From assembly GCF_006152115.1 (NCBI RefSeq), contig NZ_VDFU01000014.1, positions 1 to 64,000 of the forward strand: a stretch of 64,000 nt of DNA, read 5' to 3'. The DNA is from Rubellimicrobium rubrum (lineage in GTDB: Bacteria; Pseudomonadota; Alphaproteobacteria; Rhodobacterales; Rhodobacteraceae). Both the position numbers and the translations under genes were made by a program. The notes below the pieces were generated by a model. That model was not told the origin of the DNA. It was given only the letters and a program-made list of their open reading frames with translations, and ran no database searches. Shown here piece by piece: positions 1 through 64,000 of the stretch (within the stretch, counting starts at the first letter, position 1; each line of letters begins with the position of its first letter).

Positions 1-42
1 CCCCAGTCGTAGCGCCCAAGCCGGTCATGCACTAAGTCTGAA

Positions 43-181
43 CCCGGACCACCCGATTGGGGCAGGCCACCGGAGCTTGGCCACGATCTCCTCGGGCTTG
101 TGCTTCTTCTGGGGCATTCCTTCGTCCTCCTCAGGCCCGAAAGCCTACTTCAGGGAGGACCACTTTTCAGGGGGCAGACCA
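43..181 (-). mobile_element. IS3-family element, left end with 5' fragment of orfA, apparently interrupted by a second related end
   Basis: On the minus strand an ATG at 117 opens a frame reading MPQKKHKPEEIVAKLR, the usual N-terminus of IS3-family OrfA transposases. The frame then leaves the family and stops. Upstream, plus-strand 157-181 reads GGACCAC...GGGGCAGACCA, an IS-type terminal repeat. A second copy with the same GGACCAC...GGGGCAGGCCA pattern lies at 46-69, just where the OrfA homology ends. Both copies have the same orientation, which suggests one element inserted into another of the same family. Only this edge is in the window, so the element cannot be completed. Confidence 0.6.
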
Positions 182-329
182 ACTCTGCAGAACACCCAGC
201 CTTACTAGCGGCTCCCACGAACACCCTGAGAGTGTGTCAGGGCAGGATCGGGCTGACACGTCAGAGATTAAGGATCTCTCAGAGAGGCTGGATGTCGCAC
301 CCATTGCCGCCCGGTTGTCTGAACATTAC

Positions 330-1565
330 ATGAACGTCATGCCAGCCCTGACCCTTCAAGAAAAGCTTGCCGTGCTGTCGGATGCAGCACGTTATGATGC
401 GTCCTGCGCCTCCTCCGGCACGTCGCGGCGCGACTCCCGGGATGGCAAGGGCCTGGGCAGCACCGACGGCAACGGCATCTGCCACAGCTTCACGCCGGAC
501 GGCCGCTGCGTGTCGCTCCTCAAGATCCTGATGACGAACTTCTGCATCTTCGATTGTGCGTATTGCGTGAACCGCGTGTCGTCGAACGTGCAACGGGCGC
601 GCTTCACGCCCGAGGAGGTCGTGGACCTGACGCTCGAGTTCTACCGGCGCAACTACATCGAAGGGCTGTTCCTGTCCTCGGGCATCATCAAGTCCCCGGA
701 CGACACGATGCGCGACATGGTCCGCATCGTTCGCACGCTGCGCGAGGTGCACGACTTCCGGGGCTACATCCACCTCAAGACCATTCCGGGCGCGGATCCC
801 GATCTGGTGGCCGAGGCTGGCCGTCATGCCGATCGCTTGTCGGTCAACATCGAACTCCCCACCGAGGCCAGCCTTGCCGCATTCGCGCCCGAAAAGGACC
901 CGGCCGAGATCCGCAAGCACATGGCCGACATCCGGCTCCGGCGCGAGGCCGCGGGCGATGCGTCGCACAAGGGCACGCAGGCGCCCAAGTTCGTACCCGC
1001 CGGCCAATCCACGCAGATGATCGTGGGCGCCGACGCGACCGACGATGCCACGATCCTGAAGCAGAGCGCGCGCTTGTACGGCTCCTACGGGCTCAAGCGG
1101 GTTTACTACTCCGCGTTCTCGCCCATCCCTGATGCCACCGCAAAACTGCCGCTGGTCAACCCACCCCTCCTGAGGGAGCACAGGCTTTATCAGGCTGACT
1201 GGCTCATGCGCTTCTACGAATTCTCTGCCGATGAGATCGCCTCCGACGGCAACCTCGATCTGGCCATCGACCCCAAGCTGGCTTGGGCGCTGCAGAACCG
1301 TCAGCACTTCCCGCTCGACGTCCAGCGTGCCCCGCGCGAGATGCTGCTTCGCGTTCCGGGCTTCGGCACCAAGACAGTGGAGCGCATCCTTTCCGCGCGC
1401 CGCCATCGCGGATTGCGCTACGACGATCTCTTGCGCATGGGCGCCTCGCTCAGGAAAGCGCAGCCTTTCATCACGCTGGCGGACTGGAGCCCGGGCGCCC
1501 TGACCGACAGCGACACCCTCAAGGCCAAGTTCGCGCCGGCTCCGACGCAACTGAGCCTGTTCTGA
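330..1565 (+). CDS. Putative DNA modification/repair radical SAM protein (partner of UdgX)
   Basis: A protein of 411 residues. The radical SAM cluster motif CxxxCxxC is at Cys72, Cys76 and Cys79, in the stretch NFCIFDCAYCVNR, and should bind a 4Fe-4S cluster and S-adenosylmethionine. Near residues 340-375 a helix-hairpin-helix-like stretch (LLRVPGFGTKTVERIL) suggests DNA contact. This is the family that sits beside UdgX-type uracil-DNA binding proteins, as it does here 66 bases upstream. The frame is open upstream to a TTG at 57, but residues before 330 look non-coding and overlap the IS remnant, so the ATG at 330 was chosen; 339 is also possible. The substrate and reaction are not known. Confidence 0.85.
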   Translation: MNVMPALTLQEKLAVLSDAARYDASCASSGTSRRDSRDGKGLGSTDGNGICHSFTPDGRCVSLLKILMTNFCIFDCAYCVNRVSSNVQRARFTPEEVVDLTLEFYRRNYIEGLFLSSGIIKSPDDTMRDMVRIVRTLREVHDFRGYIHLKTIPGADPDLVAEAGRHADRLSVNIELPTEASLAAFAPEKDPAEIRKHMADIRLRREAAGDASHKGTQAPKFVPAGQSTQMIVGADATDDATILKQSARLYGSYGLKRVYYSAFSPIPDATAKLPLVNPPLLREHRLYQADWLMRFYEFSADEIASDGNLDLAIDPKLAWALQNRQHFPLDVQRAPREMLLRVPGFGTKTVERILSARRHRGLRYDDLLRMGASLRKAQPFITLADWSPGALTDSDTLKAKFAPAPTQLSLF

Positions 1566-1568
1566 CGC

Positions 1569-1591
1569 GCCGGACCCCGCGAAGGTCCGGG
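1569..1591 (+). terminator. Hairpin after the radical SAM gene
   Basis: CCGGACC at 1570-1576 pairs with GGTCCGG at 1584-1590 across a seven-base loop, directly after the stop codon. There is no clear T tract, so it may slow or process the transcript rather than end it. Confidence 0.3.
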
Positions 1592-1631
1592 GCGTTATCT
1601 CCTTGTTGCGACTCAAGGCAGCGAACAATAC

Positions 1632-3089
1632 ATGAACACCATGCCCCATGTGACGCTTCCCAAGGTCGGCACCGATCAGGCCTGGCGCGAGGCCGCTCGT
1701 GCCTGTCTGTCCGCGCGCATTCCACCCGAGGCGATCACCTGGACGCGCGGCCCGGCGGAGGCCGTGCTTTGGGCCGAGGACGAGCCGCCGCCCGCGGCCA
1801 AGATCGGCGCCATCCGCGTCCCCGAAAGCTTTGTCCATCTCGCCGCACAGGTCGTCTGGCATAAGGACCCCGAGCGGTTCTCGCGCCTTTACGCCGTCCT
1901 TTGGCGCCTGCGGACCGAGCCTGCGCTGATGCAGGATGCCGCCGACAAGGATCTGGTGGGCCTTCGCCAAATGGAGCGGGCCGTCCACCGCGATCTGCAC
2001 AAGCTCAAGGCGTTTGTCCGTTTTCGTGAGATTGGCGACCGCGGTGCCCCCCGCCGCCGCTTTGCCGCTTGGTTCGAGCCCGCGCATTTCACGCTTGAAC
2101 CCGCCGCCCCGTTCTTTGCCCGGCGGTTTGCCGACATGGACTGGCTGATCGCCACGCCCGACCTCCTGGCCCGGTTCGATGATGGCGTGACGACCTTCGC
2201 CGAAGGGGTGGAGAAACCCGATCTCCCCGAGGATGCGGCCGAGGATCTCTGGCTCACCTACTTCCGCAACATCTTCAACCCGGCCCGCGTCAAGACCGCG
2301 CGCATGCTGGCCGAGATGCCCAAGCGCTATTGGAAGAACCTACCCGAAACGGCGGCGATCCCCGACCTCCTCGCCAATGCCGAGAGCCGTGTCCGCGCCA
2401 TGGCCGAGGCTGCCCCCACCCGCGCGCCCTTTTATGCCAAAGCGATCGCAGCCCGCCCTGCCCCGCCCAAAGCCGTCGTCGCCGCCCCCGGCCTGATCTC
2501 GGCTCTCAGGGAGGAGGAGGACGCTTGCACCCGTTGCCCCCTTCATGCCCAGGCGACCCAAGCCGTTCCCGGCGAAGGCCCCCTGGATGCCGCGCTGATG
2601 ATGGTGGGCGAGCAGCCGGGCGATCAGGAGGATCTGGCGGGCCGCCCCTTTGTCGGGCCTGCCGGCCAGCTCTTCGACCAGATCCTGCGCGACACTGGCA
2701 TCGACCGCTCCAAGGTGTTCCTCACCAACGCGGTCAAGCACTTCAAGTACACGATCAAGGGCGTCCGTCGCATCCACGCCAGCCCCAACTCCGGCGAGAT
2801 CAGCGCCTGCAAGTGGTGGCTGCAGCAGGAGGTATCGCTGGTGAAGCCCAAGCTCCTCGTTGCTTTGGGGGCCTCGGCAGCCGAGTCACTCACCGGCTCG
2901 CGGGACGGTATCCTGAAGCGCCGCGGTTCCATCGAGGCCGGACCCGACGACATCCCGGTCTTCCTGACGGTGCATCCGAGCTTCCTGCTTCGCCTGCCCG
3001 ATCCCGTCGCCAAGGAGCTGGAGACGGAGAAGTTCCGACAGGACCTGACAGCCGCCCGCGAGCATCTGGAGCGGCTCGTGGCAGCGTGA
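1632..3089 (+). CDS. DUF4130 / UdgX-family uracil-DNA binding fusion protein
   Basis: A protein of 485 residues. The N-terminal ~240 residues are a DUF4130-type domain and the C-terminal ~190 are a UdgX-type uracil-DNA glycosylase fold. Visible motifs are CTRC (Cys299, Cys302), GEQPGDQED (326-334), the UdgX insertion VRRIH with His382, and HPS (448-450). In characterised UdgX the loop His binds uracil covalently, so this protein may capture uracil in DNA rather than simply excise it. KHF at 369-371 occupies the place where family 4 enzymes have KCR, as I recall for UdgX. Length and fusion match the family found with the radical SAM gene upstream, and the two probably share a transcript. Confidence 0.88.
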   Translation: MNTMPHVTLPKVGTDQAWREAARACLSARIPPEAITWTRGPAEAVLWAEDEPPPAAKIGAIRVPESFVHLAAQVVWHKDPERFSRLYAVLWRLRTEPALMQDAADKDLVGLRQMERAVHRDLHKLKAFVRFREIGDRGAPRRRFAAWFEPAHFTLEPAAPFFARRFADMDWLIATPDLLARFDDGVTTFAEGVEKPDLPEDAAEDLWLTYFRNIFNPARVKTARMLAEMPKRYWKNLPETAAIPDLLANAESRVRAMAEAAPTRAPFYAKAIAARPAPPKAVVAAPGLISALREEEDACTRCPLHAQATQAVPGEGPLDAALMMVGEQPGDQEDLAGRPFVGPAGQLFDQILRDTGIDRSKVFLTNAVKHFKYTIKGVRRIHASPNSGEISACKWWLQQEVSLVKPKLLVALGASAAESLTGSRDGILKRRGSIEAGPDDIPVFLTVHPSFLLRLPDPVAKELETEKFRQDLTAAREHLERLVAA

Positions 3090-3166
3090 TCCCGGGGGAC
3101 TTTCGCAGCGGCCGAAGCGTGCTATCCTTCCGCCCGACCGCCTCACGTCCAGGACCCGACGCGGCC

Positions 3167-3466
3167 ATGCCAGACATTCTCCTGCTCCCCAAGCCCAAGA
3201 CCCGGACCGAGCGTCCCCGCCTTTACAAGGTGATCCTGCTCAACGACGACTTCACCCCCCGCGACTTCGTGGTGAAGGTGTTGAAGGCCGTGTTCCGCAT
3301 GTCGGAAGGCGAGGCTTTGGGTGTCATGATGACGGCACACCGCAAGGGGGCCTGCGTGGTGGCGGTCTACACGCAGGAGGTTGCGGAGACCAAGGCGAGG
3401 CAGGCCACCGACATGGGTGGTCAGGCAGGATATCCGCTGGCCTTCACCACGGAGAAGGAGGAGTGA
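3167..3466 (+). CDS. clpS: ClpS2-type adaptor of the Clp protease
   Basis: A 99-residue ClpS adaptor that would deliver N-degron substrates to ClpAP. The core LLNDDFTPRDFVVKVLKAVF holds the NDD of the binding pocket, and HRKGACVVAVYTQEVAETKA follows. The KPKTRT-rich N-terminus and ETKA...TDMGGQAGYPLAFTTE ending resemble the alphaproteobacterial ClpS2 group rather than the clpA-linked ClpS1. Arg replaces the Met that gates the pocket in E. coli ClpS (NDDYTPM there, NDDFTPR here), which may change residue preference. No clpA is adjacent. The start at 3167 gives the family's usual length. Confidence 0.88.
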   Translation: MPDILLLPKPKTRTERPRLYKVILLNDDFTPRDFVVKVLKAVFRMSEGEALGVMMTAHRKGACVVAVYTQEVAETKARQATDMGGQAGYPLAFTTEKEE

Positions 3467-3522
3467 TCCGGCTTTCCCGTCCCCTCCATGCCGGGTGTGC
3501 CGGCGACAGAGGGTGACCTGAC

Positions 3523-4086
3523 ATGACCACGACCGTCCTGTTCTGGCGACGGCTCGACGTCCAGGGGCTTGAGCGGCTCGAACTGTCAATCGAGCCAGAC
3601 GGCATCGTCGCCACCTCGACGGTGCTGTGCCTGGAGAACGGGGGCTTCCGCCTGGATCATCAGTGGCAGCTCGACCCCGAGTGGCAGGCGCGATCCGTCA
3701 CGGTCGAACGATGGGGCCTTGCGGGTCACGGCGTCCTTCGGTTGCAGCGCACCAGACAGGGCTGGCAGGTGAACGGCTCTCCCCGGTCCGACCTCGACGG
3801 CGCGGAGGAGCCGGATCTTTCGGTCACCCCGTTCTGCAACACCTTTCCCATTCGCAGGACTCCGACGGTCGCAGGTCAAAGCCTGACGCTCGATACGGCA
3901 TTCATCGATGGGTCTGCGTTGACGGTATCCCGCTCCCGCCAGCGCTATGATTGGCAAGGTCCCGGACGGGTGCGATTCGTGGACCTTGGTCTGTCCATGG
4001 GCTTCGAAGCCGACCTCGTGGTGGACGAGGCCGGGCTGGTGGTCCGCTACCAATACCTTTTCGAACGGATCGCGCTTCCCGCCTGA
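3523..4086 (+). CDS. Putative glycolipid-binding domain protein (DUF1089 type)
   Basis: A protein of 187 residues with no signal peptide or membrane segment, rich in beta-strand patterns. The opening TVLFWRRLDVQGLERLEL, the central DLSVTPFCNTFPIRR and the late FVDLGLSMGFEADLVVDE match the putative glycolipid-binding family (Pfam PF06475) in order and length. The name rests on structure-based family naming, and a real ligand is not established. It stands alone between clpS and the convergent ychF. Confidence 0.7.
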   Translation: MTTTVLFWRRLDVQGLERLELSIEPDGIVATSTVLCLENGGFRLDHQWQLDPEWQARSVTVERWGLAGHGVLRLQRTRQGWQVNGSPRSDLDGAEEPDLSVTPFCNTFPIRRTPTVAGQSLTLDTAFIDGSALTVSRSRQRYDWQGPGRVRFVDLGLSMGFEADLVVDEAGLVVRYQYLFERIALPA

Positions 4087-4110
4087 ATGGCCGACGCGCC
4101 CCTGTCCTTG

Positions 4111-5208
4111 TCAAGTGTTGAACAGGAAATGCAGCACGTCGCCGTCCTTGACGACGTAGGTCTTGCCCTCGGCCCGTAGCTTGCCCGCATCCCGCGCGCC
4201 GGTCTCGCCGCCCAGGGCGACATAATCGTCATAGGCGATGGTCTCGGCCCGGATGAAGCCCTTCTCGAAGTCGCCATGGATCACGCCCGCCGCTTGCGGT
4301 GCGAGTGTTCCTTTAGCGATGGTCCAGGCCCGCGCCTCCTTGGGCCCGACCGTGAAATAGGTCTGGAGATGCAGCAGCTCGTAGCCCGCGCGGATCAGCC
4401 GGTCGAGACCCGCCTCTTCCAGTCCCATGGTTTCGAGGAACTCGGTCTGCTCCTCGTGCGGGAGTTGGGCGATCTCCTCCTCGATGCGGGCGGAAATGAC
4501 GACATGGCTGTTGCCCTCGGCCTTCGCCATCTCGGCCACACGGGCCGAGAACGCGTTCCCCTCGGCCGCGTCTTCCTCGTTGACGTTGCAGACATAAAGG
4601 ACGGGCTTGGCGGTCAGCAGTTGCAGCATCCGCCACTGACGCTGCTCGTCGTCCGACACCGTGACCGTCCGCGCGGGCTTGCCTTCGGAGAGCGCGGCCT
4701 GCGCGAGCTTGAGGAGCCGTTCCTGCTCCACGGCCTCCTTGTCGCCGCCCTTGATCTTGCGCTGGATGTTCTGGAGCCGCCGCTCGACGCTCTCCAGATC
4801 CGCGAGCATCAGTTCGGTCTCGATGGTTTGTGCGTCCGCGACCGGATCGACCCGCCCCTCGACATGGGTGATGTCCCCATCCTCGAAGCAGCGCAGCACA
4901 TGGGCGATGGCGTCCGTTTCACGGATGTTGGCCAGGAACTGGTTCCCCAGCCCCTCCCCCTTGGACGCCCCCTTCACCAGCCCCGCGATATCGACAAAGG
5001 TCATCCGCGTCGGGATGATCTGCCGGGATTTGGCGAGGTCCGCAAGCTTCTCCAGCCGCGGGTCGGGCACCGCCACCTCGCCCACATTGGGCTCGATGGT
5101 GCAGAACGGAAAGTTGGCAGCCTGCGCCGCGGCGGTGCGCGTCAGCGCGTTGAACAGGGTGGATTTGCCCACGTTGGGCAACCCCACGATCCCCATGCGA
5201 AAGCCCAT
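4111..5208 (-). CDS. ychF: Redox-regulated ATPase YchF
   Basis: A 365-residue Obg-related P-loop protein of full family length. Near the N-terminus GLPNVGKST forms the nucleotide-binding loop and DIAGLVKGAS the switch region. The base-specificity motif reads CNVNEED, the NxxE form that gives YchF preference for ATP over GTP, rather than the NKxD of GTPases. The C-terminal ~85 residues are a TGS domain ending in VVKDGDVLHFLFNT. It associates with ribosomes and responds to oxidative stress in studied bacteria. The start ATG at 5208 begins MGFRMGIVGLPNVGKS. Confidence 0.96.
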   Translation of the reverse strand: MGFRMGIVGLPNVGKSTLFNALTRTAAAQAANFPFCTIEPNVGEVAVPDPRLEKLADLAKSRQIIPTRMTFVDIAGLVKGASKGEGLGNQFLANIRETDAIAHVLRCFEDGDITHVEGRVDPVADAQTIETELMLADLESVERRLQNIQRKIKGGDKEAVEQERLLKLAQAALSEGKPARTVTVSDDEQRQWRMLQLLTAKPVLYVCNVNEEDAAEGNAFSARVAEMAKAEGNSHVVISARIEEEIAQLPHEEQTEFLETMGLEEAGLDRLIRAGYELLHLQTYFTVGPKEARAWTIAKGTLAPQAAGVIHGDFEKGFIRAETIAYDDYVALGGETGARDAGKLRAEGKTYVVKDGDVLHFLFNT

Positions 5209-5267
5209 GCATCCCTCCGTGGCCGAACCGACCCGCCCTTAGCGGTGCGTGGTCCGGCCCGCAAGGC

Positions 5268-5459
5268 TCAGAGGCGACGACGCTCCTGCTGTCCCTGATA
5301 GATGATGATCCAGGCGAGCAAGATGAAGATCGGGTGGCCAAGACCACCCGAAAAGATGATGGCGGGCAGCCAGAACAGGAAGACCACGATGGCCAGGAAC
5401 GGCCGACCCGCGAACAGGATCGACAGCGGCGGAAGGAGGAGAGCGAGAACGTAGTTCAT
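5268..5459 (-). CDS. YqaE/Pmp3-like small membrane protein
   Basis: A 63-residue, almost wholly hydrophobic peptide with two membrane segments: YVLALLLPPLSILFAG and IVVFLFWLPAIIFSG, followed by FILLAWIIIYQGQQERR. The LLPPL...W(L)P(A)II pattern resembles the Pmp3/YqaE family of stress-linked inner-membrane peptides. A frame extending further upstream is open, but those residues do not resemble a protein and the ATG at 5459 gives the expected size. The family identity is by pattern only. Confidence 0.7.
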   Translation of the reverse strand: MNYVLALLLPPLSILFAGRPFLAIVVFLFWLPAIIFSGGLGHPIFILLAWIIIYQGQQERRRL

Positions 5460-5820
5460 GACCGATATGTAGGCAGGCCATGTCGTTCGTTCATCCCCTC
5501 TGACGGCGAGCAGTGAAACTTCTGACCCGGCGGCCTCCAGGCAGGAGCGGCACGCAGGAACGGGCGGGACCGGGGCGCGGGCCGGTCGCAGCGGAGCGCG
5601 GCATCGCCTGGATGGAACAGGGAGCCTGAGACCAGTGAAGATGTGGCGCGGCAACCACCAGAGGGGCTGAACGAAGCCACGACGCCCGAGTGCGACCCAA
5701 GGGCGGTCTGCCCAGAACAGCGCGATCCTGACCAGGATTCGCATGTTGCCGAGGGACGGAGCACAGTGTTCCACTCTGTGCTTTCAATCTGAGCGCCGAA
5801 GGGACGTCATTCTTCGGCTT
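5460..5820. other. Intergenic, no gene seen
   Basis: No frame here looks coding on either strand. The only structure found is a 7-base inverted repeat, AGCACAG at 5760-5766 with CTGTGCT at 5776-5782, followed by TTTC. It could be a weak plus-strand terminator, but no upstream plus-strand gene was found. Confidence 0.5.
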
Positions 5821-5874
5821 ATGCTGCACGTGCATAGCGGATCTGCAGCACTGTCCGTTGTGCACGTGCAGCAT
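5821..5874. repeat. 14-base perfect inverted repeat upstream of the small RNA
   Basis: ATGCTGCACGTGCA at 5821-5834 is exactly mirrored by TGCACGTGCAGCAT at 5861-5874, with 26 bases between. Each arm also contains the self-complementary TGCACGTGCA, and similarity extends inward (A.CGG in both). The layout looks like two binding sites for a dimeric regulator about 40 bases apart, or a cruciform. It lies just upstream of the CCTCCTCCC hairpins. Confidence 0.75.
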
Positions 5875-5883
5875 TAGCGCTAA
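5874..5883. promoter_or_regulatory. LacI-family-like operator palindrome
   Basis: TTAGCGCTAA is a perfect 10-base palindrome with the central CG typical of LacI/GalR-family operators. It abuts the right arm of the inverted repeat and precedes the first hairpin of the small RNA by about 15 bases. No LacI-family gene or sugar operon is present in the window, so the assignment is by pattern only. Confidence 0.45.
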
Positions 5884-5889
5884 CTTCCA

Positions 5890-6026
5890 CTCACACGATG
5901 TGATGGGCCATCCTCCTCCCGGCCTGATCACACACTGTATCGGATCGGTCGTTCTCTCCTCCTCCCTGAACGGTCTCTACCGAACCAAGGCGGCGCTCCT
6001 CCTCCCGGAGCTGCCGCCTTTTTTCT
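5890..6026 (+). ncRNA. CcsR / cuckoo-type small RNA with three CCUCCUCCC hairpin loops
   Basis: The motif CCTCCTCCC occurs exactly three times, at 5912-5920, 5958-5966 and 5998-6006, each time in the loop of a hairpin. Hairpin 1 pairs TGTGAT (5899-5904) and GGCC (5906-5909) with GGCC (5921-5924) and ATCACA (5927-5932). Hairpin 2 pairs CGTTC (5950-5954) with GAACG (5968-5972). Hairpin 3 is an intrinsic terminator. Loops of this anti-Shine-Dalgarno sequence define the CcsR1-4 RNAs of Rhodobacter sphaeroides and the wider cuckoo family, which are stress-induced. Described members, as I recall, have two such loops and sit downstream of a DUF1127 gene; here there are three and no DUF1127 gene is adjacent. 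The 5' end is an estimate. Confidence 0.8.
5989..6026 (+). terminator. Rho-independent terminator of the small RNA
   Basis: GGCGGC plus GCTCC (5989-5999) pairs with GGAGC plus GCCGCC (6007-6018, one bulged T) and is followed by TTTTTTCTT. The loop carries the third CCTCCTCCC. Confidence 0.9.
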
Positions 6027-7069
6027 TGTTCCGTTTCAGGTTTTCTCACGGGTGGGATGCGAGTCTTCCCTGTCGCCAAGGGTTCAGCATTCGCTGCGCG
6101 GGGTTGTCCATCTGTATGCCCGAAGAACGGATCAGAGTACGGGCAGAGTCTCTTCCCCACCCATACCCGATCAGGATGGTCCTGCGGATGCGGGCCCGGG
6201 TCCATGATGGTCTACATAGAGCAGAGTCCCCACGCCATTCGGCGACTTGGCGCCTGACCCTGTGCTGCCCGACAACGCCGCCAGATAGGAAGCAGATAGC
6301 TGCAAGGCTGTCGCCAGCGCATCGAGTCGATCCCTCCACATCAGACACGACCCCCGGCCCGGGTCGACTGATGGGACGTGAGGGATTGGCTCTGAACCCG
6401 CTGGCCGCTCCCTTGGAGTAGAGCCACGACTCCGCGCGTTGAACTCCACTCGGCCGCCTCTCAGAATTTGAAGATATGGGCAACTGCTAGACAGCCGCGC
6501 ACGGCTTCCATGACCGGTCCAGGTCTGACTTGGGAACTTTGAAAGGGGCGCCTCGTGGCTCGAGCCCTGCTTCTCAAGGAACAGCCCGCGGCTCAGCTAC
6601 CATGGCCGAAAACTATTTCAACACGCTGGATGGTGGATTGGGGCGCTTGCTTCCAATTCCTAAGCGTGGGGCCAACCACTGACGTTCCAGGCGGGCTCCC
6701 CATAGAACTCGGTTCGCTTCGAGCCAAGGTGGACAGAACTTGAACGTCTGTGCCGATGCTCGCTCTCAAGATAGAGGCACGTGCCAGCCCAATCGATAGC
6801 ATGCATGTCCGGGTCCATGCTGTTGGTCGCCCAAGACCACGGGCCACTCGCGACTTGGTCCTCGAACACGAACGTCGCGCCGCATGGCTGGGCCTGTCGG
6901 CTGAAATCTGTCGCGTCATCCGAGCTTCGGTGGCGACGCAAAATGCTGTTCATAGGGTACGCTGCGGCGGCAGGAACACGCGCCAGGCGCCGTTCAGCCA
7001 CAAGATGTCGCCTTGCTGCTTCCCAAGGGTCAGGGCGCTTGCTAGGACCTTTCGAAACATAGGGAACAG
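6027..7069. other. About 1 kb without a recognisable gene
   Basis: Open frames on both strands here are short, overlap one another and have no family resemblance. A minus-strand frame around 6660-7001 contains FVFEDQVASGPWSWATNS, which looks slightly more protein-like than its neighbours but could not be assigned. No terminal repeats, tRNA or CRISPR were found. The segment may be decayed accessory DNA, the 3' flank of the small RNA locus, or the leader of sbtA. Confidence 0.5.
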
Positions 7070-8050
7070 ATGGACGGCATCCTTTCGCTTGCGGCGGCCA
7101 ACCTTGGCTCGCCTATCATCCTGAGCTTCGTTTTGGGCCTTTCGGCGGCTCTGGCGCGGTCGGACCTCTCGGTTCCCGAAGCGGCGGCCAAGACGCTCTC
7201 GCTGTATCTGCTGTTCTCCATCGGCTTCAAGGGCGGCGCGTCGGTTGCGGCGCACGGCCTGGATGTCCGGCTCGGCGCGGCGGTGCTGGCCGGGGTCGTG
7301 TTGTCCTTCGGGCTGCCTTTCGTGGCTTTTGGTCTGCTGCGTGTCATGACCACCCTGTCCCGGATCGATGCAGCGGCCGTTGCCGCTCATTATGGCTCGA
7401 TCAGCATCGTGACTTTCGTGGCAGCGACCTCGGTCGTCGCCGGGCGTGGGCTCGAGGCCGAAGGCTACATGGTGGCCGTCGCCGCCGCCATGGAAGCGCC
7501 GGCGATCCTGTCGGCCCTTTGGATCGCTTCGCGTGGCGGAGAACGGACCGATGCCGAGCCTGACCTATGGCGGGAGATCCTGCTCAACGGGTCCATCGTC
7601 CTCCTGATCGGCTCTTTCGCGATCGGGACCATCACCGGAGAGGATGGCCTGGCCCGGATCGAAAGCTTCATCGTGGCACCGTTCCAGGGTGTGCTTTGCC
7701 TGTTCCTGCTCGACATGGGCCTGGTCGCCGGACGTGGCCTGCGGGACCAGCGGGCCGCATTGCGACCTGGGGCCGTGGCTTTCGGCGTGGCGATGCCGCT
7801 CATCGGGGGCACCCTCGGCTTGGGCTTCGCTCTGTTGATCGGGTTGTCGCAGGGCGGCGCGGCCTTGTTGGCGACGCTTGCCGCCTCGGCCAGCTACATC
7901 GCGGTACCGGCCGCCATGCGGGTGGCCCTGCCTGAGGCGAATCCATCGGTGTATCTGACCCTGTCGCTCGGGGTGACCTTTCCGTTCAACCTGACGGTGG
8001 GCATCCCCATATACGTGGCTGCCGCCACAACCCTTGTCGGAGCGTCATGA
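7070..8050 (+). CDS. sbtA: SbtA-family sodium-dependent bicarbonate permease
   Basis: A 326-residue integral membrane protein with about ten hydrophobic segments, belonging to the SbtA family (PF05982). Recognisable stretches include SIGFKGGASVA, AAHYGSISIVTFVAATS and PAAMRVALPEANPSVYL. SbtA takes up bicarbonate with sodium at the inner membrane; here it may supply carboxylases rather than a carboxysome. The gene overlaps sbtB by four bases (ATGA), so the two are translationally coupled. The ATG at 7070 follows AGGGAA. Confidence 0.9.
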   Translation: MDGILSLAAANLGSPIILSFVLGLSAALARSDLSVPEAAAKTLSLYLLFSIGFKGGASVAAHGLDVRLGAAVLAGVVLSFGLPFVAFGLLRVMTTLSRIDAAAVAAHYGSISIVTFVAATSVVAGRGLEAEGYMVAVAAAMEAPAILSALWIASRGGERTDAEPDLWREILLNGSIVLLIGSFAIGTITGEDGLARIESFIVAPFQGVLCLFLLDMGLVAGRGLRDQRAALRPGAVAFGVAMPLIGGTLGLGFALLIGLSQGGAALLATLAASASYIAVPAAMRVALPEANPSVYLTLSLGVTFPFNLTVGIPIYVAAATTLVGAS

Positions 8051-8358
8051 TGCAGACCCACAGGGCCAAGCGTGTCGAGATCGTCATAGAAGCCCCACTG
8101 GAACGCCGGCTGACGGAAGCGCTCGAGAAAGCGGGCGTCACCGGCTATACGATCCTTCCCGTCCTGGGCGGAGGAGGCCGTTCGGGTCACTGGAGTCGCG
8201 AGGGGCAGGTCGGCCGCTCCGGCATGGTGGCGGTGATCTGCCTGATCCGGCCAGAGCGGCTGGAGCCCCTCTTGGAGGCGGCGTTCGCGGTGGTGGAGCG
8301 GCATATCGGCGTGGTCAGCATCACCGACTGCGAGGTGCTGCGGGCCGAGCGGTTCTGA
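8047..8358 (+). CDS. SbtB-like PII signalling protein
   Basis: A 103-residue PII-superfamily protein. It opens with KRVEIVIEAPLERRLTEALEKAGVTG and carries YTILPVLGGGGRSG where the T-loop base lies, then ends in SITDCEVL. SbtB binds adenylate nucleotides and closes SbtA in cyanobacteria. The gene starts inside the stop codon of sbtA. The C-terminal redox Cys pair of some cyanobacterial SbtB proteins is absent. A branched inverted repeat (GAGAAGG at 8357 with CCTTCTC at 8392, and AGCGG/CCGCT within) begins at its stop codon, without a T tract. Confidence 0.82.
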   Translation: MMQTHRAKRVEIVIEAPLERRLTEALEKAGVTGYTILPVLGGGGRSGHWSREGQVGRSGMVAVICLIRPERLEPLLEAAFAVVERHIGVVSITDCEVLRAERF

Positions 8359-8492
8359 GAAGGCCGCCGAGCGGACCGACCGCTACGCTGACCTTCTCGT
8401 TCCGGAGCTTGGGCTTACAGACGGGTTAGCTGAGACTGACCCTGCTCGGCAGAGCTAGCCTCCAATCGAGATGCCGGATCAGCCCCACGCCA

Positions 8493-9779
8493 TCAGGCGG
8501 CGCGCCAGGTTCGATCCCTCGCGACGGACTTCTTGGACCAGGTGGCCATCGCAGGCTGCGCCGCGACCACAGCCCCCGTCTCTCCACCCTGGGCGATGTG
8601 ATCGATATGGACGATGGCCGCGTTGACTTGGTCAAGGCCGATGGCTTGCTCTGCCGCGCCGGCGGCGATGGTGTTCATCAACCCGTTCAGATCGGAGACC
8701 GCAGCCACGATCCGGTCCAAGGCTTGGCCAGTGTCGCCCACCAGGCTTGTGCCTTGCCGAACCTGCTCGGACGAGGTCTTGACCAGCCCACGGATCTCCT
8801 TCGTGGCATCTGCAGATCGCTGCGCCAGTTTGCGCACTTCGCCGGCGACAACGGCAAAGCCTCGTCCCGCCTCCCCGGCCCGTGCCGATTCCACCGCCGC
8901 ATTGAGGGCGAGCAGGTCGGTCTGCCGGGCAATCTCGTCGATGACAGCAACGATCTGGCCGATTTGAGCCGACGATCCTTCGATGGCGGTCATGGCGCTT
9001 GTCGCGCGATGGACGACCTCGCTCGACCGCTCCGCATCGGAGTTGGCGCGAGCCACCGCATCGCGGGCATGGGCGGCGCTCTCGGCGACGGCCTTGGCAT
9101 TGGCCGCGATCTCCTCGACCGCAGCGGCTGCTTTCTGGCTTTCCCCCCGCGTCCGTTCGGACGCAGCCATCACGCGCTCCCGGGCGGCGTCGGCTTCGGC
9201 CCGCGCCGCGGCGGCCTCTTCCACCTGCTGCGCCAGTTCGGCGCGGCTGGCACTCACTGCGATACGGGCTTTGGCGCTCTGGACCATGGACCAGATCAAT
9301 ACGGCCGCCTCGAACACCACGATGCCGCCATGAAGCGCCGTCCGCCCGATATCCTCAGTGAGGCCGTTGGAAGGATAGACCAGCTCCGGCAGTACCAGGG
9401 CCAGCAGCAGATGATGAAGAGCGGTGACGACCACCGCGAGCACCACGGCCGGAATGCTTCCCATGGTGGACACGATGGCCAGCACGGCGAAGAACAGCAT
9501 GTGCGAGTCGAGCTGCATCCCATGGCCGGTGAGGGCGGCCGTGAACGCGATACACTGGCCGATCAGGGCCACCGCCAGGAGCAAGGGCTGGAAGCCGGGC
9601 TTGAGGCTGCGCGATACGAAGGCCAGCATGACCATCATGAGAGAGGCCAGCAGCACCGGCAGCATCGGTCCACTGGCAAGGAAGGCTGCGCCCGGCGGAA
9701 AGACGGCCAGTCCCAGAACCACCATCCGCGCCATGCCCGTCCCGGACGTTAGCGCCGCGTCTTCGTGAACCGTCGTCAT
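8493..9779 (-). CDS. Methyl-accepting chemotaxis protein without HAMP domain
   Basis: A 428-residue chemoreceptor. The first ~190 residues hold five or six hydrophobic segments, including [18 protein letters not shown] and [17 protein letters not shown], a membrane sensor module seen in a subset of alphaproteobacterial receptors. No HAMP domain follows. The rest is a long coiled coil with the signature tip [37 protein letters not shown] (broken here as [19 protein letters not shown] then [18 protein letters not shown]), which contacts CheA and CheW. No CheR-binding pentapeptide ends the protein. The start overlaps the stop of the upstream gene by four bases. No other che genes are in the window. 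Confidence 0.88.
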
Positions 9780-10102
9780 CCCTCGAACTCCCAGTCGCAG
9801 ATTGCGTTCAGGGCTGCGGCATCCAACACCATCCAAGCGCCAGCTTGCCGGAAGACCTCGGGAGAGGCGCCCGTCGCGAGCACGGACAACGGAGCGGCGG
9901 TCGGCCCGATGATCTGGCCGCCGGCGATCTGGACCACGCCGGCCGCACCGCCGTCCCATGGCGGCGCGATCACGAGGACCGGGCCGTCGCCGGACGGGGA
10001 CGCGCTCAGCGCAAACACCATCGGTCCGGTGACCAGACACATGAGCACGCCCAGGGTAATGAGGGAGTAGGATGCCACAGCCTTCATGCGACTGGCTTGC
10101 AT
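9776..10102 (-). CDS. Small membrane-anchored or exported protein coupled to the chemoreceptor
   Basis: A protein of 108 residues that I do not recognise. The N-terminus [30 protein letters not shown] is a signal or anchor segment. The remaining ~75 residues would lie outside the cytoplasm and are rich in Gly, Ala and Pro. Its stop codon overlaps the receptor's ATG (ATGA), so the two are made together. It might bind a ligand for, or modulate, the receptor. An alternative start lies at 10087. Confidence 0.6.
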
Positions 10103-10381
10103 CGAAACAGGTGTTCAAGCCGTGAAGGCCGAAGGGGGAAATACCGAAGGTTCGAGTCAACTGCGGTCCGAGCACCGGGTTGAGCCCATGCTCTGACAAG
10201 ATGGAGGACCTCGCGGGCCAGCCTGCCAGTTCTCCTATCGGCGGTTGGATCTCGCGAAGGGAGCGGCAGATGACACTTAGGCCGACCGATGCTGGCTCCT
10301 ACACTCCTTTCGGAGGTCGGTCACCCAGCGTCTCCCCGCTCGGACACTGTCCGTCGGCGCCTGCCATTTCCTGCTTCACCG
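10103..10381. other. Intergenic, divergent promoter region
   Basis: This sequence separates the minus-strand receptor operon from two small plus-strand genes. GACCGA and TCGGTC around 10280-10320 can pair. I see no gene. Confidence 0.4.
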
Positions 10382-10522
10382 ATGGAAACATCGACTTCAC
10401 AGGACACCCGGCTGGCTGCGAAGGCGCTTGAGGAGCTGGATAGGCTCTGCAATGGTCGAGGGGATACCCGCTGGGCTGACCGCGCAGCGCGGGACGAACG
10501 ACTAGGCGTGAGGCGGAACTGA
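10382..10522 (+). CDS. Hypothetical 46-residue protein
   Basis: A short frame starting METSTSQDTRLAAKALEELD and ending DERLGVRRN. It has no convincing ribosome binding site and no recognisable family. It is listed because its stop codon overlaps the ATG of the next small gene by one base (TGATG), a typical coupling arrangement. Confidence 0.35.
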   Translation: METSTSQDTRLAAKALEELDRLCNGRGDTRWADRAARDERLGVRRN

Positions 10523-10815
10523 TGAAGCAGCGCTTGCTTGAAGAGCTGGAGGCCCTCAGGGAGGCACACCGGACGGCGAAGACGCAGGACGACTTCGATG
10601 CCCTGCGGCAACGAGTGCAGGTGATCGAGGAACTTTCAGCATCGACCGCCGAGCGTTCGAAGGCCGAGAAGGCCTCCCTGGAACGGGTAAAGGGCGTCGT
10701 GTCCGAGGCCATCCGTGCCCGACAGCAGCAATCGGATCAGCCGAGCAACTTCTCCGCGACGGTGTTCGCCCTCATGCAGGCGGTCAGGCGCGGAACTTCG
10801 GGCTATGACGGCTGA
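10522..10815 (+). CDS. Hypothetical coiled-coil protein
   Basis: A 97-residue, charged, helical protein. MKQRLLEELEALREAH and QRVQVIEELSASTAERSKAEKASLERVK suggest coiled coil. It has no signal peptide or membrane segment and I do not recognise a family. AGGCGG lies six bases before the ATG. It could be a structural or adaptor peptide; no function can be given. Confidence 0.5.
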   Translation: MKQRLLEELEALREAHRTAKTQDDFDALRQRVQVIEELSASTAERSKAEKASLERVKGVVSEAIRARQQQSDQPSNFSATVFALMQAVRRGTSGYDG

Positions 10816-10986
10816 CCTGGTGAAGAGCTTTTAGCCTGCGAACTCTGCTGCTCGCCCGCCGCGCCCTTGCCGGATGGATGTCATCCCATGATCAGCGGGC
10901 CATGATGCCCTAGCGGCTCGGTGGCGCAGCGCCGCTGCTAGCGGGTCCAGAATCTCGGCTGGATTGCTGGCTTCCCCTTAAGGGGA

Positions 10987-11169
10987 TCAGGACCGACCAG
11001 CCAGCGTTGCCAAGTCCTCGGGCGTCAGCCGCCGCCCTGCGTCGTCCTTGATCACCATGTTGGCAGCCTCTCGGTTATAGGTCGTCCACCATCGAAGCGC
11101 ATCGGCCGGTGTTTCGGCCTTTTTGCGCACGGGACCAGTCGGCCCCTTCCATGATACTGTGAATGGCAT
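10987..11169 (-). CDS. Small hypothetical protein
   Basis: A 60-residue protein beginning MPFTVSWKGPTGPVRKKAE and containing ALRWWTTYNREAANMVIKD before DDAGRRLTPEDLATLAG. The composition is that of a folded small protein and similar short unannotated proteins occur in alphaproteobacteria. An AGAGATC stretch lies before the ATG. Function unknown. Confidence 0.55.
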   Translation of the reverse strand: MPFTVSWKGPTGPVRKKAETPADALRWWTTYNREAANMVIKDDAGRRLTPEDLATLAGRS

Positions 11170-11382
11170 TGCTGATCTCTTGAGTTCTTTGCAAAGGCAA
11201 GCTTAGGGCTGAGCTTCGGGAAGGGCATGCAAGCACAGCCAACGTCGTGTCGAGTTGCTGTCACACCTGACGCGGTCCGGCGCGGGTGCCCGAAAATGGG
11301 CAAGAGGGCGAACGGGCCGCCCCCTTGCCCCCTGGAGTTGCAGAGTCAAGCGGTTCCGCGAAGGGACCACCATGTCACCGGC

Positions 11383-11589
11383 TTACGCCAGTTGGAGGTT
11401 TTCCGCCGCTTCACGGCCATCGCGGCCGGAGACGATGTCGAAGGTGACCTTCTGGTTGTCGCTCAGGCCGGTCAGGCCCGCCCGCTCCACGGCCGAGATG
11501 TGCACAAACACATCTTTGCGGCCGCCATCGGGGGCGATGAAACCGAAACCCTTGGTGGTGTTGAACCATTTCACGGTGCCACTGGCCAT
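11383..11589 (-). CDS. Cold-shock protein (first copy)
   Basis: A 68-residue single cold-shock domain. It carries both RNA-binding motifs, KGFGFIAPD (RNP1) and DVFVHISAV (RNP2). It would bind single-stranded RNA or DNA and melt secondary structure. The start is fixed by [10 protein letters not shown] and the upstream GGAGA. It is about 80% identical to the copy 490 bases upstream on the same strand, and the leaders are also alike, so this is a locus duplication. Confidence 0.95.
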
Positions 11590-11710
11590 CGTGATGTCTC
11601 CTGTCTGATCTGCTGCCCACAACATGCGGCAGCCCGGCTCGGTCAGCGTCACAACGAGAAACTGAAGCCGATGACGGAGACAGTGGATCGAGGGAGAATA
11701 ACGTTCGCAC
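11590..11710 (-). promoter_or_regulatory. Conserved leader of cold-shock gene 1
   Basis: GAATAACGTTCGCA lies at 11696-11709, beginning 107 bases before the start codon, and probably marks the promoter or transcript start. A hairpin pairs 11612-11617 with 11628-11633 (GCTGCC/GGCAGC), 22 bases before the start codon and close to the GGAGA ribosome site. The same two elements, at the same distances, precede the second copy. Confidence 0.6.
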
Positions 11711-11788
11711 AACAAAGATGGGGCGTGCGTCGCTGGAAAGCAAGGACCGGTCGTCTCAGTCCAGTCTGCTTGCCGGAGCGGTCGGGCC

Positions 11789-11814
11789 GTGCCGGACCTT
11801 GAACGGTCCGGCAC
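11789..11814. other. 10-base perfect hairpin between the cold-shock genes
   Basis: GTGCCGGACC (11789-11798) pairs with GGTCCGGCAC (11805-11814) over a TTGAAC loop. It lies 60 bases after the second cold-shock gene in its direction of reading. No T tract follows, so it may be a transcript-stabilising hairpin or a protein site rather than a terminator. Confidence 0.5.
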
Positions 11815-11873
11815 ATTGACGCACCGGCGGCCGGTCCGACCCTATTTGAGCCGCCCACCGCCTCTGCGCAAGT

Positions 11874-12080
11874 TCAGGACAATTTCAGGTTGGCTGCGGA
11901 CTCTCGGCCGTCGCGGCCGGACTCGACGTCGAATGTGACCTTCTGGTTGTCCTGCAAGCCGGTCAGACCCGCGCGTTCAACGGCAGAGATGTGGACAAAG
12001 ATGTCCTTGCCGCCGCTGTCGGGCGCGATGAAGCCGAAACCTTTGGTCGCGTTGAACCATTTCACGGTGCCACTGGCCAT
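11874..12080 (-). CDS. Cold-shock protein (second copy)
   Basis: A 68-residue cold-shock domain with KGFGFIAPD and DIFVHISAV, closely related to the gene at 11383. Differences cluster in the GG(R/K)KD loop and the C-terminus. It is transcribed in the same direction with its own, nearly copied, leader. The pair should respond to the same signal, and the copies may differ in target preference. Confidence 0.95.
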
Positions 12081-12205
12081 CGTGAAGTCTCCTCTCAGAT
12101 TGCTGCCCGCAAGGTGCGGCAGCCCGGCGCCGTCAGTGTCACTTCGATGAACTGCAGCCGGTGAAGGAGAACAGCGGGTCGAGGTCGAATAACGTTCGCA
12201 GGCTG
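12081..12205 (-). promoter_or_regulatory. Conserved leader of cold-shock gene 2
   Basis: It repeats the layout of the first leader: GAATAACGTTCGCA at 12187-12200, again beginning 107 bases from the start codon, and a GCTGCC/GGCAGC hairpin at 12102-12107 with 12118-12123. The hairpin and its spacing are conserved although the loop differs, which suggests selection on RNA structure. Confidence 0.6.
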
Positions 12206-12666
12206 TGCACATGGGCCGGAGTCGGACCGAGGCAAGGGTCATGGCACGATTGCTTGTGCTTCTGCCGTCCTTAAGCGATCCGTCCTGCAGCCGCCTTGTC
12301 CCATTTCCCTGAAAGCCCACGGGGGTTCTGCCACTGTTCGACAATTTTCCTTCGGTCTTCGCTTGCTTAACGGCTGCGCATGCGTCCGGCGACCCGGCTC
12401 ACGGATGCGAACTGCGGACAGCCTTCCAGGATCCGACTTGGCCGCGTTGCATGGTCTTCCCACGAACCTGATCCCTCTCGCCCTGTCGACCTGGTGCAAG
12501 CGGCCGGTGCATCGGCAGCCTTTTGGCTAAAGCGTCATGAGACTGTGGGTAAGCGTTTTGCTGCGCCCTTTGGACCTCGGCGGAAAATGGTGCATCCGGC
12601 AACGCGGCGCTTTGGAACAAAGCAAGAACATGTTAACCTTGCGTCATCCAAGCGGAGGAATCACCT
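12206..12666. other. Intergenic region between cold-shock and VOC genes
   Basis: No gene is supported here. The end of the region, GGAGGAATCACCT at 12654-12666, is a strong ribosome binding site for the VOC gene that follows. Confidence 0.5.
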
Positions 12667-13095
12667 ATGCAACCTGTTCCCTATCTCTTCTTCAAGGGCA
12701 CCTGCGAAGAGGCCCTGCGCACCTATGCCCGGATCTTCGGCGCTCCCGAGCCCGAGATCATGAGGTCGTCCGAGGCCCCCGAAGGCGAGACGATGGGCGA
12801 TCCAAACAGCGTCATGCATGGATCGGTCAAGATCGGCGACGGGCTTCTCTATGCATCCGACTACTCCCAGGCGGTTCCCATGGCCGGCAATTCGATCTGC
12901 CTGTCGGTACCGAACACGACTGAAGGGCAGCGCCTGTTCGAAGCCTTGTCCGAGGGCGGCGCCATCGAGATGCCGTTCGAGCCGACCTTCTGGGGTCCGG
13001 GGTTCGGCAGCCTGACCGACCGTTTCGGCACCCGCTGGATGATCGACACCGAATCCGCCCCGGCCTCGGCCGAACCTGCGGAAGCGGTAGCCTGA
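12667..13095 (+). CDS. VOC-family (PhnB-like) protein 1
   Basis: A 142-residue protein of the PhnB-like vicinal oxygen chelate fold. It opens MQPVPYLFFKGTCEEALRTY, carries SVMHGSVKIGDGLLYASDY in the middle and FWGPGFGSLTDRFGTRWMID near the end. These proteins are often annotated as glyoxalase-like or 3-demethylubiquinone methyltransferase-like, but substrates are unknown. A perfect GGAGGAA site precedes the ATG. Its stop overlaps the start of the next gene by one base. Confidence 0.82.
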   Translation: MQPVPYLFFKGTCEEALRTYARIFGAPEPEIMRSSEAPEGETMGDPNSVMHGSVKIGDGLLYASDYSQAVPMAGNSICLSVPNTTEGQRLFEALSEGGAIEMPFEPTFWGPGFGSLTDRFGTRWMIDTESAPASAEPAEAVA

Positions 13096-13556
13096 TGCCG
13101 ACGATCCCATACCTCCACTTCCAGGGCCAGTGCGCCGAGGCGCTGGCCTTCTATGCCTCAGCCCTGGGCGGTTCGGATCTGGCCATCATGCGTTATTCCG
13201 AGAGCCCACAGGCTCCCGAGGATTGGAAGTCCCTGGACCGCGTCATGCATGGTCAGGTTCGGATCGGTGAAGGCATCCTCATGGCTTCGGACTTCCCGCC
13301 CGGGAGCGATGGTCATCCCCAGGCCGGTGTCAGCGTCATGCAGACCTTCGGAGATTCCGAATCCGCCCGCTCCACCTTCGAACGACTGTCCGAGGGTGGA
13401 GCAGTTATCCAAAGGTTTGCCCCGACCTTCTTCTCTCGCGGGTTCGGGATGCTGCGTGACCGGTTCGGCACGCACTGGATCATCTCGGCCGAGCCGGAGA
13501 ACGGCACCGCGCGCGACCAGGCCGCCGATGCGGAGCCAGAGGCTCACCCCACCTGA
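13095..13556 (+). CDS. VOC-family (PhnB-like) protein 2
   Basis: A 153-residue paralogue of the preceding gene, with the same order of motifs: IPYLHFQGQCAEALAFYASALGG (in two parts), RVMHGQVRIGEGILMASD and RGFGMLRDRFGTHWIIS. It is coupled to the first gene through TGATG. The pair probably arose by tandem duplication and may form a heterodimer. Function unknown. Confidence 0.82.
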   Translation: MPTIPYLHFQGQCAEALAFYASALGGSDLAIMRYSESPQAPEDWKSLDRVMHGQVRIGEGILMASDFPPGSDGHPQAGVSVMQTFGDSESARSTFERLSEGGAVIQRFAPTFFSRGFGMLRDRFGTHWIISAEPENGTARDQAADAEPEAHPT

Positions 13557-13584
13557 TCGTCTTGCATTTCCCGATCCCCTGTCG

Positions 13585-13608
13585 CATCCCCCGTGAAAAC
13601 GGGGGATG
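13585..13608 (+). promoter_or_regulatory. 10-base-pair GAAA hairpin over the trpA start region
   Basis: CATCCCCCGT (13585-13594) pairs perfectly with ACGGGGGATG (13599-13608) across a GAAA tetraloop. The 3' arm contains GGGGG and one candidate ATG (13606), and the next candidate start, 13615, is only six bases further. The structure would hide the purine-rich site in front of trpA. No T tract follows. Confidence 0.6.
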
Positions 13609-13614
13609 AGGCCT

Positions 13615-14406
13615 ATGACACGCATCGATGACACCTTCGCGCGGCTCAGGGCCGAGGGGAAAAAGGCCTTCGTGTCCTATATCATGGCCGGAGATCCCGA
13701 CTTCGAGACCTCGCGCGAGATCGTGCTGGGCCTGCCCGGGGCCGGGGTCGACATCATCGAGCTCGGGCTGCCCTTCACTGATCCGATGGCGGACGGGCCC
13801 ACGATCCAGTTGGCCGGGCAGCGGGCGCTGGCGAATGGCCAGACCCTGGACCGGACGCTGCAGATTGCCCGCGACCTTCGCGTCCGGGACGACCGTACCC
13901 CGATCGTGCTGATGGGCTACTACAACCCGATCCACTCGCGTGGCGTGCCTCTCTTTCTGGAGCAGGCTAAGGCGGCCGGGATTGACGGCCTCATCGTGGT
14001 GGACCTGCCGCCCGAGGAGGATGCGGAACTCTGCATTCCAGCACAGAAGGCCGGGCTGAACTTCATCCGTCTCGCCACGCCGACCACGGATGACCGCCGG
14101 CTGCCGACGGTGCTGCAGAACACGTCCGGTTTCGTCTATTATGTCTCCATCACCGGGATCACCGGGGCTGCTGCCGCGCAGGCGACCGATGTCGGACCCG
14201 AGGTGGCCCGGATCAAGGCTGCCACGAACCTTCCCGTGATCGTGGGCTTCGGCATCCGCACCCCCGAGTCAGCCCGCGCGATCGCCGAAGTGGCGGATGG
14301 CGCGGTCGTCGGGTCCGCCATCGTGTCCGAGGTCGCTCAGGGCCGGACCCCGGCCGAGATCCTTGCTTTCGTCAAATCCTTGGCCGACGGCGCTCACTCC
14401 GCCTGA
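13615..14406 (+). CDS. trpA: Tryptophan synthase alpha subunit
   Basis: A 263-residue TIM-barrel subunit that cleaves indole-3-glycerol phosphate to indole for TrpB. The catalytic Glu is in [17 protein letters not shown] and the catalytic Asp in IVVDLPPEE. The phosphate-binding GFGIRTPE and GAVVGSAIV are near the C-terminus. trpF and trpB lie about 10 kb away on the other strand, so synthesis of the complex relies on two transcripts. ATG 13615 ([11 protein letters not shown]) matches homologues; 13606 is in frame but sits inside a hairpin. Confidence 0.95.
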
Positions 14407-14422
14407 CAAGGCTGACCGGACC

Positions 14423-16006
14423 CTACCAGGCCACGCGCGTCAGAGAGGCGCCGATCGCCTGGTCAGCGCTTGCCTCGATCAGTTCCGCGATGCTCGGGGC
14501 GGGCTGGGGGCGGCCAAGAAGATAACCTTGCCCAAGAGCGCAGTTCTCCCGTGCGAGAAACGCGAGCTCTTCGTCCCGTTCGATCCCTTCGGCGGTAACA
14601 TCAAGCCCGAGCGAGTCCGCGAGCGCGAGGACGCCCGAGACGATCTTGGCCTTGTGCGGCAGGAGATCGACCTCGTGGATGAAGCTTCGGTCAATCTTGA
14701 GCTTGTCGATGGGTAGTTGCGTCAGCAGCGCGAGGCTGGAAGTTCCGGTTCCGAAGTCGTCGAGCGAAATCCGCACCCCTGCGTCGGCCAGGTCGCCTAT
14801 GATCCTGCGGGCGATGTCGAGGTCGGCCAGCACCGCCCGCTCCGTGATCTCGATCTCGAGCCGATAACCAGGAATGCCGTGCCGTTCCAGGATCCCGAGG
14901 ATCCGGTGCGGAAGGCCAAGATCCGCGAATTGTCGCGGCGACAGGTTGAAGGACATGGGAAGATCGGTGCGCCAGCCGGCCAGCGCGGAACAGGCCTTGT
15001 CCAGCACAACGTCCGACAGCTGCTCGATCAGGCCGATCTCCTCGGCCAGGGCGACGAAAACATCGGGGGGAATGAAACCCCGCTCGGGGTGGCTCCAGCG
15101 GGCGAGCACCTCGAAGCCGCGCAGGCCACGGCCCGTGATATCGTAGATGGGCTGGAAATACGGGATGATCGCCCCTTGGAGGAGAGCGCGACGGAGATCC
15201 TGCTCCAGCGCGGCCTGTTCGCGCAGGGCTGCGCCGAACGCCTCGTCATAGTGCGTGTAGCCGCCCCGCCCGGCCTGCTTGGCGCGGTACATGGCCTGGT
15301 CGGCGCGGCGGAGCAATTCGGACGAGATCATGCCATCGGACCAGACGGCAATCCCGATCGAGCACGAGATGGTCGCCGACCAATCATCGAACTCGAACGG
15401 CTCGGACAAAGCCTGGACGATGCGGCGGGCCAGACTGCCGCCATGGTCCGGGCAGTCCCAGGCCCTGAGGACAACCGCGAACTCGTCGCCGCCGAGGCGG
15501 ACGATCAGGGCGTCCTCCGGACAGATCCGCCGCAGGCGGGCGGCCGTCGCACAGAGCAGCAAGTCCCCGGCCTGGTGCCCGCGAAGATCGTTGACCGGCT
15601 TGAACCGGTCCAGATCGAGGAGAAGCAGGATCGGCCCTTCATTCCGGGTGTTCAAGCTGCCGGTACCTGTGGCCTCCTCCATGCGGAGATGGAAGCAGCG
15701 CCGGTTAGGAAGACCCGTCAGCGGGTCGTGCAATCCGACGTGCTGCGCCTCGGCTTCGGCTTCGCTCGTTTCCCTGTGTGCTCGGGCCAGCGCGCGGTTC
15801 CAACGGACAAGGAGGATGGGCACGGCCAGTGCGACAGCGATCAGGCCGGAGAACAGCTCATCCAAGCTCCACCCCTCGTAGGAGCGGGACACCTCGTAGA
15901 GCCACTCGAACAGGTCGATGCGGGCCAGCGCGGTGCCGGCAAGCGCCACCAGAACCAGCCCAGCCAGATTGGCCGGAACGAGCAAGGTTCGCAAAAGACG
16001 CCGCAT
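14423..16006 (-). CDS. Membrane-anchored GGDEF-EAL cyclic-di-GMP enzyme
   Basis: A 527-residue protein. Two membrane segments lie in the first ~70 residues, with a short external loop between them. A GGDEF domain follows with intact RLGGDEFAVV, then an EAL domain whose signature reads FEVLARW (EVL form), with NLSPRQF, DDFGTGTSSLALL and KIDRSF. Both domains look catalytically competent, so it could make and break cyclic-di-GMP depending on the signal. A TTG at 16012 is an alternative start. It converges with trpA. Confidence 0.93.
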   Translation of the reverse strand: MRRLLRTLLVPANLAGLVLVALAGTALARIDLFEWLYEVSRSYEGWSLDELFSGLIAVALAVPILLVRWNRALARAHRETSEAEAEAQHVGLHDPLTGLPNRRCFHLRMEEATGTGSLNTRNEGPILLLLDLDRFKPVNDLRGHQAGDLLLCATAARLRRICPEDALIVRLGGDEFAVVLRAWDCPDHGGSLARRIVQALSEPFEFDDWSATISCSIGIAVWSDGMISSELLRRADQAMYRAKQAGRGGYTHYDEAFGAALREQAALEQDLRRALLQGAIIPYFQPIYDITGRGLRGFEVLARWSHPERGFIPPDVFVALAEEIGLIEQLSDVVLDKACSALAGWRTDLPMSFNLSPRQFADLGLPHRILGILERHGIPGYRLEIEITERAVLADLDIARRIIGDLADAGVRISLDDFGTGTSSLALLTQLPIDKLKIDRSFIHEVDLLPHKAKIVSGVLALADSLGLDVTAEGIERDEELAFLARENCALGQGYLLGRPQPAPSIAELIEASADQAIGASLTRVAW

Positions 16007-16204
16007 GGCCAATTACTCGCGCTGGATCCTCGGACACCCTGCGCCGGGATGGCAAAGAGGGCGTTAACGCCTGAGTTTCAATGCCTAAAGTTGAACGGGA
16101 CATGTCCGGCTCGCCCACTATCAAGCCTTGGCTGCCGCTGGCGAAGGGCTTTCCATGATGCGCTAAAGCGGGATACAGCAGGGCATACCCTTGCGAGAAC
16201 TGCC

Positions 16205-17377
16205 ATGCCCGTCATCACCAGCATCGACGACCTTAGGCACCTGCACCGCCGCCGCACACCGAAGATGTTCTTCGACTACTGTGAAAGCGGCTCATGGACC
16301 GAGCAGACGTTTCGCGAGAACAGCTCGGATTTCGACAAGATCCGCTTCCGCCAGCGCGTCGCAGTGGACATGTCAGGGCGCACGCTCAAGGGCACCATGC
16401 TGGGTCAGCCGGTGACCATGCCCGTGGCCCTTGCCCCCATCGGATCGCTCGGCATGCAGAACGCCGACGGCGAGATCAAGGCTGCCCGCGCGGCTGCCCG
16501 CTTCGGCGTGCCCTATACGCTCTCCACCATGTCGATTTGCTCGATCGAGGACGTCGCGCAGAACAGTGCCGACCCGTTCTGGTTCCAGCTTTACGTGATG
16601 CAGGACACGGGTTTCGTGGACGAGATCATCGAACGCGCCCGTGCAGCGAACTGTTCGGCTCTCGTCTTGACGCTCGACCTCCAGATCCTTGGGCAGCGGC
16701 ACAAGGACATCAAGAACGGCCTGTCCGCACCGCCCAAGATCACGCCGCGCAACGCCTTCGACTTTGCCACCAAATGGCGTTGGTCCTTTGGCATGGCAGG
16801 CACCAAGAGGCGCACCTTCCGCAACATCGTGGGCCATGCGAGCAGCGTGGGCGACCTCACCTCCCTGTCCGCTTGGACGGCCGAGCAGTTCGATCCCCGC
16901 CTCGACTGGGCCAAGGTCGAGCGCATCCGCGAGCGTTGGGGGGGCAAGCTCATCCTCAAGGGCATTCTCGACGCCGAGGATGCCAAGCTGGCGGTGAAGG
17001 CCGGCGCCGACGCCATCGTGGTTTCGAACCACGGCGGGCGGCAGCTCGACGGGGCGCTGTCCTCGATCCGGATGCTTCCCTCCGTCGTGCGCGCCGTGAA
17101 GGGCGAGACGGAGATCTGGCTCGATTCGGGCATCCGCTCGGGCCAGGACATCCTCAAGGCCATCGCGCTGGGCGCGGACGCCACCATGGTCGGGCGGGCC
17201 TATGTCTACGGGCTGGGCGCCATGGGCGAGGCGGGCGTCACCCGCGCGCTGGAAATCCTGCAAAAGGAAATGGACGTCACCATGGCGCTTTGCGGCCGGC
17301 GCACCCTCCGCGAGGTCGCCCGCGACATCCTGCTGGTGCCCCGCGACTTTGAAGGCGACTGGGCCGAGAACGCCTGA
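16205..17377 (+). CDS. lldD: FMN-dependent alpha-hydroxy acid dehydrogenase, L-lactate dehydrogenase type
   Basis: A 390-residue member of the FMN 2-hydroxy acid dehydrogenase family, oxidising L-lactate or a related hydroxy acid to the keto acid. The catalytic His and adjacent residues appear in VVSNHGGRQLDGALSS, the FMN phosphate site in WLDSGIRSGQDILKA, and the N-terminal FFDYCESGSW is typical of LldD. Lys in ILKGIL is the flavin-binding lysine. Electrons would enter the respiratory chain. It lies alone; mandelate or glycolate oxidation cannot be excluded. Confidence 0.88.
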   Translation: MPVITSIDDLRHLHRRRTPKMFFDYCESGSWTEQTFRENSSDFDKIRFRQRVAVDMSGRTLKGTMLGQPVTMPVALAPIGSLGMQNADGEIKAARAAARFGVPYTLSTMSICSIEDVAQNSADPFWFQLYVMQDTGFVDEIIERARAANCSALVLTLDLQILGQRHKDIKNGLSAPPKITPRNAFDFATKWRWSFGMAGTKRRTFRNIVGHASSVGDLTSLSAWTAEQFDPRLDWAKVERIRERWGGKLILKGILDAEDAKLAVKAGADAIVVSNHGGRQLDGALSSIRMLPSVVRAVKGETEIWLDSGIRSGQDILKAIALGADATMVGRAYVYGLGAMGEAGVTRALEILQKEMDVTMALCGRRTLREVARDILLVPRDFEGDWAENA

Positions 17378-17451
17378 CTTCGCGCGGCTCGCTTGCCGGG
17401 CGGAGCGACCTACCCTAATCCCCGCGCGACATGCGAGACGGGAACCCCGCC

Positions 17452-19419
17452 ATGGCGAGATCGACGAACCCACCCAAGAGCGCGGGTGCACCGAAGCGCA
17501 ACGCTCCGTCATCCGCGTCGACCGGCTCAGCGCCGCCGAGCCTACGCCCAGACCCGCTCTTTGAGCTTCGCTGGCGCCGTGCCCTCCGTGACCTGCGCGG
17601 CCCCCTCGCTCGTCTCTATGGCGGCGAGCATGACGTGCCGGCCCTCCTCGGCCGCATCCGCGACATCGCGGCCCGCCATCACCGCGAGCGGCCCGAGGAT
17701 CTGAAGGCCTTGGACCTGCTGCGCGACGTGGATCCCGAATGGTTCCTTTCGCAGGAGATGGTGGCCTATGTCGCCTACACCGACCGTTTCGCGGGGAGCC
17801 TCGCCGACCTGCCCGCGCGGGCGCCTTACCTCAAGGATTTGGGTGTCACCTATCTCCACCTGATGCCCTGCCTCATGCCTCGCCCGGGTCAGTCGGACGG
17901 CGGCTACGCGGTCATGGATTACCGCAGGATCGACCCGAAAGTCGGCACCATGGAGGATTTCGAGGTTGCTGCCCGCGCGCTGCGGGACCAGGGCATCTCG
18001 GTCTGCCTCGACCTCGTGCTCAACCATACCGCCAAGGAGCATGATTGGGCCGAACGGGCCAAGGATGGCGACCCTTACTTTCAAGCGTTCTACCTGATGT
18101 TCGAGGATGACGTTCTCCCCCGCGAGTACGAGGCGACGCTGATCGACATCTTCCCCGACCAGGCACCCGGCAGCTTCACCTTCTACCCCGACCTGGGAAA
18201 ATGGGTCTGGACCACCTTCAACGAATACCAGTGGGACCTGAACTGGGCCAACCCGGAGGTGTTCCTCGCTGTCCTCGATACCATCCTCCACCTCGCCAAC
18301 AAGGGGGTGGAGGTGTTCCGCCTCGACGCCGTGGCCTTCATGTGGAAGCGGCTTGGCACCAGTTGCCAGAACCTGCCCGAGGTGCACGACATCCTTCAGG
18401 CGATCGTGCAGGCCACCCGCGCCGCGGCGCCCGCGGTGATCCACAAGGCCGAGGCCATCGTCGGCCCCCGCGATCTGGTCCCCTACCTGGGCCAGGGCGG
18501 GCACGAAGGGAAGGTCGCCCAGCTCGCCTACCACAACAACCTCATGGTTCAGTTCTGGTCATCGCTGGCCAGCCGCGACACGCGCCTCATGACCCATGTC
18601 CTGCGGACGCACTTTCCCGAGCGCTTCTCCCGCGCGAGCTTCGCCACCTACATCCGCTGCCACGACGATATCGGCTGGGCCATCACCGAGGAGGACGCGG
18701 CCCAGATCCCCCACATGCTGGCCCACGCCCACCGCAACTTCCTCGCCGACTTCTACAACGGCAACTTCCCCGGCAGCTTCGCACGGGGCGCGGACTTCCA
18801 GTCCAACGCGGAGACCGGCGACCGCCGCACCAACGGCAGCTTCGCCTCCCTGGCGGGGCTCGAACAAGCCTTGGAGGCCGGCGACCCTGCTCTTGTCGAC
18901 CATGCCATTGACCGGACCCTCATGGGCCACGCGCTGATCGCCAGCTTCGGAGGCATTCCCCTGCTCTACATGGGGGACGAGATCGGCCTCCTGAACGACC
19001 ATGGCTACCGCGACGACCCGGACCGCGCCTCCGATGGCCGCTGGATGCACCGGCCGCGCATGAACTGGTCCCTTGTTGCTTCGCTTCAGGACCAGCCGGA
19101 CAGCCCGGCCGCCCGCCTGCACGATGGAACTCGCGCCATCCTTGCGGCTCGAAAACGGATCGATGCCTTCGCGGCCTATGTTCCGACACGCATCCTGGAT
19201 ACAGGGCACCCGGCGCTTTTCGCCTTTCTGCGCGCGGACGAGCAGACGCCGGTGACTTGCGTCCTCAACTTCACCGAGCATCCCCAGCGCATCGCGACTT
19301 GGGCTCTTCGTCTGGAGGACGGCTTGGAAGATGCCCTGTCCGGCCGCCGGGTAGGAGTGGTGGAGGGCGAGTTGTGGCTTTCCCCGTACCAGACGCTCTG
19401 GCTCAGGCGGGCGACGTAG
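17452..19419 (+). CDS. Amylosucrase (GH13)
   Basis: A 655-residue glycoside hydrolase family 13 enzyme with a disordered basic N-terminus. The catalytic triad is visible: nucleophile Asp in [14 protein letters not shown], acid/base Glu in [10 protein letters not shown], and the transition-state Asp in [11 protein letters not shown]. Substrate-site [19 protein letters not shown] matches amylosucrases, which transfer glucose from sucrose to an alpha-glucan and release fructose. No signal peptide is seen. No sucrose porter is adjacent. Trehalose-synthase-like activity is less likely given these motifs. ATG 17431 is an alternative start. Confidence 0.88.
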
Positions 19420-19555
19420 CGCCTGGACCCGTGGCGAATTTCAGGGAAGCACGAATAGCCAAGACCCGCGCCTCGCTAACGGAGAGAAACGACAGGACTC
19501 GGCCAGCCCCCTTCCCATCGGCTCGTGCCTGCGCTAAGGGAACGCCCTCGGAACC

Positions 19556-19587
19556 GGGCCGCACACCCTTGGAGGGCGGCCCCTTTT
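19556..19587 (+). terminator. Terminator-like hairpin in the leader of rplY
   Basis: GGGCCG (19556-19561) pairs with CGGCCC (19577-19582), with CCT/AGG stacking inside, followed by CTTTTATATTT. It sits only 18 bases before the rplY start and just ahead of its GGAG site. It either ends the amylosucrase transcript or acts as an attenuator for rplY. Confidence 0.6.
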
Positions 19588-19604
19588 ATATTTGGAGAAT
19601 ACCC

Positions 19605-20213
19605 ATGGCTGGTGAGGTCATCGATCTCGTGGCCCAGGTTCGCGCGGGGACGGGCAAGGGGGCCGCTCGCGCTGCTCGCCGTGAAGGCGCAGTACCTGGG
19701 ATCATCTATGGCGGCGGGCAAGAGCCGCTGCCCATCAATCTCGAATTCAACGCGCTGATGAAGCGCCTGAAGGCGGGGCACTTCCTGTCCACGATGTTCA
19801 ACCTCAAGATCGAGGGTCAGGTCGACCAGCGCGTTGTTTGCCGTGGCGTCCAGCGCCACGTGGTCAAGGACCTGCCGACGCATGTCGACTTCCTGCGCAT
19901 CTCGCCCACGACCCGGATCAACCTTCTGATCGACGTGGTCTTCACGAACCACGGGGCCTCCCCGGGCCTGAAGCGCGGCGGCACCCTTGTGGCCGTGCGC
20001 CCGCAGGTGCAGCTCGAAGTTACCGCCGGCGAGATCCCCGACCATATCGAAGTGGACCTGACGGGCCGCAACGTGGGCGATGTCATCCACATCAACGACA
20101 TCCCTCTCCCGGCCGGCGTCAAGCCGACCATCGAGCGGAACTTCGTGATTGCCAATATCTCGGCGCCCTCGGGCCTGCGCTCGGCGGACAACGTGGAAGA
20201 AGCCGCCTCCTGA
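19605..20213 (+). CDS. rplY: 50S ribosomal protein L25 (Ctc form)
   Basis: A 202-residue long-form L25, which binds 5S rRNA. The N-terminal domain begins [23 protein letters not shown] and IIYGG; the C-terminal CTC domain includes [29 protein letters not shown] gives a clear ribosome site for ATG 19605. A strong terminator separates it from pth downstream. Confidence 0.95.
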
Positions 20214-20236
20214 GCGGCAGTCCATGACGCGACCGG

Positions 20237-20266
20237 ACGGGGCCTTTCGGGGCCCCGTTTTCGTTT
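20237..20266 (+). terminator. Rho-independent terminator of rplY
   Basis: ACGGGGCC (20237-20244) pairs with GGCCCCGT (20251-20258) over a TTTCGG loop and is followed by TTTTCGTTT. Confidence 0.88.
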
Positions 20267-20368
20267 CCGCCCCTGTTCAGCAGGTTGCGATCAGCACGGC
20301 CCGGGCTTCTGACCCACTGGCAACCGATCTGGTTGGCCCCGGACGCAGGGGGCGCTAGAACTGCGCTC

Positions 20369-21064
20369 ATGAAACTCCTCGTGGGCCTTGGAAATCCCGG
20401 CGCGAAGTACGCCGGTCATCGTCACAACATCGGCTTCATGGCCGTGGACCGCATCGCGGAGGGTCATGGCTTCGGCCCTTGGCGGTCGCGCTTCCAGGGC
20501 ATGACCTCCGAAGGCGTGCTTGGCGGCGAGAAGGTCCTTCTTCTCAAGCCGCAGACCTTCATGAATGAGTCCGGCCGCTCGGTTGGAGAGGCCATGCGCT
20601 TCCTCAAGATCGCCCCAGCCGAGTTGTGCGTCTTTCATGACGAGATCGACCTTGCACCCGCCAAGCTCAAGGTGAAGACCGGCGGCGGTCACGCGGGGCA
20701 CAACGGCCTGCGCTCCCTTCATGCCCATATCGGCGACGCCTATCATCGCGTTCGCATGGGCGTGGGCCATCCGGGTCACAAGGACGCCGTGCCCGGATAC
20801 GTGCTCCATGACTTCGCCAAGGCCGACGCGGCTTGGCTCGATGACATGCTGCGTGGCATCGAGGATGGGGCCCCAGCCCTCGCCCAAGGGGATTTCGCGA
20901 CGTTCCAAAACCGGGTCGCCCTTCGCCTCAATCCACCCCGGCCCTCGAAACCAGCCCTAGGCGCCATACTGCCTGATGCAACCGCGCCTGCTCGCGCGGC
21001 ACCGTCCAAGGCACAGGACGATCAACGCTCACCTCTTCAGAAACTCGCTGATCGCTTTCGATGA
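20369..21064 (+). CDS. pth: Peptidyl-tRNA hydrolase
   Basis: A 231-residue enzyme that frees tRNA from stalled peptidyl-tRNA. Active-site residues are in LGNPGAKYAGHRHNIGF (Asn and catalytic His), FMNESGRSV and VFHDEID. GGGHAGHNGLRS is the other signature. The C-terminal ~35 residues are a Pro/Ala/Lys-rich extension beyond the usual 190-200 residue core. There is no clear ribosome site before ATG 20369, yet the upstream frame is not protein-like. Confidence 0.95.
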   Translation: MKLLVGLGNPGAKYAGHRHNIGFMAVDRIAEGHGFGPWRSRFQGMTSEGVLGGEKVLLLKPQTFMNESGRSVGEAMRFLKIAPAELCVFHDEIDLAPAKLKVKTGGGHAGHNGLRSLHAHIGDAYHRVRMGVGHPGHKDAVPGYVLHDFAKADAAWLDDMLRGIEDGAPALAQGDFATFQNRVALRLNPPRPSKPALGAILPDATAPARAAPSKAQDDQRSPLQKLADRFR

Positions 21065-21151
21065 CGAGGGTTCGGGCCCTGACGCGAGCATGACCCCCTT
21101 GGCCGCATGGTTTGCGGCAATTCCACAGGACGTTCACCCACGGAGGCCAGG

Positions 21152-21523
21152 ATGCAGAAAGACCCATCCATCAATGTCCTGGGCGCAGCACTGGTCCCTT
21201 GCTCGGCGGATCCGCTGACCGGGTTCTTCCGCAACAGCGCCTGTGACACATGCCCGGAAGACCGTGGATCCCACACGGTCTGCGCGGTCATGACGGCCGA
21301 GTTCCTGGCCTACTCCAAGTATGTCGGGAACGACCTCAGCACGGCGCGCCCGGCATCCAGATTTCCCGGCCTCAAACCGGGCGATTCGTGGTGCCTTTGC
21401 GCCGGCCGGTTCCTGCAGGCCCATGAAGAAGGCTGCGCTCCTCGCGTCAACCTGGCCGCCACCCATCGGCAGGCCCTGGAGGTCGTTCCCTTGGATATCC
21501 TCCGCTCTCACGCCCTGGAGTGA
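21152..21523 (+). CDS. DUF2237-family protein
   Basis: A 123-residue protein of the DUF2237 family, whose function is unknown. The core reads NVLGAALVPCSADPLTGFFR then DTCPEDRGSHTVCAVMT, with conserved Cys residues, and EFLAYSKYVGNDLSTA. GWCLCAGRFL-like DSWCLCAGRFLQAHEEG completes it. CGGAGGCCAGG precedes the ATG. Its 3' end overlaps the convergent regulator gene by 16 bases. Confidence 0.85.
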   Translation: MQKDPSINVLGAALVPCSADPLTGFFRNSACDTCPEDRGSHTVCAVMTAEFLAYSKYVGNDLSTARPASRFPGLKPGDSWCLCAGRFLQAHEEGCAPRVNLAATHRQALEVVPLDILRSHALE

Positions 21524-22005
21524 CGGCTGTCCAGCGGACCGGCCATCAGATCCTCGATGAACAGCGACAGGAGCTGGGGCCGACCCGTAACCCCCGCCTT
21601 TCGATAGATCGCGGCGGTCTGGGCCTTGACCGTCCCTTCGCTCGTCTGGCGAATCCGTGCGATGTCCTGGGTAGACATTCCCTTGATGGCGAACAGCGCC
21701 ACGTCCCGTTCGGCAGGGGTCAGCCCCCAAGCCGCGAACTTTTCGTCCAGAAGCTCCATGAAGGCACCAGAGGCGGCGCGCAGCTTGGCCTCGGCCTCGC
21801 GGGTGCGGATCTGGCTCCGGCGCAGGGCCAGCCCGCCCAGCACCGTCCCCAGGACAAGCCCCACAGCCGCCCCGATTTCCGTGATCTCGTGCACGACCCA
21901 GGCCACGGGTGCCACGCCCAGAACGGAAAAACCTATGTTGGCAACGAACAGAACGGCCGACACCGCCTGCACCGCCAGAATGGCGACAACACCCGACTGC
22001 TTCAC
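21508..22005 (-). CDS. Membrane-anchored LuxR-type transcriptional regulator
   Basis: A protein of 165 residues. Two membrane segments (VVAILAVQAVSAVLFVANIG and EIGAAVGLVLGTVLGGLAL) and a short coiled linker precede a LuxR-type helix-turn-helix: LTPAERDVALFAIKGMSTQD then TSEGTVKAQTAAIYRKAGV. It lacks a receiver domain, so signalling probably comes through the membrane part. The GTG at 22005 follows GGGAGGAGCGCC and is preferred over a TTG at 22038. This small type is common in Rhodobacterales; its targets are unknown. Confidence 0.82.
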   Translation of the reverse strand: MKQSGVVAILAVQAVSAVLFVANIGFSVLGVAPVAWVVHEITEIGAAVGLVLGTVLGGLALRRSQIRTREAEAKLRAASGAFMELLDEKFAAWGLTPAERDVALFAIKGMSTQDIARIRQTSEGTVKAQTAAIYRKAGVTGRPQLLSLFIEDLMAGPLDSRHSRA

Positions 22006-22041
22006 GGCGCTCCTCCCGCCCCTTGACCTAGCGGTCAAGGA

Positions 22042-22881
22042 TCAGTCGTCACCTTTGTCCGGGCCGCGGTTCCCATTGGAACCCTGTCCTCTTCCGGAAC
22101 GACCTGAACCGCCCTCAGAGTCCGAACCGTCTCCGCCACCCTGACCACGACCCTGGCCGTTCCCGCCGCCATTGCCATTCCCGCCACCATTGCCGTTCGA
22201 GCCCTGGCCCTGGTTCTGACCTCGCCCTTGTCCGTTCCCGCCGGAACTCCGATCCTCGTCGTTCGCGCCCGAGTTGGAGCCATCGTCCGAACCGGCAGAT
22301 CCCTGGTCGCCGTTCTCCTCTTGATCCCCTGCATCATCAGCGCCCGCATCGGCTCCGCTGTCGCGATCCTGGTCAGCATCGGGTTCAGCATCCACGCTGT
22401 CCTGCCCCTCCCCTCCCGGGTCGGCGCCGGGATCCTCCGGATCGCTGCGGTCGGGCTTGGTTGCCGGTTGCTCCATTGCCGGTTCATTGGAGGGGACAGC
22501 CGACGCTTCGGGTTCCTCTGGTTCACCACCGTCCGATGCCACGACGTCTTCTGCCGCTGCAGGATCAGAAGGCGGCGCAGGCTCTGCAGCATCCAGCTGG
22601 GGATCAAAGATCCTCGGTGTCCCGGCATCATCCGGGGCCTCAACATAGTCGCGGAGGATCTCGCCCGTCGAAGGGTTGAACACGATTTCCCGGCGGCCGT
22701 CAGGGCTGACAGCCACCACGCGGATGCGGCCAAGCAGGGTGCGGGATACCTCGAACTCGCGATAACCCTGGGCTTTGAGCTGGTCCACGACCCCGTCTGC
22801 CGCGGACTGCGCCAAGGCCGCGCCCCCGAGCATGGTCAGAGCGGCGGCCATCAGGATGCATCTCCGCTTCGGCGACATCAT
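22042..22881 (-). CDS. Exported PepSY-like protein with long disordered tail
   Basis: A 279-residue protein with a signal peptide (MMSPKRRCILMAAALTMLGG, cleavage near ALAQS). Residues ~28-85 resemble a PepSY-type fold: VVDQLKAQGYREFEVSRTLL and REIVFNPSTGEILRDYV. The remaining ~190 residues are low complexity, first Glu/Pro/Ala-rich, then Asp-rich, then Gly/Asn/Gln/Arg-rich. It would be periplasmic. Function unknown; the tail may bind metal or cell wall. Confidence 0.75.
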   Translation of the reverse strand: MMSPKRRCILMAAALTMLGGAALAQSAADGVVDQLKAQGYREFEVSRTLLGRIRVVAVSPDGRREIVFNPSTGEILRDYVEAPDDAGTPRIFDPQLDAAEPAPPSDPAAAEDVVASDGGEPEEPEASAVPSNEPAMEQPATKPDRSDPEDPGADPGGEGQDSVDAEPDADQDRDSGADAGADDAGDQEENGDQGSAGSDDGSNSGANDEDRSSGGNGQGRGQNQGQGSNGNGGGNGNGGGNGQGRGQGGGDGSDSEGGSGRSGRGQGSNGNRGPDKGDD

Positions 22882-23265
22882 CGTCTCCACGCCCCAGGCT
22901 CTGGCGCCTCCAGGCGCGAGCCCTGTCCCATACCGAGGCAGACGGCACCTGCCCCATTGAGCCTTACCTTGGACACGACTGTGGCGGTTGTCACTCCGAC
23001 CCATTCGTAGGGTGTTCGCTTTCGCCGCGTAATCGTCACCGGTGCCATGGTGTTGGGCAAGGCTCGGGCATCCTCCTGCTGTCAGTCTGTCCTGCTCTGC
23101 CGCCCAGCCGAAGCATGCAACCGTGTACGGCACCATAGGGCCATGGGTTAGCCACGCCGTAGGTACGGCTGTACGACGGTCCAGCCCAAAGTTTAGGGCC
23201 AGCACGACGATGCTGACCCAAGCCAGAACGACAGAAGACTGGGGTTCCTCCGCCGCCCGTCCGTG
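22882..23265. other. Intergenic, no gene seen
   Basis: No convincing coding frame, RNA or repeat was found between the PepSY gene and trpB. Confidence 0.5.
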
Positions 23266-24492
23266 TCAGGCCGAGACTTCGACTCCCAAGTGCCGCGCCA
23301 CCGTGAAGATGTCCTTATCGCCTCGTCCGCACAAATTCATGATGATCAGGTGATCCTTGGGCAGGTCCGGCGCGATCTTCATGACATGGGCCAGCGCGTG
23401 GCTGGGCTCCAGCGCCGGGATGATCCCCTCCAGCGCGCAGCAAAGCTGGAACGCCTCCAGCGCTTCCTTGTCGGTGATCGCCACGTACTCCGCCCGGCCG
23501 ATGTCATGCAGCCACGCATGTTCCGGCCCGATGCCCGGATAATCGAGCCCCGCCGAGATCGAGTACCCTTCCAGGATCTGCCCGTCGTCGTCCTGGAGCA
23601 GATAGGTCTTGTTCCCGTGCAGCACCCCTGGCCGTCCGCCGGTCAGGGAAGCGCAATGTTCCATCTTCTCATCCACACCCTTGCCGCCGGCTTCCACGCC
23701 GATGACCCGCACGGATGGATCGTCGAGGAATGGATAGAACAACCCCATGGCGTTCGAGCCGCCGCCGATGGCTGCGATGATCGTGTCTGGCAGCCGTCCC
23801 TCGGCTTCCATCATCTGCGCCTTGGCTTCCTTGCCGATGATGGACTGGAAGTCGCGCACCATCGCCGGATAGGGATGCGGCCCCGCCACTGTGCCAATGC
23901 AGTAGAAGGTGTCACGCACGTTGGTCACCCAGTCGCGCAGTGCGTCGTTCATGGCGTCCTTGAGCGTGCCACGCCCCGACGTGACCGGGACCACCGTCGC
24001 CCCAAGCAGCCGCATGCGGAACACGTTGGGCGCCTGACGCTCCACGTCGTGCGCGCCCATGTAGACCACGCATTGCAGCCCGAACTTGGCGCAGACCGTC
24101 GCCGTCGCCACGCCGTGCTGGCCCGCCCCGGTCTCGGCGATGATACGGGTCTTGCCCATGCGCCGCGCGAGGATGATCTGCCCCAGCACGTTGTTGATCT
24201 TGTGCGCGCCGGTGTGGTTCAACTCGTCGCGCTTGAGGTAGATCTTGGCCCCGCCTAGATGCTCGGTCAGCCGCGGCGCATAATACAGCGGCGAGGGGCG
24301 GCCCACGTAGTTCGTCCAAAGGTCGTACATCTCGGCCCAGAAGGACGGGTCCGTCTTGGCCCTCTCGTACTCGGCTTCGAGGTCGAGGATGAGCGGCATC
24401 AGCGTCTCGGAAACGAAGCGGCCTCCGAACTGACCGAAACGCCCAGCCTCGTCCGGCCCAGTCATGAAGCTGTTCTGGCGTGTATCCGGCAT
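23266..24492 (-). CDS. trpB: Tryptophan synthase beta subunit
   Basis: A 408-residue PLP enzyme condensing indole with serine. The PLP lysine is in [14 protein letters not shown], the phosphate-binding glycine loop in [11 protein letters not shown], and [10 protein letters not shown] is the conserved substrate loop. It follows trpF in the same direction after 71 bases. Full length. trpA lies elsewhere in the window. Confidence 0.97.
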
Positions 24493-24563
24493 CGCGCGCC
24501 CTCCCCTTCTATCAGGAAGCGCTTCTACCCCGATCCCCTGTCAGGCGAAAGCCGCAACGGCTG

Positions 24564-25238
24564 TTATCGTGCGGACGCGACGGCGCCCACAAACGCACGG
24601 ATCAGATCGGAATCCTTGATGCCGGGCGCGCTTTCGACCCCGGAGGAGACATCGACCTGCCGCGCCCCGGACACGCGCACGGCCTCGGCCACGTTTCGAG
24701 GCCCCAATCCGCCGGCCAGCATCCAGGGACGGCTCCAGGACAGGCCAGACAGCAACCCCCAGTCAAAGGAAACCCCATTGCCACCCGGCAGGGTCGAACC
24801 GGCCGGGGCTTTGGCATCCAGGAGAAGCTGGTCAGCGACAGCTTCATAGGCTCGCGCCCGTGCCACATCCTCCGGACCCGAGATGCCGACGGCCTTCATG
24901 ACGGGAAGACCCCACCGCTCACGGATCTCCGCCACGCGGTCGGGCGGTTCATGACCGTGCAGTTGCACCATGTCGATGGGCACAGTGTCCAGCACCGCAT
25001 CCACCTCCGCATCGCTCGGATCAACGAACAGGGCGACCTTGGCCACCCCTACAGGCGCAGCCAGCGCGAGGTCACGCGCGACGGGCAGGGCCAGCGACCG
25101 AGGTGAGCGGGAATAGAAGACGAGACCGATATACGCCGCCCCGGCGCTGGCCGCGGCCTCGACCTGCGCCTCGGTGGTGAGCCCGCAGACCTTGACGCGC
25201 ACAGGTCCGGTCGGGCGCGGGTTCACGCGAAAGGCCAT
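24564..25238 (-). CDS. trpF: Phosphoribosylanthranilate isomerase
   Basis: A 224-residue TIM barrel that isomerises phosphoribosylanthranilate. The catalytic Cys is in VKVCGLT and the catalytic Asp in LLLDAKAP. MLAGGLGPRNV and VDVSSGVESAPGIKD bind the phosphate. Its start overlaps the stop of lapA by one base, so it belongs to the ihfB-lapA-trpF-trpB unit. Confidence 0.95.
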   Translation of the reverse strand: MAFRVNPRPTGPVRVKVCGLTTEAQVEAAASAGAAYIGLVFYSRSPRSLALPVARDLALAAPVGVAKVALFVDPSDAEVDAVLDTVPIDMVQLHGHEPPDRVAEIRERWGLPVMKAVGISGPEDVARARAYEAVADQLLLDAKAPAGSTLPGGNGVSFDWGLLSGLSWSRPWMLAGGLGPRNVAEAVRVSGARQVDVSSGVESAPGIKDSDLIRAFVGAVASAR

Positions 25239-25600
25239 CAGCGCCGCGCAGGGATGGTCGGTGCATCCAACACCGCAAGCACGTCGTTCTTGGGGGCCGC
25301 TGCAGCCCGTTGCTGAACGACTTCACGGCGCAGGCGCTCCAGTTCCCGCGCGGTAGCGCGCCCTTGGGCGCGCTCCGGAATCTCGCGGATCCATTCCCAG
25401 ACGAACCCCACGAGAAGGCCCAACGCAAAACCCAGCAGGATCACCAGGAACAGCGGGAGGTCGATATCGGGGGACACTCCGAGCCATCCGCTGATCGCCT
25501 CGGGTAGCACGCGCAGGGTCACGATTCCCCGGTTGGCCAAACCCATCGTAACAAGGGCAATGGCCACGAGGCCCCAGAAAGCGGTCTTGAGAAGTCCCAT
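25238..25600 (-). CDS. LapA-domain (DUF1049) membrane protein
   Basis: A 120-residue protein with two membrane segments (FWGLVAIALVTMGLANRG and LPLFLVILLGFALGLLVGFV) and a charged C-terminal coiled coil (ARELERLRREVVQQR). This is the LapA family, linked to lipopolysaccharide assembly. The place between ihfB and trpF is conserved in alphaproteobacteria. The stop overlaps trpF. Confidence 0.88.
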   Translation of the reverse strand: MGLLKTAFWGLVAIALVTMGLANRGIVTLRVLPEAISGWLGVSPDIDLPLFLVILLGFALGLLVGFVWEWIREIPERAQGRATARELERLRREVVQQRAAAAPKNDVLAVLDAPTIPARR

Positions 25601-25687
25601 GGAACGAGCCTCGTGGTTGCGGACGACGTTGGCGCCCGGAGCTATAGCCGCCCACGCGCGCCTTCCGCAACCGGTCCCGGTCGGCGA

Positions 25688-26008
25688 TCAGAGGCCTTCG
25701 GCCGGGAGGTCCTCCTCGGGAACGATGCCCTTGTCGTTCAGCCGATCCCGCAGGAGCTTGCCGGTCTTGAAGAAGGGAACGTGCTTTTCGTCGACATCCA
25801 CCGCTTCGCCGGTACGGGGATTGCGCCCGGTGCGGCCGTCCCGCTTCTTGACGGAGAAGGCCCCGAACCCACGCAGCTCGACACGGTTGCCCTGGGCCAT
25901 GGCCTCGACGATCCGGTCGAAGATCACGTTCACGATCTTCTCGACGTCCCTTTGGTACAGATGCGGGTTCTCTTCCGCGATCTTCTGGATCAGTTCGGAC
26001 CGGATCAT
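25688..26008 (-). CDS. ihfB: Integration host factor beta subunit
   Basis: A 106-residue DNA-bending protein. It opens [20 protein letters not shown] and carries [20 protein letters not shown], the beta-ribbon arm with the intercalating-proline signature RNPRTGE. It forms a heterodimer with IhfA, which is not in the window. It follows rpsA, as in many proteobacteria. Confidence 0.95.
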
Positions 26009-26168
26009 CTCACCCCCAAGACAGTTGATCGAACACGCAGGTTGGCCCTGCTTTACCGGGAACTATAGGGGGTTAACACGTTCCGACAAAGAATTTCAAA
26101 GCATTCCGGGACGGCAACTGCGCGCTTCGGACGGCAGGATCGCCGCCGTTTGCGGCCGTGGTCCATGC

Positions 26169-26203
26169 AACGAAAAGGGCCCTGCCTTTCGGCAGGGCCC
26201 TTT
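26169..26203 (-). terminator. Rho-independent terminator of rpsA
   Basis: AAAGGGCCCTGCC (26174-26186) pairs perfectly with GGCAGGGCCCTTT (26191-26203) over a four-base loop. Read on the minus strand the hairpin is followed by TTTTCG, just after the rpsA stop. Confidence 0.9.
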
Positions 26204-26229
26204 CCATCGTTTTCGTCACAGCCCGAGGC

Positions 26230-27915
26230 TTAGCCGCGGTCACCGCCACGAAGCGCCGCGCCCAGGATGTCGCCCAACGATGCACCCGAGTCGGACGAGC
26301 CATACTGTTCGACGGCCTCCTTCTCTTCGGCGATCTCGCGGGCCTTGATCGACAGGCCGAGCTTGCGGGTCTTGGCGTCCACGGAAACCACGCGCACGTC
26401 GACCTTGTCGCCGACCTGGAAGCGCTCGGGGCGCTGTTCCGCACGGTCACGGGACAGATCCGAGCGGCGGATGAAAGACTTCATCCCCTCGTACTCGACC
26501 TCGATGCCGCCATCCTCGATCTTCGTGACCGCGACGGTGATGATGCCGCCCCGCTTCACGCCACCGATGGCTTCGGCATAGGGATCGTTCTCCATCGCCT
26601 TGACGGAGAGCGAGATGCGCTCCTTCTCGACGTCGACCTCGATAACCTTGGCCTTGACGTGATCGCCCTTGCGGTAGTTCTGGATCGCATCCTCGCCACG
26701 GGCATCCCAGCTCAGGTCCGACAGGTGGACCATGCCGTCGATGTCGCCCGGAAGGCCCACGAACAGACCGAACTCGGTGATGTTCTTGACCTCGCCCTCG
26801 ACGTTCGCACCCTCGGGGAACTGCTCGGCAAAGACTTCCCACGGGTTGCGCTGGGTCTGCTTGAGGCCCAGGGACACGCGGCGCTTCTGGCTGTCGATCT
26901 CGAGCACCATGACCTCGACCTCCTGGGAGGTGGAGACGATCTTGCCGGGGTGCACGTTCTTCTTGGTCCAGGACATTTCCGAGACGTGCACGAGGCCCTC
27001 GATCCCCGGCTCCAGCTCCACAAAGGCGCCGTAGTCGGTGATGTTGGTGACGCGGCCGGTGTGGACGGACCCGTAGGGGTACTTGCGTTCCACGGTGTCC
27101 CACGGATCCTCCTGGAGCTGCTTCATGCCCAGGCTGATACGGTGGGTTTCCTTGTTGATCTTGATGACCTGGACCTTGATGGTCTCGCCGATCGACAGGA
27201 TCTCGCTCGGGTGGTTCACGCGGCGCCACGCCATGTCGGTGACGTGCAGCAGGCCGTCAACGCCGCCCAGATCGACGAACGCACCGTATTCGGTAATGTT
27301 CTTGACCACGCCTTCGATCGTCTGGCCCTCGAAGAGGTTGCCGATGACCTCGGCGCGCTGCTCGGCGCGGGATTCTTCCAGGATGGCGCGGCGCGACACG
27401 ACGATGTTGCCGCGGCGACGGTCCATCTTGAGGATCTGGAACGGCTGCTTGAGGCCCATGAGGGGGCCGGCGTCGCGCACGGGGCGCACATCGACCTGCG
27501 AGCCCGGCAGGAACGCCACGGCGCCGCCCAGGTCTACGGTGAAGCCGCCCTTGACGCGGCCGAAGATGGCGCCGTCGACACGCTCTTCACGCTCGTAGGC
27601 TTTCTCGAGACGGTCCCAAGCCTCTTCGCGCTTCGCCATCTCGCGCGAGATGACGGCTTCGCCACGCGCGTTCTCGACGTTGCGGAGGAACACCTCCACC
27701 TCATCGCCGATGTTCACGCTGGGCTGTTCGCCGGGCTGGGCAAATTCCTTGAGATCGACGCGGCCTTCCATCTTGTAGCCGACGTCGATGATGGCCTGGC
27801 CCGCCTCGATGGCGATGACCTTGCCCTTCACGACAGTCCCTTCGGAGGGGGTGTCGAGGTCGAAACTTTCCTGAAGGAGTTCCTCGAACTCCGCCATGCT
27901 AGTGCTGGCTGCCAA
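26230..27915 (-). CDS. rpsA: 30S ribosomal protein S1
   Basis: A 561-residue protein with six S1 RNA-binding repeats; the later ones begin GSVHTGRVTNITDYGAFVEL and GANVEGEVKNITEFGLFVGL. It draws mRNA to the 30S subunit. Family members start MAAxTSMEEFEALL. Here the matching point is a TTG at 27915 (xAASTSMAEFEELLQESFD) preceded by AAAGGA, so a TTG start is preferred over the ATG at 27897. Such a weak start could serve autoregulation. Confidence 0.95.
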   Translation of the reverse strand: MAASTSMAEFEELLQESFDLDTPSEGTVVKGKVIAIEAGQAIIDVGYKMEGRVDLKEFAQPGEQPSVNIGDEVEVFLRNVENARGEAVISREMAKREEAWDRLEKAYEREERVDGAIFGRVKGGFTVDLGGAVAFLPGSQVDVRPVRDAGPLMGLKQPFQILKMDRRRGNIVVSRRAILEESRAEQRAEVIGNLFEGQTIEGVVKNITEYGAFVDLGGVDGLLHVTDMAWRRVNHPSEILSIGETIKVQVIKINKETHRISLGMKQLQEDPWDTVERKYPYGSVHTGRVTNITDYGAFVELEPGIEGLVHVSEMSWTKKNVHPGKIVSTSQEVEVMVLEIDSQKRRVSLGLKQTQRNPWEVFAEQFPEGANVEGEVKNITEFGLFVGLPGDIDGMVHLSDLSWDARGEDAIQNYRKGDHVKAKVIEVDVEKERISLSVKAMENDPYAEAIGGVKRGGIITVAVTKIEDGGIEVEYEGMKSFIRRSDLSRDRAEQRPERFQVGDKVDVRVVSVDAKTRKLGLSIKAREIAEEKEAVEQYGSSDSGASLGDILGAALRGGDRG

Positions 27916-28139
27916 ATGCGTATCCTTTTGCACGGTTTTCGGGCCTGGCGGTTGTATCCGCCGGTCTGTGGGGGAATTTGTCCCATATGGGACGTGCCCC
28001 CCTACCGCACAAGGGCCGCGGGGGCAAGGCTCGGCTTGCCCCCTGACTAGCTGGTTCCATCTGCGATGCTACCACGGGCGGCTTCTGACCGAAGCCGAAA
28101 CCGATCAGCGCCCGCTGTTTCCAGGACTGGAGAGACCTC

Positions 28140-28387
28140 ATGACCACAATGACACGCGTCCTTGTCACCAGAGCCTCCGCCGGCATCGGCCAAAGCTATG
28201 CCGAGCAACTCGCAAAGGCTGGCGCGGCGCTCGTGCTCGTTGCCCGTCGGGCCGACCGGGGGAGCCCGTGTGCATCCCCTCCCTGCCCGACATCCAAGAC
28301 TGGGAGGCCTACGTCGTCGCCGAACAGGCTGCGGCAGCGAATGCGTCGCGCGACCGCGCAGCCGACCGATACCAACTTGGCCAATGA
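28140..28387 (+). pseudogene. Short-chain dehydrogenase, internal deletion remnant
   Basis: The first ~40 codons read MTRVLVTRASAGIGQSYAEQ and ALVLVARRADR, the NAD(P)-binding N-terminus of an SDR with the usual TG.SAGIG altered to TR.SAGIG. The frame then changes, and in another frame CIPSLPDIQDWEAYVVAEQA followed by NASRDRAADRYQL is a typical SDR C-terminus. About 180 residues between, including the YxxxK active site, are missing. It cannot be functional. It lies between rpsA and FUSC, inside an otherwise conserved gene order. Confidence 0.8.
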
Positions 28388-28591
28388 TCTGTCCAGCGGA
28401 CCTTCAGCGGCATTGAGCTCTGCCCGGGAAAGGCCTCTGAGGATACCGGCATGGGCGCAGAGCAGCACTGGTCCGAGCTGCTTTTGAACGTGTCACGGTG
28501 GTGCCGATCGGCTCAGGCCTTGCAGCTGCACGGCTCAGGCTGCGGAACGTCATGCGCCGATGAAGATGTCTTGCAAGGTCGGCCGGACCAG

Positions 28592-29608
28592 TCAGGCGGT
28601 GACGTCCTTCCGAGCCTCGATCAGCGCGGCGAGGTTGCGCCGCACCTCTCTCAGGCCAAAGGCGACCGCGCTGTGGACCTCGTGCTCCGGAGAGGCGGGG
28701 TCTTCTGCCTCCAACGCCGAACGCAGCTTTTCCAAGGTGGCGTCGATGGCGTCGATGCGGCGGCCAGCCCGCCGTCCTTCGGCCATGCCGTTCAGGACAT
28801 GGCAGGCGTCCTGCCGCAGCACGTCCACCTGCCCTCGCATGATCTCGACGGACAAGGGCGGGTCCTGCACCTCGGCGGCCCGATCCAGGATGATGACCGA
28901 GTCATGAAGTTCGCGGAGTGCGTCGAGCTGCCGCTGCATCTTTTCCCGGTTCACGAATTTTGCGTCGGACAGCGCCTCCTGCGTCAGCCAGACCGACTCG
29001 TTCCAAGCGCTCACATGCTCCTGGATGCGAGGCGTGTGACCGCTCTCGACGGTGGCCTTGATCGCGTCCGACAGTCGCGTTGCCGTGGCGCGCAGGGCGC
29101 GGCTGTAATGCCGCTCGAAGCGCCACTCGGCCCGTTCAGGCCAGACCAGCAGAGAGACGAGGGTTCCGATCGCCGCCCCGAGAAGGATGCCCGAGCTGGT
29201 CACCAAGGCCGTGTTGACGAGATCCTCCTTGCCCTCCAGCGACATCCCGACCGCCGGGACCACGGCAAGTTGCCAGGAGGACCGAAACGTGGTGGCCGCT
29301 CCTACCGCGAAAAGGGCAACGGACAGGGCGACTGCCGTGCCCCAGCCGGACGGCAGCAGTGCAAGGCACAGGAACCCGATCAGGCTTCCGGCGATCGCCG
29401 ACTGGAGACGGATCAGGGCCTGTCCCATCGTGCCGCCGATTGACCGCTGGAGGCTGGTGACGGCCATCATGATGACAAGGAAATGCTCGAGATCGCCGAT
29501 CCTTTCAGCCGCGACATAAGCGAGGCATGCAGCCACGCCAGACTGGAGCCCCAGCCGTCCAGCATCGCGCCAGTCATCGGGATGGATCGATCTCAGCGCT
29601 TGGAACAT
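28592..29608 (-). CDS. FUSC-family membrane protein (aromatic acid exporter-like)
   Basis: A 338-residue protein. About six membrane segments fill the first ~165 residues (LAYVAAERIGDLEHFLVIM, SAIAGSLIGFLCLALLPSGW, ILLGAAIGTLVSLLVWP). A ~170-residue helical cytoplasmic domain follows. This is the half-size FUSC/ArAE exporter arrangement. It begins 17 bases after cmk and so is probably cotranscribed, although it is not usual at this place. The substrate is unknown. Confidence 0.8.
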   Translation of the reverse strand: MFQALRSIHPDDWRDAGRLGLQSGVAACLAYVAAERIGDLEHFLVIMMAVTSLQRSIGGTMGQALIRLQSAIAGSLIGFLCLALLPSGWGTAVALSVALFAVGAATTFRSSWQLAVVPAVGMSLEGKEDLVNTALVTSSGILLGAAIGTLVSLLVWPERAEWRFERHYSRALRATATRLSDAIKATVESGHTPRIQEHVSAWNESVWLTQEALSDAKFVNREKMQRQLDALRELHDSVIILDRAAEVQDPPLSVEIMRGQVDVLRQDACHVLNGMAEGRRAGRRIDAIDATLEKLRSALEAEDPASPEHEVHSAVAFGLREVRRNLAALIEARKDVTA

Positions 29609-29625
29609 CGCCCGGCATCCCTGCT

Positions 29626-30240
29626 TCAGGCGCCTGCGAGACGCCTCCTGACCACTGACAAGGCCGCCGCCACGGCATCGTCCACCTTCAGATCGGAGGT
29701 GTCGATCGCCACGGCGTCGGACGCGGCGCGCAGAGGAGCGGTCGCGCGGGCCCCATCGCGGGCATCGCGCGCGCGCACCTCCTCCAGGGTCCCGTCAAGG
29801 GTGACTTCCTGACCTGCCGCACGCAGTTCGTCGTAACGCCGCGAGGCACGGGCAAGGTCCGAGGCGGTGACGAAAAGCTTCACTTCAGCCTCGGGACAGA
29901 TCACCGTGCCGATGTCGCGCCCGTCCAGGACCGCGCCGCCTTCCCGCCGGGCGAAGGTCCGCTGAAACTCCAGAAGAGCCGCCCGAACCTCGGGGAGGAC
30001 GGCCACCCGGCTCGCGGTCTGCGCGACGTCGGCATGCCGCAGGCGAGGGTCGTCGAGGCTCGTGGGATCCAGGCTCCGGGCGGCCCGTACGGGATCGTCA
30101 CCCTCCAAGACGCGTAAGCCGACGGCCCGGTACAGAAGCCCGGTGTCGAGATGCGCGAACCCCGTTTCGCGGGCGATCGCGCGGGCGATGGTGCCCTTGC
30201 CCGCCGCTGCCGGGCCGTCGATGGCCACCGTGAAGATCAT
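29626..30240 (-). CDS. cmk: Cytidylate kinase
   Basis: A 204-residue NMP kinase phosphorylating CMP and dCMP. The P-loop is [13 protein letters not shown], followed by [11 protein letters not shown] and [16 protein letters not shown]. It is downstream of aroA, as is usual in alphaproteobacteria. ATG 30240 begins [12 protein letters not shown]. Confidence 0.95.
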
Positions 30241-30280
30241 GCGCCCGCCCCGGCCGCCACGCCAGAATAGTCCTTGCGGC

Positions 30281-31624
30281 TCATGCCCGTACCAGATCCG
30301 CGCCAAGGTTCCGCATCAGCGTCTCGAAGATCGGAAAGCTCGTGGCGATAGGCGATCCATCGTCCACCTGCATGGCCTGCCGAGAGGCGAGACCCAGGAT
30401 GAGGCAGGACATGGCGATCCGGTGATCGAGACGACTTTCTGCCGTGACGCCGCCCTGCACCCCATCCGCGCCACGTCCATGGACGATCCACCAGTCGGGG
30501 CCTTCCTCAACCTCCACGCCCGCCGCGCGCAGGGCCTGGGCCATGGCGTCAATGCGGTCGCTTTCCTTGACCCGCAACTCCTTGACGCCACGCATGACGG
30601 TCGGACCTTCGGCGAATGCCGCGACGACCGACAGGATCGGGTATTCGTCGATCATGGAGGCTGCGCGTTCTGGCGGAACCTCGATCCCCTTGAGGCTGCC
30701 GCTGAACCGCGCCCGAAGATCGGCAACGGGTTCGCCGCCCTCCTCGCGCTGGTTCTCGTAGGACAGGTCCGCGCCCATCTCCCGCAAGGTGGTGAACAGC
30801 CCGGCGCGCGTGGGGTTGAGGCCGATGTTCGGCACCAGCACATCCGATCCCGGCACGATGATCCCGGCGCAGACCGGGAACGCCGCCGAGGACGGATCGC
30901 GCGGCACGACGATGGTCTGGGCCCGCAGTTCCGGTTGACCAGTCAGGGTGATAACGCGCCCCTCTGCGGCATCCTCCACCCGCACCGTCGCGCCGAACCC
31001 GGCCAGCATCCGCTCCGTATGGTCGCGGGTGGCCTCCTTCTCGATCACTACGGTCTCACCGGGGGCGTTCAGCCCGGCAAGCAGGATCGCCGACTTGACC
31101 TGAGCCGAGGGCACGGGCAGCACATAACGGACCGGCACCGGATCCTTTGCGCCGACGATGGTCATGGGAAGCCGCCCGCCCTGGCGCCCATAGGCGCGGG
31201 TTCCGAACAGCGACAACGGATCGGTCACGCGTCCCATGGGGCGGCCACGGAGGCTGGCATCGCCTGTGAAGGTCGCCGTGACCGGCGAGGTCGCCATCGT
31301 CCCCATGATCAGCCGGACGCCGGTCCCCGAGTTCCCGCAGTCGATCACGTCCGACGGCTCGGCAAAGCCGCCGACCCCGACGCCATGGACGATCCAAGTG
31401 CCGTCCTGCCGCTCCACCGTCGCGCCAAAGGCCCGCATGGCTTCGGCCGTATCCAGCACGTCCTCGCCCTCAAGGAGCCCCGTGACCCGCGTCTCACCGA
31501 CCGACAACGCGCCCAGGATCAACGACCGGTGCGAGATGGACTTGTCCCCCGGAACATCGGCGATGCCCTTCAAGGGATTGCCCGCCCGGGCGGTCATGGG
31601 AATGGGTGTGCCGTGGCCGGACAT
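30281..31624 (-). CDS. aroA: EPSP synthase (class II type)
   Basis: A 447-residue shikimate-pathway enzyme joining shikimate 3-phosphate with phosphoenolpyruvate. [15 protein letters not shown] and the class II marker [16 protein letters not shown] are present. At the place where the glyphosate-tolerant CP4 enzyme has NAATG, this protein has NSGTG, so the tolerance-associated alanine is absent. [11 protein letters not shown] and [13 protein letters not shown] complete the active site. It heads the aroA-cmk pair. Confidence 0.95.
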
Positions 31625-31660
31625 GGAGCCTCCTTGGTTCGGAGGCCTTCTAGCCCGGCG

Positions 31661-32350
31661 TCACAGGCGACGGAAGGTCATGTAATAGGGCCGGCGCCCC
31701 TCGCGCAGGGCCTTCTGCTCGTAACGGGTGGACAGCCAGTCCGGCCATGCCTCGTCGGTTGGGCCCTTTTCAAGGGCAAAGCCAGCCGGGGGTACCTCCT
31801 CCAGGGTCTGCCGCACATAATCCTCGATGTCCGTGGCAACACGAAGCTCTGCGCCGGACGCCATGGCCCGAGCCAGCAGCGCCAGCGGCTCGGGCGTCAC
31901 GAAGCGGCGGCGGTGGTGGCGCGCCTTGGGCCAGGGATCGGGGTAGTTGAGGAACACCTTCTCCAGCCGGCCTTCGGGCAGCAGTTCCAGCAGGTCTCGC
32001 GCGTCGCCGGGGTGAAGGCGAATGTTGCCCACCGGATCCTTGGCCAGCTTGCCCAGGAACTGCGCAATCCCGTTCACGAAGGGCTCCGCCCCCAGGATGG
32101 TGACCCCCGGATAGGTTCGCGCCATATGCACCAGATGCTCGCCACCACCAAAGCCGATCTCCAGCCACAGCGGGACGCCCAGCCCCGGCAGACGCAGCGG
32201 CGTCCGTTCCGGGTTCTCCTCCCGTGTCACGCCGCGCAGCACCAGCGCCGGGAGGTCGCCCTCCAGCCGGGTCTTCTGGAGCGGGCGGAGCGTCTTGCCG
32301 CGCACGCGGCCATAGAAGTTGCGCCAGGGGCGTTCAGGGGTGTCGGTCAT
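31661..32350 (-). CDS. trmB: tRNA (guanine-N7-)-methyltransferase
   Basis: A 229-residue SAM-dependent enzyme modifying G46 of tRNA. The SAM site is IGFGGGEHLVHMA and the catalytic signature is LNYPDPWPKARHHRRRFV. FALEKGPTDEAWPDWLSTRYE ends the protein in the family pattern (split here for length). It normally follows metK; here an oxidoreductase gene intervenes. Confidence 0.95.
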   Translation of the reverse strand: MTDTPERPWRNFYGRVRGKTLRPLQKTRLEGDLPALVLRGVTREENPERTPLRLPGLGVPLWLEIGFGGGEHLVHMARTYPGVTILGAEPFVNGIAQFLGKLAKDPVGNIRLHPGDARDLLELLPEGRLEKVFLNYPDPWPKARHHRRRFVTPEPLALLARAMASGAELRVATDIEDYVRQTLEEVPPAGFALEKGPTDEAWPDWLSTRYEQKALREGRRPYYMTFRRL

Positions 32351-32389
32351 GGGACCGGGCGGATAGGAGCCGCCCGCGTCCCCGTCAAG

Positions 32390-33652
32390 TCAGCCCGCGA
32401 CCGAGCCGTCCGCGTTCAGTTCAATCCACCGCCCCGTTTCGGCCGCCGCTTGGTAGATCGCCTGGATCAGCCGCACGTCGCGCAGCCCCATCTCCCCAGG
32501 GGTCAGCACATCCGTGTCATTCATGATGGCCTGAGACAGGTGATCGATCTCGCGGGTGAACTGCTCCTGGCTGCCGAACTCGGACTGCCGGTCCTCCGTC
32601 CCCTCGCTGGTCGAGACCCGGAGTTGGTTGCCCATGTACTCCGTGGCCGGGTCAAGCACCGCCACAGCCTGTGATCCCCAGGCGTCGATGCGCTTCTTGT
32701 CGGCGATGTAGCCCGAGCTGAGCGTGGCAAGCCGCCCCGACGGAAAGCGAAGCTGCACCGTGCAGACGGCCTCCACCTCGGCAAAGCGCTCGTCGCCTTC
32801 AGGGCTCCAGGTCCGGGCGGACAGGGCAGAAGGCACCTCGTCCATGAACCAGATCGTGCCGTTCAGGGCATAGATCCCGATGTCGATGAATGACCCGCCC
32901 CCCGACAACTCGCGCCGCATCCGCCACTGGTCCTTGGGGGTCGAAGGATCAAGGGGCCGGTGGTGGTCCGAGGACATGAAGGTGAGGTCCCCGAGCTGCC
33001 CCTCACGGATCATGGTCGCGGCCATGAGGTTCACGGGCTCGAAATGCGCGCGGTACGCGACCATGAGCTTCTTGCCCGCCGCGTCCCGCGCCGCGATCAT
33101 CGCCTCGCAGTCCTCGGGCGTGGTCGCCATGGGCTTCTCGACCATGACGTGCTTCCCGGCCTCGAAGGCCCTCACCACGAGGTCGCGGTGCAAGGAGTTC
33201 GGCGTGATGACATAGACCACGTCGATCTCCGGATTGTCGGCGATCTGGTCGAAGGTCTCGTAGGAATAGACGCTGCCCTGATCCACCCCGGTGCGCCGTG
33301 CGATCTCGGCCGCCTTCTCCGGGTTGCCGGACACGAGGCCCTTTAGCTCCGAATACCGCGTCCGGCCCAGAGCCGGGATCTGGTAGCTGGTCGCGAAGTG
33401 GCCGAGGCCCGCCACCGCCCAGCCCAGGCGTCGCGCCTCGGGCTGGCGCAATTCGTTCTGGATCTCGGCGGGGCGGCCGACCAATTCATTCGGGACATTG
33501 GCATCGCGCACCACGCTACCAGCCGGCGCCTGCCCCTCCTGCGCGGTGGCCGGGCCGCTGGCCCCTGCCAGAACGGCTCCGGCCGCAAGCCCGCTGGCCC
33601 CGACCATGAAGCCGCGCCGCGACACGTCCGCCGTCCAGATCTGTTCTGCCAT
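32390..33652 (-). CDS. Tat-exported Gfo/Idh/MocA oxidoreductase (glucose-fructose oxidoreductase-like)
   Basis: A 420-residue protein. The twin-arginine signal VSRRGFMVGASGLAAGAVLA directs a folded, cofactor-loaded enzyme to the periplasm. The Rossmann fold reads VAGLGHFATSYQIPAL, and the catalytic EKP is in HVMVEKPMATT. This layout matches periplasmic glucose-fructose oxidoreductase-type enzymes, which keep NADP bound. The substrate sugar cannot be told. It sits between metK and trmB, breaking their usual adjacency. Confidence 0.85.
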   Translation of the reverse strand: MAEQIWTADVSRRGFMVGASGLAAGAVLAGASGPATAQEGQAPAGSVVRDANVPNELVGRPAEIQNELRQPEARRLGWAVAGLGHFATSYQIPALGRTRYSELKGLVSGNPEKAAEIARRTGVDQGSVYSYETFDQIADNPEIDVVYVITPNSLHRDLVVRAFEAGKHVMVEKPMATTPEDCEAMIAARDAAGKKLMVAYRAHFEPVNLMAATMIREGQLGDLTFMSSDHHRPLDPSTPKDQWRMRRELSGGGSFIDIGIYALNGTIWFMDEVPSALSARTWSPEGDERFAEVEAVCTVQLRFPSGRLATLSSGYIADKKRIDAWGSQAVAVLDPATEYMGNQLRVSTSEGTEDRQSEFGSQEQFTREIDHLSQAIMNDTDVLTPGEMGLRDVRLIQAIYQAAAETGRWIELNADGSVAG

Positions 33653-33745
33653 TGCCCTGATCTCCGCGTGAAACAACACGCGGTGAACAAGGGCGGCTGG
33701 ACCATTCGGCAACGCACGCCGTCGTGAACGGTGTGCGTTGCCGCC

Positions 33746-34939
33746 TCAGGCCGCGAGGCTTGCCGCAGTCCGGCGCAAGGCGTCCGCCAGATCGGTCCTC
33801 TCCCACGAGAATCCCCCATCGGCTTCGGGCGAGCGTCCGAAATGGCCGTAGGCCGCCGTGCGCGCGTAGATTGGACGGTTCAGCCCCAGATGTTCGCGGA
33901 TGCCGCGAGGGGTGAGGTCCATGACCTGCGGGATCGCCCGCTCGATCTCGGAAGCATCCACCGCTCCCGTTCCATGCAGGTCGGCATAGATCGTGAGGGG
34001 CCGGGCCACGCCGATGGCATAGGATAACTGGATCGTGCAGCGATCCGCGAGCCCGGCCGCCACGACGTTCTTGGCCAGGTAGCGCGCCGCATAGGCGGCC
34101 GAGCGGTCCACCTTGCTCGGGTCCTTGCCACTGAAGGCCCCACCGCCATGCGGCGCCGCGCCCCCATAGGTGTCCACGATGATCTTGCGCCCTGTAAGGC
34201 CCGCATCCCCGTCGGGCCCGCCGATGACGAAGGTGCCCGTGGGATTGACCCACCAACGGGTCGCGTCGTTGATCCAGCCATCCGGCAGGACCTCATGGAT
34301 GTAGGGCTCCACGATGGCGCGGATGTCGGCGCTGGTCTGCGCCTCGCTTTCGTGCTGCGTGGACAGGACGATGGAGCTCACCTCCACGGGCCGCCCGCCC
34401 GCGTAGCGCAGCGAAATTTGGGACTTTGCATCGGGCCGCAGCAGCGGCTCGGCCCCCGTCTTCCGCGCTTCGGCCAGACGGCGCAGGATCGCGTGGGCAT
34501 AGTGGATGGGCGCGGGCATGAACTCGGGCGTCTCGCGGGTGGCATAGCCGAACATGATGCCCTGGTCGCCGGCCCCCTCCTCGCCCCGTTCGCCGGTAAC
34601 ACCCTGGGCGATGTGGGCAGACTGCTCGTGGAGCAGGTTCGTGACCTCGCAAGAGTTCCAGTGGAACTTCTCCTGCTCGTAGCCGATGTCGCGGATGCAT
34701 TCACGCGCGATCCCTTCGACCCCGTCCTTGAAGGCCCGCAGGCGGCTCTGGTCGGTCAGGCCCACCTCGCCGCCGATGACCACGCGATTGGTGGTGGCGA
34801 AGGTCTCGCAGGCGACGCGCGCCAGGGGATCCTCGGTCAGGAAGGCATCGAGGACGGCATCCGAGATGCGGTCGCACAGCTTGTCGGGATGCCCCTCGGA
34901 CACGGACTCCGAAGTGAACACATAGTCGAGGCGGGACAT
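33746..34939 (-). CDS. metK: S-adenosylmethionine synthetase
   Basis: A 397-residue enzyme making SAM from methionine and ATP. Signatures are [26 protein letters not shown] and [19 protein letters not shown]. The gene is preceded by a SAM/SAH riboswitch that covers its ribosome site, so translation falls when SAM is plentiful. ATG 34939 lies six bases after GGAGC. Confidence 0.97.
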
Positions 34940-34945
34940 GGGGGT

Positions 34946-34991
34946 TGCTCCATTAAGGTCGCCCGTCACGCCAGGAAGCCGTTGTGACGAG
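34946..34991 (-). promoter_or_regulatory. SAM/SAH riboswitch
   Basis: On the minus strand P1 is CGTCAC/GTGACG, enclosing AACGGCTTCCTGGC, and after a short linker comes ATGGAGCA. This matches the compact SAM/SAH riboswitch of Rhodobacterales almost base for base. GCUUC can pair with GGAGC, forming the pseudoknot that hides the metK ribosome site. The element fills the space between lnt and metK, so it can act on either a readthrough or a separate transcript. Confidence 0.93.
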
Positions 34992-35003
34992 GGTCCGTCT
35001 TGG

Positions 35004-36521
35004 CTAAGCCCCCCTGCCCTTTGGGTCAATCCCCCGCTGCCAGAATGCCACGGCAGCCAACCCCACCAACAACGTAAAAAGCGGGATATCGCCCCAGCGG
35101 GCATAGGGTGTGGGCGCCAGTGCCGGTGGGAGCGGCACATCCAGGGCACCGGCCTGATGCAGCGGCAGCGAAGCGAGGATGCGTCCCTTGCCGTCGATCA
35201 TGGCCGAGATGCCGGTGTTCGCTGCCCGTATCAGTGGCAGTCCCAGTTCGATGGCGCGCAACCGGCCCAGCGCAAAGTGCTGCTCGGGCCCGGCGCGGCG
35301 GCCGAACCAGGCGTCGTTGGTGACAAGGAGGAAAAAGCGTGGTCGGTCCGGGCCGATCTCCTCGGGAAAGATCCCTTCGTAGCAGATCAGCGGGCGCGCG
35401 GTGCCGATGCCGGGGATGTCGATAAGCCGGCCGCTCGTTCCCGTGGCGAAGCCCTGGCCCTGGATCTCGGCCAGGGCGCGCAGGCCCAAGCGCGACAGGA
35501 CGTCGCGATAAGGCATGTACTCACCAAAGGGAACGAGGTGGACTTTGTCGTAGAGGTCCGTCACCGCACCCTGCCCGTCCGTGACCACCAGGCTGTTGAA
35601 GTACCGGCCCTGCTCGTCCTGCCGCACGACCCCGGTCGCCAGAGGCGCGCCACCTGCGGCTTCAGCTCCCATGGCGAGCGTCGGTCCGGCCCAGTCCAGG
35701 AGGTCCGCCACCGCCGTCTCGGGCCAGACCACGAGGCTGACCGGCCTTGAGCCGCCCGTCGCCGGCCCAGACAAGGAAAGGAGCCGCCGCAGATGACCGG
35801 GTTGCAGGACCGGGTCCCACTTCTCGTTCTGGGGCACATTCGGCTGGACGATGCGGACCAACAGAGCGTCTGGCGCGACCGGAGGCGCCGGGCCGGGATC
35901 GAGCAGCACAGCCCCGCCCACGAGACCGAGGATCACCGCGCCACGCAAAAGCCCGGCGACCGGAGCGGCGATCAGCGCCGCCACCCCGAGCGTGAGAAGG
36001 GTCAGGCCATGAACCCCCATGACGGAGGCGAGCTGGATCAACGGAGTGCCGCTCCAGACATGACCGATCATGACCCACGGAAAACCCGTCAGGGCCAGCG
36101 CACGCAACACCTCGGCCGCCGTCCATAAGGCTACCAGTCCCAGGACCCCCAGGCGGAGCCGTCGCGCAAGGCCGAACGCAGCCCCCCAGAACAGCGCAAG
36201 TCCCCCGGCCATGAGGACCAAGGCGAAGGGGGCCATCCAGCCGGTCCGCTCGGGCTCCACGAGGAAGGGCTCCACGATCCAGCGGAGCGACAGGGCAAAA
36301 TGCCCCATCCCAAAGGCCCAGCCGTCCCAGAACCGCGGACCCGACCGGCGCACCAAGGCGAACAGGAGTACCAGCGCTGCCAGGGTGGCCACCGGCCAGG
36401 ATGCAGGCACCTGGCCCAACGCCGCGATCGCCCCAAGCGAGGCAAGGCCGGCCAGCCGCACGGGCCAGGGCCAAGCCGCGACGCGCGCGGGGCTCCTCGC
36501 GATCGCCTCGACGAATGTCAC
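35004..36521 (-). CDS. lnt: Apolipoprotein N-acyltransferase
   Basis: A 505-residue inner-membrane enzyme adding the third acyl chain to lipoproteins. Six to eight membrane segments precede a carbon-nitrogen hydrolase domain with the Glu-Lys-Cys triad: [26 protein letters not shown] and [12 protein letters not shown]. The GTG start overlaps the corC stop (GTGA). Confidence 0.94.
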
Positions 36522-37384
36522 CGGGCTTCGACGGGCAGACGGATCCGAAGCCGTTTCACGCGGCGGCTGTCGGCATCCAGCACCTCGAATATCGGCCCGT
36601 CGGGGTGAACGATGACCTCGCCAGTCTTGGCGACGTGGCCGGCCAGCAGGAAGACGAGCCCGCCCAGCGTGTCGACCTCCTCGGCGTCGATCTCCTCATG
36701 GGCCGTGAGGTCCATGCCAAGGACTTCCTCGAATTCCTCGATTGGAGTGGTGCCGTCCACGACCCAGACCCCTTCGGATTCGCGCGACACATGCTCGGGC
36801 TCGGCGATGTCGTGCTCGTCGTCGATCTCTCCGACGACGGTCTCGAGAAGATCCTCGATGGTGCACAGACCATCGGTGCCGCCGTATTCGTCGATGATCA
36901 GCGCCATGTGGATCCGCTCGGCCTGCATCTTCTGAAGGAGGGTGGCCAGCGGCATGGACGGCGGTACGTAAAGCAGGGGGCGCAGCAGTTCGCGCAGGTT
37001 GAAGTCGCCGCCGCGCCCGAAGCCGTGCCGCAGCGCCACGTCCTTGAGATTCACGATTCCCAGGGGCTGGTCGAGGGTTCCCTCATAGACCGGTATGCGC
37101 GTCCGACCGGACTCGCGGAACTCCTCCACGAGGTCGGGGAGCGGGATCGTCACCGGTACGGCCACGATCTCGGAAGTCGGGACGGCGACATCCTCGGCCC
37201 GCATCCGCCGGAGGTTGAGGATGCCTGGCACCGACGCAAGCCGAGGGAACGCCGGCTTGTCCTTGTCGTCCTCGGAGGAACTCAGCGCCTCGATGATACG
37301 CGAAAAGAAGCCGCGACTCTGGCCCTCGGTCGTATCATCGCTACCCTCGTCGCGGCGCGGCGCGGGGTTGCTCGCGTCAGCCAT
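36518..37384 (-). CDS. corC: CorC/HlyC-type CBS domain protein
   Basis: A 288-residue soluble protein with two CBS domains (RTRIPVYEGTLDQPLGIVNL; MALIIDEYGGTDGLCTIED, the DEYGG signature) and a C-terminal CorC/HlyC transporter-associated domain. It is linked to magnesium and cobalt tolerance. Coupled to ybeY by an 8-base overlap and to lnt by GTGA. Confidence 0.9.
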   Translation of the reverse strand: MADASNPAPRRDEGSDDTTEGQSRGFFSRIIEALSSSEDDKDKPAFPRLASVPGILNLRRMRAEDVAVPTSEIVAVPVTIPLPDLVEEFRESGRTRIPVYEGTLDQPLGIVNLKDVALRHGFGRGGDFNLRELLRPLLYVPPSMPLATLLQKMQAERIHMALIIDEYGGTDGLCTIEDLLETVVGEIDDEHDIAEPEHVSRESEGVWVVDGTTPIEEFEEVLGMDLTAHEEIDAEEVDTLGGLVFLLAGHVAKTGEVIVHPDGPIFEVLDADSRRVKRLRIRLPVEAR

Positions 37385-37928
37385 CGCTCATCCTCGTCAT
37401 GGCGGCCCCTTCTGCCCCAGGAGCATAGGGGTCCGCAAGTCCGAGTTCCCTCAGGATCTCGGTCTCCAGGCCTTCCATCAGATCGGCATCGCCGTCCCGC
37501 TCATGGTCGAAACCCAGCAAGTGCAACGTGCCATGCACAAGGAGGTGCGCTGCATGGTCCTCCAGCGACTTGCCGGCCTCCCTAGCCTCTCGGGCACAGG
37601 TCTCGTAGGCGATGGCGATGTCGCCCAGACCCACGGGCATCGGGGGCTCGGGCGGGGGGAGATGCGGCATCTCGCCCGCCTTGTCCGCGCCCCGCTCGTC
37701 CGAAGGCCAGGACAGGACGTTAGTCGGCTGCGGCTTGCCGCGGAAATCTTCGTTCAACTCCGCGATGCGCTTGTCGTTGCAGGCTAGAAGGCTGATCTCG
37801 TAGGCGGCAGGCTCCAACCCCAGCCGCACGAGAGTGGCCCGGCAGGACCGTTCCGCAAGGTCCTCAAGGCCGAGAACCTCCCAGCGGTGGTCCTCGGCCA
37901 AGGTCTCGACAAGAGGATCGTCCGTCAT
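37377..37928 (-). CDS. ybeY: Endoribonuclease YbeY
   Basis: A 183-residue single-strand RNase for rRNA maturation and ribosome quality control. The zinc motif HxxxHxxxxxH is intact in HLLVHGTLHLLGFDHERDGD. NDKRIAELNEDFRGKPQPTN is the family's N-terminal signature. It lies in the phoH-ybeY-corC-lnt series. Confidence 0.94.
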   Translation of the reverse strand: MTDDPLVETLAEDHRWEVLGLEDLAERSCRATLVRLGLEPAAYEISLLACNDKRIAELNEDFRGKPQPTNVLSWPSDERGADKAGEMPHLPPPEPPMPVGLGDIAIAYETCAREAREAGKSLEDHAAHLLVHGTLHLLGFDHERDGDADLMEGLETEILRELGLADPYAPGAEGAAMTRMSDG

Positions 37929-37933
37929 CTGTG

Positions 37934-38977
37934 TCAGCCAGAGGCCTCTGACCTGTCGGTGGCGCGCGCATCGGCGTCATAGGCCTCGATGATGGCGGCG
38001 ACCAGCGGGTGCCGGACCACGTCGCGGGCCGTGAAGCGGGTGAAGCTGATCTTGGACACGTTGTGGAGCAGCCGTTCGGCCTCGATCAGACCCGAGGGTA
38101 CGCCGCGCGGGAGGTCGATCTGGGTGCGATCGCCCGTCACCACCATCCGCGATCCCTCGCCCAAGCGGGTGAGGAACATCTTCATCTGCATGGAGGTGGC
38201 GTTCTGCGCCTCGTCCAGCACGATGAAGGCGTTGGACAGCGTCCGACCCCGCATGAAGGCGAGCGGCGCGATCTCGATGATCTTTTCCTCGATCATCTTC
38301 TGCACCTGCTTCTGCGGCAGGAAGTCGTTCAGCGCGTCGTAAAGCGGCTGCATGTACGGATCGACTTTTTCCTTCGCGTCACCGGGAAGGAAACCCAGTC
38401 GTTCGCCAGCCTCAACGGCGGGGCGCGACAGGATGATCTTGTCCACATGGCCGCCCAGGAACATGCTGACGCCCACGGCCACGGCAAGGTAGGTCTTGCC
38501 GGTGCCGGCAGGGCCTATGCCGAAGGCCAGCTCGTGGTCGAACAGCGCGCGGACATAGGCCTTCTGCGCCTCGGTCCGGGGCTCCACGACCTTGCGGCGG
38601 GTGCGGATCTCGACGCGGTCGGACGGTCCGCCGCGGCCGAACATCTCGGTCTGGTCACCCGCCTGGGGGCCCGTCTCGCGCAGGGCGGGGCCCATGCGCA
38701 GTTCGCGGTCGATGTCGCCCAAGTCCAGACCTTTCCCCGATTCGAGCCGCTGATACAGCGCACGCATCACCTCGGCGGCACGGCCGCGCGCCTCCGCCTC
38801 GCCCATGATGGCCAAGCGGTTGCCCCGTCTCAGGATCTGCACGCCGATCCGGTCCTCGATCACGGCGAGATTGCGGTCATGTTCGCCGCAAAGATCGATC
38901 AGGAGGTAGTTGTCTGGGAACTCAAGCAGGGTCTCGCCATTCGCGGATGCAGCGGCGGACGCGTTCAGCGCGGTCAC
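37934..38977 (-). CDS. phoH: PhoH-family ATPase
   Basis: A 347-residue P-loop ATPase, probably RNA-related. Walker A is FGIGPAGTGKTYLAVAVGV and Walker B is NAFIVLDEAQNATSMQM. A ~110-residue N-terminal KH-like region precedes it. The start is uncertain: GTG 38977 was chosen, while a CTG at 38983 is better spaced from AGGAAGGAG. Confidence 0.93.
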   Translation of the reverse strand: MTALNASAAASANGETLLEFPDNYLLIDLCGEHDRNLAVIEDRIGVQILRRGNRLAIMGEAEARGRAAEVMRALYQRLESGKGLDLGDIDRELRMGPALRETGPQAGDQTEMFGRGGPSDRVEIRTRRKVVEPRTEAQKAYVRALFDHELAFGIGPAGTGKTYLAVAVGVSMFLGGHVDKIILSRPAVEAGERLGFLPGDAKEKVDPYMQPLYDALNDFLPQKQVQKMIEEKIIEIAPLAFMRGRTLSNAFIVLDEAQNATSMQMKMFLTRLGEGSRMVVTGDRTQIDLPRGVPSGLIEAERLLHNVSKISFTRFTARDVVRHPLVAAIIEAYDADARATDRSEASG

Positions 38978-39182
38978 GGGCAGGGTCGTTTCTCCTTCCT
39001 GCGTTCGGCGCCTCCCAGCGCCGGGCGGGCAAAGGCGCCACATGGGTCCATGGTGACGCGGCCCGGACCATGGCGCAAGCATTCCGAGGGGCCGCCGTGT
39101 TATTGAACGCACGAGGAGGCCAGAGGGTCCGGCCACAACCGCGACGGATGCACAAATCCTGCTCACCCCTCCGTCAACACGC

Positions 39183-40481
39183 TCAGGACGCCAACTCGCC
39201 CCCCAGCGAGTTCGTCAGGGCCGCCGTCACGCGCACGGGCCGGATCTGCCCACGCAGGTCGTCGGGGGCCGTTACGGCCACGGCCATCAGATGCCCGGAT
39301 TTGCCGGTCATCTGTCCGGGCATCCGGCCCGGCTTCTCGAACAGCACGGGCAGGATGCGGCCGACCATGGCCTTCTGCGTCTCGCGCTGCTGCCGGGTGA
39401 TGAGGGCCTGCAGCCGCAGCAGACGGTCGTGCGCCTCGGGCTCCGGCACGCCAGTTCGTTCGGCGGCCGGCGTTCCCGGACGGGGCGAATAGGTGAAGCT
39501 GAAGGCCGAGCCGAACCCCACGGCCTCGATCAAGGCCAGCGTTGCCTGGAAATCCTCCTCGGTCTCGCCGGGGAAGCCTACGATAAAGTCCGAGGACAGG
39601 ACGAGGTCCGGTTGTGCCGCCCGCAGCCGTTCGACCAGCCTCAGGTAGTCCTCGGCTCGGTGCTTGCGGTTCATGGCCTTGAGGATGCGGTCCGACCCCG
39701 ACTGCACGGGCAGATGCAGGAACGGCATGAGCTTGGGTTCTTCCCCATGGGCGGCGATCAGCGCATCATCCATGTCGTTGGGATGCGAGGTCGTGTAGCG
39801 GATGCGATCCAGCCCATCGATGCCAGCCAGATCGCGCACCAGTGCCGCAAGGCCGCCCTCGGCCCCGTGCCACGCGTTGACGTTCTGGCCCAGCAGCGTG
39901 ATCTCGCGCACGCCCTGCTCCACAAGACCCCGCGCCTCGGTCAGGATCCGCTGGGCGGGGCGGCTCACTTCGGCCCCGCGGGTATAGGGGACGACGCAGA
40001 AGGCGCAGAACTTGTCGCACCCTTCCTGCACCGTCAGAAAGGCGGTGGGCGCGCGAAGCTTGCGCGGCGGCAGGTGAGCGAACTTGTCCTCGGCCGGGAA
40101 CTCGGTTTCCACGACTTTCTCGCCCGCGTCGACGCGCGCCATCAGCGCGGGAAGGGTGTGGTAGCTCTGTGGGCCCACCACGAGGTCCACGATCGGCGCC
40201 CGCGCCAGGATCTCCTCGCCTTCGGCCTGCGCGACACAGCCTGCGACCGCGATCCGCAGGTCGGGCTTGGCGGCACGCAGCGGCTTCAGCCGCCCGATGT
40301 CGGAATAGACCTTCTCTGCCGCCTTCTCGCGGATGTGGCAGGTATTGAGAAGGACCATGTCGGCCTCCTCCGCCTTGTCCGTCGCTTCATAGCCCTGCCC
40401 GGCCAAAAGCTCGGCCATGCGCTCGCCGTCATGAACGTTCATCTGGCAGCCGTAGGTCTTGACGAACAGCTTCTTGGTCAT
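39183..40481 (-). CDS. miaB: tRNA-2-methylthio-N6-dimethylallyladenosine synthase
   Basis: A 432-residue radical SAM methylthiotransferase acting on A37 of tRNA. The N-terminal domain starts [17 protein letters not shown], with further cluster cysteines in LLNTCHIRE and [11 protein letters not shown]. The radical SAM motif CxxxCxxC is in [22 protein letters not shown] domain closes the protein. ATG 40514 is an in-frame alternative. Confidence 0.95.
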
Positions 40482-40607
40482 GGGACGGGCCTTGCGCTGG
40501 GGCGTGTCGGGCATAGGCGCTCGGCCACGGTCTTGCAATGCCGGGACCCGCTCCCCCCGGGCCAGGGCGCATCACGTTCGACGGATGCGGATGGGCCCGT
40601 CGGGCCC

Positions 40608-41042
40608 TCAGACGCGCCGCAGCCGGATCACCACGTCCACGGCAGCGATCTCCGCGCCCTCGGGGGCCACGGGCAGGCGCCGGATCTCCAGTTCCGTCGC
40701 GGGCGCGTCGGTCAGGCGGCACTCGTCTTCCCAGAAGAAGTGCGGATGGTCGGTCATGTTGGTGTCGAAGTAGCTCTTCGAGCCATCCACGGTGATCTCG
40801 CGCATCAGGCCCGCCTCGCAGAAGGCACGCAGCGTGTTGTACACGGTCGCGAGGCTCACGGGCTCTCCGGCCCGCACGGCGGCATGATGCAGGCTTTCGG
40901 CGGTCACGTGCCGGTCGAGGCCATCGCCGACAAGGAGCTGGGCCAAGGACACCCGCTGCCGCGTCGGGCGCAGGCCGCCGCGCGCAAGCCAGGCCTTGCC
41001 CCGCCCTACGGCCACAACCCCGGTCATCGTGTCGTCATGCAT
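40608..41042 (-). CDS. irr: Irr-type iron response regulator (Fur family)
   Basis: A 144-residue Fur-family repressor. The winged helix includes [14 protein letters not shown] and [18 protein letters not shown], and the dimer domain reads [18 protein letters not shown]. The reduced metal-binding His set and the divergent position in front of fabA fit Irr, which senses heme status in alphaproteobacteria. No N-terminal heme regulatory Cys-Pro motif is present, as is usual outside Bradyrhizobium. Confidence 0.88.
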
Positions 41043-41191
41043 CGGACCCGCGTGCCCTTTATCCCAAGCCTCACAAGCATATGTCGTCTGGGGTCCGGGA
41101 TTCAACCGGTACCCGGCCCGCCCTTGCCCCCATCGCGGGCCGGGTGATAAGGCATCGACCGGCGCGCAACAACCGGATGGACCCTCGGCCT

Positions 41192-41707
41192 ATGCCCGAC
41201 TTCCCGCGACACTTCGACAGGGAGGCCCTTCTCGCCTGCGCCCGAGGCGAGTTGTTCGGCCCCGGAAATGCCCAGCTTCCCGAACCGCCCATGCTGATGA
41301 TGGACCGCATCACCGACATCTCGGGCGATGGCGGCGCGAACGGCAAGGGGCACGTGGTGGCCGAACTCGACATCCAGCCCGACCTTTGGTTCTTCCCGTG
41401 CCACTTCCCCGGGAACCCCGTCATGCCGGGCTGCCTCATGCTCGACGGCCTGTGGCAGCTCACCGGCTTCAACCTCGGCTGGCGCGGCTGGCAGGGCCAG
41501 GGTTTCGCGCTCGGCGTGGGCGAGGTGAAGCTGTCCGGGATGATCCGCCCGGACCGCAAGCTCGTCAGGTATGTCGTGGACTTCACGCGCGTGATCGACC
41601 GGCGGCTCAAGATGGGCGTGGCCGATGGGCGTGTGGAGGCTGACGGCGAACTCGTGGCCGAGGTCAAGGACATGCGGGTCGGCCTCGCCGTGGCACAGGG
41701 GGGCTGA
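41192..41707 (+). CDS. fabA: 3-hydroxydecanoyl-ACP dehydratase/isomerase
   Basis: A 171-residue hot-dog enzyme that introduces the cis double bond in unsaturated fatty acid synthesis. The catalytic His and Asp are in [23 protein letters not shown] 41192 ([20 protein letters not shown]) matches homologues; 41177 is also in frame. Three bases separate it from fabB, and irr is divergent. Confidence 0.96.
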
Positions 41708-41710
41708 ACG

Positions 41711-42937
41711 ATGCGTCGTGTCGTCGTCACCGGGATCGGGATCATCTCGCCCATCGGGAACAGCGCCGCCGAGGTGCTGGACGCGCTCAAGGCCGGCCGC
41801 TCGGGCATCGAGCGCTCCGAGGAGATGGTCGAGCACGGCTTCCGCTCCCAGGTTGCCGGAACGATCAAGATCGACCCGGCGCAGCACATCGACAAGCGCA
41901 GGATGCGCTTCATGGGCCCGGGAGCGGCCTACGCTTACCTCGCCATGGAGCAGGCCATCGCCGATTCCGGCCTGACCGAGGGCGAGGTGAGCCACGAGCG
42001 CACCGGCCTCATCGCGGGATCGGGCGGGCCGTCCACCTCGAACCTGTTCGCGGCGGGGCAGACCGTGCTCAGGACTGGCAGCCCCAAGAAGATCGGGCCC
42101 CTCATGGTGCCGCGCGGCATGTCGTCGACGGTGTCGGCGAACCTCGCCACCTCCTTTCGCATCAAGGGGATCAACTACTCGATCACCTCCGCCTGCTCGA
42201 CCTCGCTCCATTGCATCGGCTCCGCGGCCGAGCAGATCCAGATGAACAAGCAGGACGTCATGTTCGCCGGCGGCGGAGAGGAGTTGGACTGGACCCTGTC
42301 CGCCCTGTTCGATGCCATGGGCGCCATGTCCTCCCGATTCAACGACGAGCCGACCCGTGCCTCGCGCGCCTTCGACCGTGACCGCGACGGCTTCGTCATC
42401 GCGGCAGGCGGCGCGATCGTCGTGCTGGAGGAGCGCGAGCGGGCGCTGGCGCGCGGCGCGAGTATCTATGCCGAGGTGACGGGCTTTGCCGCGACCTCTG
42501 ACGGCGCCGATATGGTCGCTCCATCGGGCGAGGGCGGAGAGCGGGCGATGAAGGTCGCCTTGGCGACCCTGCCCCAAGGACGCCAGGTCAGCTACATCAA
42601 TGCGCACGGCACTTCGACGCCTGTGGGCGACGTGACCGAGGTCGAGGCCGTCCGCCGCGTCTTTGGCGACGACCACCCGCCTATCTCCTCGACCAAGTCG
42701 ATGACCGGACACAGCCAGGGGGCAACCGGCGCGCAGGAGGCGATCTACTGCCTGCTGATGCTCCAGGACGACTTCATTGCGCCGTCGATCAACGTGGAGA
42801 ACCTCGATCCCGCCCTGCGGGAGGGCGAGATTGCCACGCGGCTCGTGGAAAAGGCCGGGCTGGACACGGTCATGACGAATTCCTTTGGCTTCGGCGGCAC
42901 GAACGGATCGATGCTCCTGAGCAAGCACCTCGATTGA
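41711..42937 (+). CDS. fabB: Beta-ketoacyl-ACP synthase I
   Basis: A 408-residue condensing enzyme that elongates unsaturated acyl chains. The Cys-His-His triad is visible in ITSACSTSLHC, NAHGTSTPVGD and MTGHSQGATGA. It follows fabA directly. Confidence 0.96.
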   Translation: MRRVVVTGIGIISPIGNSAAEVLDALKAGRSGIERSEEMVEHGFRSQVAGTIKIDPAQHIDKRRMRFMGPGAAYAYLAMEQAIADSGLTEGEVSHERTGLIAGSGGPSTSNLFAAGQTVLRTGSPKKIGPLMVPRGMSSTVSANLATSFRIKGINYSITSACSTSLHCIGSAAEQIQMNKQDVMFAGGGEELDWTLSALFDAMGAMSSRFNDEPTRASRAFDRDRDGFVIAAGGAIVVLEERERALARGASIYAEVTGFAATSDGADMVAPSGEGGERAMKVALATLPQGRQVSYINAHGTSTPVGDVTEVEAVRRVFGDDHPPISSTKSMTGHSQGATGAQEAIYCLLMLQDDFIAPSINVENLDPALREGEIATRLVEKAGLDTVMTNSFGFGGTNGSMLLSKHLD

Positions 42938-42950
42938 GCGGACTCCTTTC

Positions 42951-43733
42951 ATGAACCTTCAGGGTAAGCGCGCGCTCGTCATGGGCGTCGCCAACAGCCA
43001 CTCCATCGCGTGGGGCATCGCCAAGGCGCTGCACGAGGCAGGCGCCGAACTGGCCTTCACCTACCAGGGCGAGGCGTTCGGAAAGCGGGTGGCCCCGCTC
43101 GCAGCCAGCGTTGGGTCGGACTTCTTGGTGGATGCCGACGTGACCGACGACGCTTCGCTCGACCGCGCCTTCGACCAGGTGGCCGAGCGCTGGGGCGGGC
43201 TCGACATCCTGATCCACGCCATCGCCTTTTCCAGCAAGGACGAGTTGCAGGGCCGGTTCATCAACACGAGCCGCGAGAACTTCAAGACCTCGATGGTCAT
43301 CTCCTGCTACTCGCTCATCGAAGTGGCGCGTCGCGCCCGCCCCTTGATGCCGCAGGGCGGAAGCATCATCACCCTGACCTACCAGGGTTCGAACCGTGTG
43401 ACACCGCATTACAATGTGATGGGCGTGGCCAAGGCCGCGCTGGAATCCGCCGTGCGCTACCTCGCCAACGACCTTGGGCCCGAGGGGATCCGCGTGAACG
43501 CCATCTCTCCGGGTCCCATGAAGACGCTTGCGGGCGCGGCGATCGGCGGCGCGCGCGCGACCTTCCGGCACACCGAGGCGAACTCTCCGCTCCGTGCCAA
43601 CGCCACGCTGGAGGCCATCGGCGGAACGGCGGTCTGGTTGTCCTCCGAGGCGGGCTCCTGCACGACAGGCGAGGTCGTGCGCGTGGATGGAGGCTTCCAC
43701 GTGCTGGGCATGCCGCAGGCCGATCAGCTCTGA
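42951..43733 (+). CDS. fabI: Enoyl-ACP reductase (FabI type)
   Basis: A 260-residue NADH-dependent reductase, the SDR-like last step of the elongation cycle. GVANSHSIAWGIAKAL binds the cofactor, and Tyr-Lys of the YxxxxxxK motif lie in PHYNVMGVAKAALESA, with the second Tyr in TLTYQGS. It completes a fabA-fabB-fabI unit. Confidence 0.95.
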   Translation: MNLQGKRALVMGVANSHSIAWGIAKALHEAGAELAFTYQGEAFGKRVAPLAASVGSDFLVDADVTDDASLDRAFDQVAERWGGLDILIHAIAFSSKDELQGRFINTSRENFKTSMVISCYSLIEVARRARPLMPQGGSIITLTYQGSNRVTPHYNVMGVAKAALESAVRYLANDLGPEGIRVNAISPGPMKTLAGAAIGGARATFRHTEANSPLRANATLEAIGGTAVWLSSEAGSCTTGEVVRVDGGFHVLGMPQADQL

Positions 43734-43862
43734 CCTCCCGGTCCTTGGACCAACTGCCGGTCCCGCCAGATGAGCCAAGGCCCGCTCCAGCCCAAAGGCT
43801 TGCCGCCGTTCCGCTTGGCCGGCTCGCGGACCTCCTCTAGGGTCGCCCAAGGAGGAGCCCTC

Positions 43863-44303
43863 ATGTCCCAGCACATCTTCGTCAACCTGCCTGTCGCTGA
43901 CCTGTCCCGCGCCCGGTCCTTCTATGCCGCACTGGGCTTTTCCTTCGACGAGCGGTTCTCGGGCGAGACCTCCGCTTGCGTCGTGGTGTCCGAGCAGATC
44001 CACATCATGCTCCTGCTCCGCGAGTACTTCGCGACCTTCACCCCTCGTCCCATGGGGGAGCCAGCGCGTGACACCTCGGTCCTGATCGCGCTGTCGCGCG
44101 ACTCGCGCGAGGCGGTGGAGGCCTTCATGCAGGCGGGCCTGAAGGCCGGGGGCACCGACAATGGCAAGGTGCAGGACTTCGACTTCATGTACGGGCGCTC
44201 CATCTCGGACCCGGACGGCAACGTGCTGGAACCCATGTGGATGGATGTCACCGCCTTTGAGCGGACCCTGGGGGACGAGATCAACAGTGCCGTCGACGCC
44301 TGA
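43863..44303 (+). CDS. VOC/glyoxalase-family protein 3
   Basis: A 146-residue vicinal oxygen chelate protein: IFVNLPVADLSRARSFYAAL at the N-terminus, YGRSISDPDGNVLEPMWMD at the end. Similar proteins are annotated as lactoylglutathione lyase-like without proof. Its stop overlaps the start of the following HAD gene by one base. Confidence 0.85.
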   Translation: MSQHIFVNLPVADLSRARSFYAALGFSFDERFSGETSACVVVSEQIHIMLLLREYFATFTPRPMGEPARDTSVLIALSRDSREAVEAFMQAGLKAGGTDNGKVQDFDFMYGRSISDPDGNVLEPMWMDVTAFERTLGDEINSAVDA

Positions 44304-44977
44304 TGCGGGTCGCCGTCTTCGACGCCTATGGCACGTTGTTCGACGTGGGCGGGGCCCTGCGCGCGGCGGCCGAGGCTGAACCGGAAGCGCCTTGGGCCAC
44401 TGACTGGGCGGCGTTGGCGCGGAACTGGCGACAGAAGCAACTGGAGATCACTTGGCTCCGTGCCGTGGCGGGTCACCATGCCGACTTCGCGCAGGTCACC
44501 GCCGACGCTCTCGACTGGACACTCGCCCGCGCGGGCCTCTCCGATCCGGATCTGCGCGCCAGACTGCTCGACCTTTATGGTCGCCTGCCACCCTACCCCG
44601 AGGCGCGGGCGGCCGTGGAAGCCGTGGCCGCCCGCGGGCTCCCTTGCGCGATCCTGACCAACGCGACCCCTGCGATGGTCACGGGCCTGCTCGACGCGTC
44701 CGGTTTAGGGCCTCTCTTCGGTGAGGTGCTAACCGTCGAGGAGGCGGGCGTCTTCAAGCCTCACCCTTCGGTCTATGCCCTTGTCACGGCCCATTACGGG
44801 GTCGCGCCCGATGAGGTCCTGTTCGCATCGGCCAACGGGTGGGACGCGGCCGGAGCCTCGGGCTTCGGGTTTCAAACGGCTTGGATCAACCGCGAGGGGG
44901 CTCCGACGGACCGGCTCTGGGCCAAGCCCTGGCGCGAGCTATCCTCCCTGCGGGGCATCGCGGGACTGATCGGATGA
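44303..44977 (+). CDS. HAD-family haloacid dehalogenase (type II)
   Basis: A 224-residue HAD hydrolase. The nucleophile Asp is in VFDAYGTLFD, motif II is ILTNATP, the lysine is in GVFKPHPSVY and FASANGWDAAGASGFG is motif III. The last motif is typical of (S)-2-haloacid dehalogenases, which hydrolyse 2-haloalkanoates. Coupled on both sides by one-base and four-base overlaps. Confidence 0.88.
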   Translation: MRVAVFDAYGTLFDVGGALRAAAEAEPEAPWATDWAALARNWRQKQLEITWLRAVAGHHADFAQVTADALDWTLARAGLSDPDLRARLLDLYGRLPPYPEARAAVEAVAARGLPCAILTNATPAMVTGLLDASGLGPLFGEVLTVEEAGVFKPHPSVYALVTAHYGVAPDEVLFASANGWDAAGASGFGFQTAWINREGAPTDRLWAKPWRELSSLRGIAGLIG

Positions 44978-45816
44978 GCTACGCATTGGCAGGCGACGGC
45001 GCGCGCTTGTTCTACACGGACGAAGGCGCGGGGCTGCCCGTGCTGGCCTTGGCCGGACTGACCCGAAATGGCGGCGACTTCGACCACCTCGCCCCGCATC
45101 TGACGAATGTGCGCCTGATCCGGCTGGACGCGCGGGGACGTGGCAGGTCCGACTGGACAGGACCATCCACCTATTCGATCCCGCAGGAAGCGGCTGATGT
45201 CGTCTCGCTCCTCGATCACCTGAACCTGCCCAAGGTCGCCATCCTTGGCACGTCGCGCGGGGGGCTCGTGGCGATGGGGCTTGCTGCCACGGCAAGGGAC
45301 CGGCTCCTAGGCGTCGCCCTCAACGACGTGGGGCCGGTGATCGAGGCCAAGGGCTTGGGCGTCATCGCGGGCTATCTGGGCCGCCGCCCTGCCCAGCCCA
45401 CCTGGGAGGAGGCAGCCCGCACCCGCGCCAAGCTTTGGACCCACTTCCGCGACGTCCCACACGAGCGGTGGCTGCACGAGGTGCGCAACCACTACGAGGA
45501 AACCCCCCACGGCCTCCTCCTGCGCTACGACCCCCGCCTGCGCGACGCGTTCCTGCCCGACGAAGGCGCCCCTCTGCCGGATCTTTGGCCCTTCTTCGAC
45601 CTGCTGGCAGGCCTCCCGCTCGCGGTGATCCGGGGCGAGACCTCGGACATCCTGTCCCCCGAGACCTTTGCGGAGATGCAGCGCCGCCGCCCCGATATGG
45701 TCGGCACCGAAGTCCCGGGACGCGGTCATGTCCCGTTCCTGGACGAGCCCGAGTCGCTGTCCGCGATCCGGGCCTGGCTGGACCTCTGTCGCGGGGCCGC
45801 TGCCGCTCCGGCCTGA
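44974..45816 (+). CDS. Alpha/beta hydrolase
   Basis: A 280-residue hydrolase. The nucleophile Ser is in LGTSRGGLVAMG, the oxyanion region in LALAGLTRNGGDFD, Asp in GETSDILSP, and the catalytic His in VPGRGHVPFLDEPE. The start overlaps the HAD gene stop (ATGA), so VOC, HAD and hydrolase form one unit of unknown substrate. Confidence 0.88.
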   Translation: MSYALAGDGARLFYTDEGAGLPVLALAGLTRNGGDFDHLAPHLTNVRLIRLDARGRGRSDWTGPSTYSIPQEAADVVSLLDHLNLPKVAILGTSRGGLVAMGLAATARDRLLGVALNDVGPVIEAKGLGVIAGYLGRRPAQPTWEEAARTRAKLWTHFRDVPHERWLHEVRNHYEETPHGLLLRYDPRLRDAFLPDEGAPLPDLWPFFDLLAGLPLAVIRGETSDILSPETFAEMQRRRPDMVGTEVPGRGHVPFLDEPESLSAIRAWLDLCRGAAAAPA

Positions 45817-45882
45817 TGCAGGAAGGCCAGGAAGCGCGCAGACCTGCTGGCCACGCGGGTCAGGCCAGGCTAGCTCCGCCCC

Positions 45883-47106
45883 ATGCGCTCTCCTTTCGTC
45901 TTCATCATGGCGGTCATGTTCCTGGACGCGGTCGGGATCGGGCTCGTGTACCCGGTGATGCCCGATCTCATCGCACAGATCGAAGGCGGGTCGATCGGGA
46001 ACGCCGCGCTCTGGGGCGGGCTGCTGGCCACGGCCTATGCGCTCATGCAGTTTCTTTGCACGCCGGTGATCGGGGCGCTGTCCGACCGCTTCGGGCGGCG
46101 GCCGGTGCTTCTGGTCGCCTTGGCGATCATGGCACTGGACTACCTGGGCAGCGCGCTGGCGCAGTCCATGGGCTTGCTGCTGGGGCTGCGGGTGCTGGCG
46201 GGCATCACCGCCGCGACTCACGCCACCTGCAACGCGGCCATCGCCGACATCACCCCGCCCGAGCAGCGGGCGCAAAGCTTCGGGCTTTTGGGCGCGGCCT
46301 TCATGGGGGGCTTCATCCTCGGACCGGTCATCGGCGGCTTATTGGGCGAACTCGGCCCCAGGGCGCCGTTCTGGGCGGCGGCAGGGATGGCTGCGGCAGG
46401 CTTCGTCATCGGCTGCTTCATCCTTCCCGAGACGATGCCCCGCACGGCTCGCCGGCCGTTCGGGCCTGGCCGCGCGAACCCTTTGGGTGCGATCCGGTCG
46501 GTCGCGCGGCTGCGGGGCGTGGGTCCTCTGCTGGTCGTGCTGGCGCTGACTGAACTCGCTTTCCTGTCCTATGGCACGATCTGGGCCTATTGGGGCAAGG
46601 CAGCCTTCGGCTGGTCGCCAACCGAAACCGGCCTCTCGCTCGCGGCGTTCGGGATCGCCGCCGTCGTCGTGCAAGGCTGGGGCATACGCCTTTACCTGCG
46701 TTGGTTCGGAGAGCGGGGAACGATCCTTTACGGCTTTGTCTGGAGTTTCGTCACCTTCCTGGTCTTCGCCGCGCTGCCGCCGACCGAATGGGGCGGCTGG
46801 CTGGCCATCCTGCTTTGCCCCATCTCGGCGCTGGGCGAGGTCGTGATGCCAGCCCTTCAGGGCCGCATCTCGCGCCTTGCGCCGCCTGACGCGCAGGGCG
46901 AGGCGCTGGGGGTCGTGGCTTCGGCCCGCTCGGGCGCTCAGGTCTTCGGGCCGCTTCTGATGACGGGCATCTTTGCCTGGGGGGCCTCGGTGCCGGGCGG
47001 GTATCTTTACGGCGCGCCCTATTACCTCGGCGCCGTGCTGATCGTCGTTTGCTTCATCCTGTTCCGCCGCGCCGAGGATCACGAACCTGCGCCTGCGACG
47101 TCCTAG
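45883..47106 (+). CDS. TCR/Tet-type MFS efflux transporter
   Basis: A 407-residue, 12-segment major facilitator. The A-motif is GALSDRFGRRPVLL between segments 2 and 3, and the antiporter-type motif C lies in GAAFMGGFILGPVIGGLLG. Similar to TetA-like drug/proton antiporters, but chromosomal members of this group rarely confer tetracycline resistance and the substrate is not known. Confidence 0.87.
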   Translation: MRSPFVFIMAVMFLDAVGIGLVYPVMPDLIAQIEGGSIGNAALWGGLLATAYALMQFLCTPVIGALSDRFGRRPVLLVALAIMALDYLGSALAQSMGLLLGLRVLAGITAATHATCNAAIADITPPEQRAQSFGLLGAAFMGGFILGPVIGGLLGELGPRAPFWAAAGMAAAGFVIGCFILPETMPRTARRPFGPGRANPLGAIRSVARLRGVGPLLVVLALTELAFLSYGTIWAYWGKAAFGWSPTETGLSLAAFGIAAVVVQGWGIRLYLRWFGERGTILYGFVWSFVTFLVFAALPPTEWGGWLAILLCPISALGEVVMPALQGRISRLAPPDAQGEALGVVASARSGAQVFGPLLMTGIFAWGASVPGGYLYGAPYYLGAVLIVVCFILFRRAEDHEPAPATS

Positions 47107-47155
47107 GTCAGTTTCTTCCCTGCGCTCGAACCGGGCCATAGGCAGGATCTAGGCC

Positions 47156-48364
47156 ATGACACTCGACAGCCTCGACGTCGTCGTGACCTCCCCGCCCGCG
47201 CCGGGCTGAGGAGGGCGGTACTGGATCCTCGTGAAGCTGTCCTCGGACACCGGGGCCGTGGGACGGGGCGAGGTTATGCCGCTGCCGTGAGCCCGGACGC
47301 GATGCGCGCGGTGGTTCATGACGTCTTCTCGCGCCATATGTCGGGCAGGAATCCGGAAAACGTGGAGTTGATTTTCTGCCGAGCCTATTCGGCAGAGTTC
47401 ACCTAGCGCCCTGATCCAACAGTCATGGGGGCGTTCTCCGAGCTCGAGATCGCCTGTTGGGACACGGTGGGCAAGGATCAGGGACGCCCGGTGCACGCCC
47501 TTATCGGCGGGCGAGTGGACGACCGCATCCGCGCCTATACCTACCTGTACCCCACCCGCCCGGACCATCGGCTTCCGTGGTTCTGGGCCGATCCGGGTCA
47601 GGCAGCCGAGGCGGCGCTGGACACCGTCGCACGGCGCTACACGGCTGTGAAGTTCGACCCCGCCGGCCCCTACACCATCCGCTCAGGCCATATGCCGTCG
47701 ATGGACGACATCGACCGGTCCGCCGACTTCTGCCGCTTCATCCGAGAGGACTTGGGCGACCGCGCCGACCTGCTCTTTGGCACGCACGGCCAGTTTTACA
47801 CCGCCGGGGCGCTCCGCATGGCCGCCGCCATCGAGCCCTGGTCGCCCCTGTGGTACGAGGGGCCGGTGCCGCCGGACCACATGAAATCCTGGCCCAGGTC
47901 GCCCGCGCGCTGGCGATCCCCATCGCCACCGGCGAGCGCCTGACCACCAAGCGCGAGTTCGCCCGGGCCCTTGCCGCCGGGGCCACGATCCTGCAGCCGG
48001 CTCTGGGGCGCTCGGGCGGAATCTGGGAAAGTCGCAAGATCGCCGCATCGGTCGAGGCCGCCAGTGCCCAGATCACGCCGCATCTTTACGCTGGACCGGT
48101 TGCATGGGCCGCGAACATCCAGCCCGCCGCCGCCATCCCCAATCTCCTCATGGCCCAAACGATCGAGACCGACTTCCACGCTCGGCTGATCAAAGGCACG
48201 ATTCGCGTGGAAGAGGGTTTCATCCGTCCGAACGCCCTGGCCTTGGCATTTAGGTAGACGAGGACGTGGCCCGCGCTCATCCCTTTACCGGCACGGGCCT
48301 GCACCTCCAGATGCATGAGGCCGAGGTGGACTACCGCAGCGATACCATCTTGGAAGGAGGAGCA
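47156..48364 (+). pseudogene. Mandelate racemase/muconate lactonizing enzyme-family pseudogene
   Basis: Enolase-superfamily sequence spread over several frames. It starts MTLDSLDVVVTSPPAPG and stops at once; GAFSELEIACWDTVGKDQGR to WYEGPVPPDHM follows in one frame from 47425; IPIATGERLTTKREFARAL to IRVEEGFIRP continues in another. After a stop at 48255, DVARAHPFTGTGLHLQMHEA in a third frame is the expected C-terminus. At least one stop and three frame changes show it is dead. The family dehydrates or racemises sugar acids. Confidence 0.88.
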
Positions 48365-48576
48365 CCGAGAGAGGCGTGACTGACGCGGCGGTCGGCGCAG
48401 CCGCTAAGGACGCGCCTCTCGGCTTCATAAGGCAGGTCCGGAACGCCACCGATCTGCAGATGACTCCTGACATTGCCAAGATCATCAACAGCGCCCCTGA
48501 TCGACATTATCCATCGCCCGACCCGATGGAGAGGCGGCACGAGGGGCAGGGATCGGCATCAAGGACGGCTTGTGTC
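48365..48576. other. Short non-coding or remnant stretch before tRNA-Arg
   Basis: A plus-strand frame reads APLGFIRQVRNATDLQMTPD, which is protein-like but truncated and runs into the tRNA. No family was recognised. Confidence 0.35.
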
Positions 48577-48653
48577 TGGCGATCCCACGAGGACTCGAAC
48601 CTCGAACCTGCTGATTAGAAGTCAGCTGCTCTATCCAGTTGAGCTATGGGACC
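48577..48653 (-). tRNA. tRNA-Arg (anticodon TCT)
   Basis: A 77-base cloverleaf with encoded CCA. The acceptor GGTCCCA pairs with TGGGATC (one G-U), the D arm is AGCTCAACTGGATAGAGCA, the anticodon loop is CTTCTAA with TCT at 48617-48619, and the T arm contains GTTCGAGTC. Confidence 0.96.
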
Positions 48654-48752
48654 GCTGCCCCTCCCCTACCCTGTCTTGCGCCGCAGGAAAAGCGCCGGGA
48701 ACGCGAAGCGGGCCTTTCGGGTTGGGGCGGGTCAACCCCGGAGGAGGCCCCC

Positions 48753-49601
48753 ATGACACGCAGTCCGATCCTGGCGCTCGCGCTTGCCGCGCTTGCCGCG
48801 CCTGTAATCGCTCAGGACGCCACACGTCCGGCCGAGAACCAGCCCCAGACCGAAAGCCAGGAAACCCGTCCGACCAACCAGACGAGCCAGGAAACCACGG
48901 AAGGCCTGACCGAGCAGCAGGCCGCTGCCGACCAACCCGAGGACGCGATGCCCGCCGGGCAGGAAAGCCAGGGTGGAACCGGTGGCCTCGTGGACGCAGA
49001 GGGCAACGAGATCGGCAACGTCTCCGTTTCGGCGACCGCCTCGGGACATGCCTTGGTCCTGGTCAACGCGGAAGGCCTGCCCGAAGGCATCCACGGCATG
49101 CACCTGCACCTTGTAGGGGCCTGCGAAGGGCCAAGCTTCGAATCGGCCGGGGAACACATCTCGGGTGGGAAGGAGCACGGGGTCATGACGGACACCGGCC
49201 CTCATCCGGGCGACATGCCCAATGCCCAGGTGGGCGCGGATGGGGTGCTGAACCTGGAAACCTTTGCCATCGGCCTGAGCATGGACATGGTGTTCGACGA
49301 GGATGGCAGCGCGCTGATCATCCATGCCGACCCGGACGACTACACGACGCAGCCGGGCGGCAACTCGGGGGACCGGATCGCTTGCGCCGTCATTCAAGCC
49401 GCACCTGGCACCATGAGCGATGAGACCACCGACGCCTCGGTCGTAGGGGGCGAGGCGGCCGGGGGCGACCTGGACGAGGACGTTCAGGACGGCAACGAAG
49501 GCGCGCAAGCCCAGGACCCCGCGCTTGAGGACGGGGCCGAAGCCCAGCAGGACGAAGCGCAGGAAGGACAAGGCGACAACGGCGAAGCCGCCTCGGAGTG
49601 A
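48753..49601 (+). CDS. sodC: Copper/zinc superoxide dismutase-like protein with acidic tails
   Basis: A 282-residue exported protein with signal MTRSPILALALAALAAPVIA. A ~55-residue Gln/Glu/Thr-rich linker precedes the SOD domain. Metal ligands are in GIHGMHLHLVGAC, ESAGEHISGG, GPHPGDMPN and ALIIHADPDDY, and the disulfide Cys pair is GACEG with RIACAVI. A ~60-residue Asp/Glu/Gln-rich tail follows, which is not part of usual SodC. Periplasmic superoxide removal is expected. CGGAGGAGG precedes the ATG. Confidence 0.88.
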   Translation: MTRSPILALALAALAAPVIAQDATRPAENQPQTESQETRPTNQTSQETTEGLTEQQAAADQPEDAMPAGQESQGGTGGLVDAEGNEIGNVSVSATASGHALVLVNAEGLPEGIHGMHLHLVGACEGPSFESAGEHISGGKEHGVMTDTGPHPGDMPNAQVGADGVLNLETFAIGLSMDMVFDEDGSALIIHADPDDYTTQPGGNSGDRIACAVIQAAPGTMSDETTDASVVGGEAAGGDLDEDVQDGNEGAQAQDPALEDGAEAQQDEAQEGQGDNGEAASE

Positions 49602-49649
49602 TGCGGCTCGGCTGAACGTTCGGGGGGCTCCGAAGCGGGCCCCTCGGCC

Positions 49650-49961
49650 TCAGTGCGTCCAGGGCTGGCGGCGCGAGGAGGAGAAATTCTCGCCGTAGCC
49701 ACCCGGACGGATGTTGGCCTTGCGCGGCTGCTCGGGCTGCACCACGACCTCGATGCCGTGCTTGAGGGCGTAGGCCAGCGCCGATTCCTTGCTGTCGAAG
49801 GTGATCCGCACTTCGGTCTGCATGTCCGAGGAGGCGGTCCAACCCATCAATGGGTCGATATGCCTCTCGGAGGCGGGCTCGAAATCGAGCACCCAGTCGC
49901 CCTTGATCTCGCTCCCGATCTGGGTGTTGTTCCGAGGCATCTTGGTGATGCGTCCGCGCAT
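49650..49961 (-). CDS. NADH dehydrogenase accessory subunit, NDUFS4-like
   Basis: A 103-residue ETC complex I subunit region protein (PF04800). [40 protein letters not shown] and [15 protein letters not shown] are the family landmarks. It is the alphaproteobacterial homologue of mitochondrial NDUFS4 and is often encoded apart from the nuo operon. GAGGAGATGACACC precedes the ATG. Confidence 0.92.
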
Positions 49962-50086
49962 GGTGTCATCTCCTCAACCGGTCCGGGGCCTTGTGCCGCA
50001 GGGGCGTCCCGCACGCAAGCGTGCCGCTTGCACCGGAACGAAAAGGGACCAAATATAGGGACCTTCCCCCACGTCCGGTCAGCCCC

Positions 50087-52288
50087 ATGCACAACAACGC
50101 GCCCGAGCAAATGCCGATCCTTTTCGGCCCCAGGAAACCGCTCGCCGAAAAGCGCGAGAAGCTGGAAGGCGGCAAGCGGTTCGTTCTGAAGACCGACTTC
50201 GATCCCGCAGGCGACCAGCCCACGGCCATCGCCGAACTGACGCGCGGCATCGCCGAGGGCGAGCAGAATCAGGTCCTGCTGGGTGCGACGGGCACGGGCA
50301 AGACCTTCACGATGGCCAAGGTGATCGAGGAAACGCAGCGCCCCGCGATCATCCTTGCCCCCAACAAGACGCTCGCGGCCCAACTTTATGGGGAGTTCAA
50401 GGGCTTCTTCCCCGACAACGCGGTGGAATACTTCGTCAGCTACTACGACTACTACCAGCCCGAGGCCTACGTGCCGCGGTCGGACACCTTCATCGAGAAG
50501 GAGTCGCAGATTAACGAGCAGATCGACCGGATGCGACACTCGGCCACCCGGGCGCTGCTCGAACGAGACGACGTCATCATCGTGGCCTCGGTGTCCTGCA
50601 TCTACGGCATCGGCTCGGTCGAGACCTACTCGGCCATGACGCAGGACTTCTTCGTGGGCCAGCCCTACGAGCAGCGGAAGGTCCTCGCAGACCTCATCGC
50701 CCAGCAGTATCGCAGGAACGACGCGGCCTTTGCGCGGGGCTCCTTCCGCGTGCGCGGCGACGCGCTGGAGATCTGGCCCGCGCACCTTGAGGACCGCGCC
50801 TGGCGCCTGTCCTTCTTCGGCGACGAGCTGGAGTCGATCACCGAGTTCGACCCTCTGACCGGTCATAAGGAAGGATCGTTCGACCGTATCCGCGTCTACG
50901 CCAACAGCCACTACGTGACCCCACGTCCGACGATGGCGCAGGCCATCAAGGGCATCAAGGAAGAGTTGCGCGTCCGCCTCGCCCAGCTGGTCGGAGAGGG
51001 CAAGCTCCTCGAGGCCCAGCGGCTGGAGCAGCGCTGCACCTTCGATCTGGAGATGCTGGAGGCCACCGGCGTCTGCAACGGCATCGAGAACTACTCGCGA
51101 TACCTCACCGGCCGCCAGCCCGGCGAGCCGCCACCCACGCTGTTCGAGTTCATTCCCGACACTGCCATCGTCTTTGCGGACGAATCCCACGTCTCGGTTC
51201 CCCAGATCGGCGGCATGTACCGGGGCGACTTCCGCCGCAAGCTGACGCTGGCCGAGCATGGCTTCCGCCTGCCCTCCTGCATGGACAACCGTCCCCTCAA
51301 ATTCGAGGAATGGGATGCCATGCGCCCGCAATCCGTCTTCGTCTCGGCCACCCCGGCGGCGTGGGAGCTGGAACAGGCGGGCGGCGTCTTCACCGAGCAG
51401 GTCATCCGGCCCACCGGCCTTATCGACCCGCAGATCGAGATCCGGCCCGTCTCCATGCAGGTGGATGATCTGCTGGACGAGATCCGCAAGGTCAGCGCCG
51501 CGGGGTTCCGCACCCTCGTCACCGTGCTGACCAAGCGCATGGCCGAGGACCTGACCGAGTACCTGCACGAGCAGGGCATCCGCATCCGGTACATGCATTC
51601 GGACATCGACACCATCGAACGGATCGAGATCCTGCGCGACCTGCGCCTTGGCGCCTTCGACGTGCTGGTGGGGATCAACCTGCTGCGCGAAGGACTCGAC
51701 ATCCCCGAATGCGGGCTCGTGGCGATCCTCGACGCCGACAAGGAGGGCTTCCTGCGCTCGGAAACCTCGCTCGTCCAGACCATCGGCCGCGCCGCGCGGA
51801 ACGCCGAAGGCCGGGTCATCATGTACGCCGACCGCATCACCGGCTCCATGGAGCGCGCCATGCGCGAGACTGAGCGTCGGCGCGAAAAGCAGATGGCCTA
51901 CAACGTCGAGCACGGGATCACGCCGCAGACGGTCAAGAAGAACGTCGAGGACGTGCTGGCCGGCCTTTGGAAGGGCGACACCGACCAGGCGCGCGTGACG
52001 GCCAAGGTGGACCGCATCACCAGCGGCTCGAACCTCAAGGCGGTCCTCGACGGCCTCCGCGCCGACATGCGCAAGGCCGCCGAGAACCTGGAATTCGAGG
52101 AAGCCGCCCGCCTGCGCGACGAGGTCAAGCGTCTGGAAACCGTGGACCTCGTCCTCCATGACGACCCGATGGCGCGGCAGCAGGCTGTCGAGAAGGCCGT
52201 GGAGGATGTGGAGAAGGCCAGCGGGCGCAGCACGGCTGGACGACCCGGGCAAAGAGGGGGGAATGTGAAGAGGAAAGGGAGGCGGTGA
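50087..52288 (+). CDS. uvrB: Excinuclease ABC subunit B
   Basis: A 733-residue helicase-like subunit of nucleotide excision repair. Walker A is [15 protein letters not shown], the beta-hairpin region is [20 protein letters not shown], and the DEAD-like box is [13 protein letters not shown]. Motifs V and VI ([22 protein letters not shown]) and the UvrC-binding UVR motif near 675-710 are present. The next gene starts three bases after its stop. Confidence 0.97.
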
Positions 52289-52291
52289 GCT

Positions 52292-53131
52292 TTGGTCCTA
52301 GACACCTCTAAACTTACAATACACGAAGAAATAATCGATGTAGCGACATACTCTAGGTGTTGCTGCAGGATTGAGGCGTTGCGGATCAGTGAGGACGGTA
52401 AAGAGATTGGCAATGCGGCAGCATCGGGTTTCTATTGGACGCATGCGGGTAATCTCTACCTAGTAACCAATTGGCACGTCGTTACCGGAGTCAATCCTGA
52501 TACTGGCATTAGCTTGGGCCCTTTCAGCCCAAACGCATTGCGAGTAACCTATTTTGCAGAGCGGCGAGTTACTGAGGACAGCGAGACCAGCCCGTATGTT
52601 CTTGCCTCGTTCAGCGCGATCATAGAACTGGACCCTCATGATCCCATTCAGGGCTGGTTAATCCATCCAAAAGGGAAGACGATTGATCTTGCAGCGCTTC
52701 AAATCGCTTGGGATCAGGATACAGGCTATTACCCCAACTGCCTAGATTTAACAGAACTGACACTTGAAACATCTAAAGAGGTTGGCGATGATGTATTCAT
52801 CATCGGATTTCCTGAGGGCTCATCGTTCAACAGAAGACTTCCAATGTGGAAGCGCGGGTCCATCGCAACCGACCCCGGCCTAAGCCAAGATGGGAAACCT
52901 CAATATTATGTAGATACAATTGGCAATGCCGGACTGTCAGGTGCCCCTGTGATCCACGTTCGACAGCAACTTGATTCCTACGATGCGGAGTTGGGAACTC
53001 GATACAAGCTGTCCAAGAAGACAGCATTTGCTGGAGTTTACGCCGGACGACTTGGAGATAGCGGTCTTAGATCCCAGATCGGACGGGTGTTTCACCCTGA
53101 CACCTTAGCGCAAATTTTTGAAGGCTTGTAG
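52292..53131 (+). CDS. Trypsin-like serine protease, AT-rich and probably acquired
   Basis: A 279-residue chymotrypsin-fold protease. The triad is His62 in TNWHVVTG, Asp132 in TIDLAALQI and Ser216 in GNAGLSGAPVI. No signal peptide is seen; CCC occurs at 23-25. Base and codon use are clearly more AT-rich than any neighbour, pointing to recent transfer. The only plausible start is TTG 52292, with AGGGAGGCGG in the end of uvrB as its ribosome site. Standalone cytosolic proteases of this type occur in defence and regulatory loci, but no partner is beside it. Confidence 0.8.
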   Translation: MVLDTSKLTIHEEIIDVATYSRCCCRIEALRISEDGKEIGNAAASGFYWTHAGNLYLVTNWHVVTGVNPDTGISLGPFSPNALRVTYFAERRVTEDSETSPYVLASFSAIIELDPHDPIQGWLIHPKGKTIDLAALQIAWDQDTGYYPNCLDLTELTLETSKEVGDDVFIIGFPEGSSFNRRLPMWKRGSIATDPGLSQDGKPQYYVDTIGNAGLSGAPVIHVRQQLDSYDAELGTRYKLSKKTAFAGVYAGRLGDSGLRSQIGRVFHPDTLAQIFEGL

Positions 53132-53232
53132 CAAACGGTTGGGTGGTCGCAGCCTACCCGATGCTTTCTTTCCCCCAGCTCTGCGTATGGCGCTAAGATC
53201 CGTTTCTCGAACACCCTCTGGGCACCCTGCCC

Positions 53233-53305
53233 CCTCAATACACCCCTCCACCTCATACATCACTGACTATAAACCCCGGCACAGCGCGTTGTTGGCGCGC
53301 CTCCG
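53233..53305 (-). pseudogene. Displaced, degenerate 3' fragment of the monooxygenase gene
   Basis: About 73 bases closely match 53648-53721, the 3' end of the monooxygenase gene 400 bases away, with one base deleted and several substitutions. Read on the minus strand it gives NALCRGL, a stop, then SVMYEVEG, against NALCRGFEPVMYEVEGVY in the intact gene. Weaker similarity continues to about 53328. It shows a duplication or rearrangement linked to the foreign protease segment. Confidence 0.8.
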
Positions 53306-53343
53306 TCCCACCCTGCTCGGGCAGCCTCGCACGTTATCGGCCG

Positions 53344-53375
53344 AAAACAGGCCCCCCGCCACCGGCAGGGGGCCC
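53344..53375 (-). terminator. Terminator of the 32-residue peptide gene
   Basis: On the minus strand GGCCCCCTGCC pairs with GGCGGGGGGCC (one mismatch) over GGT, followed by TGTTTTCGG. Confidence 0.75.
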
Positions 53376-53385
53376 CTCTCACTCC

Positions 53386-53484
53386 TCAGTCCCGGTCCCG
53401 ATACGCCCGGCGGCGCTGGCCCCGTCCTGCGAACTTCTTGACGATCCACCCGACCGCCAGACCCTTGAGAATACCTTTGAGCAT
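53386..53484 (-). CDS. 32-residue basic amphipathic peptide
   Basis: MLKGILKGLAVGWIVKKFAG followed by RGQRRRAYRDRD. AAGGA lies seven bases before the ATG and a terminator follows the stop, so a complete small gene is plausible. The hydrophobic-basic pattern suggests membrane association. I do not recognise a family. Confidence 0.6.
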   Translation of the reverse strand: MLKGILKGLAVGWIVKKFAGRGQRRRAYRDRD

Positions 53485-53649
53485 CGCTGCATCCTTTCAT
53501 CGACATTGTCGTCCTGCCAACGAAACGCGCGGGTCACCGGATGGTTGCGAACAACCGGCCGCCAGCCAGCCGTAGGATGGGACCGCTCCGATCAGTTAAA
53601 AGGTGGTGGCAGGACAAGGACCCGCGCTGTCAGAGACCCGCAGCGTGCC

Positions 53650-53967
53650 TCAATACACCCCCTCCACCTCATACATCACCGGCTCGAACCCCCGGCACAG
53701 CGCGTTGATCGCGCGGTTCCGCTCCCGCATCTCGGGCGTGCGCAGCATAGCCTGATAGTCCTTGCGGCTTGCCCACTGGGAGTAGTTGCACACCCGCGTC
53801 CGGGCGTCGTTGACGTGGAGCGCCGCGCTTAGGAAGCCCGGCTGCTTCGAGATGCATTCGGCAAAGGCCGCCTGCAGCGCCTCGATCAGGTCGAAGGCCG
53901 TGGCGGGCGTGGTCTCGAAGGTGGTGATGATGGTCTGTCCGCTGAAGTCCCGACGGATTTCTGGCAT
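53650..53967 (-). CDS. Antibiotic biosynthesis monooxygenase (ABM) domain protein
   Basis: A 105-residue ferredoxin-like ABM protein: TIITTFETTPATAFDLIEAL, KQPGFLSAALHVNDARTRVC and NYSQWASRKDYQAML. Members act as small oxygenases or heme-degrading enzymes, and the substrate is unknown. GGGGAGGCCGCC precedes the ATG. Its 3' end exists again as a fragment at 53233. Confidence 0.82.
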   Translation of the reverse strand: MPEIRRDFSGQTIITTFETTPATAFDLIEALQAAFAECISKQPGFLSAALHVNDARTRVCNYSQWASRKDYQAMLRTPEMRERNRAINALCRGFEPVMYEVEGVY

Positions 53968-54048
53968 GGCGGCCTCCCCTGACGACCCAAGGATGCCACG
54001 CCGGGCGTTCGGTCGCCAGCATGGGTTGAAGCCTCCGCGCACCCTACG

Positions 54049-54493
54049 TCACAGCCTCTTCCCTTCCACCGCACTCGCCTGCCTCACCCACTCCGCAAAC
54101 AGCCCCTCATCCAACGCCTCCTCCCCCCACATCGTGACACCGCACCTCCGGCATCTTCGACGGGCCCGGCGGCGGGGGCTCCAGCCGCGCGCCCTTGAAG
54201 AACGTCACCTTCACGGTGCGGTCGAAGCAGTGGAGGCTCAGGAACCACGTCCCCGGCTCCACCCCGTAGAGCGGCGACTTCCACTTCACTGCCTTCCGCA
54301 CCCCCGGCACCGACTCCACGATCAGCGCATCGAGCCGCCGGGCAGGTCTCCCTTTCACCCCGGAGCCGCTGCGATCCAGGCCTGCACCGGCCGATCGTCC
54401 TCCCCTTTGGGATATCTGCGGGTTGCCCCCGGACAGGAGACGAGGCGCGGCGTCGTCCGTCCGGTCCGTGGGTCGGGGCGCGTCTTGGCTCAT
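54049..54493 (-). pseudogene. DUF1801-family pseudogene
   Basis: Family residues appear in changing frames. The gene starts MSQDAPRPTD; LLSGGNPQI is in frame, then PKGEDDRPVQAWIAAAPG lies in another frame with TGA where TGG is expected. RLDALIVESVPGVRKAVKWK to GPSKMPEVR returns to the first frame. A run of six C at 54123-54128 then carries an extra base, after which EALDEGLFAEWVRQAS is the displaced C-terminus. Several lesions rule out a single reading error. Confidence 0.8.
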
Positions 54494-54608
54494 GGCGTTG
54501 TCCCCAGAGGCCCGCGCCATGCTAGGGCAAGAGGCCCCCTCCGGGCCAGCGCGGAACCCTGGGCCTGTCCGCTTCGTTCCCATCTGCAATCCATCGGGAG
54601 AAGCCATC

Positions 54609-54785
54609 ATGTCCAGCGAAGACGACCACGCCAAAGGCACCGCCAACAACCTTGGCGGCAAGGTCAAGGAAGGCTTGGGCAAGCTGACCGGCGACAAGGA
54701 TCTGGAAGCCGAAGGGCATCTCGATCAGGCCAAGGGCAAGGGCCAGCAGGCGCTTGGCGACATCAAGGATGCCTTCAAGAAGTAA
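54609..54785 (+). CDS. CsbD-family stress protein
   Basis: A 58-residue CsbD-like protein: KGTANNLGGKVKEGLGKLTG, then DLEAEGHLDQAKGKGQQALGD. These small hydrophilic proteins are general-stress induced; the role is unclear. GGGAG precedes the ATG. The 3' end overlaps the convergent isochorismatase gene by 11 bases. Confidence 0.92.
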   Translation: MSSEDDHAKGTANNLGGKVKEGLGKLTGDKDLEAEGHLDQAKGKGQQALGDIKDAFKK

Positions 54786-55314
54786 GGGCGTGGCGGGTGC
54801 CCAGATCCGCTTGGCCTCCGCTGTCGGAGAAGTCGATGTCCCAGGCCGGCAGGACCTCGGCCACAGAGGCCAAGGCCCTGTTGTGCTCCGCGATGACCTG
54901 CTCTGCTGTCGCACCTTCCCGGTCGAAGGTGGAATGCGCGTCCCCGGCCAGCACCACCCGGTAGCCCAGGTCGGCGGCGGACCGCACGGTTGCCCTGATG
55001 CAGCAGTCGGTCTGGAGACCGCAGACCACCAGACGGTCGATGCCGTGGCCATCCAGCGCGCCCCGCAGCCCGGTCCCGTCAAAGGCCGCCGGCCGGCTTT
55101 TCGTGAAGCGAAGGTCATGGGCCTTCGGACGCATGGCCTCGTGCAGGTCGCCATACGGCCCAACCTGACTGTCCGTGATCCAAACCACGGCCGCACCCGC
55201 GGCCCGTGCAGCCTGTTCCAGGGATGTTACACGATCGAGCAACTGTTCCGCGCCCCAGGTCTCCTCCTCGATCAGGCTCCGCTGCACGTCCACGATGAGC
55301 AAGGCGGTCGGCAT
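54775..55314 (-). CDS. Isochorismatase-family cysteine hydrolase
   Basis: A 179-residue hydrolase. The catalytic Asp is in ALLIVDVQRSL, Lys in LRFTKSRPAAF and Cys in VCGLQTDCCIRATVRSA. The family includes nicotinamidase- and isochorismatase-like enzymes, and the substrate is not clear. GGAGGACGAC precedes the ATG. Confidence 0.88.
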   Translation of the reverse strand: MPTALLIVDVQRSLIEEETWGAEQLLDRVTSLEQAARAAGAAVVWITDSQVGPYGDLHEAMRPKAHDLRFTKSRPAAFDGTGLRGALDGHGIDRLVVCGLQTDCCIRATVRSAADLGYRVVLAGDAHSTFDREGATAEQVIAEHNRALASVAEVLPAWDIDFSDSGGQADLGTRHALTS

Positions 55315-55437
55315 GTCGTCCTCCGGTCCGGGCCGACGAACGGTAGTCCCGGCCTGCGCCGTCGCGCAAGCCGCAGAGCACCATAGCGTCGCCGTTCGGC
55401 CGCCAGGCGGCGGGCGCCCCGCCCGTAAGCTCACCCG

Positions 55438-55731
55438 TCAGAAGTCGAAGATGTCGCCCAGAAGGCTCTTCTTCTTTTTCTTGCGGTAGTAGTCGTCATC
55501 GTCGCCGCGCCGATAGTCGCCCCGATACTCCTCGCGCCGGGGCTCGCGGGGCTCCTCGCGGCGGACCTCGCGCACCGGCTCCTGCAGCTGGACGGGCGGC
55601 ACGGCCCGGTCGACGATCTTGTCGAGTTCGCCCCGGTCCAGCCAGACCCCCCGGCATTGCGGGCAGTAGTCGATCTCCACCCCGGACCGATCGGTCATCA
55701 CCAGGGTGGCGCCATCCACGGGACATTTCAT
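55438..55731 (-). CDS. Zinc-ribbon (TFIIB-type) protein
   Basis: A 97-residue protein. The N-terminus MKCPVDGATLVMTDRSGVEI and DYCPQCRGVWLDRGELDKIV form a zf-TFIIB ribbon with CxxD...CxxC pattern. A highly charged Arg/Glu/Asp tail ends in KKKKKSLLGDIFDF. AAGGAGAACAGCCC precedes the ATG. Function unknown. Confidence 0.88.
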   Translation of the reverse strand: MKCPVDGATLVMTDRSGVEIDYCPQCRGVWLDRGELDKIVDRAVPPVQLQEPVREVRREEPREPRREEYRGDYRRGDDDDYYRKKKKKSLLGDIFDF

Positions 55732-55832
55732 GGGCTGTTCTCCTTGCCGGTTCCGATGGAGGTAGGAAGCCCGACGCCTTGCCGCAAGCGTCCCTGGCCG
55801 CGATGGCACCGCGTGCTATGCCAGCAGGATCC

Positions 55833-56312
55833 ATGCCGAACGCCGCTCTCATCCTCGGTGCCGCCGTCTGGGAGGGCCGACGCCCCTCGCCGACGCTCCG
55901 GCGTCGGACGCTCCACGCGGCCGCGCTCTGGCAGCGGGGAGAGGTGTCGTGGCTGATCCCCTGTGGCGGGCTTGGACGGCATCCCCCGACCGAGGCGGAG
56001 TCCATGCGCGCGTTGCTGCTGGAGGCGGGCGTGCCGGCAGCTGCGATTCGGCTGGAGGACCGTTCGACCAGCACGCACGAAAACATCGCCCTGGCCCTGC
56101 CGATCCTGCGGAACCTCGGCGTCGCGACGGCGGTGATCGTCACGGATGCCACACATGCGCCGCGGGCGCGGCTGATCGCGCGAGGGCTGGGGCTGAGGGC
56201 GACGACGTCTTCGCCCCCGCTCTGGGGCGGGCACCTCCCCAGTGTCATCCGGCAAGCCCTGCGCGAGGTGCCCGCGACGGCGGTGGCGATCTGGCGGCTC
56301 TGGCGGCGCTAG
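55833..56312 (+). CDS. YdcF-like DUF218 protein
   Basis: A 159-residue DUF218 domain: ALILGAAVWEGRRPSPTLRR, CGGLGRHPPTEAESM, EDRSTSTHENIALA and IVTDATHAPRARLIARGLG. Members bind nucleotide-like ligands or act in envelope metabolism. No membrane segment is present. Oriented away from the zinc-ribbon gene. Confidence 0.85.
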   Translation: MPNAALILGAAVWEGRRPSPTLRRRTLHAAALWQRGEVSWLIPCGGLGRHPPTEAESMRALLLEAGVPAAAIRLEDRSTSTHENIALALPILRNLGVATAVIVTDATHAPRARLIARGLGLRATTSSPPLWGGHLPSVIRQALREVPATAVAIWRLWRR

Positions 56313-56355
56313 GAGAGGCCTTGCGAAGGTCCGTCCGTGGCGGCACGGTCCGTTC

Positions 56356-56847
56356 ATGGCCAGCGAGCGCATCGACCCGATCCGTCCCACCACCGACGAG
56401 GCGCGGGCCCTTGCGCGCAGCCTGCTTTACGACGCGCGGCACGGCGCCCTGGGCGTGATCAAGCCCGACACTGGATCCCCCATGGTGAGCCGCGTGGCCG
56501 TGGGCTGGGATGGTGAGGCGGCCTTGGTGCTCGTGTCCACCCTGGCCCACCACACACGCGGCCTTTTGGCAGATCCGGCGTCCTCGCTCCTGGTAGGGGA
56601 ACCCGGCCCCAAGGGGGACCCGCTCACTCATCCGCGCGTGACGCTGATGACCAGCGCCGAGCGCGCCGACAAGGTCGCCCACCGCGACTCCTGGCTGGCC
56701 TCGCATCCCAAGGCAGCGCTCTACTACGACTTTGCGGATTTCCTGATGATCCGGCTTGTGGTGCGGGTGGCCCATCTGAACGGCGGGTTCGGCAAGGCCT
56801 TCCGGCTGACGCCTGACGATCTACGCGGCCCGCCCAGCGCCGCTTGA
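56356..56847 (+). CDS. Pyridoxamine 5'-phosphate oxidase-like (HugZ-type) protein
   Basis: A 163-residue split-barrel protein: [40 protein letters not shown] and [20 protein letters not shown]. The family covers flavin- or heme-binding proteins, including heme oxygenase HugZ. Without the heme-binding C-terminal domain, the specific function stays open. Confidence 0.85.
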
Positions 56848-56881
56848 CACGGCCGGTGGCAGAGTCCACATACGCCGCCGT

Positions 56882-56957
<76 letters not shown>

Positions 56958-57411
56958 GCCCTCCCAAAGAATCGTCCAGCGAACCAAGACGGGGTTGCCG
57001 CCGCGCTTCCTGGTCTGAGGGTGCAAATGGACCGCCTCAGGCGGCTTCATCGTTCCATTATCCGGCACAATGATCGAATCCGGCGATGGATTGACCAAGA
57101 CGCCTCAAAAAAACACGATTCAGGACAAATGACTTCCAAGGTTCACGCGCATTTTGGTCGCACAGGACCTGCGGCGGCATCGTGCTGACCGCGCGGTCCG
57201 TTCGCCTCGCCTCGCAAAATGGGGCGCAGGCGCAATCGAGGGGATGAATCGTGCTGGACGCAGGGCCGACGATCGGCAACGCGGGCGGGTCAGAACAGTG
57301 CCACGCTGGCCCGATTGCGGGCGGGCGTCCAAGGCACCGATCCCATCCGGACGCGCCTCCGTTCCATCCGATCCGCTCTGCAGAACGCGCTTCACCAAGG
57401 GGCTCGACGCC
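56958..57411. other. Long leader between tRNA-Ala and the dynamin cluster
   Basis: No coding frame is convincing. It probably holds the promoter of the GTPase genes. AAGGGG lies 10-15 bases before the first GTPase ATG. A CGCCTCAAAAAAACACG stretch near 57100 is the most AT-rich part. I found no repeat of the tRNA 3' end. Confidence 0.45.
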
Positions 57412-59508
57412 ATGAACGACTTCGCTTCCACGACCGGCTTCCAAGACGGCGAGCCGGCCGACGCCGCTTGGGCCGACGGCACCGCACAGGCCCTCCTTTC
57501 TCTGGGAACAGAGAAGCTGAGCAGCCTCCGGCAGGAGAAGGCGTCTCTGGCCAGCGTGATCGAAGGGCTTTTGTCCGCGGCGGACGACCGATCCCGCGAC
57601 AAGCTCCGCGCCCTCGAGGGGGAGCTCAAAGCCCACTCGGCCACGATCACGGTGGTGGGACAGGTCAAGGCGGGCAAGACCTCGGTCATCAACGTGCTGA
57701 CGGGTCTGCCGGGCTTTCTGCCTTCGGACGTGAACCCCTGGACTTCGGTGGTGACCACCGTCCACGTCAACAAGCCCGCGCCCCGTGGCAACATCAAGGC
57801 CAGCTTCCAGTTCTTCGAACGCGACGAATGGGAGCGACTGATGCGAGGCGGCGGCCGCCTGGGCGAGATGGCAAAGCGCGCCGGTGCCTCGGACGAGATG
57901 CTACGCATCGAGCAGCAGCTCATGGACGTGCGCCGCAAGTCCCAGGACCGGCTGGGCCGCAACTTCGAGCTCCTGCTCGGACAGACCCACAACTACGACC
58001 GCGCCGACACCGCGCTCATCGAACGCTATGTCTGCATGGGCGACCCCGACGCCATCGATGCTGAGTTCTCGCGCCAGGGCCGCTTCGCCGACCTGACCCG
58101 CGCAGCGGACATCTATGTCGCCCTGCCGCAGTATCCGTTCCCTTTTTCGCTCCAGGACACGCCAGGGGTGAACGACCCCTTCCTGATGCGCGAGCAGATC
58201 ACGCTCCGTTGCGTTCGCAACTCGGAGCTCTGCATCATGGTGCTGAGCGCGGCGCAGGCTCTGAACACCGTGGACCTCGCGCTGATCCGGCTCCTGTCTA
58301 CGCTGGACCGCCGCCAGTTGATCATCTTCGTCAACCGCATTGACGAGCTCGAGAACCCAGCCCAGCAGGTCGAGGAGATCCGCACCTCGCTCGACGCGAC
58401 TCTCAGGAAGCATGGTATCGGCAGCGTCACCGACATCGTCTTCGGCTCGGCCAAATGGGCCGAAGCGGCGCTGACGGGGCGTCCCGGCGACCTGCCCGAA
58501 GCCGGTCAGCAGGCCCTTCTCGACTGGGCCAAGGTGGCCGACGTGCCGCGGGACAATCCCGACCCGTCCATGTCGATCTGGCACCTGTCGGGCATCCCGG
58601 CGCTGATCCGGGCCATCGGGGACCGCGTGGCCGAAGGATCGCCGCATCGCCTGATGCAGAAGGTGCGCCGCGATCTCAAGAACGTGGTGGCGCAGTCCTA
58701 CGCCGGCCTGCTGGGCGAAGGCGGCCCTACGACCGGGGTCGAGGGCGTCCATCTGACCGAGGCGCAGATGCAGGCCCGTATCAGGGCCCTCGTGCAGGAT
58801 CTCCAGGCCGAGCTTCGCCGCGACACCACCGAGATCCTGCAGGAACTCCGCACGCGTTTGGGTGCGGCCAGCGAGCAGTTCGTCGAGACCACCGTGGCGG
58901 CCATGATCCGGCACATCGAGGTCTATGGGATCGAAGGCCAGTGGGAGTGTGACCCCATGCGCCTGCGGGTGCAACTGCGCGCGGCCTACATGGGCTTTGC
59001 GCGGTCGATCCGAGCCTCCTCCCAGCGGATCCTGGCGCGCGCCGCCCGCGAGATGGGCGATCTTTATCACGAACTCCTGGGCGAGCCCGGAAGGACGCTC
59101 AAGCTCGAGGCTCCGATGGTACCGCAGATCCCCGCCCCCGTGGCGATCGGCAAGACCATCATCGTGGACCTTCAAGGCGGCTGGTGGAAGCGCTGGATCA
59201 AGATGCGGCGCGGCGCCAAGGCCTTTGCGGGCGAATACCGCACCCTTATCGCCAACGAGGCCCATTCGATCGTGTCCGAGATCGAGGAGCAGCAGGTCAG
59301 CGCCGTGGATGCCGCCCTTCGCCGTACCTTGCAGGAGTTCCTGGACGAGCACTCGGAAACACTGACGGGCATCGCCAAGGCCGGCCGCGTGACGCAGGCG
59401 GGCCTTCGCAGCGCGATCGGGGCGGACCGGCATTCGGCCCTTCGCAAGCAGCTCGACGTGGCAACAGCCGCGCTGGACGCCGGAATAGATCAGCCCCTCA
59501 CCGCCTGA
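57412..59508 (+). CDS. Dynamin-like GTPase 1
   Basis: A 698-residue bacterial dynamin-like protein. The GTPase domain has P-loop GQVKAGKTS (83-91), switch Thr in NPWTSVVTTVHV, DTPG (249-252) and NRID (308-311). The C-terminal ~300 residues are helical. GGWWKRWIKMRRGAKAF at 589-605 is amphipathic and basic and may serve as a membrane paddle. Dynamins bind and remodel membranes on GTP hydrolysis. The second GTPase starts 19 bases after its stop. No membrane segment or signal is seen. Confidence 0.88.
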   Translation: MNDFASTTGFQDGEPADAAWADGTAQALLSLGTEKLSSLRQEKASLASVIEGLLSAADDRSRDKLRALEGELKAHSATITVVGQVKAGKTSVINVLTGLPGFLPSDVNPWTSVVTTVHVNKPAPRGNIKASFQFFERDEWERLMRGGGRLGEMAKRAGASDEMLRIEQQLMDVRRKSQDRLGRNFELLLGQTHNYDRADTALIERYVCMGDPDAIDAEFSRQGRFADLTRAADIYVALPQYPFPFSLQDTPGVNDPFLMREQITLRCVRNSELCIMVLSAAQALNTVDLALIRLLSTLDRRQLIIFVNRIDELENPAQQVEEIRTSLDATLRKHGIGSVTDIVFGSAKWAEAALTGRPGDLPEAGQQALLDWAKVADVPRDNPDPSMSIWHLSGIPALIRAIGDRVAEGSPHRLMQKVRRDLKNVVAQSYAGLLGEGGPTTGVEGVHLTEAQMQARIRALVQDLQAELRRDTTEILQELRTRLGAASEQFVETTVAAMIRHIEVYGIEGQWECDPMRLRVQLRAAYMGFARSIRASSQRILARAAREMGDLYHELLGEPGRTLKLEAPMVPQIPAPVAIGKTIIVDLQGGWWKRWIKMRRGAKAFAGEYRTLIANEAHSIVSEIEEQQVSAVDAALRRTLQEFLDEHSETLTGIAKAGRVTQAGLRSAIGADRHSALRKQLDVATAALDAGIDQPLTA

Positions 59509-59527
59509 CCCGGAAAAGAGGACCAGA

Positions 59528-60970
59528 ATGTCCAAGACCGAACAGACACGCTCCGTTTCGGCGGAAAAGCTGGACCGCCTCTCCGCCTGGGCCCGCCGAA
59601 AGCCGCGGATCGGCCTGATGGGAGAGTTCAGCTCGGGCAAGTCGACGCTGCTGAACCTCCTGATCGGGGAAGACCTGCTCCCCACCAAGGTCACGGCGAC
59701 TGAACTGCCTCCGGTCTGGTTCAGCCACGGACGGCCCCGCGCCTTCTGGGTCGATCGCCATGGAAGGCGCCATCCGCTCGGCTTCGGGGAGTTCGGAGGC
59801 GTGCCGATGTCGGCCCGCTGCGTTCGGGTGTTCACCCCTTCCCCGATCCTTGAGCGCTGCGACATCATCGATACGCCCGGCATCTCTGACCCCAATCTCG
59901 AGGAAGACTCCTGGCGGTTCGCCGTGGGGCAGTCGAACTTCATTCTCTGGTGCACCCCAGCTACGCAGGCCTGGCGCGAGACCGAACGCTCCACCTGGAT
60001 CTCCTTGCCCGAGAGGCTTCGCACCAACAGCGTGCTGGTCGTCACCCGGGCCGACAAGCTCGTCAATGACACCGACCGCGAGAAGGTGACCCGTCGGCTG
60101 TCCCGCGAGACCTTTGGCCTGTTCGGCGGGCTGGTGCTGCTGTCGAGCCTGGATGCCGTCCGGGGCAAGGCCGAGCTGGCCCGAACGGGCGGGGCCGATA
60201 CTTGGGCTCGAAGCGGCGGCGCGGAACTCGACACTCGCATCGAAGCGGGGCTGCGCTCGGTCTCCGCCGAGCGGCTGGACCTGCTTGAGCGTTACGTCTC
60301 GACCGGCCCGGCTCGGCCCCGACCGACACCGGTCGCAGCGCCGCCGGAGGAGCCCCCGATGATCGCTGCGCCAGCGTCGCGCGTCCTCGGCACGGCCGAG
60401 ACGATCCAGCCCCGCCGGGTCGAGCGGAACCGGACTCAGGCCCCCGACCGCCGGTTCCTGTTCCAGCAGGAGCCGCCAAGCGCAACAAGCCTGGCCGAAG
60501 CCGACCGGACCCGACTGGACGACGGCAGGCCGCTGCTGCTCGATCCGCGCTGGACCGAGTCGGTCCATGATGCTTCGGCCCTGAGCGAAGCCAGCCAGCC
60601 CATCGTCATCGCTTTGGGCGAGGAATATGCCGCCGTTGCTGGGTTGGGCCTCGATGTTGCCGCCGGCAGGGCCGTGAACCCGGTGCAGCCCGACCTTGTT
60701 GCCGAGGACGACTCGATCCGCGCCGTCCTGGCCGCCATGGCGGCTCCTCGGGAGGAATCAGAGCCGGATCAGCCAGCGCGGGAAGCGCCGCTGCCGCGCG
60801 CTGTCCGCATCTGGCGGAACATCATCCGGCAGAACCCGGAAATGCCCTCGAATGACCCGGTTCTCGCCATGATCGACCAGCTTCTTCACGAGTTGTCGCA
60901 CGATGATCAACTGCTGGGTGAGAACGGGCTTGGACTGAAAGACACGGTCGAGAAGAACCGAGCCGCCTGA
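59528..60970 (+). CDS. Dynamin-like GTPase 2
   Basis: A 480-residue GTPase of the same superfamily. G motifs are GEFSSGKST (32-40), TATEL (56-60), DTPG (115-118) and TRAD (173-176). A Pro/Ala/Glu-rich linker from about 265 to 430 leads to a short C-terminal helical part (VRIWRNIIRQNPEMP...LLHELS). It lacks the long stalk of its partner, so it may act as a regulatory or hetero-oligomeric subunit. Paired dynamins are known in other bacteria. Confidence 0.85.
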   Translation: MSKTEQTRSVSAEKLDRLSAWARRKPRIGLMGEFSSGKSTLLNLLIGEDLLPTKVTATELPPVWFSHGRPRAFWVDRHGRRHPLGFGEFGGVPMSARCVRVFTPSPILERCDIIDTPGISDPNLEEDSWRFAVGQSNFILWCTPATQAWRETERSTWISLPERLRTNSVLVVTRADKLVNDTDREKVTRRLSRETFGLFGGLVLLSSLDAVRGKAELARTGGADTWARSGGAELDTRIEAGLRSVSAERLDLLERYVSTGPARPRPTPVAAPPEEPPMIAAPASRVLGTAETIQPRRVERNRTQAPDRRFLFQQEPPSATSLAEADRTRLDDGRPLLLDPRWTESVHDASALSEASQPIVIALGEEYAAVAGLGLDVAAGRAVNPVQPDLVAEDDSIRAVLAAMAAPREESEPDQPAREAPLPRAVRIWRNIIRQNPEMPSNDPVLAMIDQLLHELSHDDQLLGENGLGLKDTVEKNRAA

Positions 60971-61004
60971 CATCAGGCATCCAGACGAGGAGGGAGGGTC
61001 CAGA

Positions 61005-61634
61005 GTGAAGCTGTTTCAGAAGATGGGCGCGGCGTTGCCAAGCGCCAAGAAGCTGGTTTCCGGCCTGCTGGACGAGAGCCAGCCACCCGTTGAGGAGGAT
61101 CAGGGGGGCTTCGGCCCACCAGGAGGCGTGCTCTGGACGACGCCCCTGGACGTGCTGTCGGACCGCCCCAAAGCGGGCCTCCCAACCCAGTCCGCCATCA
61201 ACGCCCCCCTGCCAGAGCCTGCTCCGGCCCTGCCTCCAGACTCCCCTGATCGTTCCGAGGCCCTGGAACGCACGGGCCTGCTGTGCACGGATATCGAGGC
61301 CACCTCCGAGATCGGCGGCTTCATCGGCGCCTGCCTCGTGGACAGCGGGTCGGGCCTTGTGCTGGCCGAAACAGGCGATGGTCGGATCGACATGGAAGCT
61401 GCCGCGGCTCTCAACACGCAGATCGTCAGGGCCGAGCACGAGGTGATCGAGGTGCTCGACCTCGACGATCATATCGAGGACATTTTGATCACCATGGGCA
61501 AGCAGCTGCACTTCATCCGCCCGCTCGAGAAATCCCCTGGCGTGTTCCTGTATGTGGCCTTGGACAAGAAGCAGGCCAACCTCGGCATGGCCCGCATGCA
61601 GGTCGGCAGGATCGAGAGCACTCTGAAGATGTGA
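61005..61634 (+). CDS. Roadblock/LC7-domain protein 1 with N-terminal extension
   Basis: A protein of 209 residues. The first ~90 are proline-rich and probably disordered, beginning MKLFQKMGAALPSAKKLV, a basic amphipathic stretch. The rest is a Roadblock/LC7 fold: GFIGACLVDSGSGLVLAETG, DMEAAAALNTQIVRAEHEV and ANLGMARMQVGRIE. Roadblock dimers such as MglB act on small GTPases. The GTG start follows GAGGAGGGAGGG. Confidence 0.85.
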   Translation: MKLFQKMGAALPSAKKLVSGLLDESQPPVEEDQGGFGPPGGVLWTTPLDVLSDRPKAGLPTQSAINAPLPEPAPALPPDSPDRSEALERTGLLCTDIEATSEIGGFIGACLVDSGSGLVLAETGDGRIDMEAAAALNTQIVRAEHEVIEVLDLDDHIEDILITMGKQLHFIRPLEKSPGVFLYVALDKKQANLGMARMQVGRIESTLKM

Positions 61635-61836
61635 CTCGGCCCGGGATCGTGCCGCTACCTCCCTCCCGCGACCGGTCCTGTCATCGGGAGAAGCCCGGGC
61701 AGGACCAGCCAAGGGCCACTTGGCTCCATGCGCCGCGGATTCGAAATCCCCTTCGACCGCCGGCCCAAAGTCTGGCGGTTCATCGCGAAACCGAGCTGAC
61801 CACCATTCCCCTCCCCCGCACTGGAAAGGACGCATC
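61635..61836. other. Gap between the two Roadblock genes
   Basis: About 200 bases with a 23-codon frame at 61728 (MRRGFEIPFDRRPKVWRF...) that has no ribosome site. It may contain a second promoter. GGAAAGGACGCATC leads to the next gene's GTG. Confidence 0.4.
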
Positions 61837-62190
61837 GTGTCGACAGATATCGCAGCCACCACCGAGATCGCCGGCTTCATCGGGGCCTGTCTTGTGGACA
61901 GCGAGTCCGGCCTGATGCTCGCCTCCGAAGGGGGTGGCAAGATCGACATGGAGGCCGCTGCAGCCCTCAACACCCAGGTCGTCAAAGCCAACCTCCAGGC
62001 CATCGAGACCTTGGGCCTCAACGACGGGATCGAGGACGTCCTGATCACCATGGGCAAGCAGCTGCACATGATCCGCCCGCTCGAGAAGGCTCCGGGCGTG
62101 TTCCTTTACGTTGCCCTGGACAAGAAGCAGGCCAATCTCGGCATGGCCCGCATGCAGGTCAAGAAGATCGAGGGCGGCCTGAGCCTCTGA
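61837..62190 (+). CDS. Roadblock/LC7-domain protein 2
   Basis: A 117-residue, single-domain Roadblock/LC7 protein, roughly three quarters identical to the C-terminal domain of the gene upstream. MGKQLHMIRPLEKAPGVFLY and VALDKKQANLGMARMQV are almost the same in both. It lacks the N-terminal extension. A tandem duplication is evident; the two could form hetero- and homodimers. Confidence 0.87.
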   Translation: MSTDIAATTEIAGFIGACLVDSESGLMLASEGGGKIDMEAAAALNTQVVKANLQAIETLGLNDGIEDVLITMGKQLHMIRPLEKAPGVFLYVALDKKQANLGMARMQVKKIEGGLSL

Positions 62191-62292
62191 CCTGCCGAGT
62201 GGGCGCAATGGTATCCGTGGTCGAGGTGGGGATGTCTGGCGACCCTGGAACAGGGAGGCAAAGCGGGCGTTAGGTGCAAAAGGGGGTTCCCG

Positions 62293-63777
62293 ATGCAGCC
62301 CGTTCCTGTCCTGACCCTGTCTGCCCTGTCGCTTGCGTTCTGGTCCGGCGGAGCGCTGGCGCAACAGGCAAGTCCCTCGTTCAACTGCCGCTACGCCAGC
62401 ACCGAGACCGAGATCGCCATCTGCAACAGCCCCGCGCTGGCTGAACTCGAGATGCAGATGTACGGGGGCTATCTGGCGTTGGTGGAGCGCATCGGCGAAC
62501 GGCAGGCGCGCCGCATCGCCGACGATCTGCTCGAACGCCGACAGGCTTGCGGGCCCGATCGCTCCTGCATTGCCCAAAGGCTCCTGGTCACGATGGAGGT
62601 CTTCCGACAGCGCGCCGAGCCCGAGCAGCAGCTTGCCGCCGTTGAGCCCCCCGAGCCCGAGCCCGAACCAGTTCCCGAAGTGGCCCCGATCCCGGAGAGC
62701 CCAGAGCCGCCGCTCGCCGCTCTTGAGCCCTGGCCGCCCGAGTTGGAATCGCCGACCCCAGAGGTCGCAGCAAGCGAGCCCACGACCGAGGACGATGTCT
62801 TGGCCGCCCTTGAGCCTGCGCCCGAGGACCTGGAGCCGAACCTGCCCGCGCTGGAGTTTCCGTCCGAAAACCCTACAGCCGAAGAGGCAGAGGTTCTGGC
62901 AGGCGTCGACCCCTTGGCCGAGGACCCGGCGCCAAGCTTGTCTGAACCGGAGTTCCTTTCTCCCGAAAACAGCTTGGTCGAGGACGAGGACGTTTTTGCC
63001 TCCATCGACCCCTTGCCCGAGGACTTGGAGCCAAGCTCGCCCGAGCCGGAATTCCTCGCAACCGAGGAGAACTTGGTGGAGAACGAAGACGTCCTGGCTG
63101 CTATCGCTCCATCGACCGAGGAGGTGGAGCCCAGCCAACCCGAGCCGGAGTCCGTTCCCCTTGAAGAGAACCTGGTCGAGGATGAAGACGTTCTGGCCGC
63201 GCTTGCCCCCTTGCCTGAGGAGGCCGAACCCAGCCAACCCGCCACCGAGCCGCTGGAGCAGGACGTCGAGGTGGCGTCACGAGACGTCGCCTTGCCAGAG
63301 GCCGTCATCAAACTCGATGAAACGGACCTAGAGCCGGCCGAGCCCAGCGCGACCCAACCTCCCGAGCCCGAAACCGAAACGGCGGCCATCGCTCCCCCGC
63401 TGGTGGAAGCCCAGCCGGAACCGCCTGCCGACGAGCCGTCGCTTGGCGCAGCGATCGAGGGTGCCGAACTGACCTCGGCCGCGCCACCCACGGCCGCCTT
63501 CGACACGCCGTTGTCATGGGCTTTCATGGACCTGTCGCGCGGCGATCGGGCAGCCCTTCAGGAGCGGCTTCGGGAGGCCGGCTACTACGAAGGCCAAGGC
63601 ACCGGCATCTGGGAGCAGGCGACCGTGGACGCGCTGAACGCATTCTTGGCCTCGCCCGAAGGCTTGGGCTTCGACTCCGCCTCGGCCTCCGGAGCCGCGT
63701 TGATTCTCGACTATTTGGGGTCGGATGCCTTCGGCCGAAGCGTCTCGGCCGATCCTCTCGACGCAGCCGAGTGGTGA
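62293..63777 (+). CDS. Exported LprI-domain protein with acidic repeats
   Basis: A 494-residue protein with signal peptide (LTLSALSLAFWSGGALAQQ). Residues ~30-100 form an LprI/DUF1311-like domain with four Cys (NCRYASTETEIAICNSPALA; RQACGPDRSCIAQRL), related to lysozyme inhibitors. Residues 166-320 are acidic, proline-rich repeats of about 33 residues. The last ~80 residues (DRAALQERLREAGYYEGQGT) resemble a peptidoglycan-binding-type helical domain. A cell-wall role is inferred. It lies 102 bases after the Roadblock pair, so cotranscription is possible but unproven. Confidence 0.78.
   Translation: MQPVPVLTLSALSLAFWSGGALAQQASPSFNCRYASTETEIAICNSPALAELEMQMYGGYLALVERIGERQARRIADDLLERRQACGPDRSCIAQRLLVTMEVFRQRAEPEQQLAAVEPPEPEPEPVPEVAPIPESPEPPLAALEPWPPELESPTPEVAASEPTTEDDVLAALEPAPEDLEPNLPALEFPSENPTAEEAEVLAGVDPLAEDPAPSLSEPEFLSPENSLVEDEDVFASIDPLPEDLEPSSPEPEFLATEENLVENEDVLAAIAPSTEEVEPSQPEPESVPLEENLVEDEDVLAALAPLPEEAEPSQPATEPLEQDVEVASRDVALPEAVIKLDETDLEPAEPSATQPPEPETETAAIAPPLVEAQPEPPADEPSLGAAIEGAELTSAAPPTAAFDTPLSWAFMDLSRGDRAALQERLREAGYYEGQGTGIWEQATVDALNAFLASPEGLGFDSASASGAALILDYLGSDAFGRSVSADPLDAAEW
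62788..63252 (+). repeat. Five tandem ~99-base units encoding acidic repeats
   Basis: Units begin EDDVLAALEP, EAEVLAGVDP, DEDVFASIDP, NEDVLAAIAP and DEDVLAALAP, at 32-33 residue spacing, inside the LprI-domain gene. The last unit is partial. Period and sequence are too regular for chance. Confidence 0.85.
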
Positions 63778-63784
63778 TCGCAGC

Positions 63785-64000
63785 CTACAGCCCGCCCATG
63801 GCCCGAATCTGAGCGACGATCTCAGCCACGCCTTTGTCGTGGCGCAGGCTCGTGAACAGGAACGGCCGCTCGCCCCGCATCCGCCTCGCATCCCGGTCCA
63901 TGACCTCGAGCGAAGCGCCCACATAGGGTGCGAGATCTGTCTTGTTGATGACCAGAAGGTCCGATCGCGTGATGGCCGGGCCACCCTTCCTCGGGATCTC
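63785..64000 (-). CDS. ureG: Urease accessory protein UreG, C-terminal part
   Basis: The frame enters from the right edge. [20 protein letters not shown], then [20 protein letters not shown] and [20 protein letters not shown], is the end of UreG. The NKTD guanine-specificity motif is intact. UreG hydrolyses GTP during nickel delivery to urease. The upstream urease genes should lie beyond the window. Confidence 0.93.

Follow-up and report, generated by a model that had tools for sequence, protein, structure and literature searches.

A three-hairpin anti-Shine-Dalgarno RNA of Rubellimicrobium rubrum is of CcsR/cuckoo type and may be under joint LysR-type and LacI-family control

The locus at 5821-6026 of the window, the 64,000-nucleotide stretch of Rubellimicrobium rubrum contig NZ_VDFU01000014.1 analysed here, raises two questions: what kind of RNA it encodes and what controls that RNA. 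A first-pass annotation, made from the sequence alone, described a CcsR/cuckoo-type small RNA without an adjoining DUF1127 gene, placed below a palindromic control region. The class assignment is borne out, and the feature is a predicted small RNA of this known kind. The control region looks like a new part of the system.

Three exact copies of CCTCCTCCC lie on the plus strand at 5912-5920, 5958-5966 and 5998-6006. Both strands of the window hold seven sites in total against 1.79 expected, and none of 100 shuffles reached seven, which rules out a chance origin of the motifs. The stretch 5894-6025 folds at -50.6 kcal/mol (z = -5.25), a stability equalled by none of 200 shuffles. Motif positions and fold agree with the three consecutive hairpins that had been claimed, but the motif does not lie wholly in a loop in hairpin 3, where its first two C are paired in the minimum-energy fold. 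The accompanying claim that the last hairpin is the terminator is supported by a run of six T (6019-6024) directly after its strong bulged stem, but not by a simple terminator scan, which called no terminator at the RNA locus, probably because of the bulge. An alignment of 12 related RNAs, which includes the near-identical copy on host contig C47, has 94.9% of its cells paired. Changes on both sides of a pair occur in 11 of 25 pairs (25 cells) and in all three hairpins, with one of 500 shuffles as high, and the covariation score of 0.344 was matched by none of 500; these figures refer to a structure predicted from the same alignment. Further pair types in the alignment did not exceed the shuffles (296/500).

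A protein-coding reading of the locus was rejected, as the frame at 5858-6421 has no Pfam match. The absence of a DUF1127 gene beside the RNA also holds: none of the seven genome matches (E up to 0.001) is on the window contig, C6, and a comparison of six nearby frames with Pfam returned no DUF1127. Possible target sites within the window are GGAGGAGG before ATG frames at 48753 (plus strand) and 40358 (minus strand) and GGGAGGAG, which precedes a minus-strand GTG frame at 22005; a further site, before a TTG frame at 2525, falls within another gene. Elsewhere in the window, genes for a bicarbonate transporter of SbtA type and for a PII-like protein occupy 7070-8358, downstream of the RNA, and a SAM/SAH riboswitch at 34946-34993 on the minus strand scores 55.7 bits, above its Rfam cut-off.

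Table 1. Predicted features of the RNA locus and its control region, in window coordinates
Feature	Position	Strand	Basis or remark
Duplicated unit (control region and RNA)	5821-6029	+	207/209 identical to L003:2597-2804 (C47 ~194596-194803)
Inverted repeat	arms 5817-5841 / 5854-5878	.	25 nt, 88% complementary; holds both LysR-type boxes
LysR-type box 1, TGC-N7-GCA (T-N11-A)	5822-5834	+	-72 to -60 of the predicted start
-35 element TTGTGC (predicted)	5858-5863	+	in all 19 loci (TTGTGCA being the selection criterion); fits the RpoHI/RpoHII logo
LysR-type box 2, TGC-N7-GCA, over -35	5861-5873	+	5861-5874 is an exact TGCA-N6-GCAT
Palindrome TTAGCGCTAA, candidate LacI-family (CceR-type) operator	5874-5883	.	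overlaps the -10 element
-10 element CTAACT (predicted, -14 to -9)	5880-5885	+	logo positions C-14, T-13, A-12, T-9
Small RNA	predicted start ~5894, end in T run 6019-6024	+	fold z-score, Rfam ar14 match
Hairpin 1	5899-5932	+	RNA folding, covariation; CCUCCUCCC at 5912-5920 lies in the loop
Hairpin 2	5942-5986	+	RNA folding, covariation; CCUCCUCCC at 5958-5966 lies in the loop
Hairpin 3 and T run (likely intrinsic terminator)	5987-6024	+	stem 5987-6020; CCUCCUCCC at 5998-6006

Among Rfam families, the best match is ar14 (RF02344) over 5893-6025, with 40.4 bits against a gathering threshold of 58.8; CcsR1 (RF02791) scores 16.6 bits against 65.3. The covariance search proposed in the first-pass annotation thus leaves the RNA below the cut-offs of both families, yet the ar14 match is significant, with an E-value of 4e-6 on 501 bases and 8.8e-6 on the whole genome. 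A survey of 86 genomes of the class with the ar14 model gave matches in seven, none above the cut-off, and the other families represented were too few for a promoter comparison. Three-hairpin CCUCCUCCC RNAs without DUF1127 are already known, from a different order, as alpha-r14/NfeR1, and SmelA075 and SmelA099 carry three and four such hairpins (PMC3927594, PMC10746234, PMC7143759, all in excerpt). The lack of a DUF1127 gene was accordingly rejected as the mark of a new class, and the impression that three hairpins without this gene are unusual was mistaken; the host itself also holds a DUF1127-CcsR operon.

The window RNA shares with alpha-r14/NfeR1 (Smr14C2, RF02344) of Sinorhizobium meliloti the three CCUCCUCCC hairpins and the presence of several copies per genome (PMC10746234, PMC7143759, excerpts), and its upstream box recalls the TGCA-N6-GCAT (LsrB) site of NfeR1 at -72 to -60 (PMC10746234, excerpt). 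It differs in its score below the 58.8 cut-off, in stems that match those of local CcsR hairpins, and in a promoter with an additional second box over the -35 element and a palindrome of the zwf/edd type. A search for the NtrC site of alpha-r14, TGC-N11-GCA at about -116 to -101, found only TGC-N11-GCG, which has one mismatch and lies at 5779-5795, beyond the limits of the duplicated unit; according to the available part of PMC10746234, this site is limited to plant symbionts. With CcsR1-4 and ccaF1 (DUF1127) of the Rhodobacter sphaeroides CIN1 locus (RF02791), the RNA has the loop motif in common, and its hairpins and promoter signature recur in the DUF1127-CcsR operons of Rubellimicrobium. 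Unlike CcsR1-4, it is a single three-hairpin unit with no adjoining DUF1127 gene and a score far under the family threshold. The cuckoo RNAs SmelA075/SmelA099 also combine a varying number of anti-Shine-Dalgarno hairpin modules with multiple copies per genome (PMC3927594, excerpt), and the stand-alone RNAs found here likewise occur in several copies, with varying module number, variable stems and conserved loops.

Stand-alone three-motif copies are present in the host in the window and on contigs C47 and C5, and the genome also has a DUF1127 gene with a CCUCCUCCC hairpin array at C13:277522-278043. The unit shared by the window and C47 starts at box 1 and ends just past the terminator, and the flanks of the two copies are unrelated. 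Within the genus, five of eight genomes, the host included, have stand-alone copies, and R. aerolatum carries four three-hairpin copies and a degenerate one with two of three motifs exact. Copies cluster by genome (100/100 for the host's own pair and 100/97 for the R. aerolatum four) in a tree that omits L033, which is degenerate and lacks TTGTGCA, and the two Pseudoruegeria RNAs; this pattern fits recent duplication or gene conversion. Neither C47 nor any of the other ten loci shares neighbours with the window. Two R. aerolatum copies, on contigs C13 and C14 of that genome, have neighbouring frames in common and are therefore taken to be part of a more extensive duplication; the pairs L001/L039, L001/L046 and L044/L046 likewise have a few frames in common.

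The 11 stand-alone RNAs of Rubellimicrobium show 60-85% identity to the final three hairpins of the CcsR arrays in six genomes and 58-67% to those of the array in genome G001, values that cover the RNA part and are raised by the common loops. Identity to the array of the same genome is 82-85% for the R. aerolatum copies and 73% for the window RNA. The distance from TTGTGC to the first TCCTCCC is 50-57 bases in the 11 stand-alone loci against 339-427 in the seven Rubellimicrobium arrays, and the stand-alone promoter resembles a CcsR array promoter from which the frame and the earlier hairpins have been removed. Because of this likeness in hairpins and the array-type promoter, descent from a CcsR operon appears likelier than vertical descent from alpha-r14.

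The predicted start near 5894 was set from the RpoH logo, with TTG at -36, and TTG at -36 to -34 agrees with the published RpoHI/RpoHII logo; a sigma-70 consensus scan called no promoter at the RNA locus. The host has two RpoH paralogues, one above and one below the model cut-off, and the CcsR operon of R. sphaeroides is described as having an RpoHI/RpoHII promoter (PMC10253847, excerpt). Use of the window promoter by these factors is possible. The first-pass annotation had proposed a dedicated regulator "instead of or besides" the heat-shock sigma factors; since the promoter positions fit the logo, "besides" is the more likely of the two.

Both upstream repeats that had been described are present, a 14-base inverted repeat at 5821-5834/5861-5874 and TTAGCGCTAA at 5874-5883. 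Their reading as dedicated, perhaps LacI-type control stands in part: TTAGCGCTAA also occurs upstream of zwf and edd, but the inverted repeat is best read, from its sequence, as two LysR-type boxes common to the DUF1127-CcsR operon. The repeat was rejected as a LacI operator, as its arms recur as independent TGC-N7-GCA boxes with variable inner bases. In the window, one box lies 36 bases before TTGTGC and the other 3 bases after its first base, and the predicted start puts box 1 at the same position as the site bound by LsrB upstream of NfeR1 in S. meliloti (PMC10746234, excerpt).

An upstream box at -36/-37 from TTGTGC is found in 17 of 19 related loci (9 of 11 stand-alone, 8 of 8 DUF1127-CcsR), loci that were chosen by TTGTGCA among matches to window 5815-6032 or entries of a motif list, not by the RNA alone; the matched stretch takes in part of box 1 only for L013, L018, L029 and L031. 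Other TGC-N7-GCA dyads number only three in the 190 positions scanned across these loci. All eight DUF1127-CcsR promoters examined have boxes at -37 and +3, and the inner seven bases vary while the position is kept. The promoter counts omit L033, and the 19-locus count also omits the two Pseudoruegeria RNAs, in which the upstream box is at -24; L019 has an imperfect copy of this box and L027 has none. One locus beside this series, L005 at host C25:285897, is a DUF1127 gene with a similar promoter (one mismatch in box 1) and no CCUCCUCCC hairpins downstream.

Across the family, the exact box pair occurs in 199 of 295 genomes, with a spacing of 24 in 105 and of 23 in 100, and the reversed pattern gave no match in any row of the same 295 genomes. 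TCCTCCC motifs follow in 59 of 61 box-pair promoters read (60 loci, L175 giving two), the exceptions being L125 and L173 with none within 1200 bases, and a DUF1127-like frame follows in 49 of 61, by a narrow regular expression that found no frame in the other 12. On these counts the box pair is a family-wide signature of CcsR/DUF1127 loci. The box-pair loci L158, L162, L175 and L181 resemble stand-alone RNAs; L175 (family genome G306) has two box promoters about 530 bases apart, each with four TCCTCCC motifs and no DUF1127-like frame. Stand-alone two-hairpin CCUCCUCCC RNAs were also seen on five roseobacter-group plasmids (L211-L215), four of them typed as mobilizable; three adjoin a strawberry-notch gene, and ATTGTGCG..GCAGCAT lies upstream in three of five.

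Regulators that could act on such boxes are known from Rhizobiales. LsrB of S. meliloti binds TGCA-N6-GCAT (T-N11-A) in the NfeR1 promoter and activates NfeR1 (PMC10746234, excerpt), and in Brucella the regulator VtlR, with the motif CAATGCAGCCATGCA, is an activator of AbcR2 and of three DUF1127 genes (PMC12595884, excerpt). These circuits diverge, as a study of Agrobacterium VtlR emphasizes; according to the same study, AbcR RNAs of S. meliloti do not respond to LsrB (PMC7486931). The likeness to the LsrB/VtlR regulon lies in the pairing of a LysR-type regulator with small anti-Shine-Dalgarno RNAs and DUF1127 genes. One host protein, encoded at C69:136309-137172 (L111), is clearly nearest to LsrB: it has 45% identity to a trxB-linked homologue and scores 279 bits, where the next reaches 130, its best PDB match is A. 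tumefaciens LsrB (9HH1, E 9.4e-70; next 8.5e-28), and its DNA-binding region is very similar to that of LsrB. An LsrB-grade match (E 2.3e-77 or better) is present in 23 of 23 family genomes. In contrast to rhizobial LsrB, the host gene is away from trxB and the protein contains no cysteine (in the cysteine comparison, 26 of 30 LsrB-like loci were read and four were missed by the regular expression), so a thiol redox switch is unlikely in the host protein, judging by its sequence and neighbourhood. A section title in a 2025 NAR paper (seen in excerpt) calls LsrB unique to Rhizobiales; the homologues of the host family either contradict this or form a sister group. Among the papers listed by a literature search that left out most subscription papers, none named LsrB or VtlR alongside CcsR, and the available main text of the R. 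sphaeroides papers PMC8307010, PMC10673084 and PMC10253847 makes no mention of LysR.

The palindrome points to a different regulator. In the 4.6-Mb genome, TTAGCGCTAA has five sites, namely the window and C47 RNA promoters, one upstream of zwf, one upstream of edd and one at C4:98301, and its reversed control has none. The fifth site (G000:C4:98301, L198) is near a contig end, and the one frame tested there had no family match. In four of four Rhodobacterales regions read, among seven matches listed and from three species (including Pseudorhodobacter and Ketogulonicigenium plasmids), 13 of 14 positions match TGTTAGCGCTAACA upstream of zwf or edd; no site with at least 10 of 14 matches lies in the zwf region of S. 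meliloti. In Rhodobacteraceae, gluconate-6P is sensed by CceR, a LacI-family regulator that in Paracoccus acts as repressor of Zwf, Pgl, Edd and Eda (PMC5507952, PMC11323563, excerpts). The position of TTAGCGCTAA upstream of zwf and edd, which belong to the genes repressed by CceR, suggests by analogy a CceR-type operator, as in the CceR regulon; the accessible portions of these papers mention no RNA target of CceR and do not spell out its motif. The proposed search for the palindrome elsewhere in the genome thus led to zwf and edd, but regular-expression searches found no LacI gene adjoining zwf, edd or the C4 site.

A joined pattern of box 2 and palindrome gave 16 matches in named-genome contigs, seven of them in Rubellimicrobium and Pseudoruegeria; hairpins follow each of these seven, with exact CCTCCTCCC in six and CTCCTCCC in L058, and none of the other nine matches, in unrelated taxa, is followed by such hairpins. 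An operator scan found at least 11 of 14 matches to TGTTAGCGCTAACA in 15 of 59 family promoters, with 44 below, against about 0.2 expected from shuffles, an excess that is an upper bound as shuffling also breaks the overlapping -10 element. Of the stand-alone RNAs of the genus, three (L015, L027 and L028) have no TTAGCGCTAA, and L020 has it 11 bases further downstream. Because the palindrome overlaps the -10 element, part of its conservation may reflect the core promoter.

Four things read directly from the sequences, namely the hairpins, the conservation of the boxes, the sharing of the palindrome and the presence of the LysR-type gene, can be joined in one model, which is on balance the probable one: a stand-alone anti-Shine-Dalgarno RNA derived from a CcsR operon and placed under joint LsrB/VtlR-type and LacI-family (CceR) control. 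Its statements on transcription, binding, direction of regulation, targets and ancestry are deductions. A DUF1127-CcsR operon would have lost its reading frame and earlier hairpins and kept the promoter and the last three hairpins, leaving an RNA that would act in trans, of the CCUCCUCCC (cuckoo) kind. Transcription would proceed from TTGTGC and CTAACT with a start near 5894. Activation would come from an LsrB/VtlR-family LysR-type protein on the paired TGC-N7-GCA boxes and repression from a LacI-family protein, most likely CceR, on TTAGCGCTAA over the -10 element, both roles being deduced from site position. Repression by CceR would be lifted by 6-phosphogluconate. Each of the three anti-Shine-Dalgarno motifs would then mask ribosome-binding sites in target mRNAs and prevent their translation; such silencing is expected by analogy with NfeR1, whose motifs pair at the translation start (PMC10746234, excerpt).

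Several other explanations compete with this model. The RNA could be a stress-induced CcsR-type RNA with an RpoHI/RpoHII promoter only, its repeats being remnants or core-promoter constraint without a dedicated regulator. The agreement of TTG (-36 to -34), C-14, T-13, A-12 and T-9 with the logo and the two host RpoH paralogues, one over and one under the cut-off, speak for this account, which nevertheless seems unlikely: box 1 is not part of the -35 or the -10 element, keeps its position while its inner seven bases vary, and is part of a pair retained in 199 of 295 family genomes. A LacI-family regulator alone, with the 14-base inverted repeat as a second operator, would explain why TTAGCGCTAA is common to zwf and edd; it is very improbable, given that both boxes occur in CcsR promoters without exact TTAGCGCTAA and that the palindrome is missing from three stand-alone RNAs.

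The remaining alternatives concern ancestry and function. A true alpha-r14/NfeR1 orthologue, inherited vertically from a common ancestor with Rhizobiales, would not be a local CcsR derivative, and would account for ar14 as best Rfam match (40.4 bits, E 8.8e-6 on the genome), the three anti-Shine-Dalgarno hairpins, the missing DUF1127 neighbour and a site of LsrB type that, like the one of NfeR1, spans -72 to -60. We regard it as quite unlikely, as the score stays below the gathering threshold, the local CcsR array outscores the RNA on the ar14 model itself (47.5 and 48.9 bits), the stems are like those of local CcsR hairpins and the copies cluster by genome. The C-rich loops might instead serve as a sponge that titrates the DUF1127 protein (CcaF1), or another binder of such loops, off the CcsR precursor. 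CcaF1 binds RNA and brings about the maturation of CcsR RNAs (PMC10253847, excerpt), and the promoter signature common to the stand-alone RNA and the DUF1127 operon implies that the two should be co-produced; this role is an improbable one, set against NfeR1, which has the same loops and silences mRNAs through its anti-Shine-Dalgarno motifs (PMC10746234, excerpt).

The joint-control model extends to a wider proposal, which is put forward tentatively and may well not hold. Rhodobacteraceae anti-Shine-Dalgarno RNAs and their DUF1127 partner would be outputs of a carbon-state circuit, with paired TGC-N7-GCA boxes as sites for an LsrB/VtlR-family activator and, in some of these loci, TTAGCGCTAA as a site for CceR, rather than mainly heat-shock genes. 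In this proposal, sugar catabolism, through 6-phosphogluconate, would open a general translational brake, and promoter-plus-RNA units of about 200 bp would spread in the genome as ready-made modules. The near-identical copies mean that the small RNA has multiplied along with its control region. The CcsR RNAs and DUF1127 proteins of R. sphaeroides have been described as RpoHI/RpoHII-dependent. If the proposal is true, the box pair, which two thirds of the family genomes sampled carry, would tie CcsR/DUF1127 to the LsrB/VtlR circuit of Rhizobiales, and the palindrome of zwf and edd would link some CcsR-type RNAs to central carbon metabolism.
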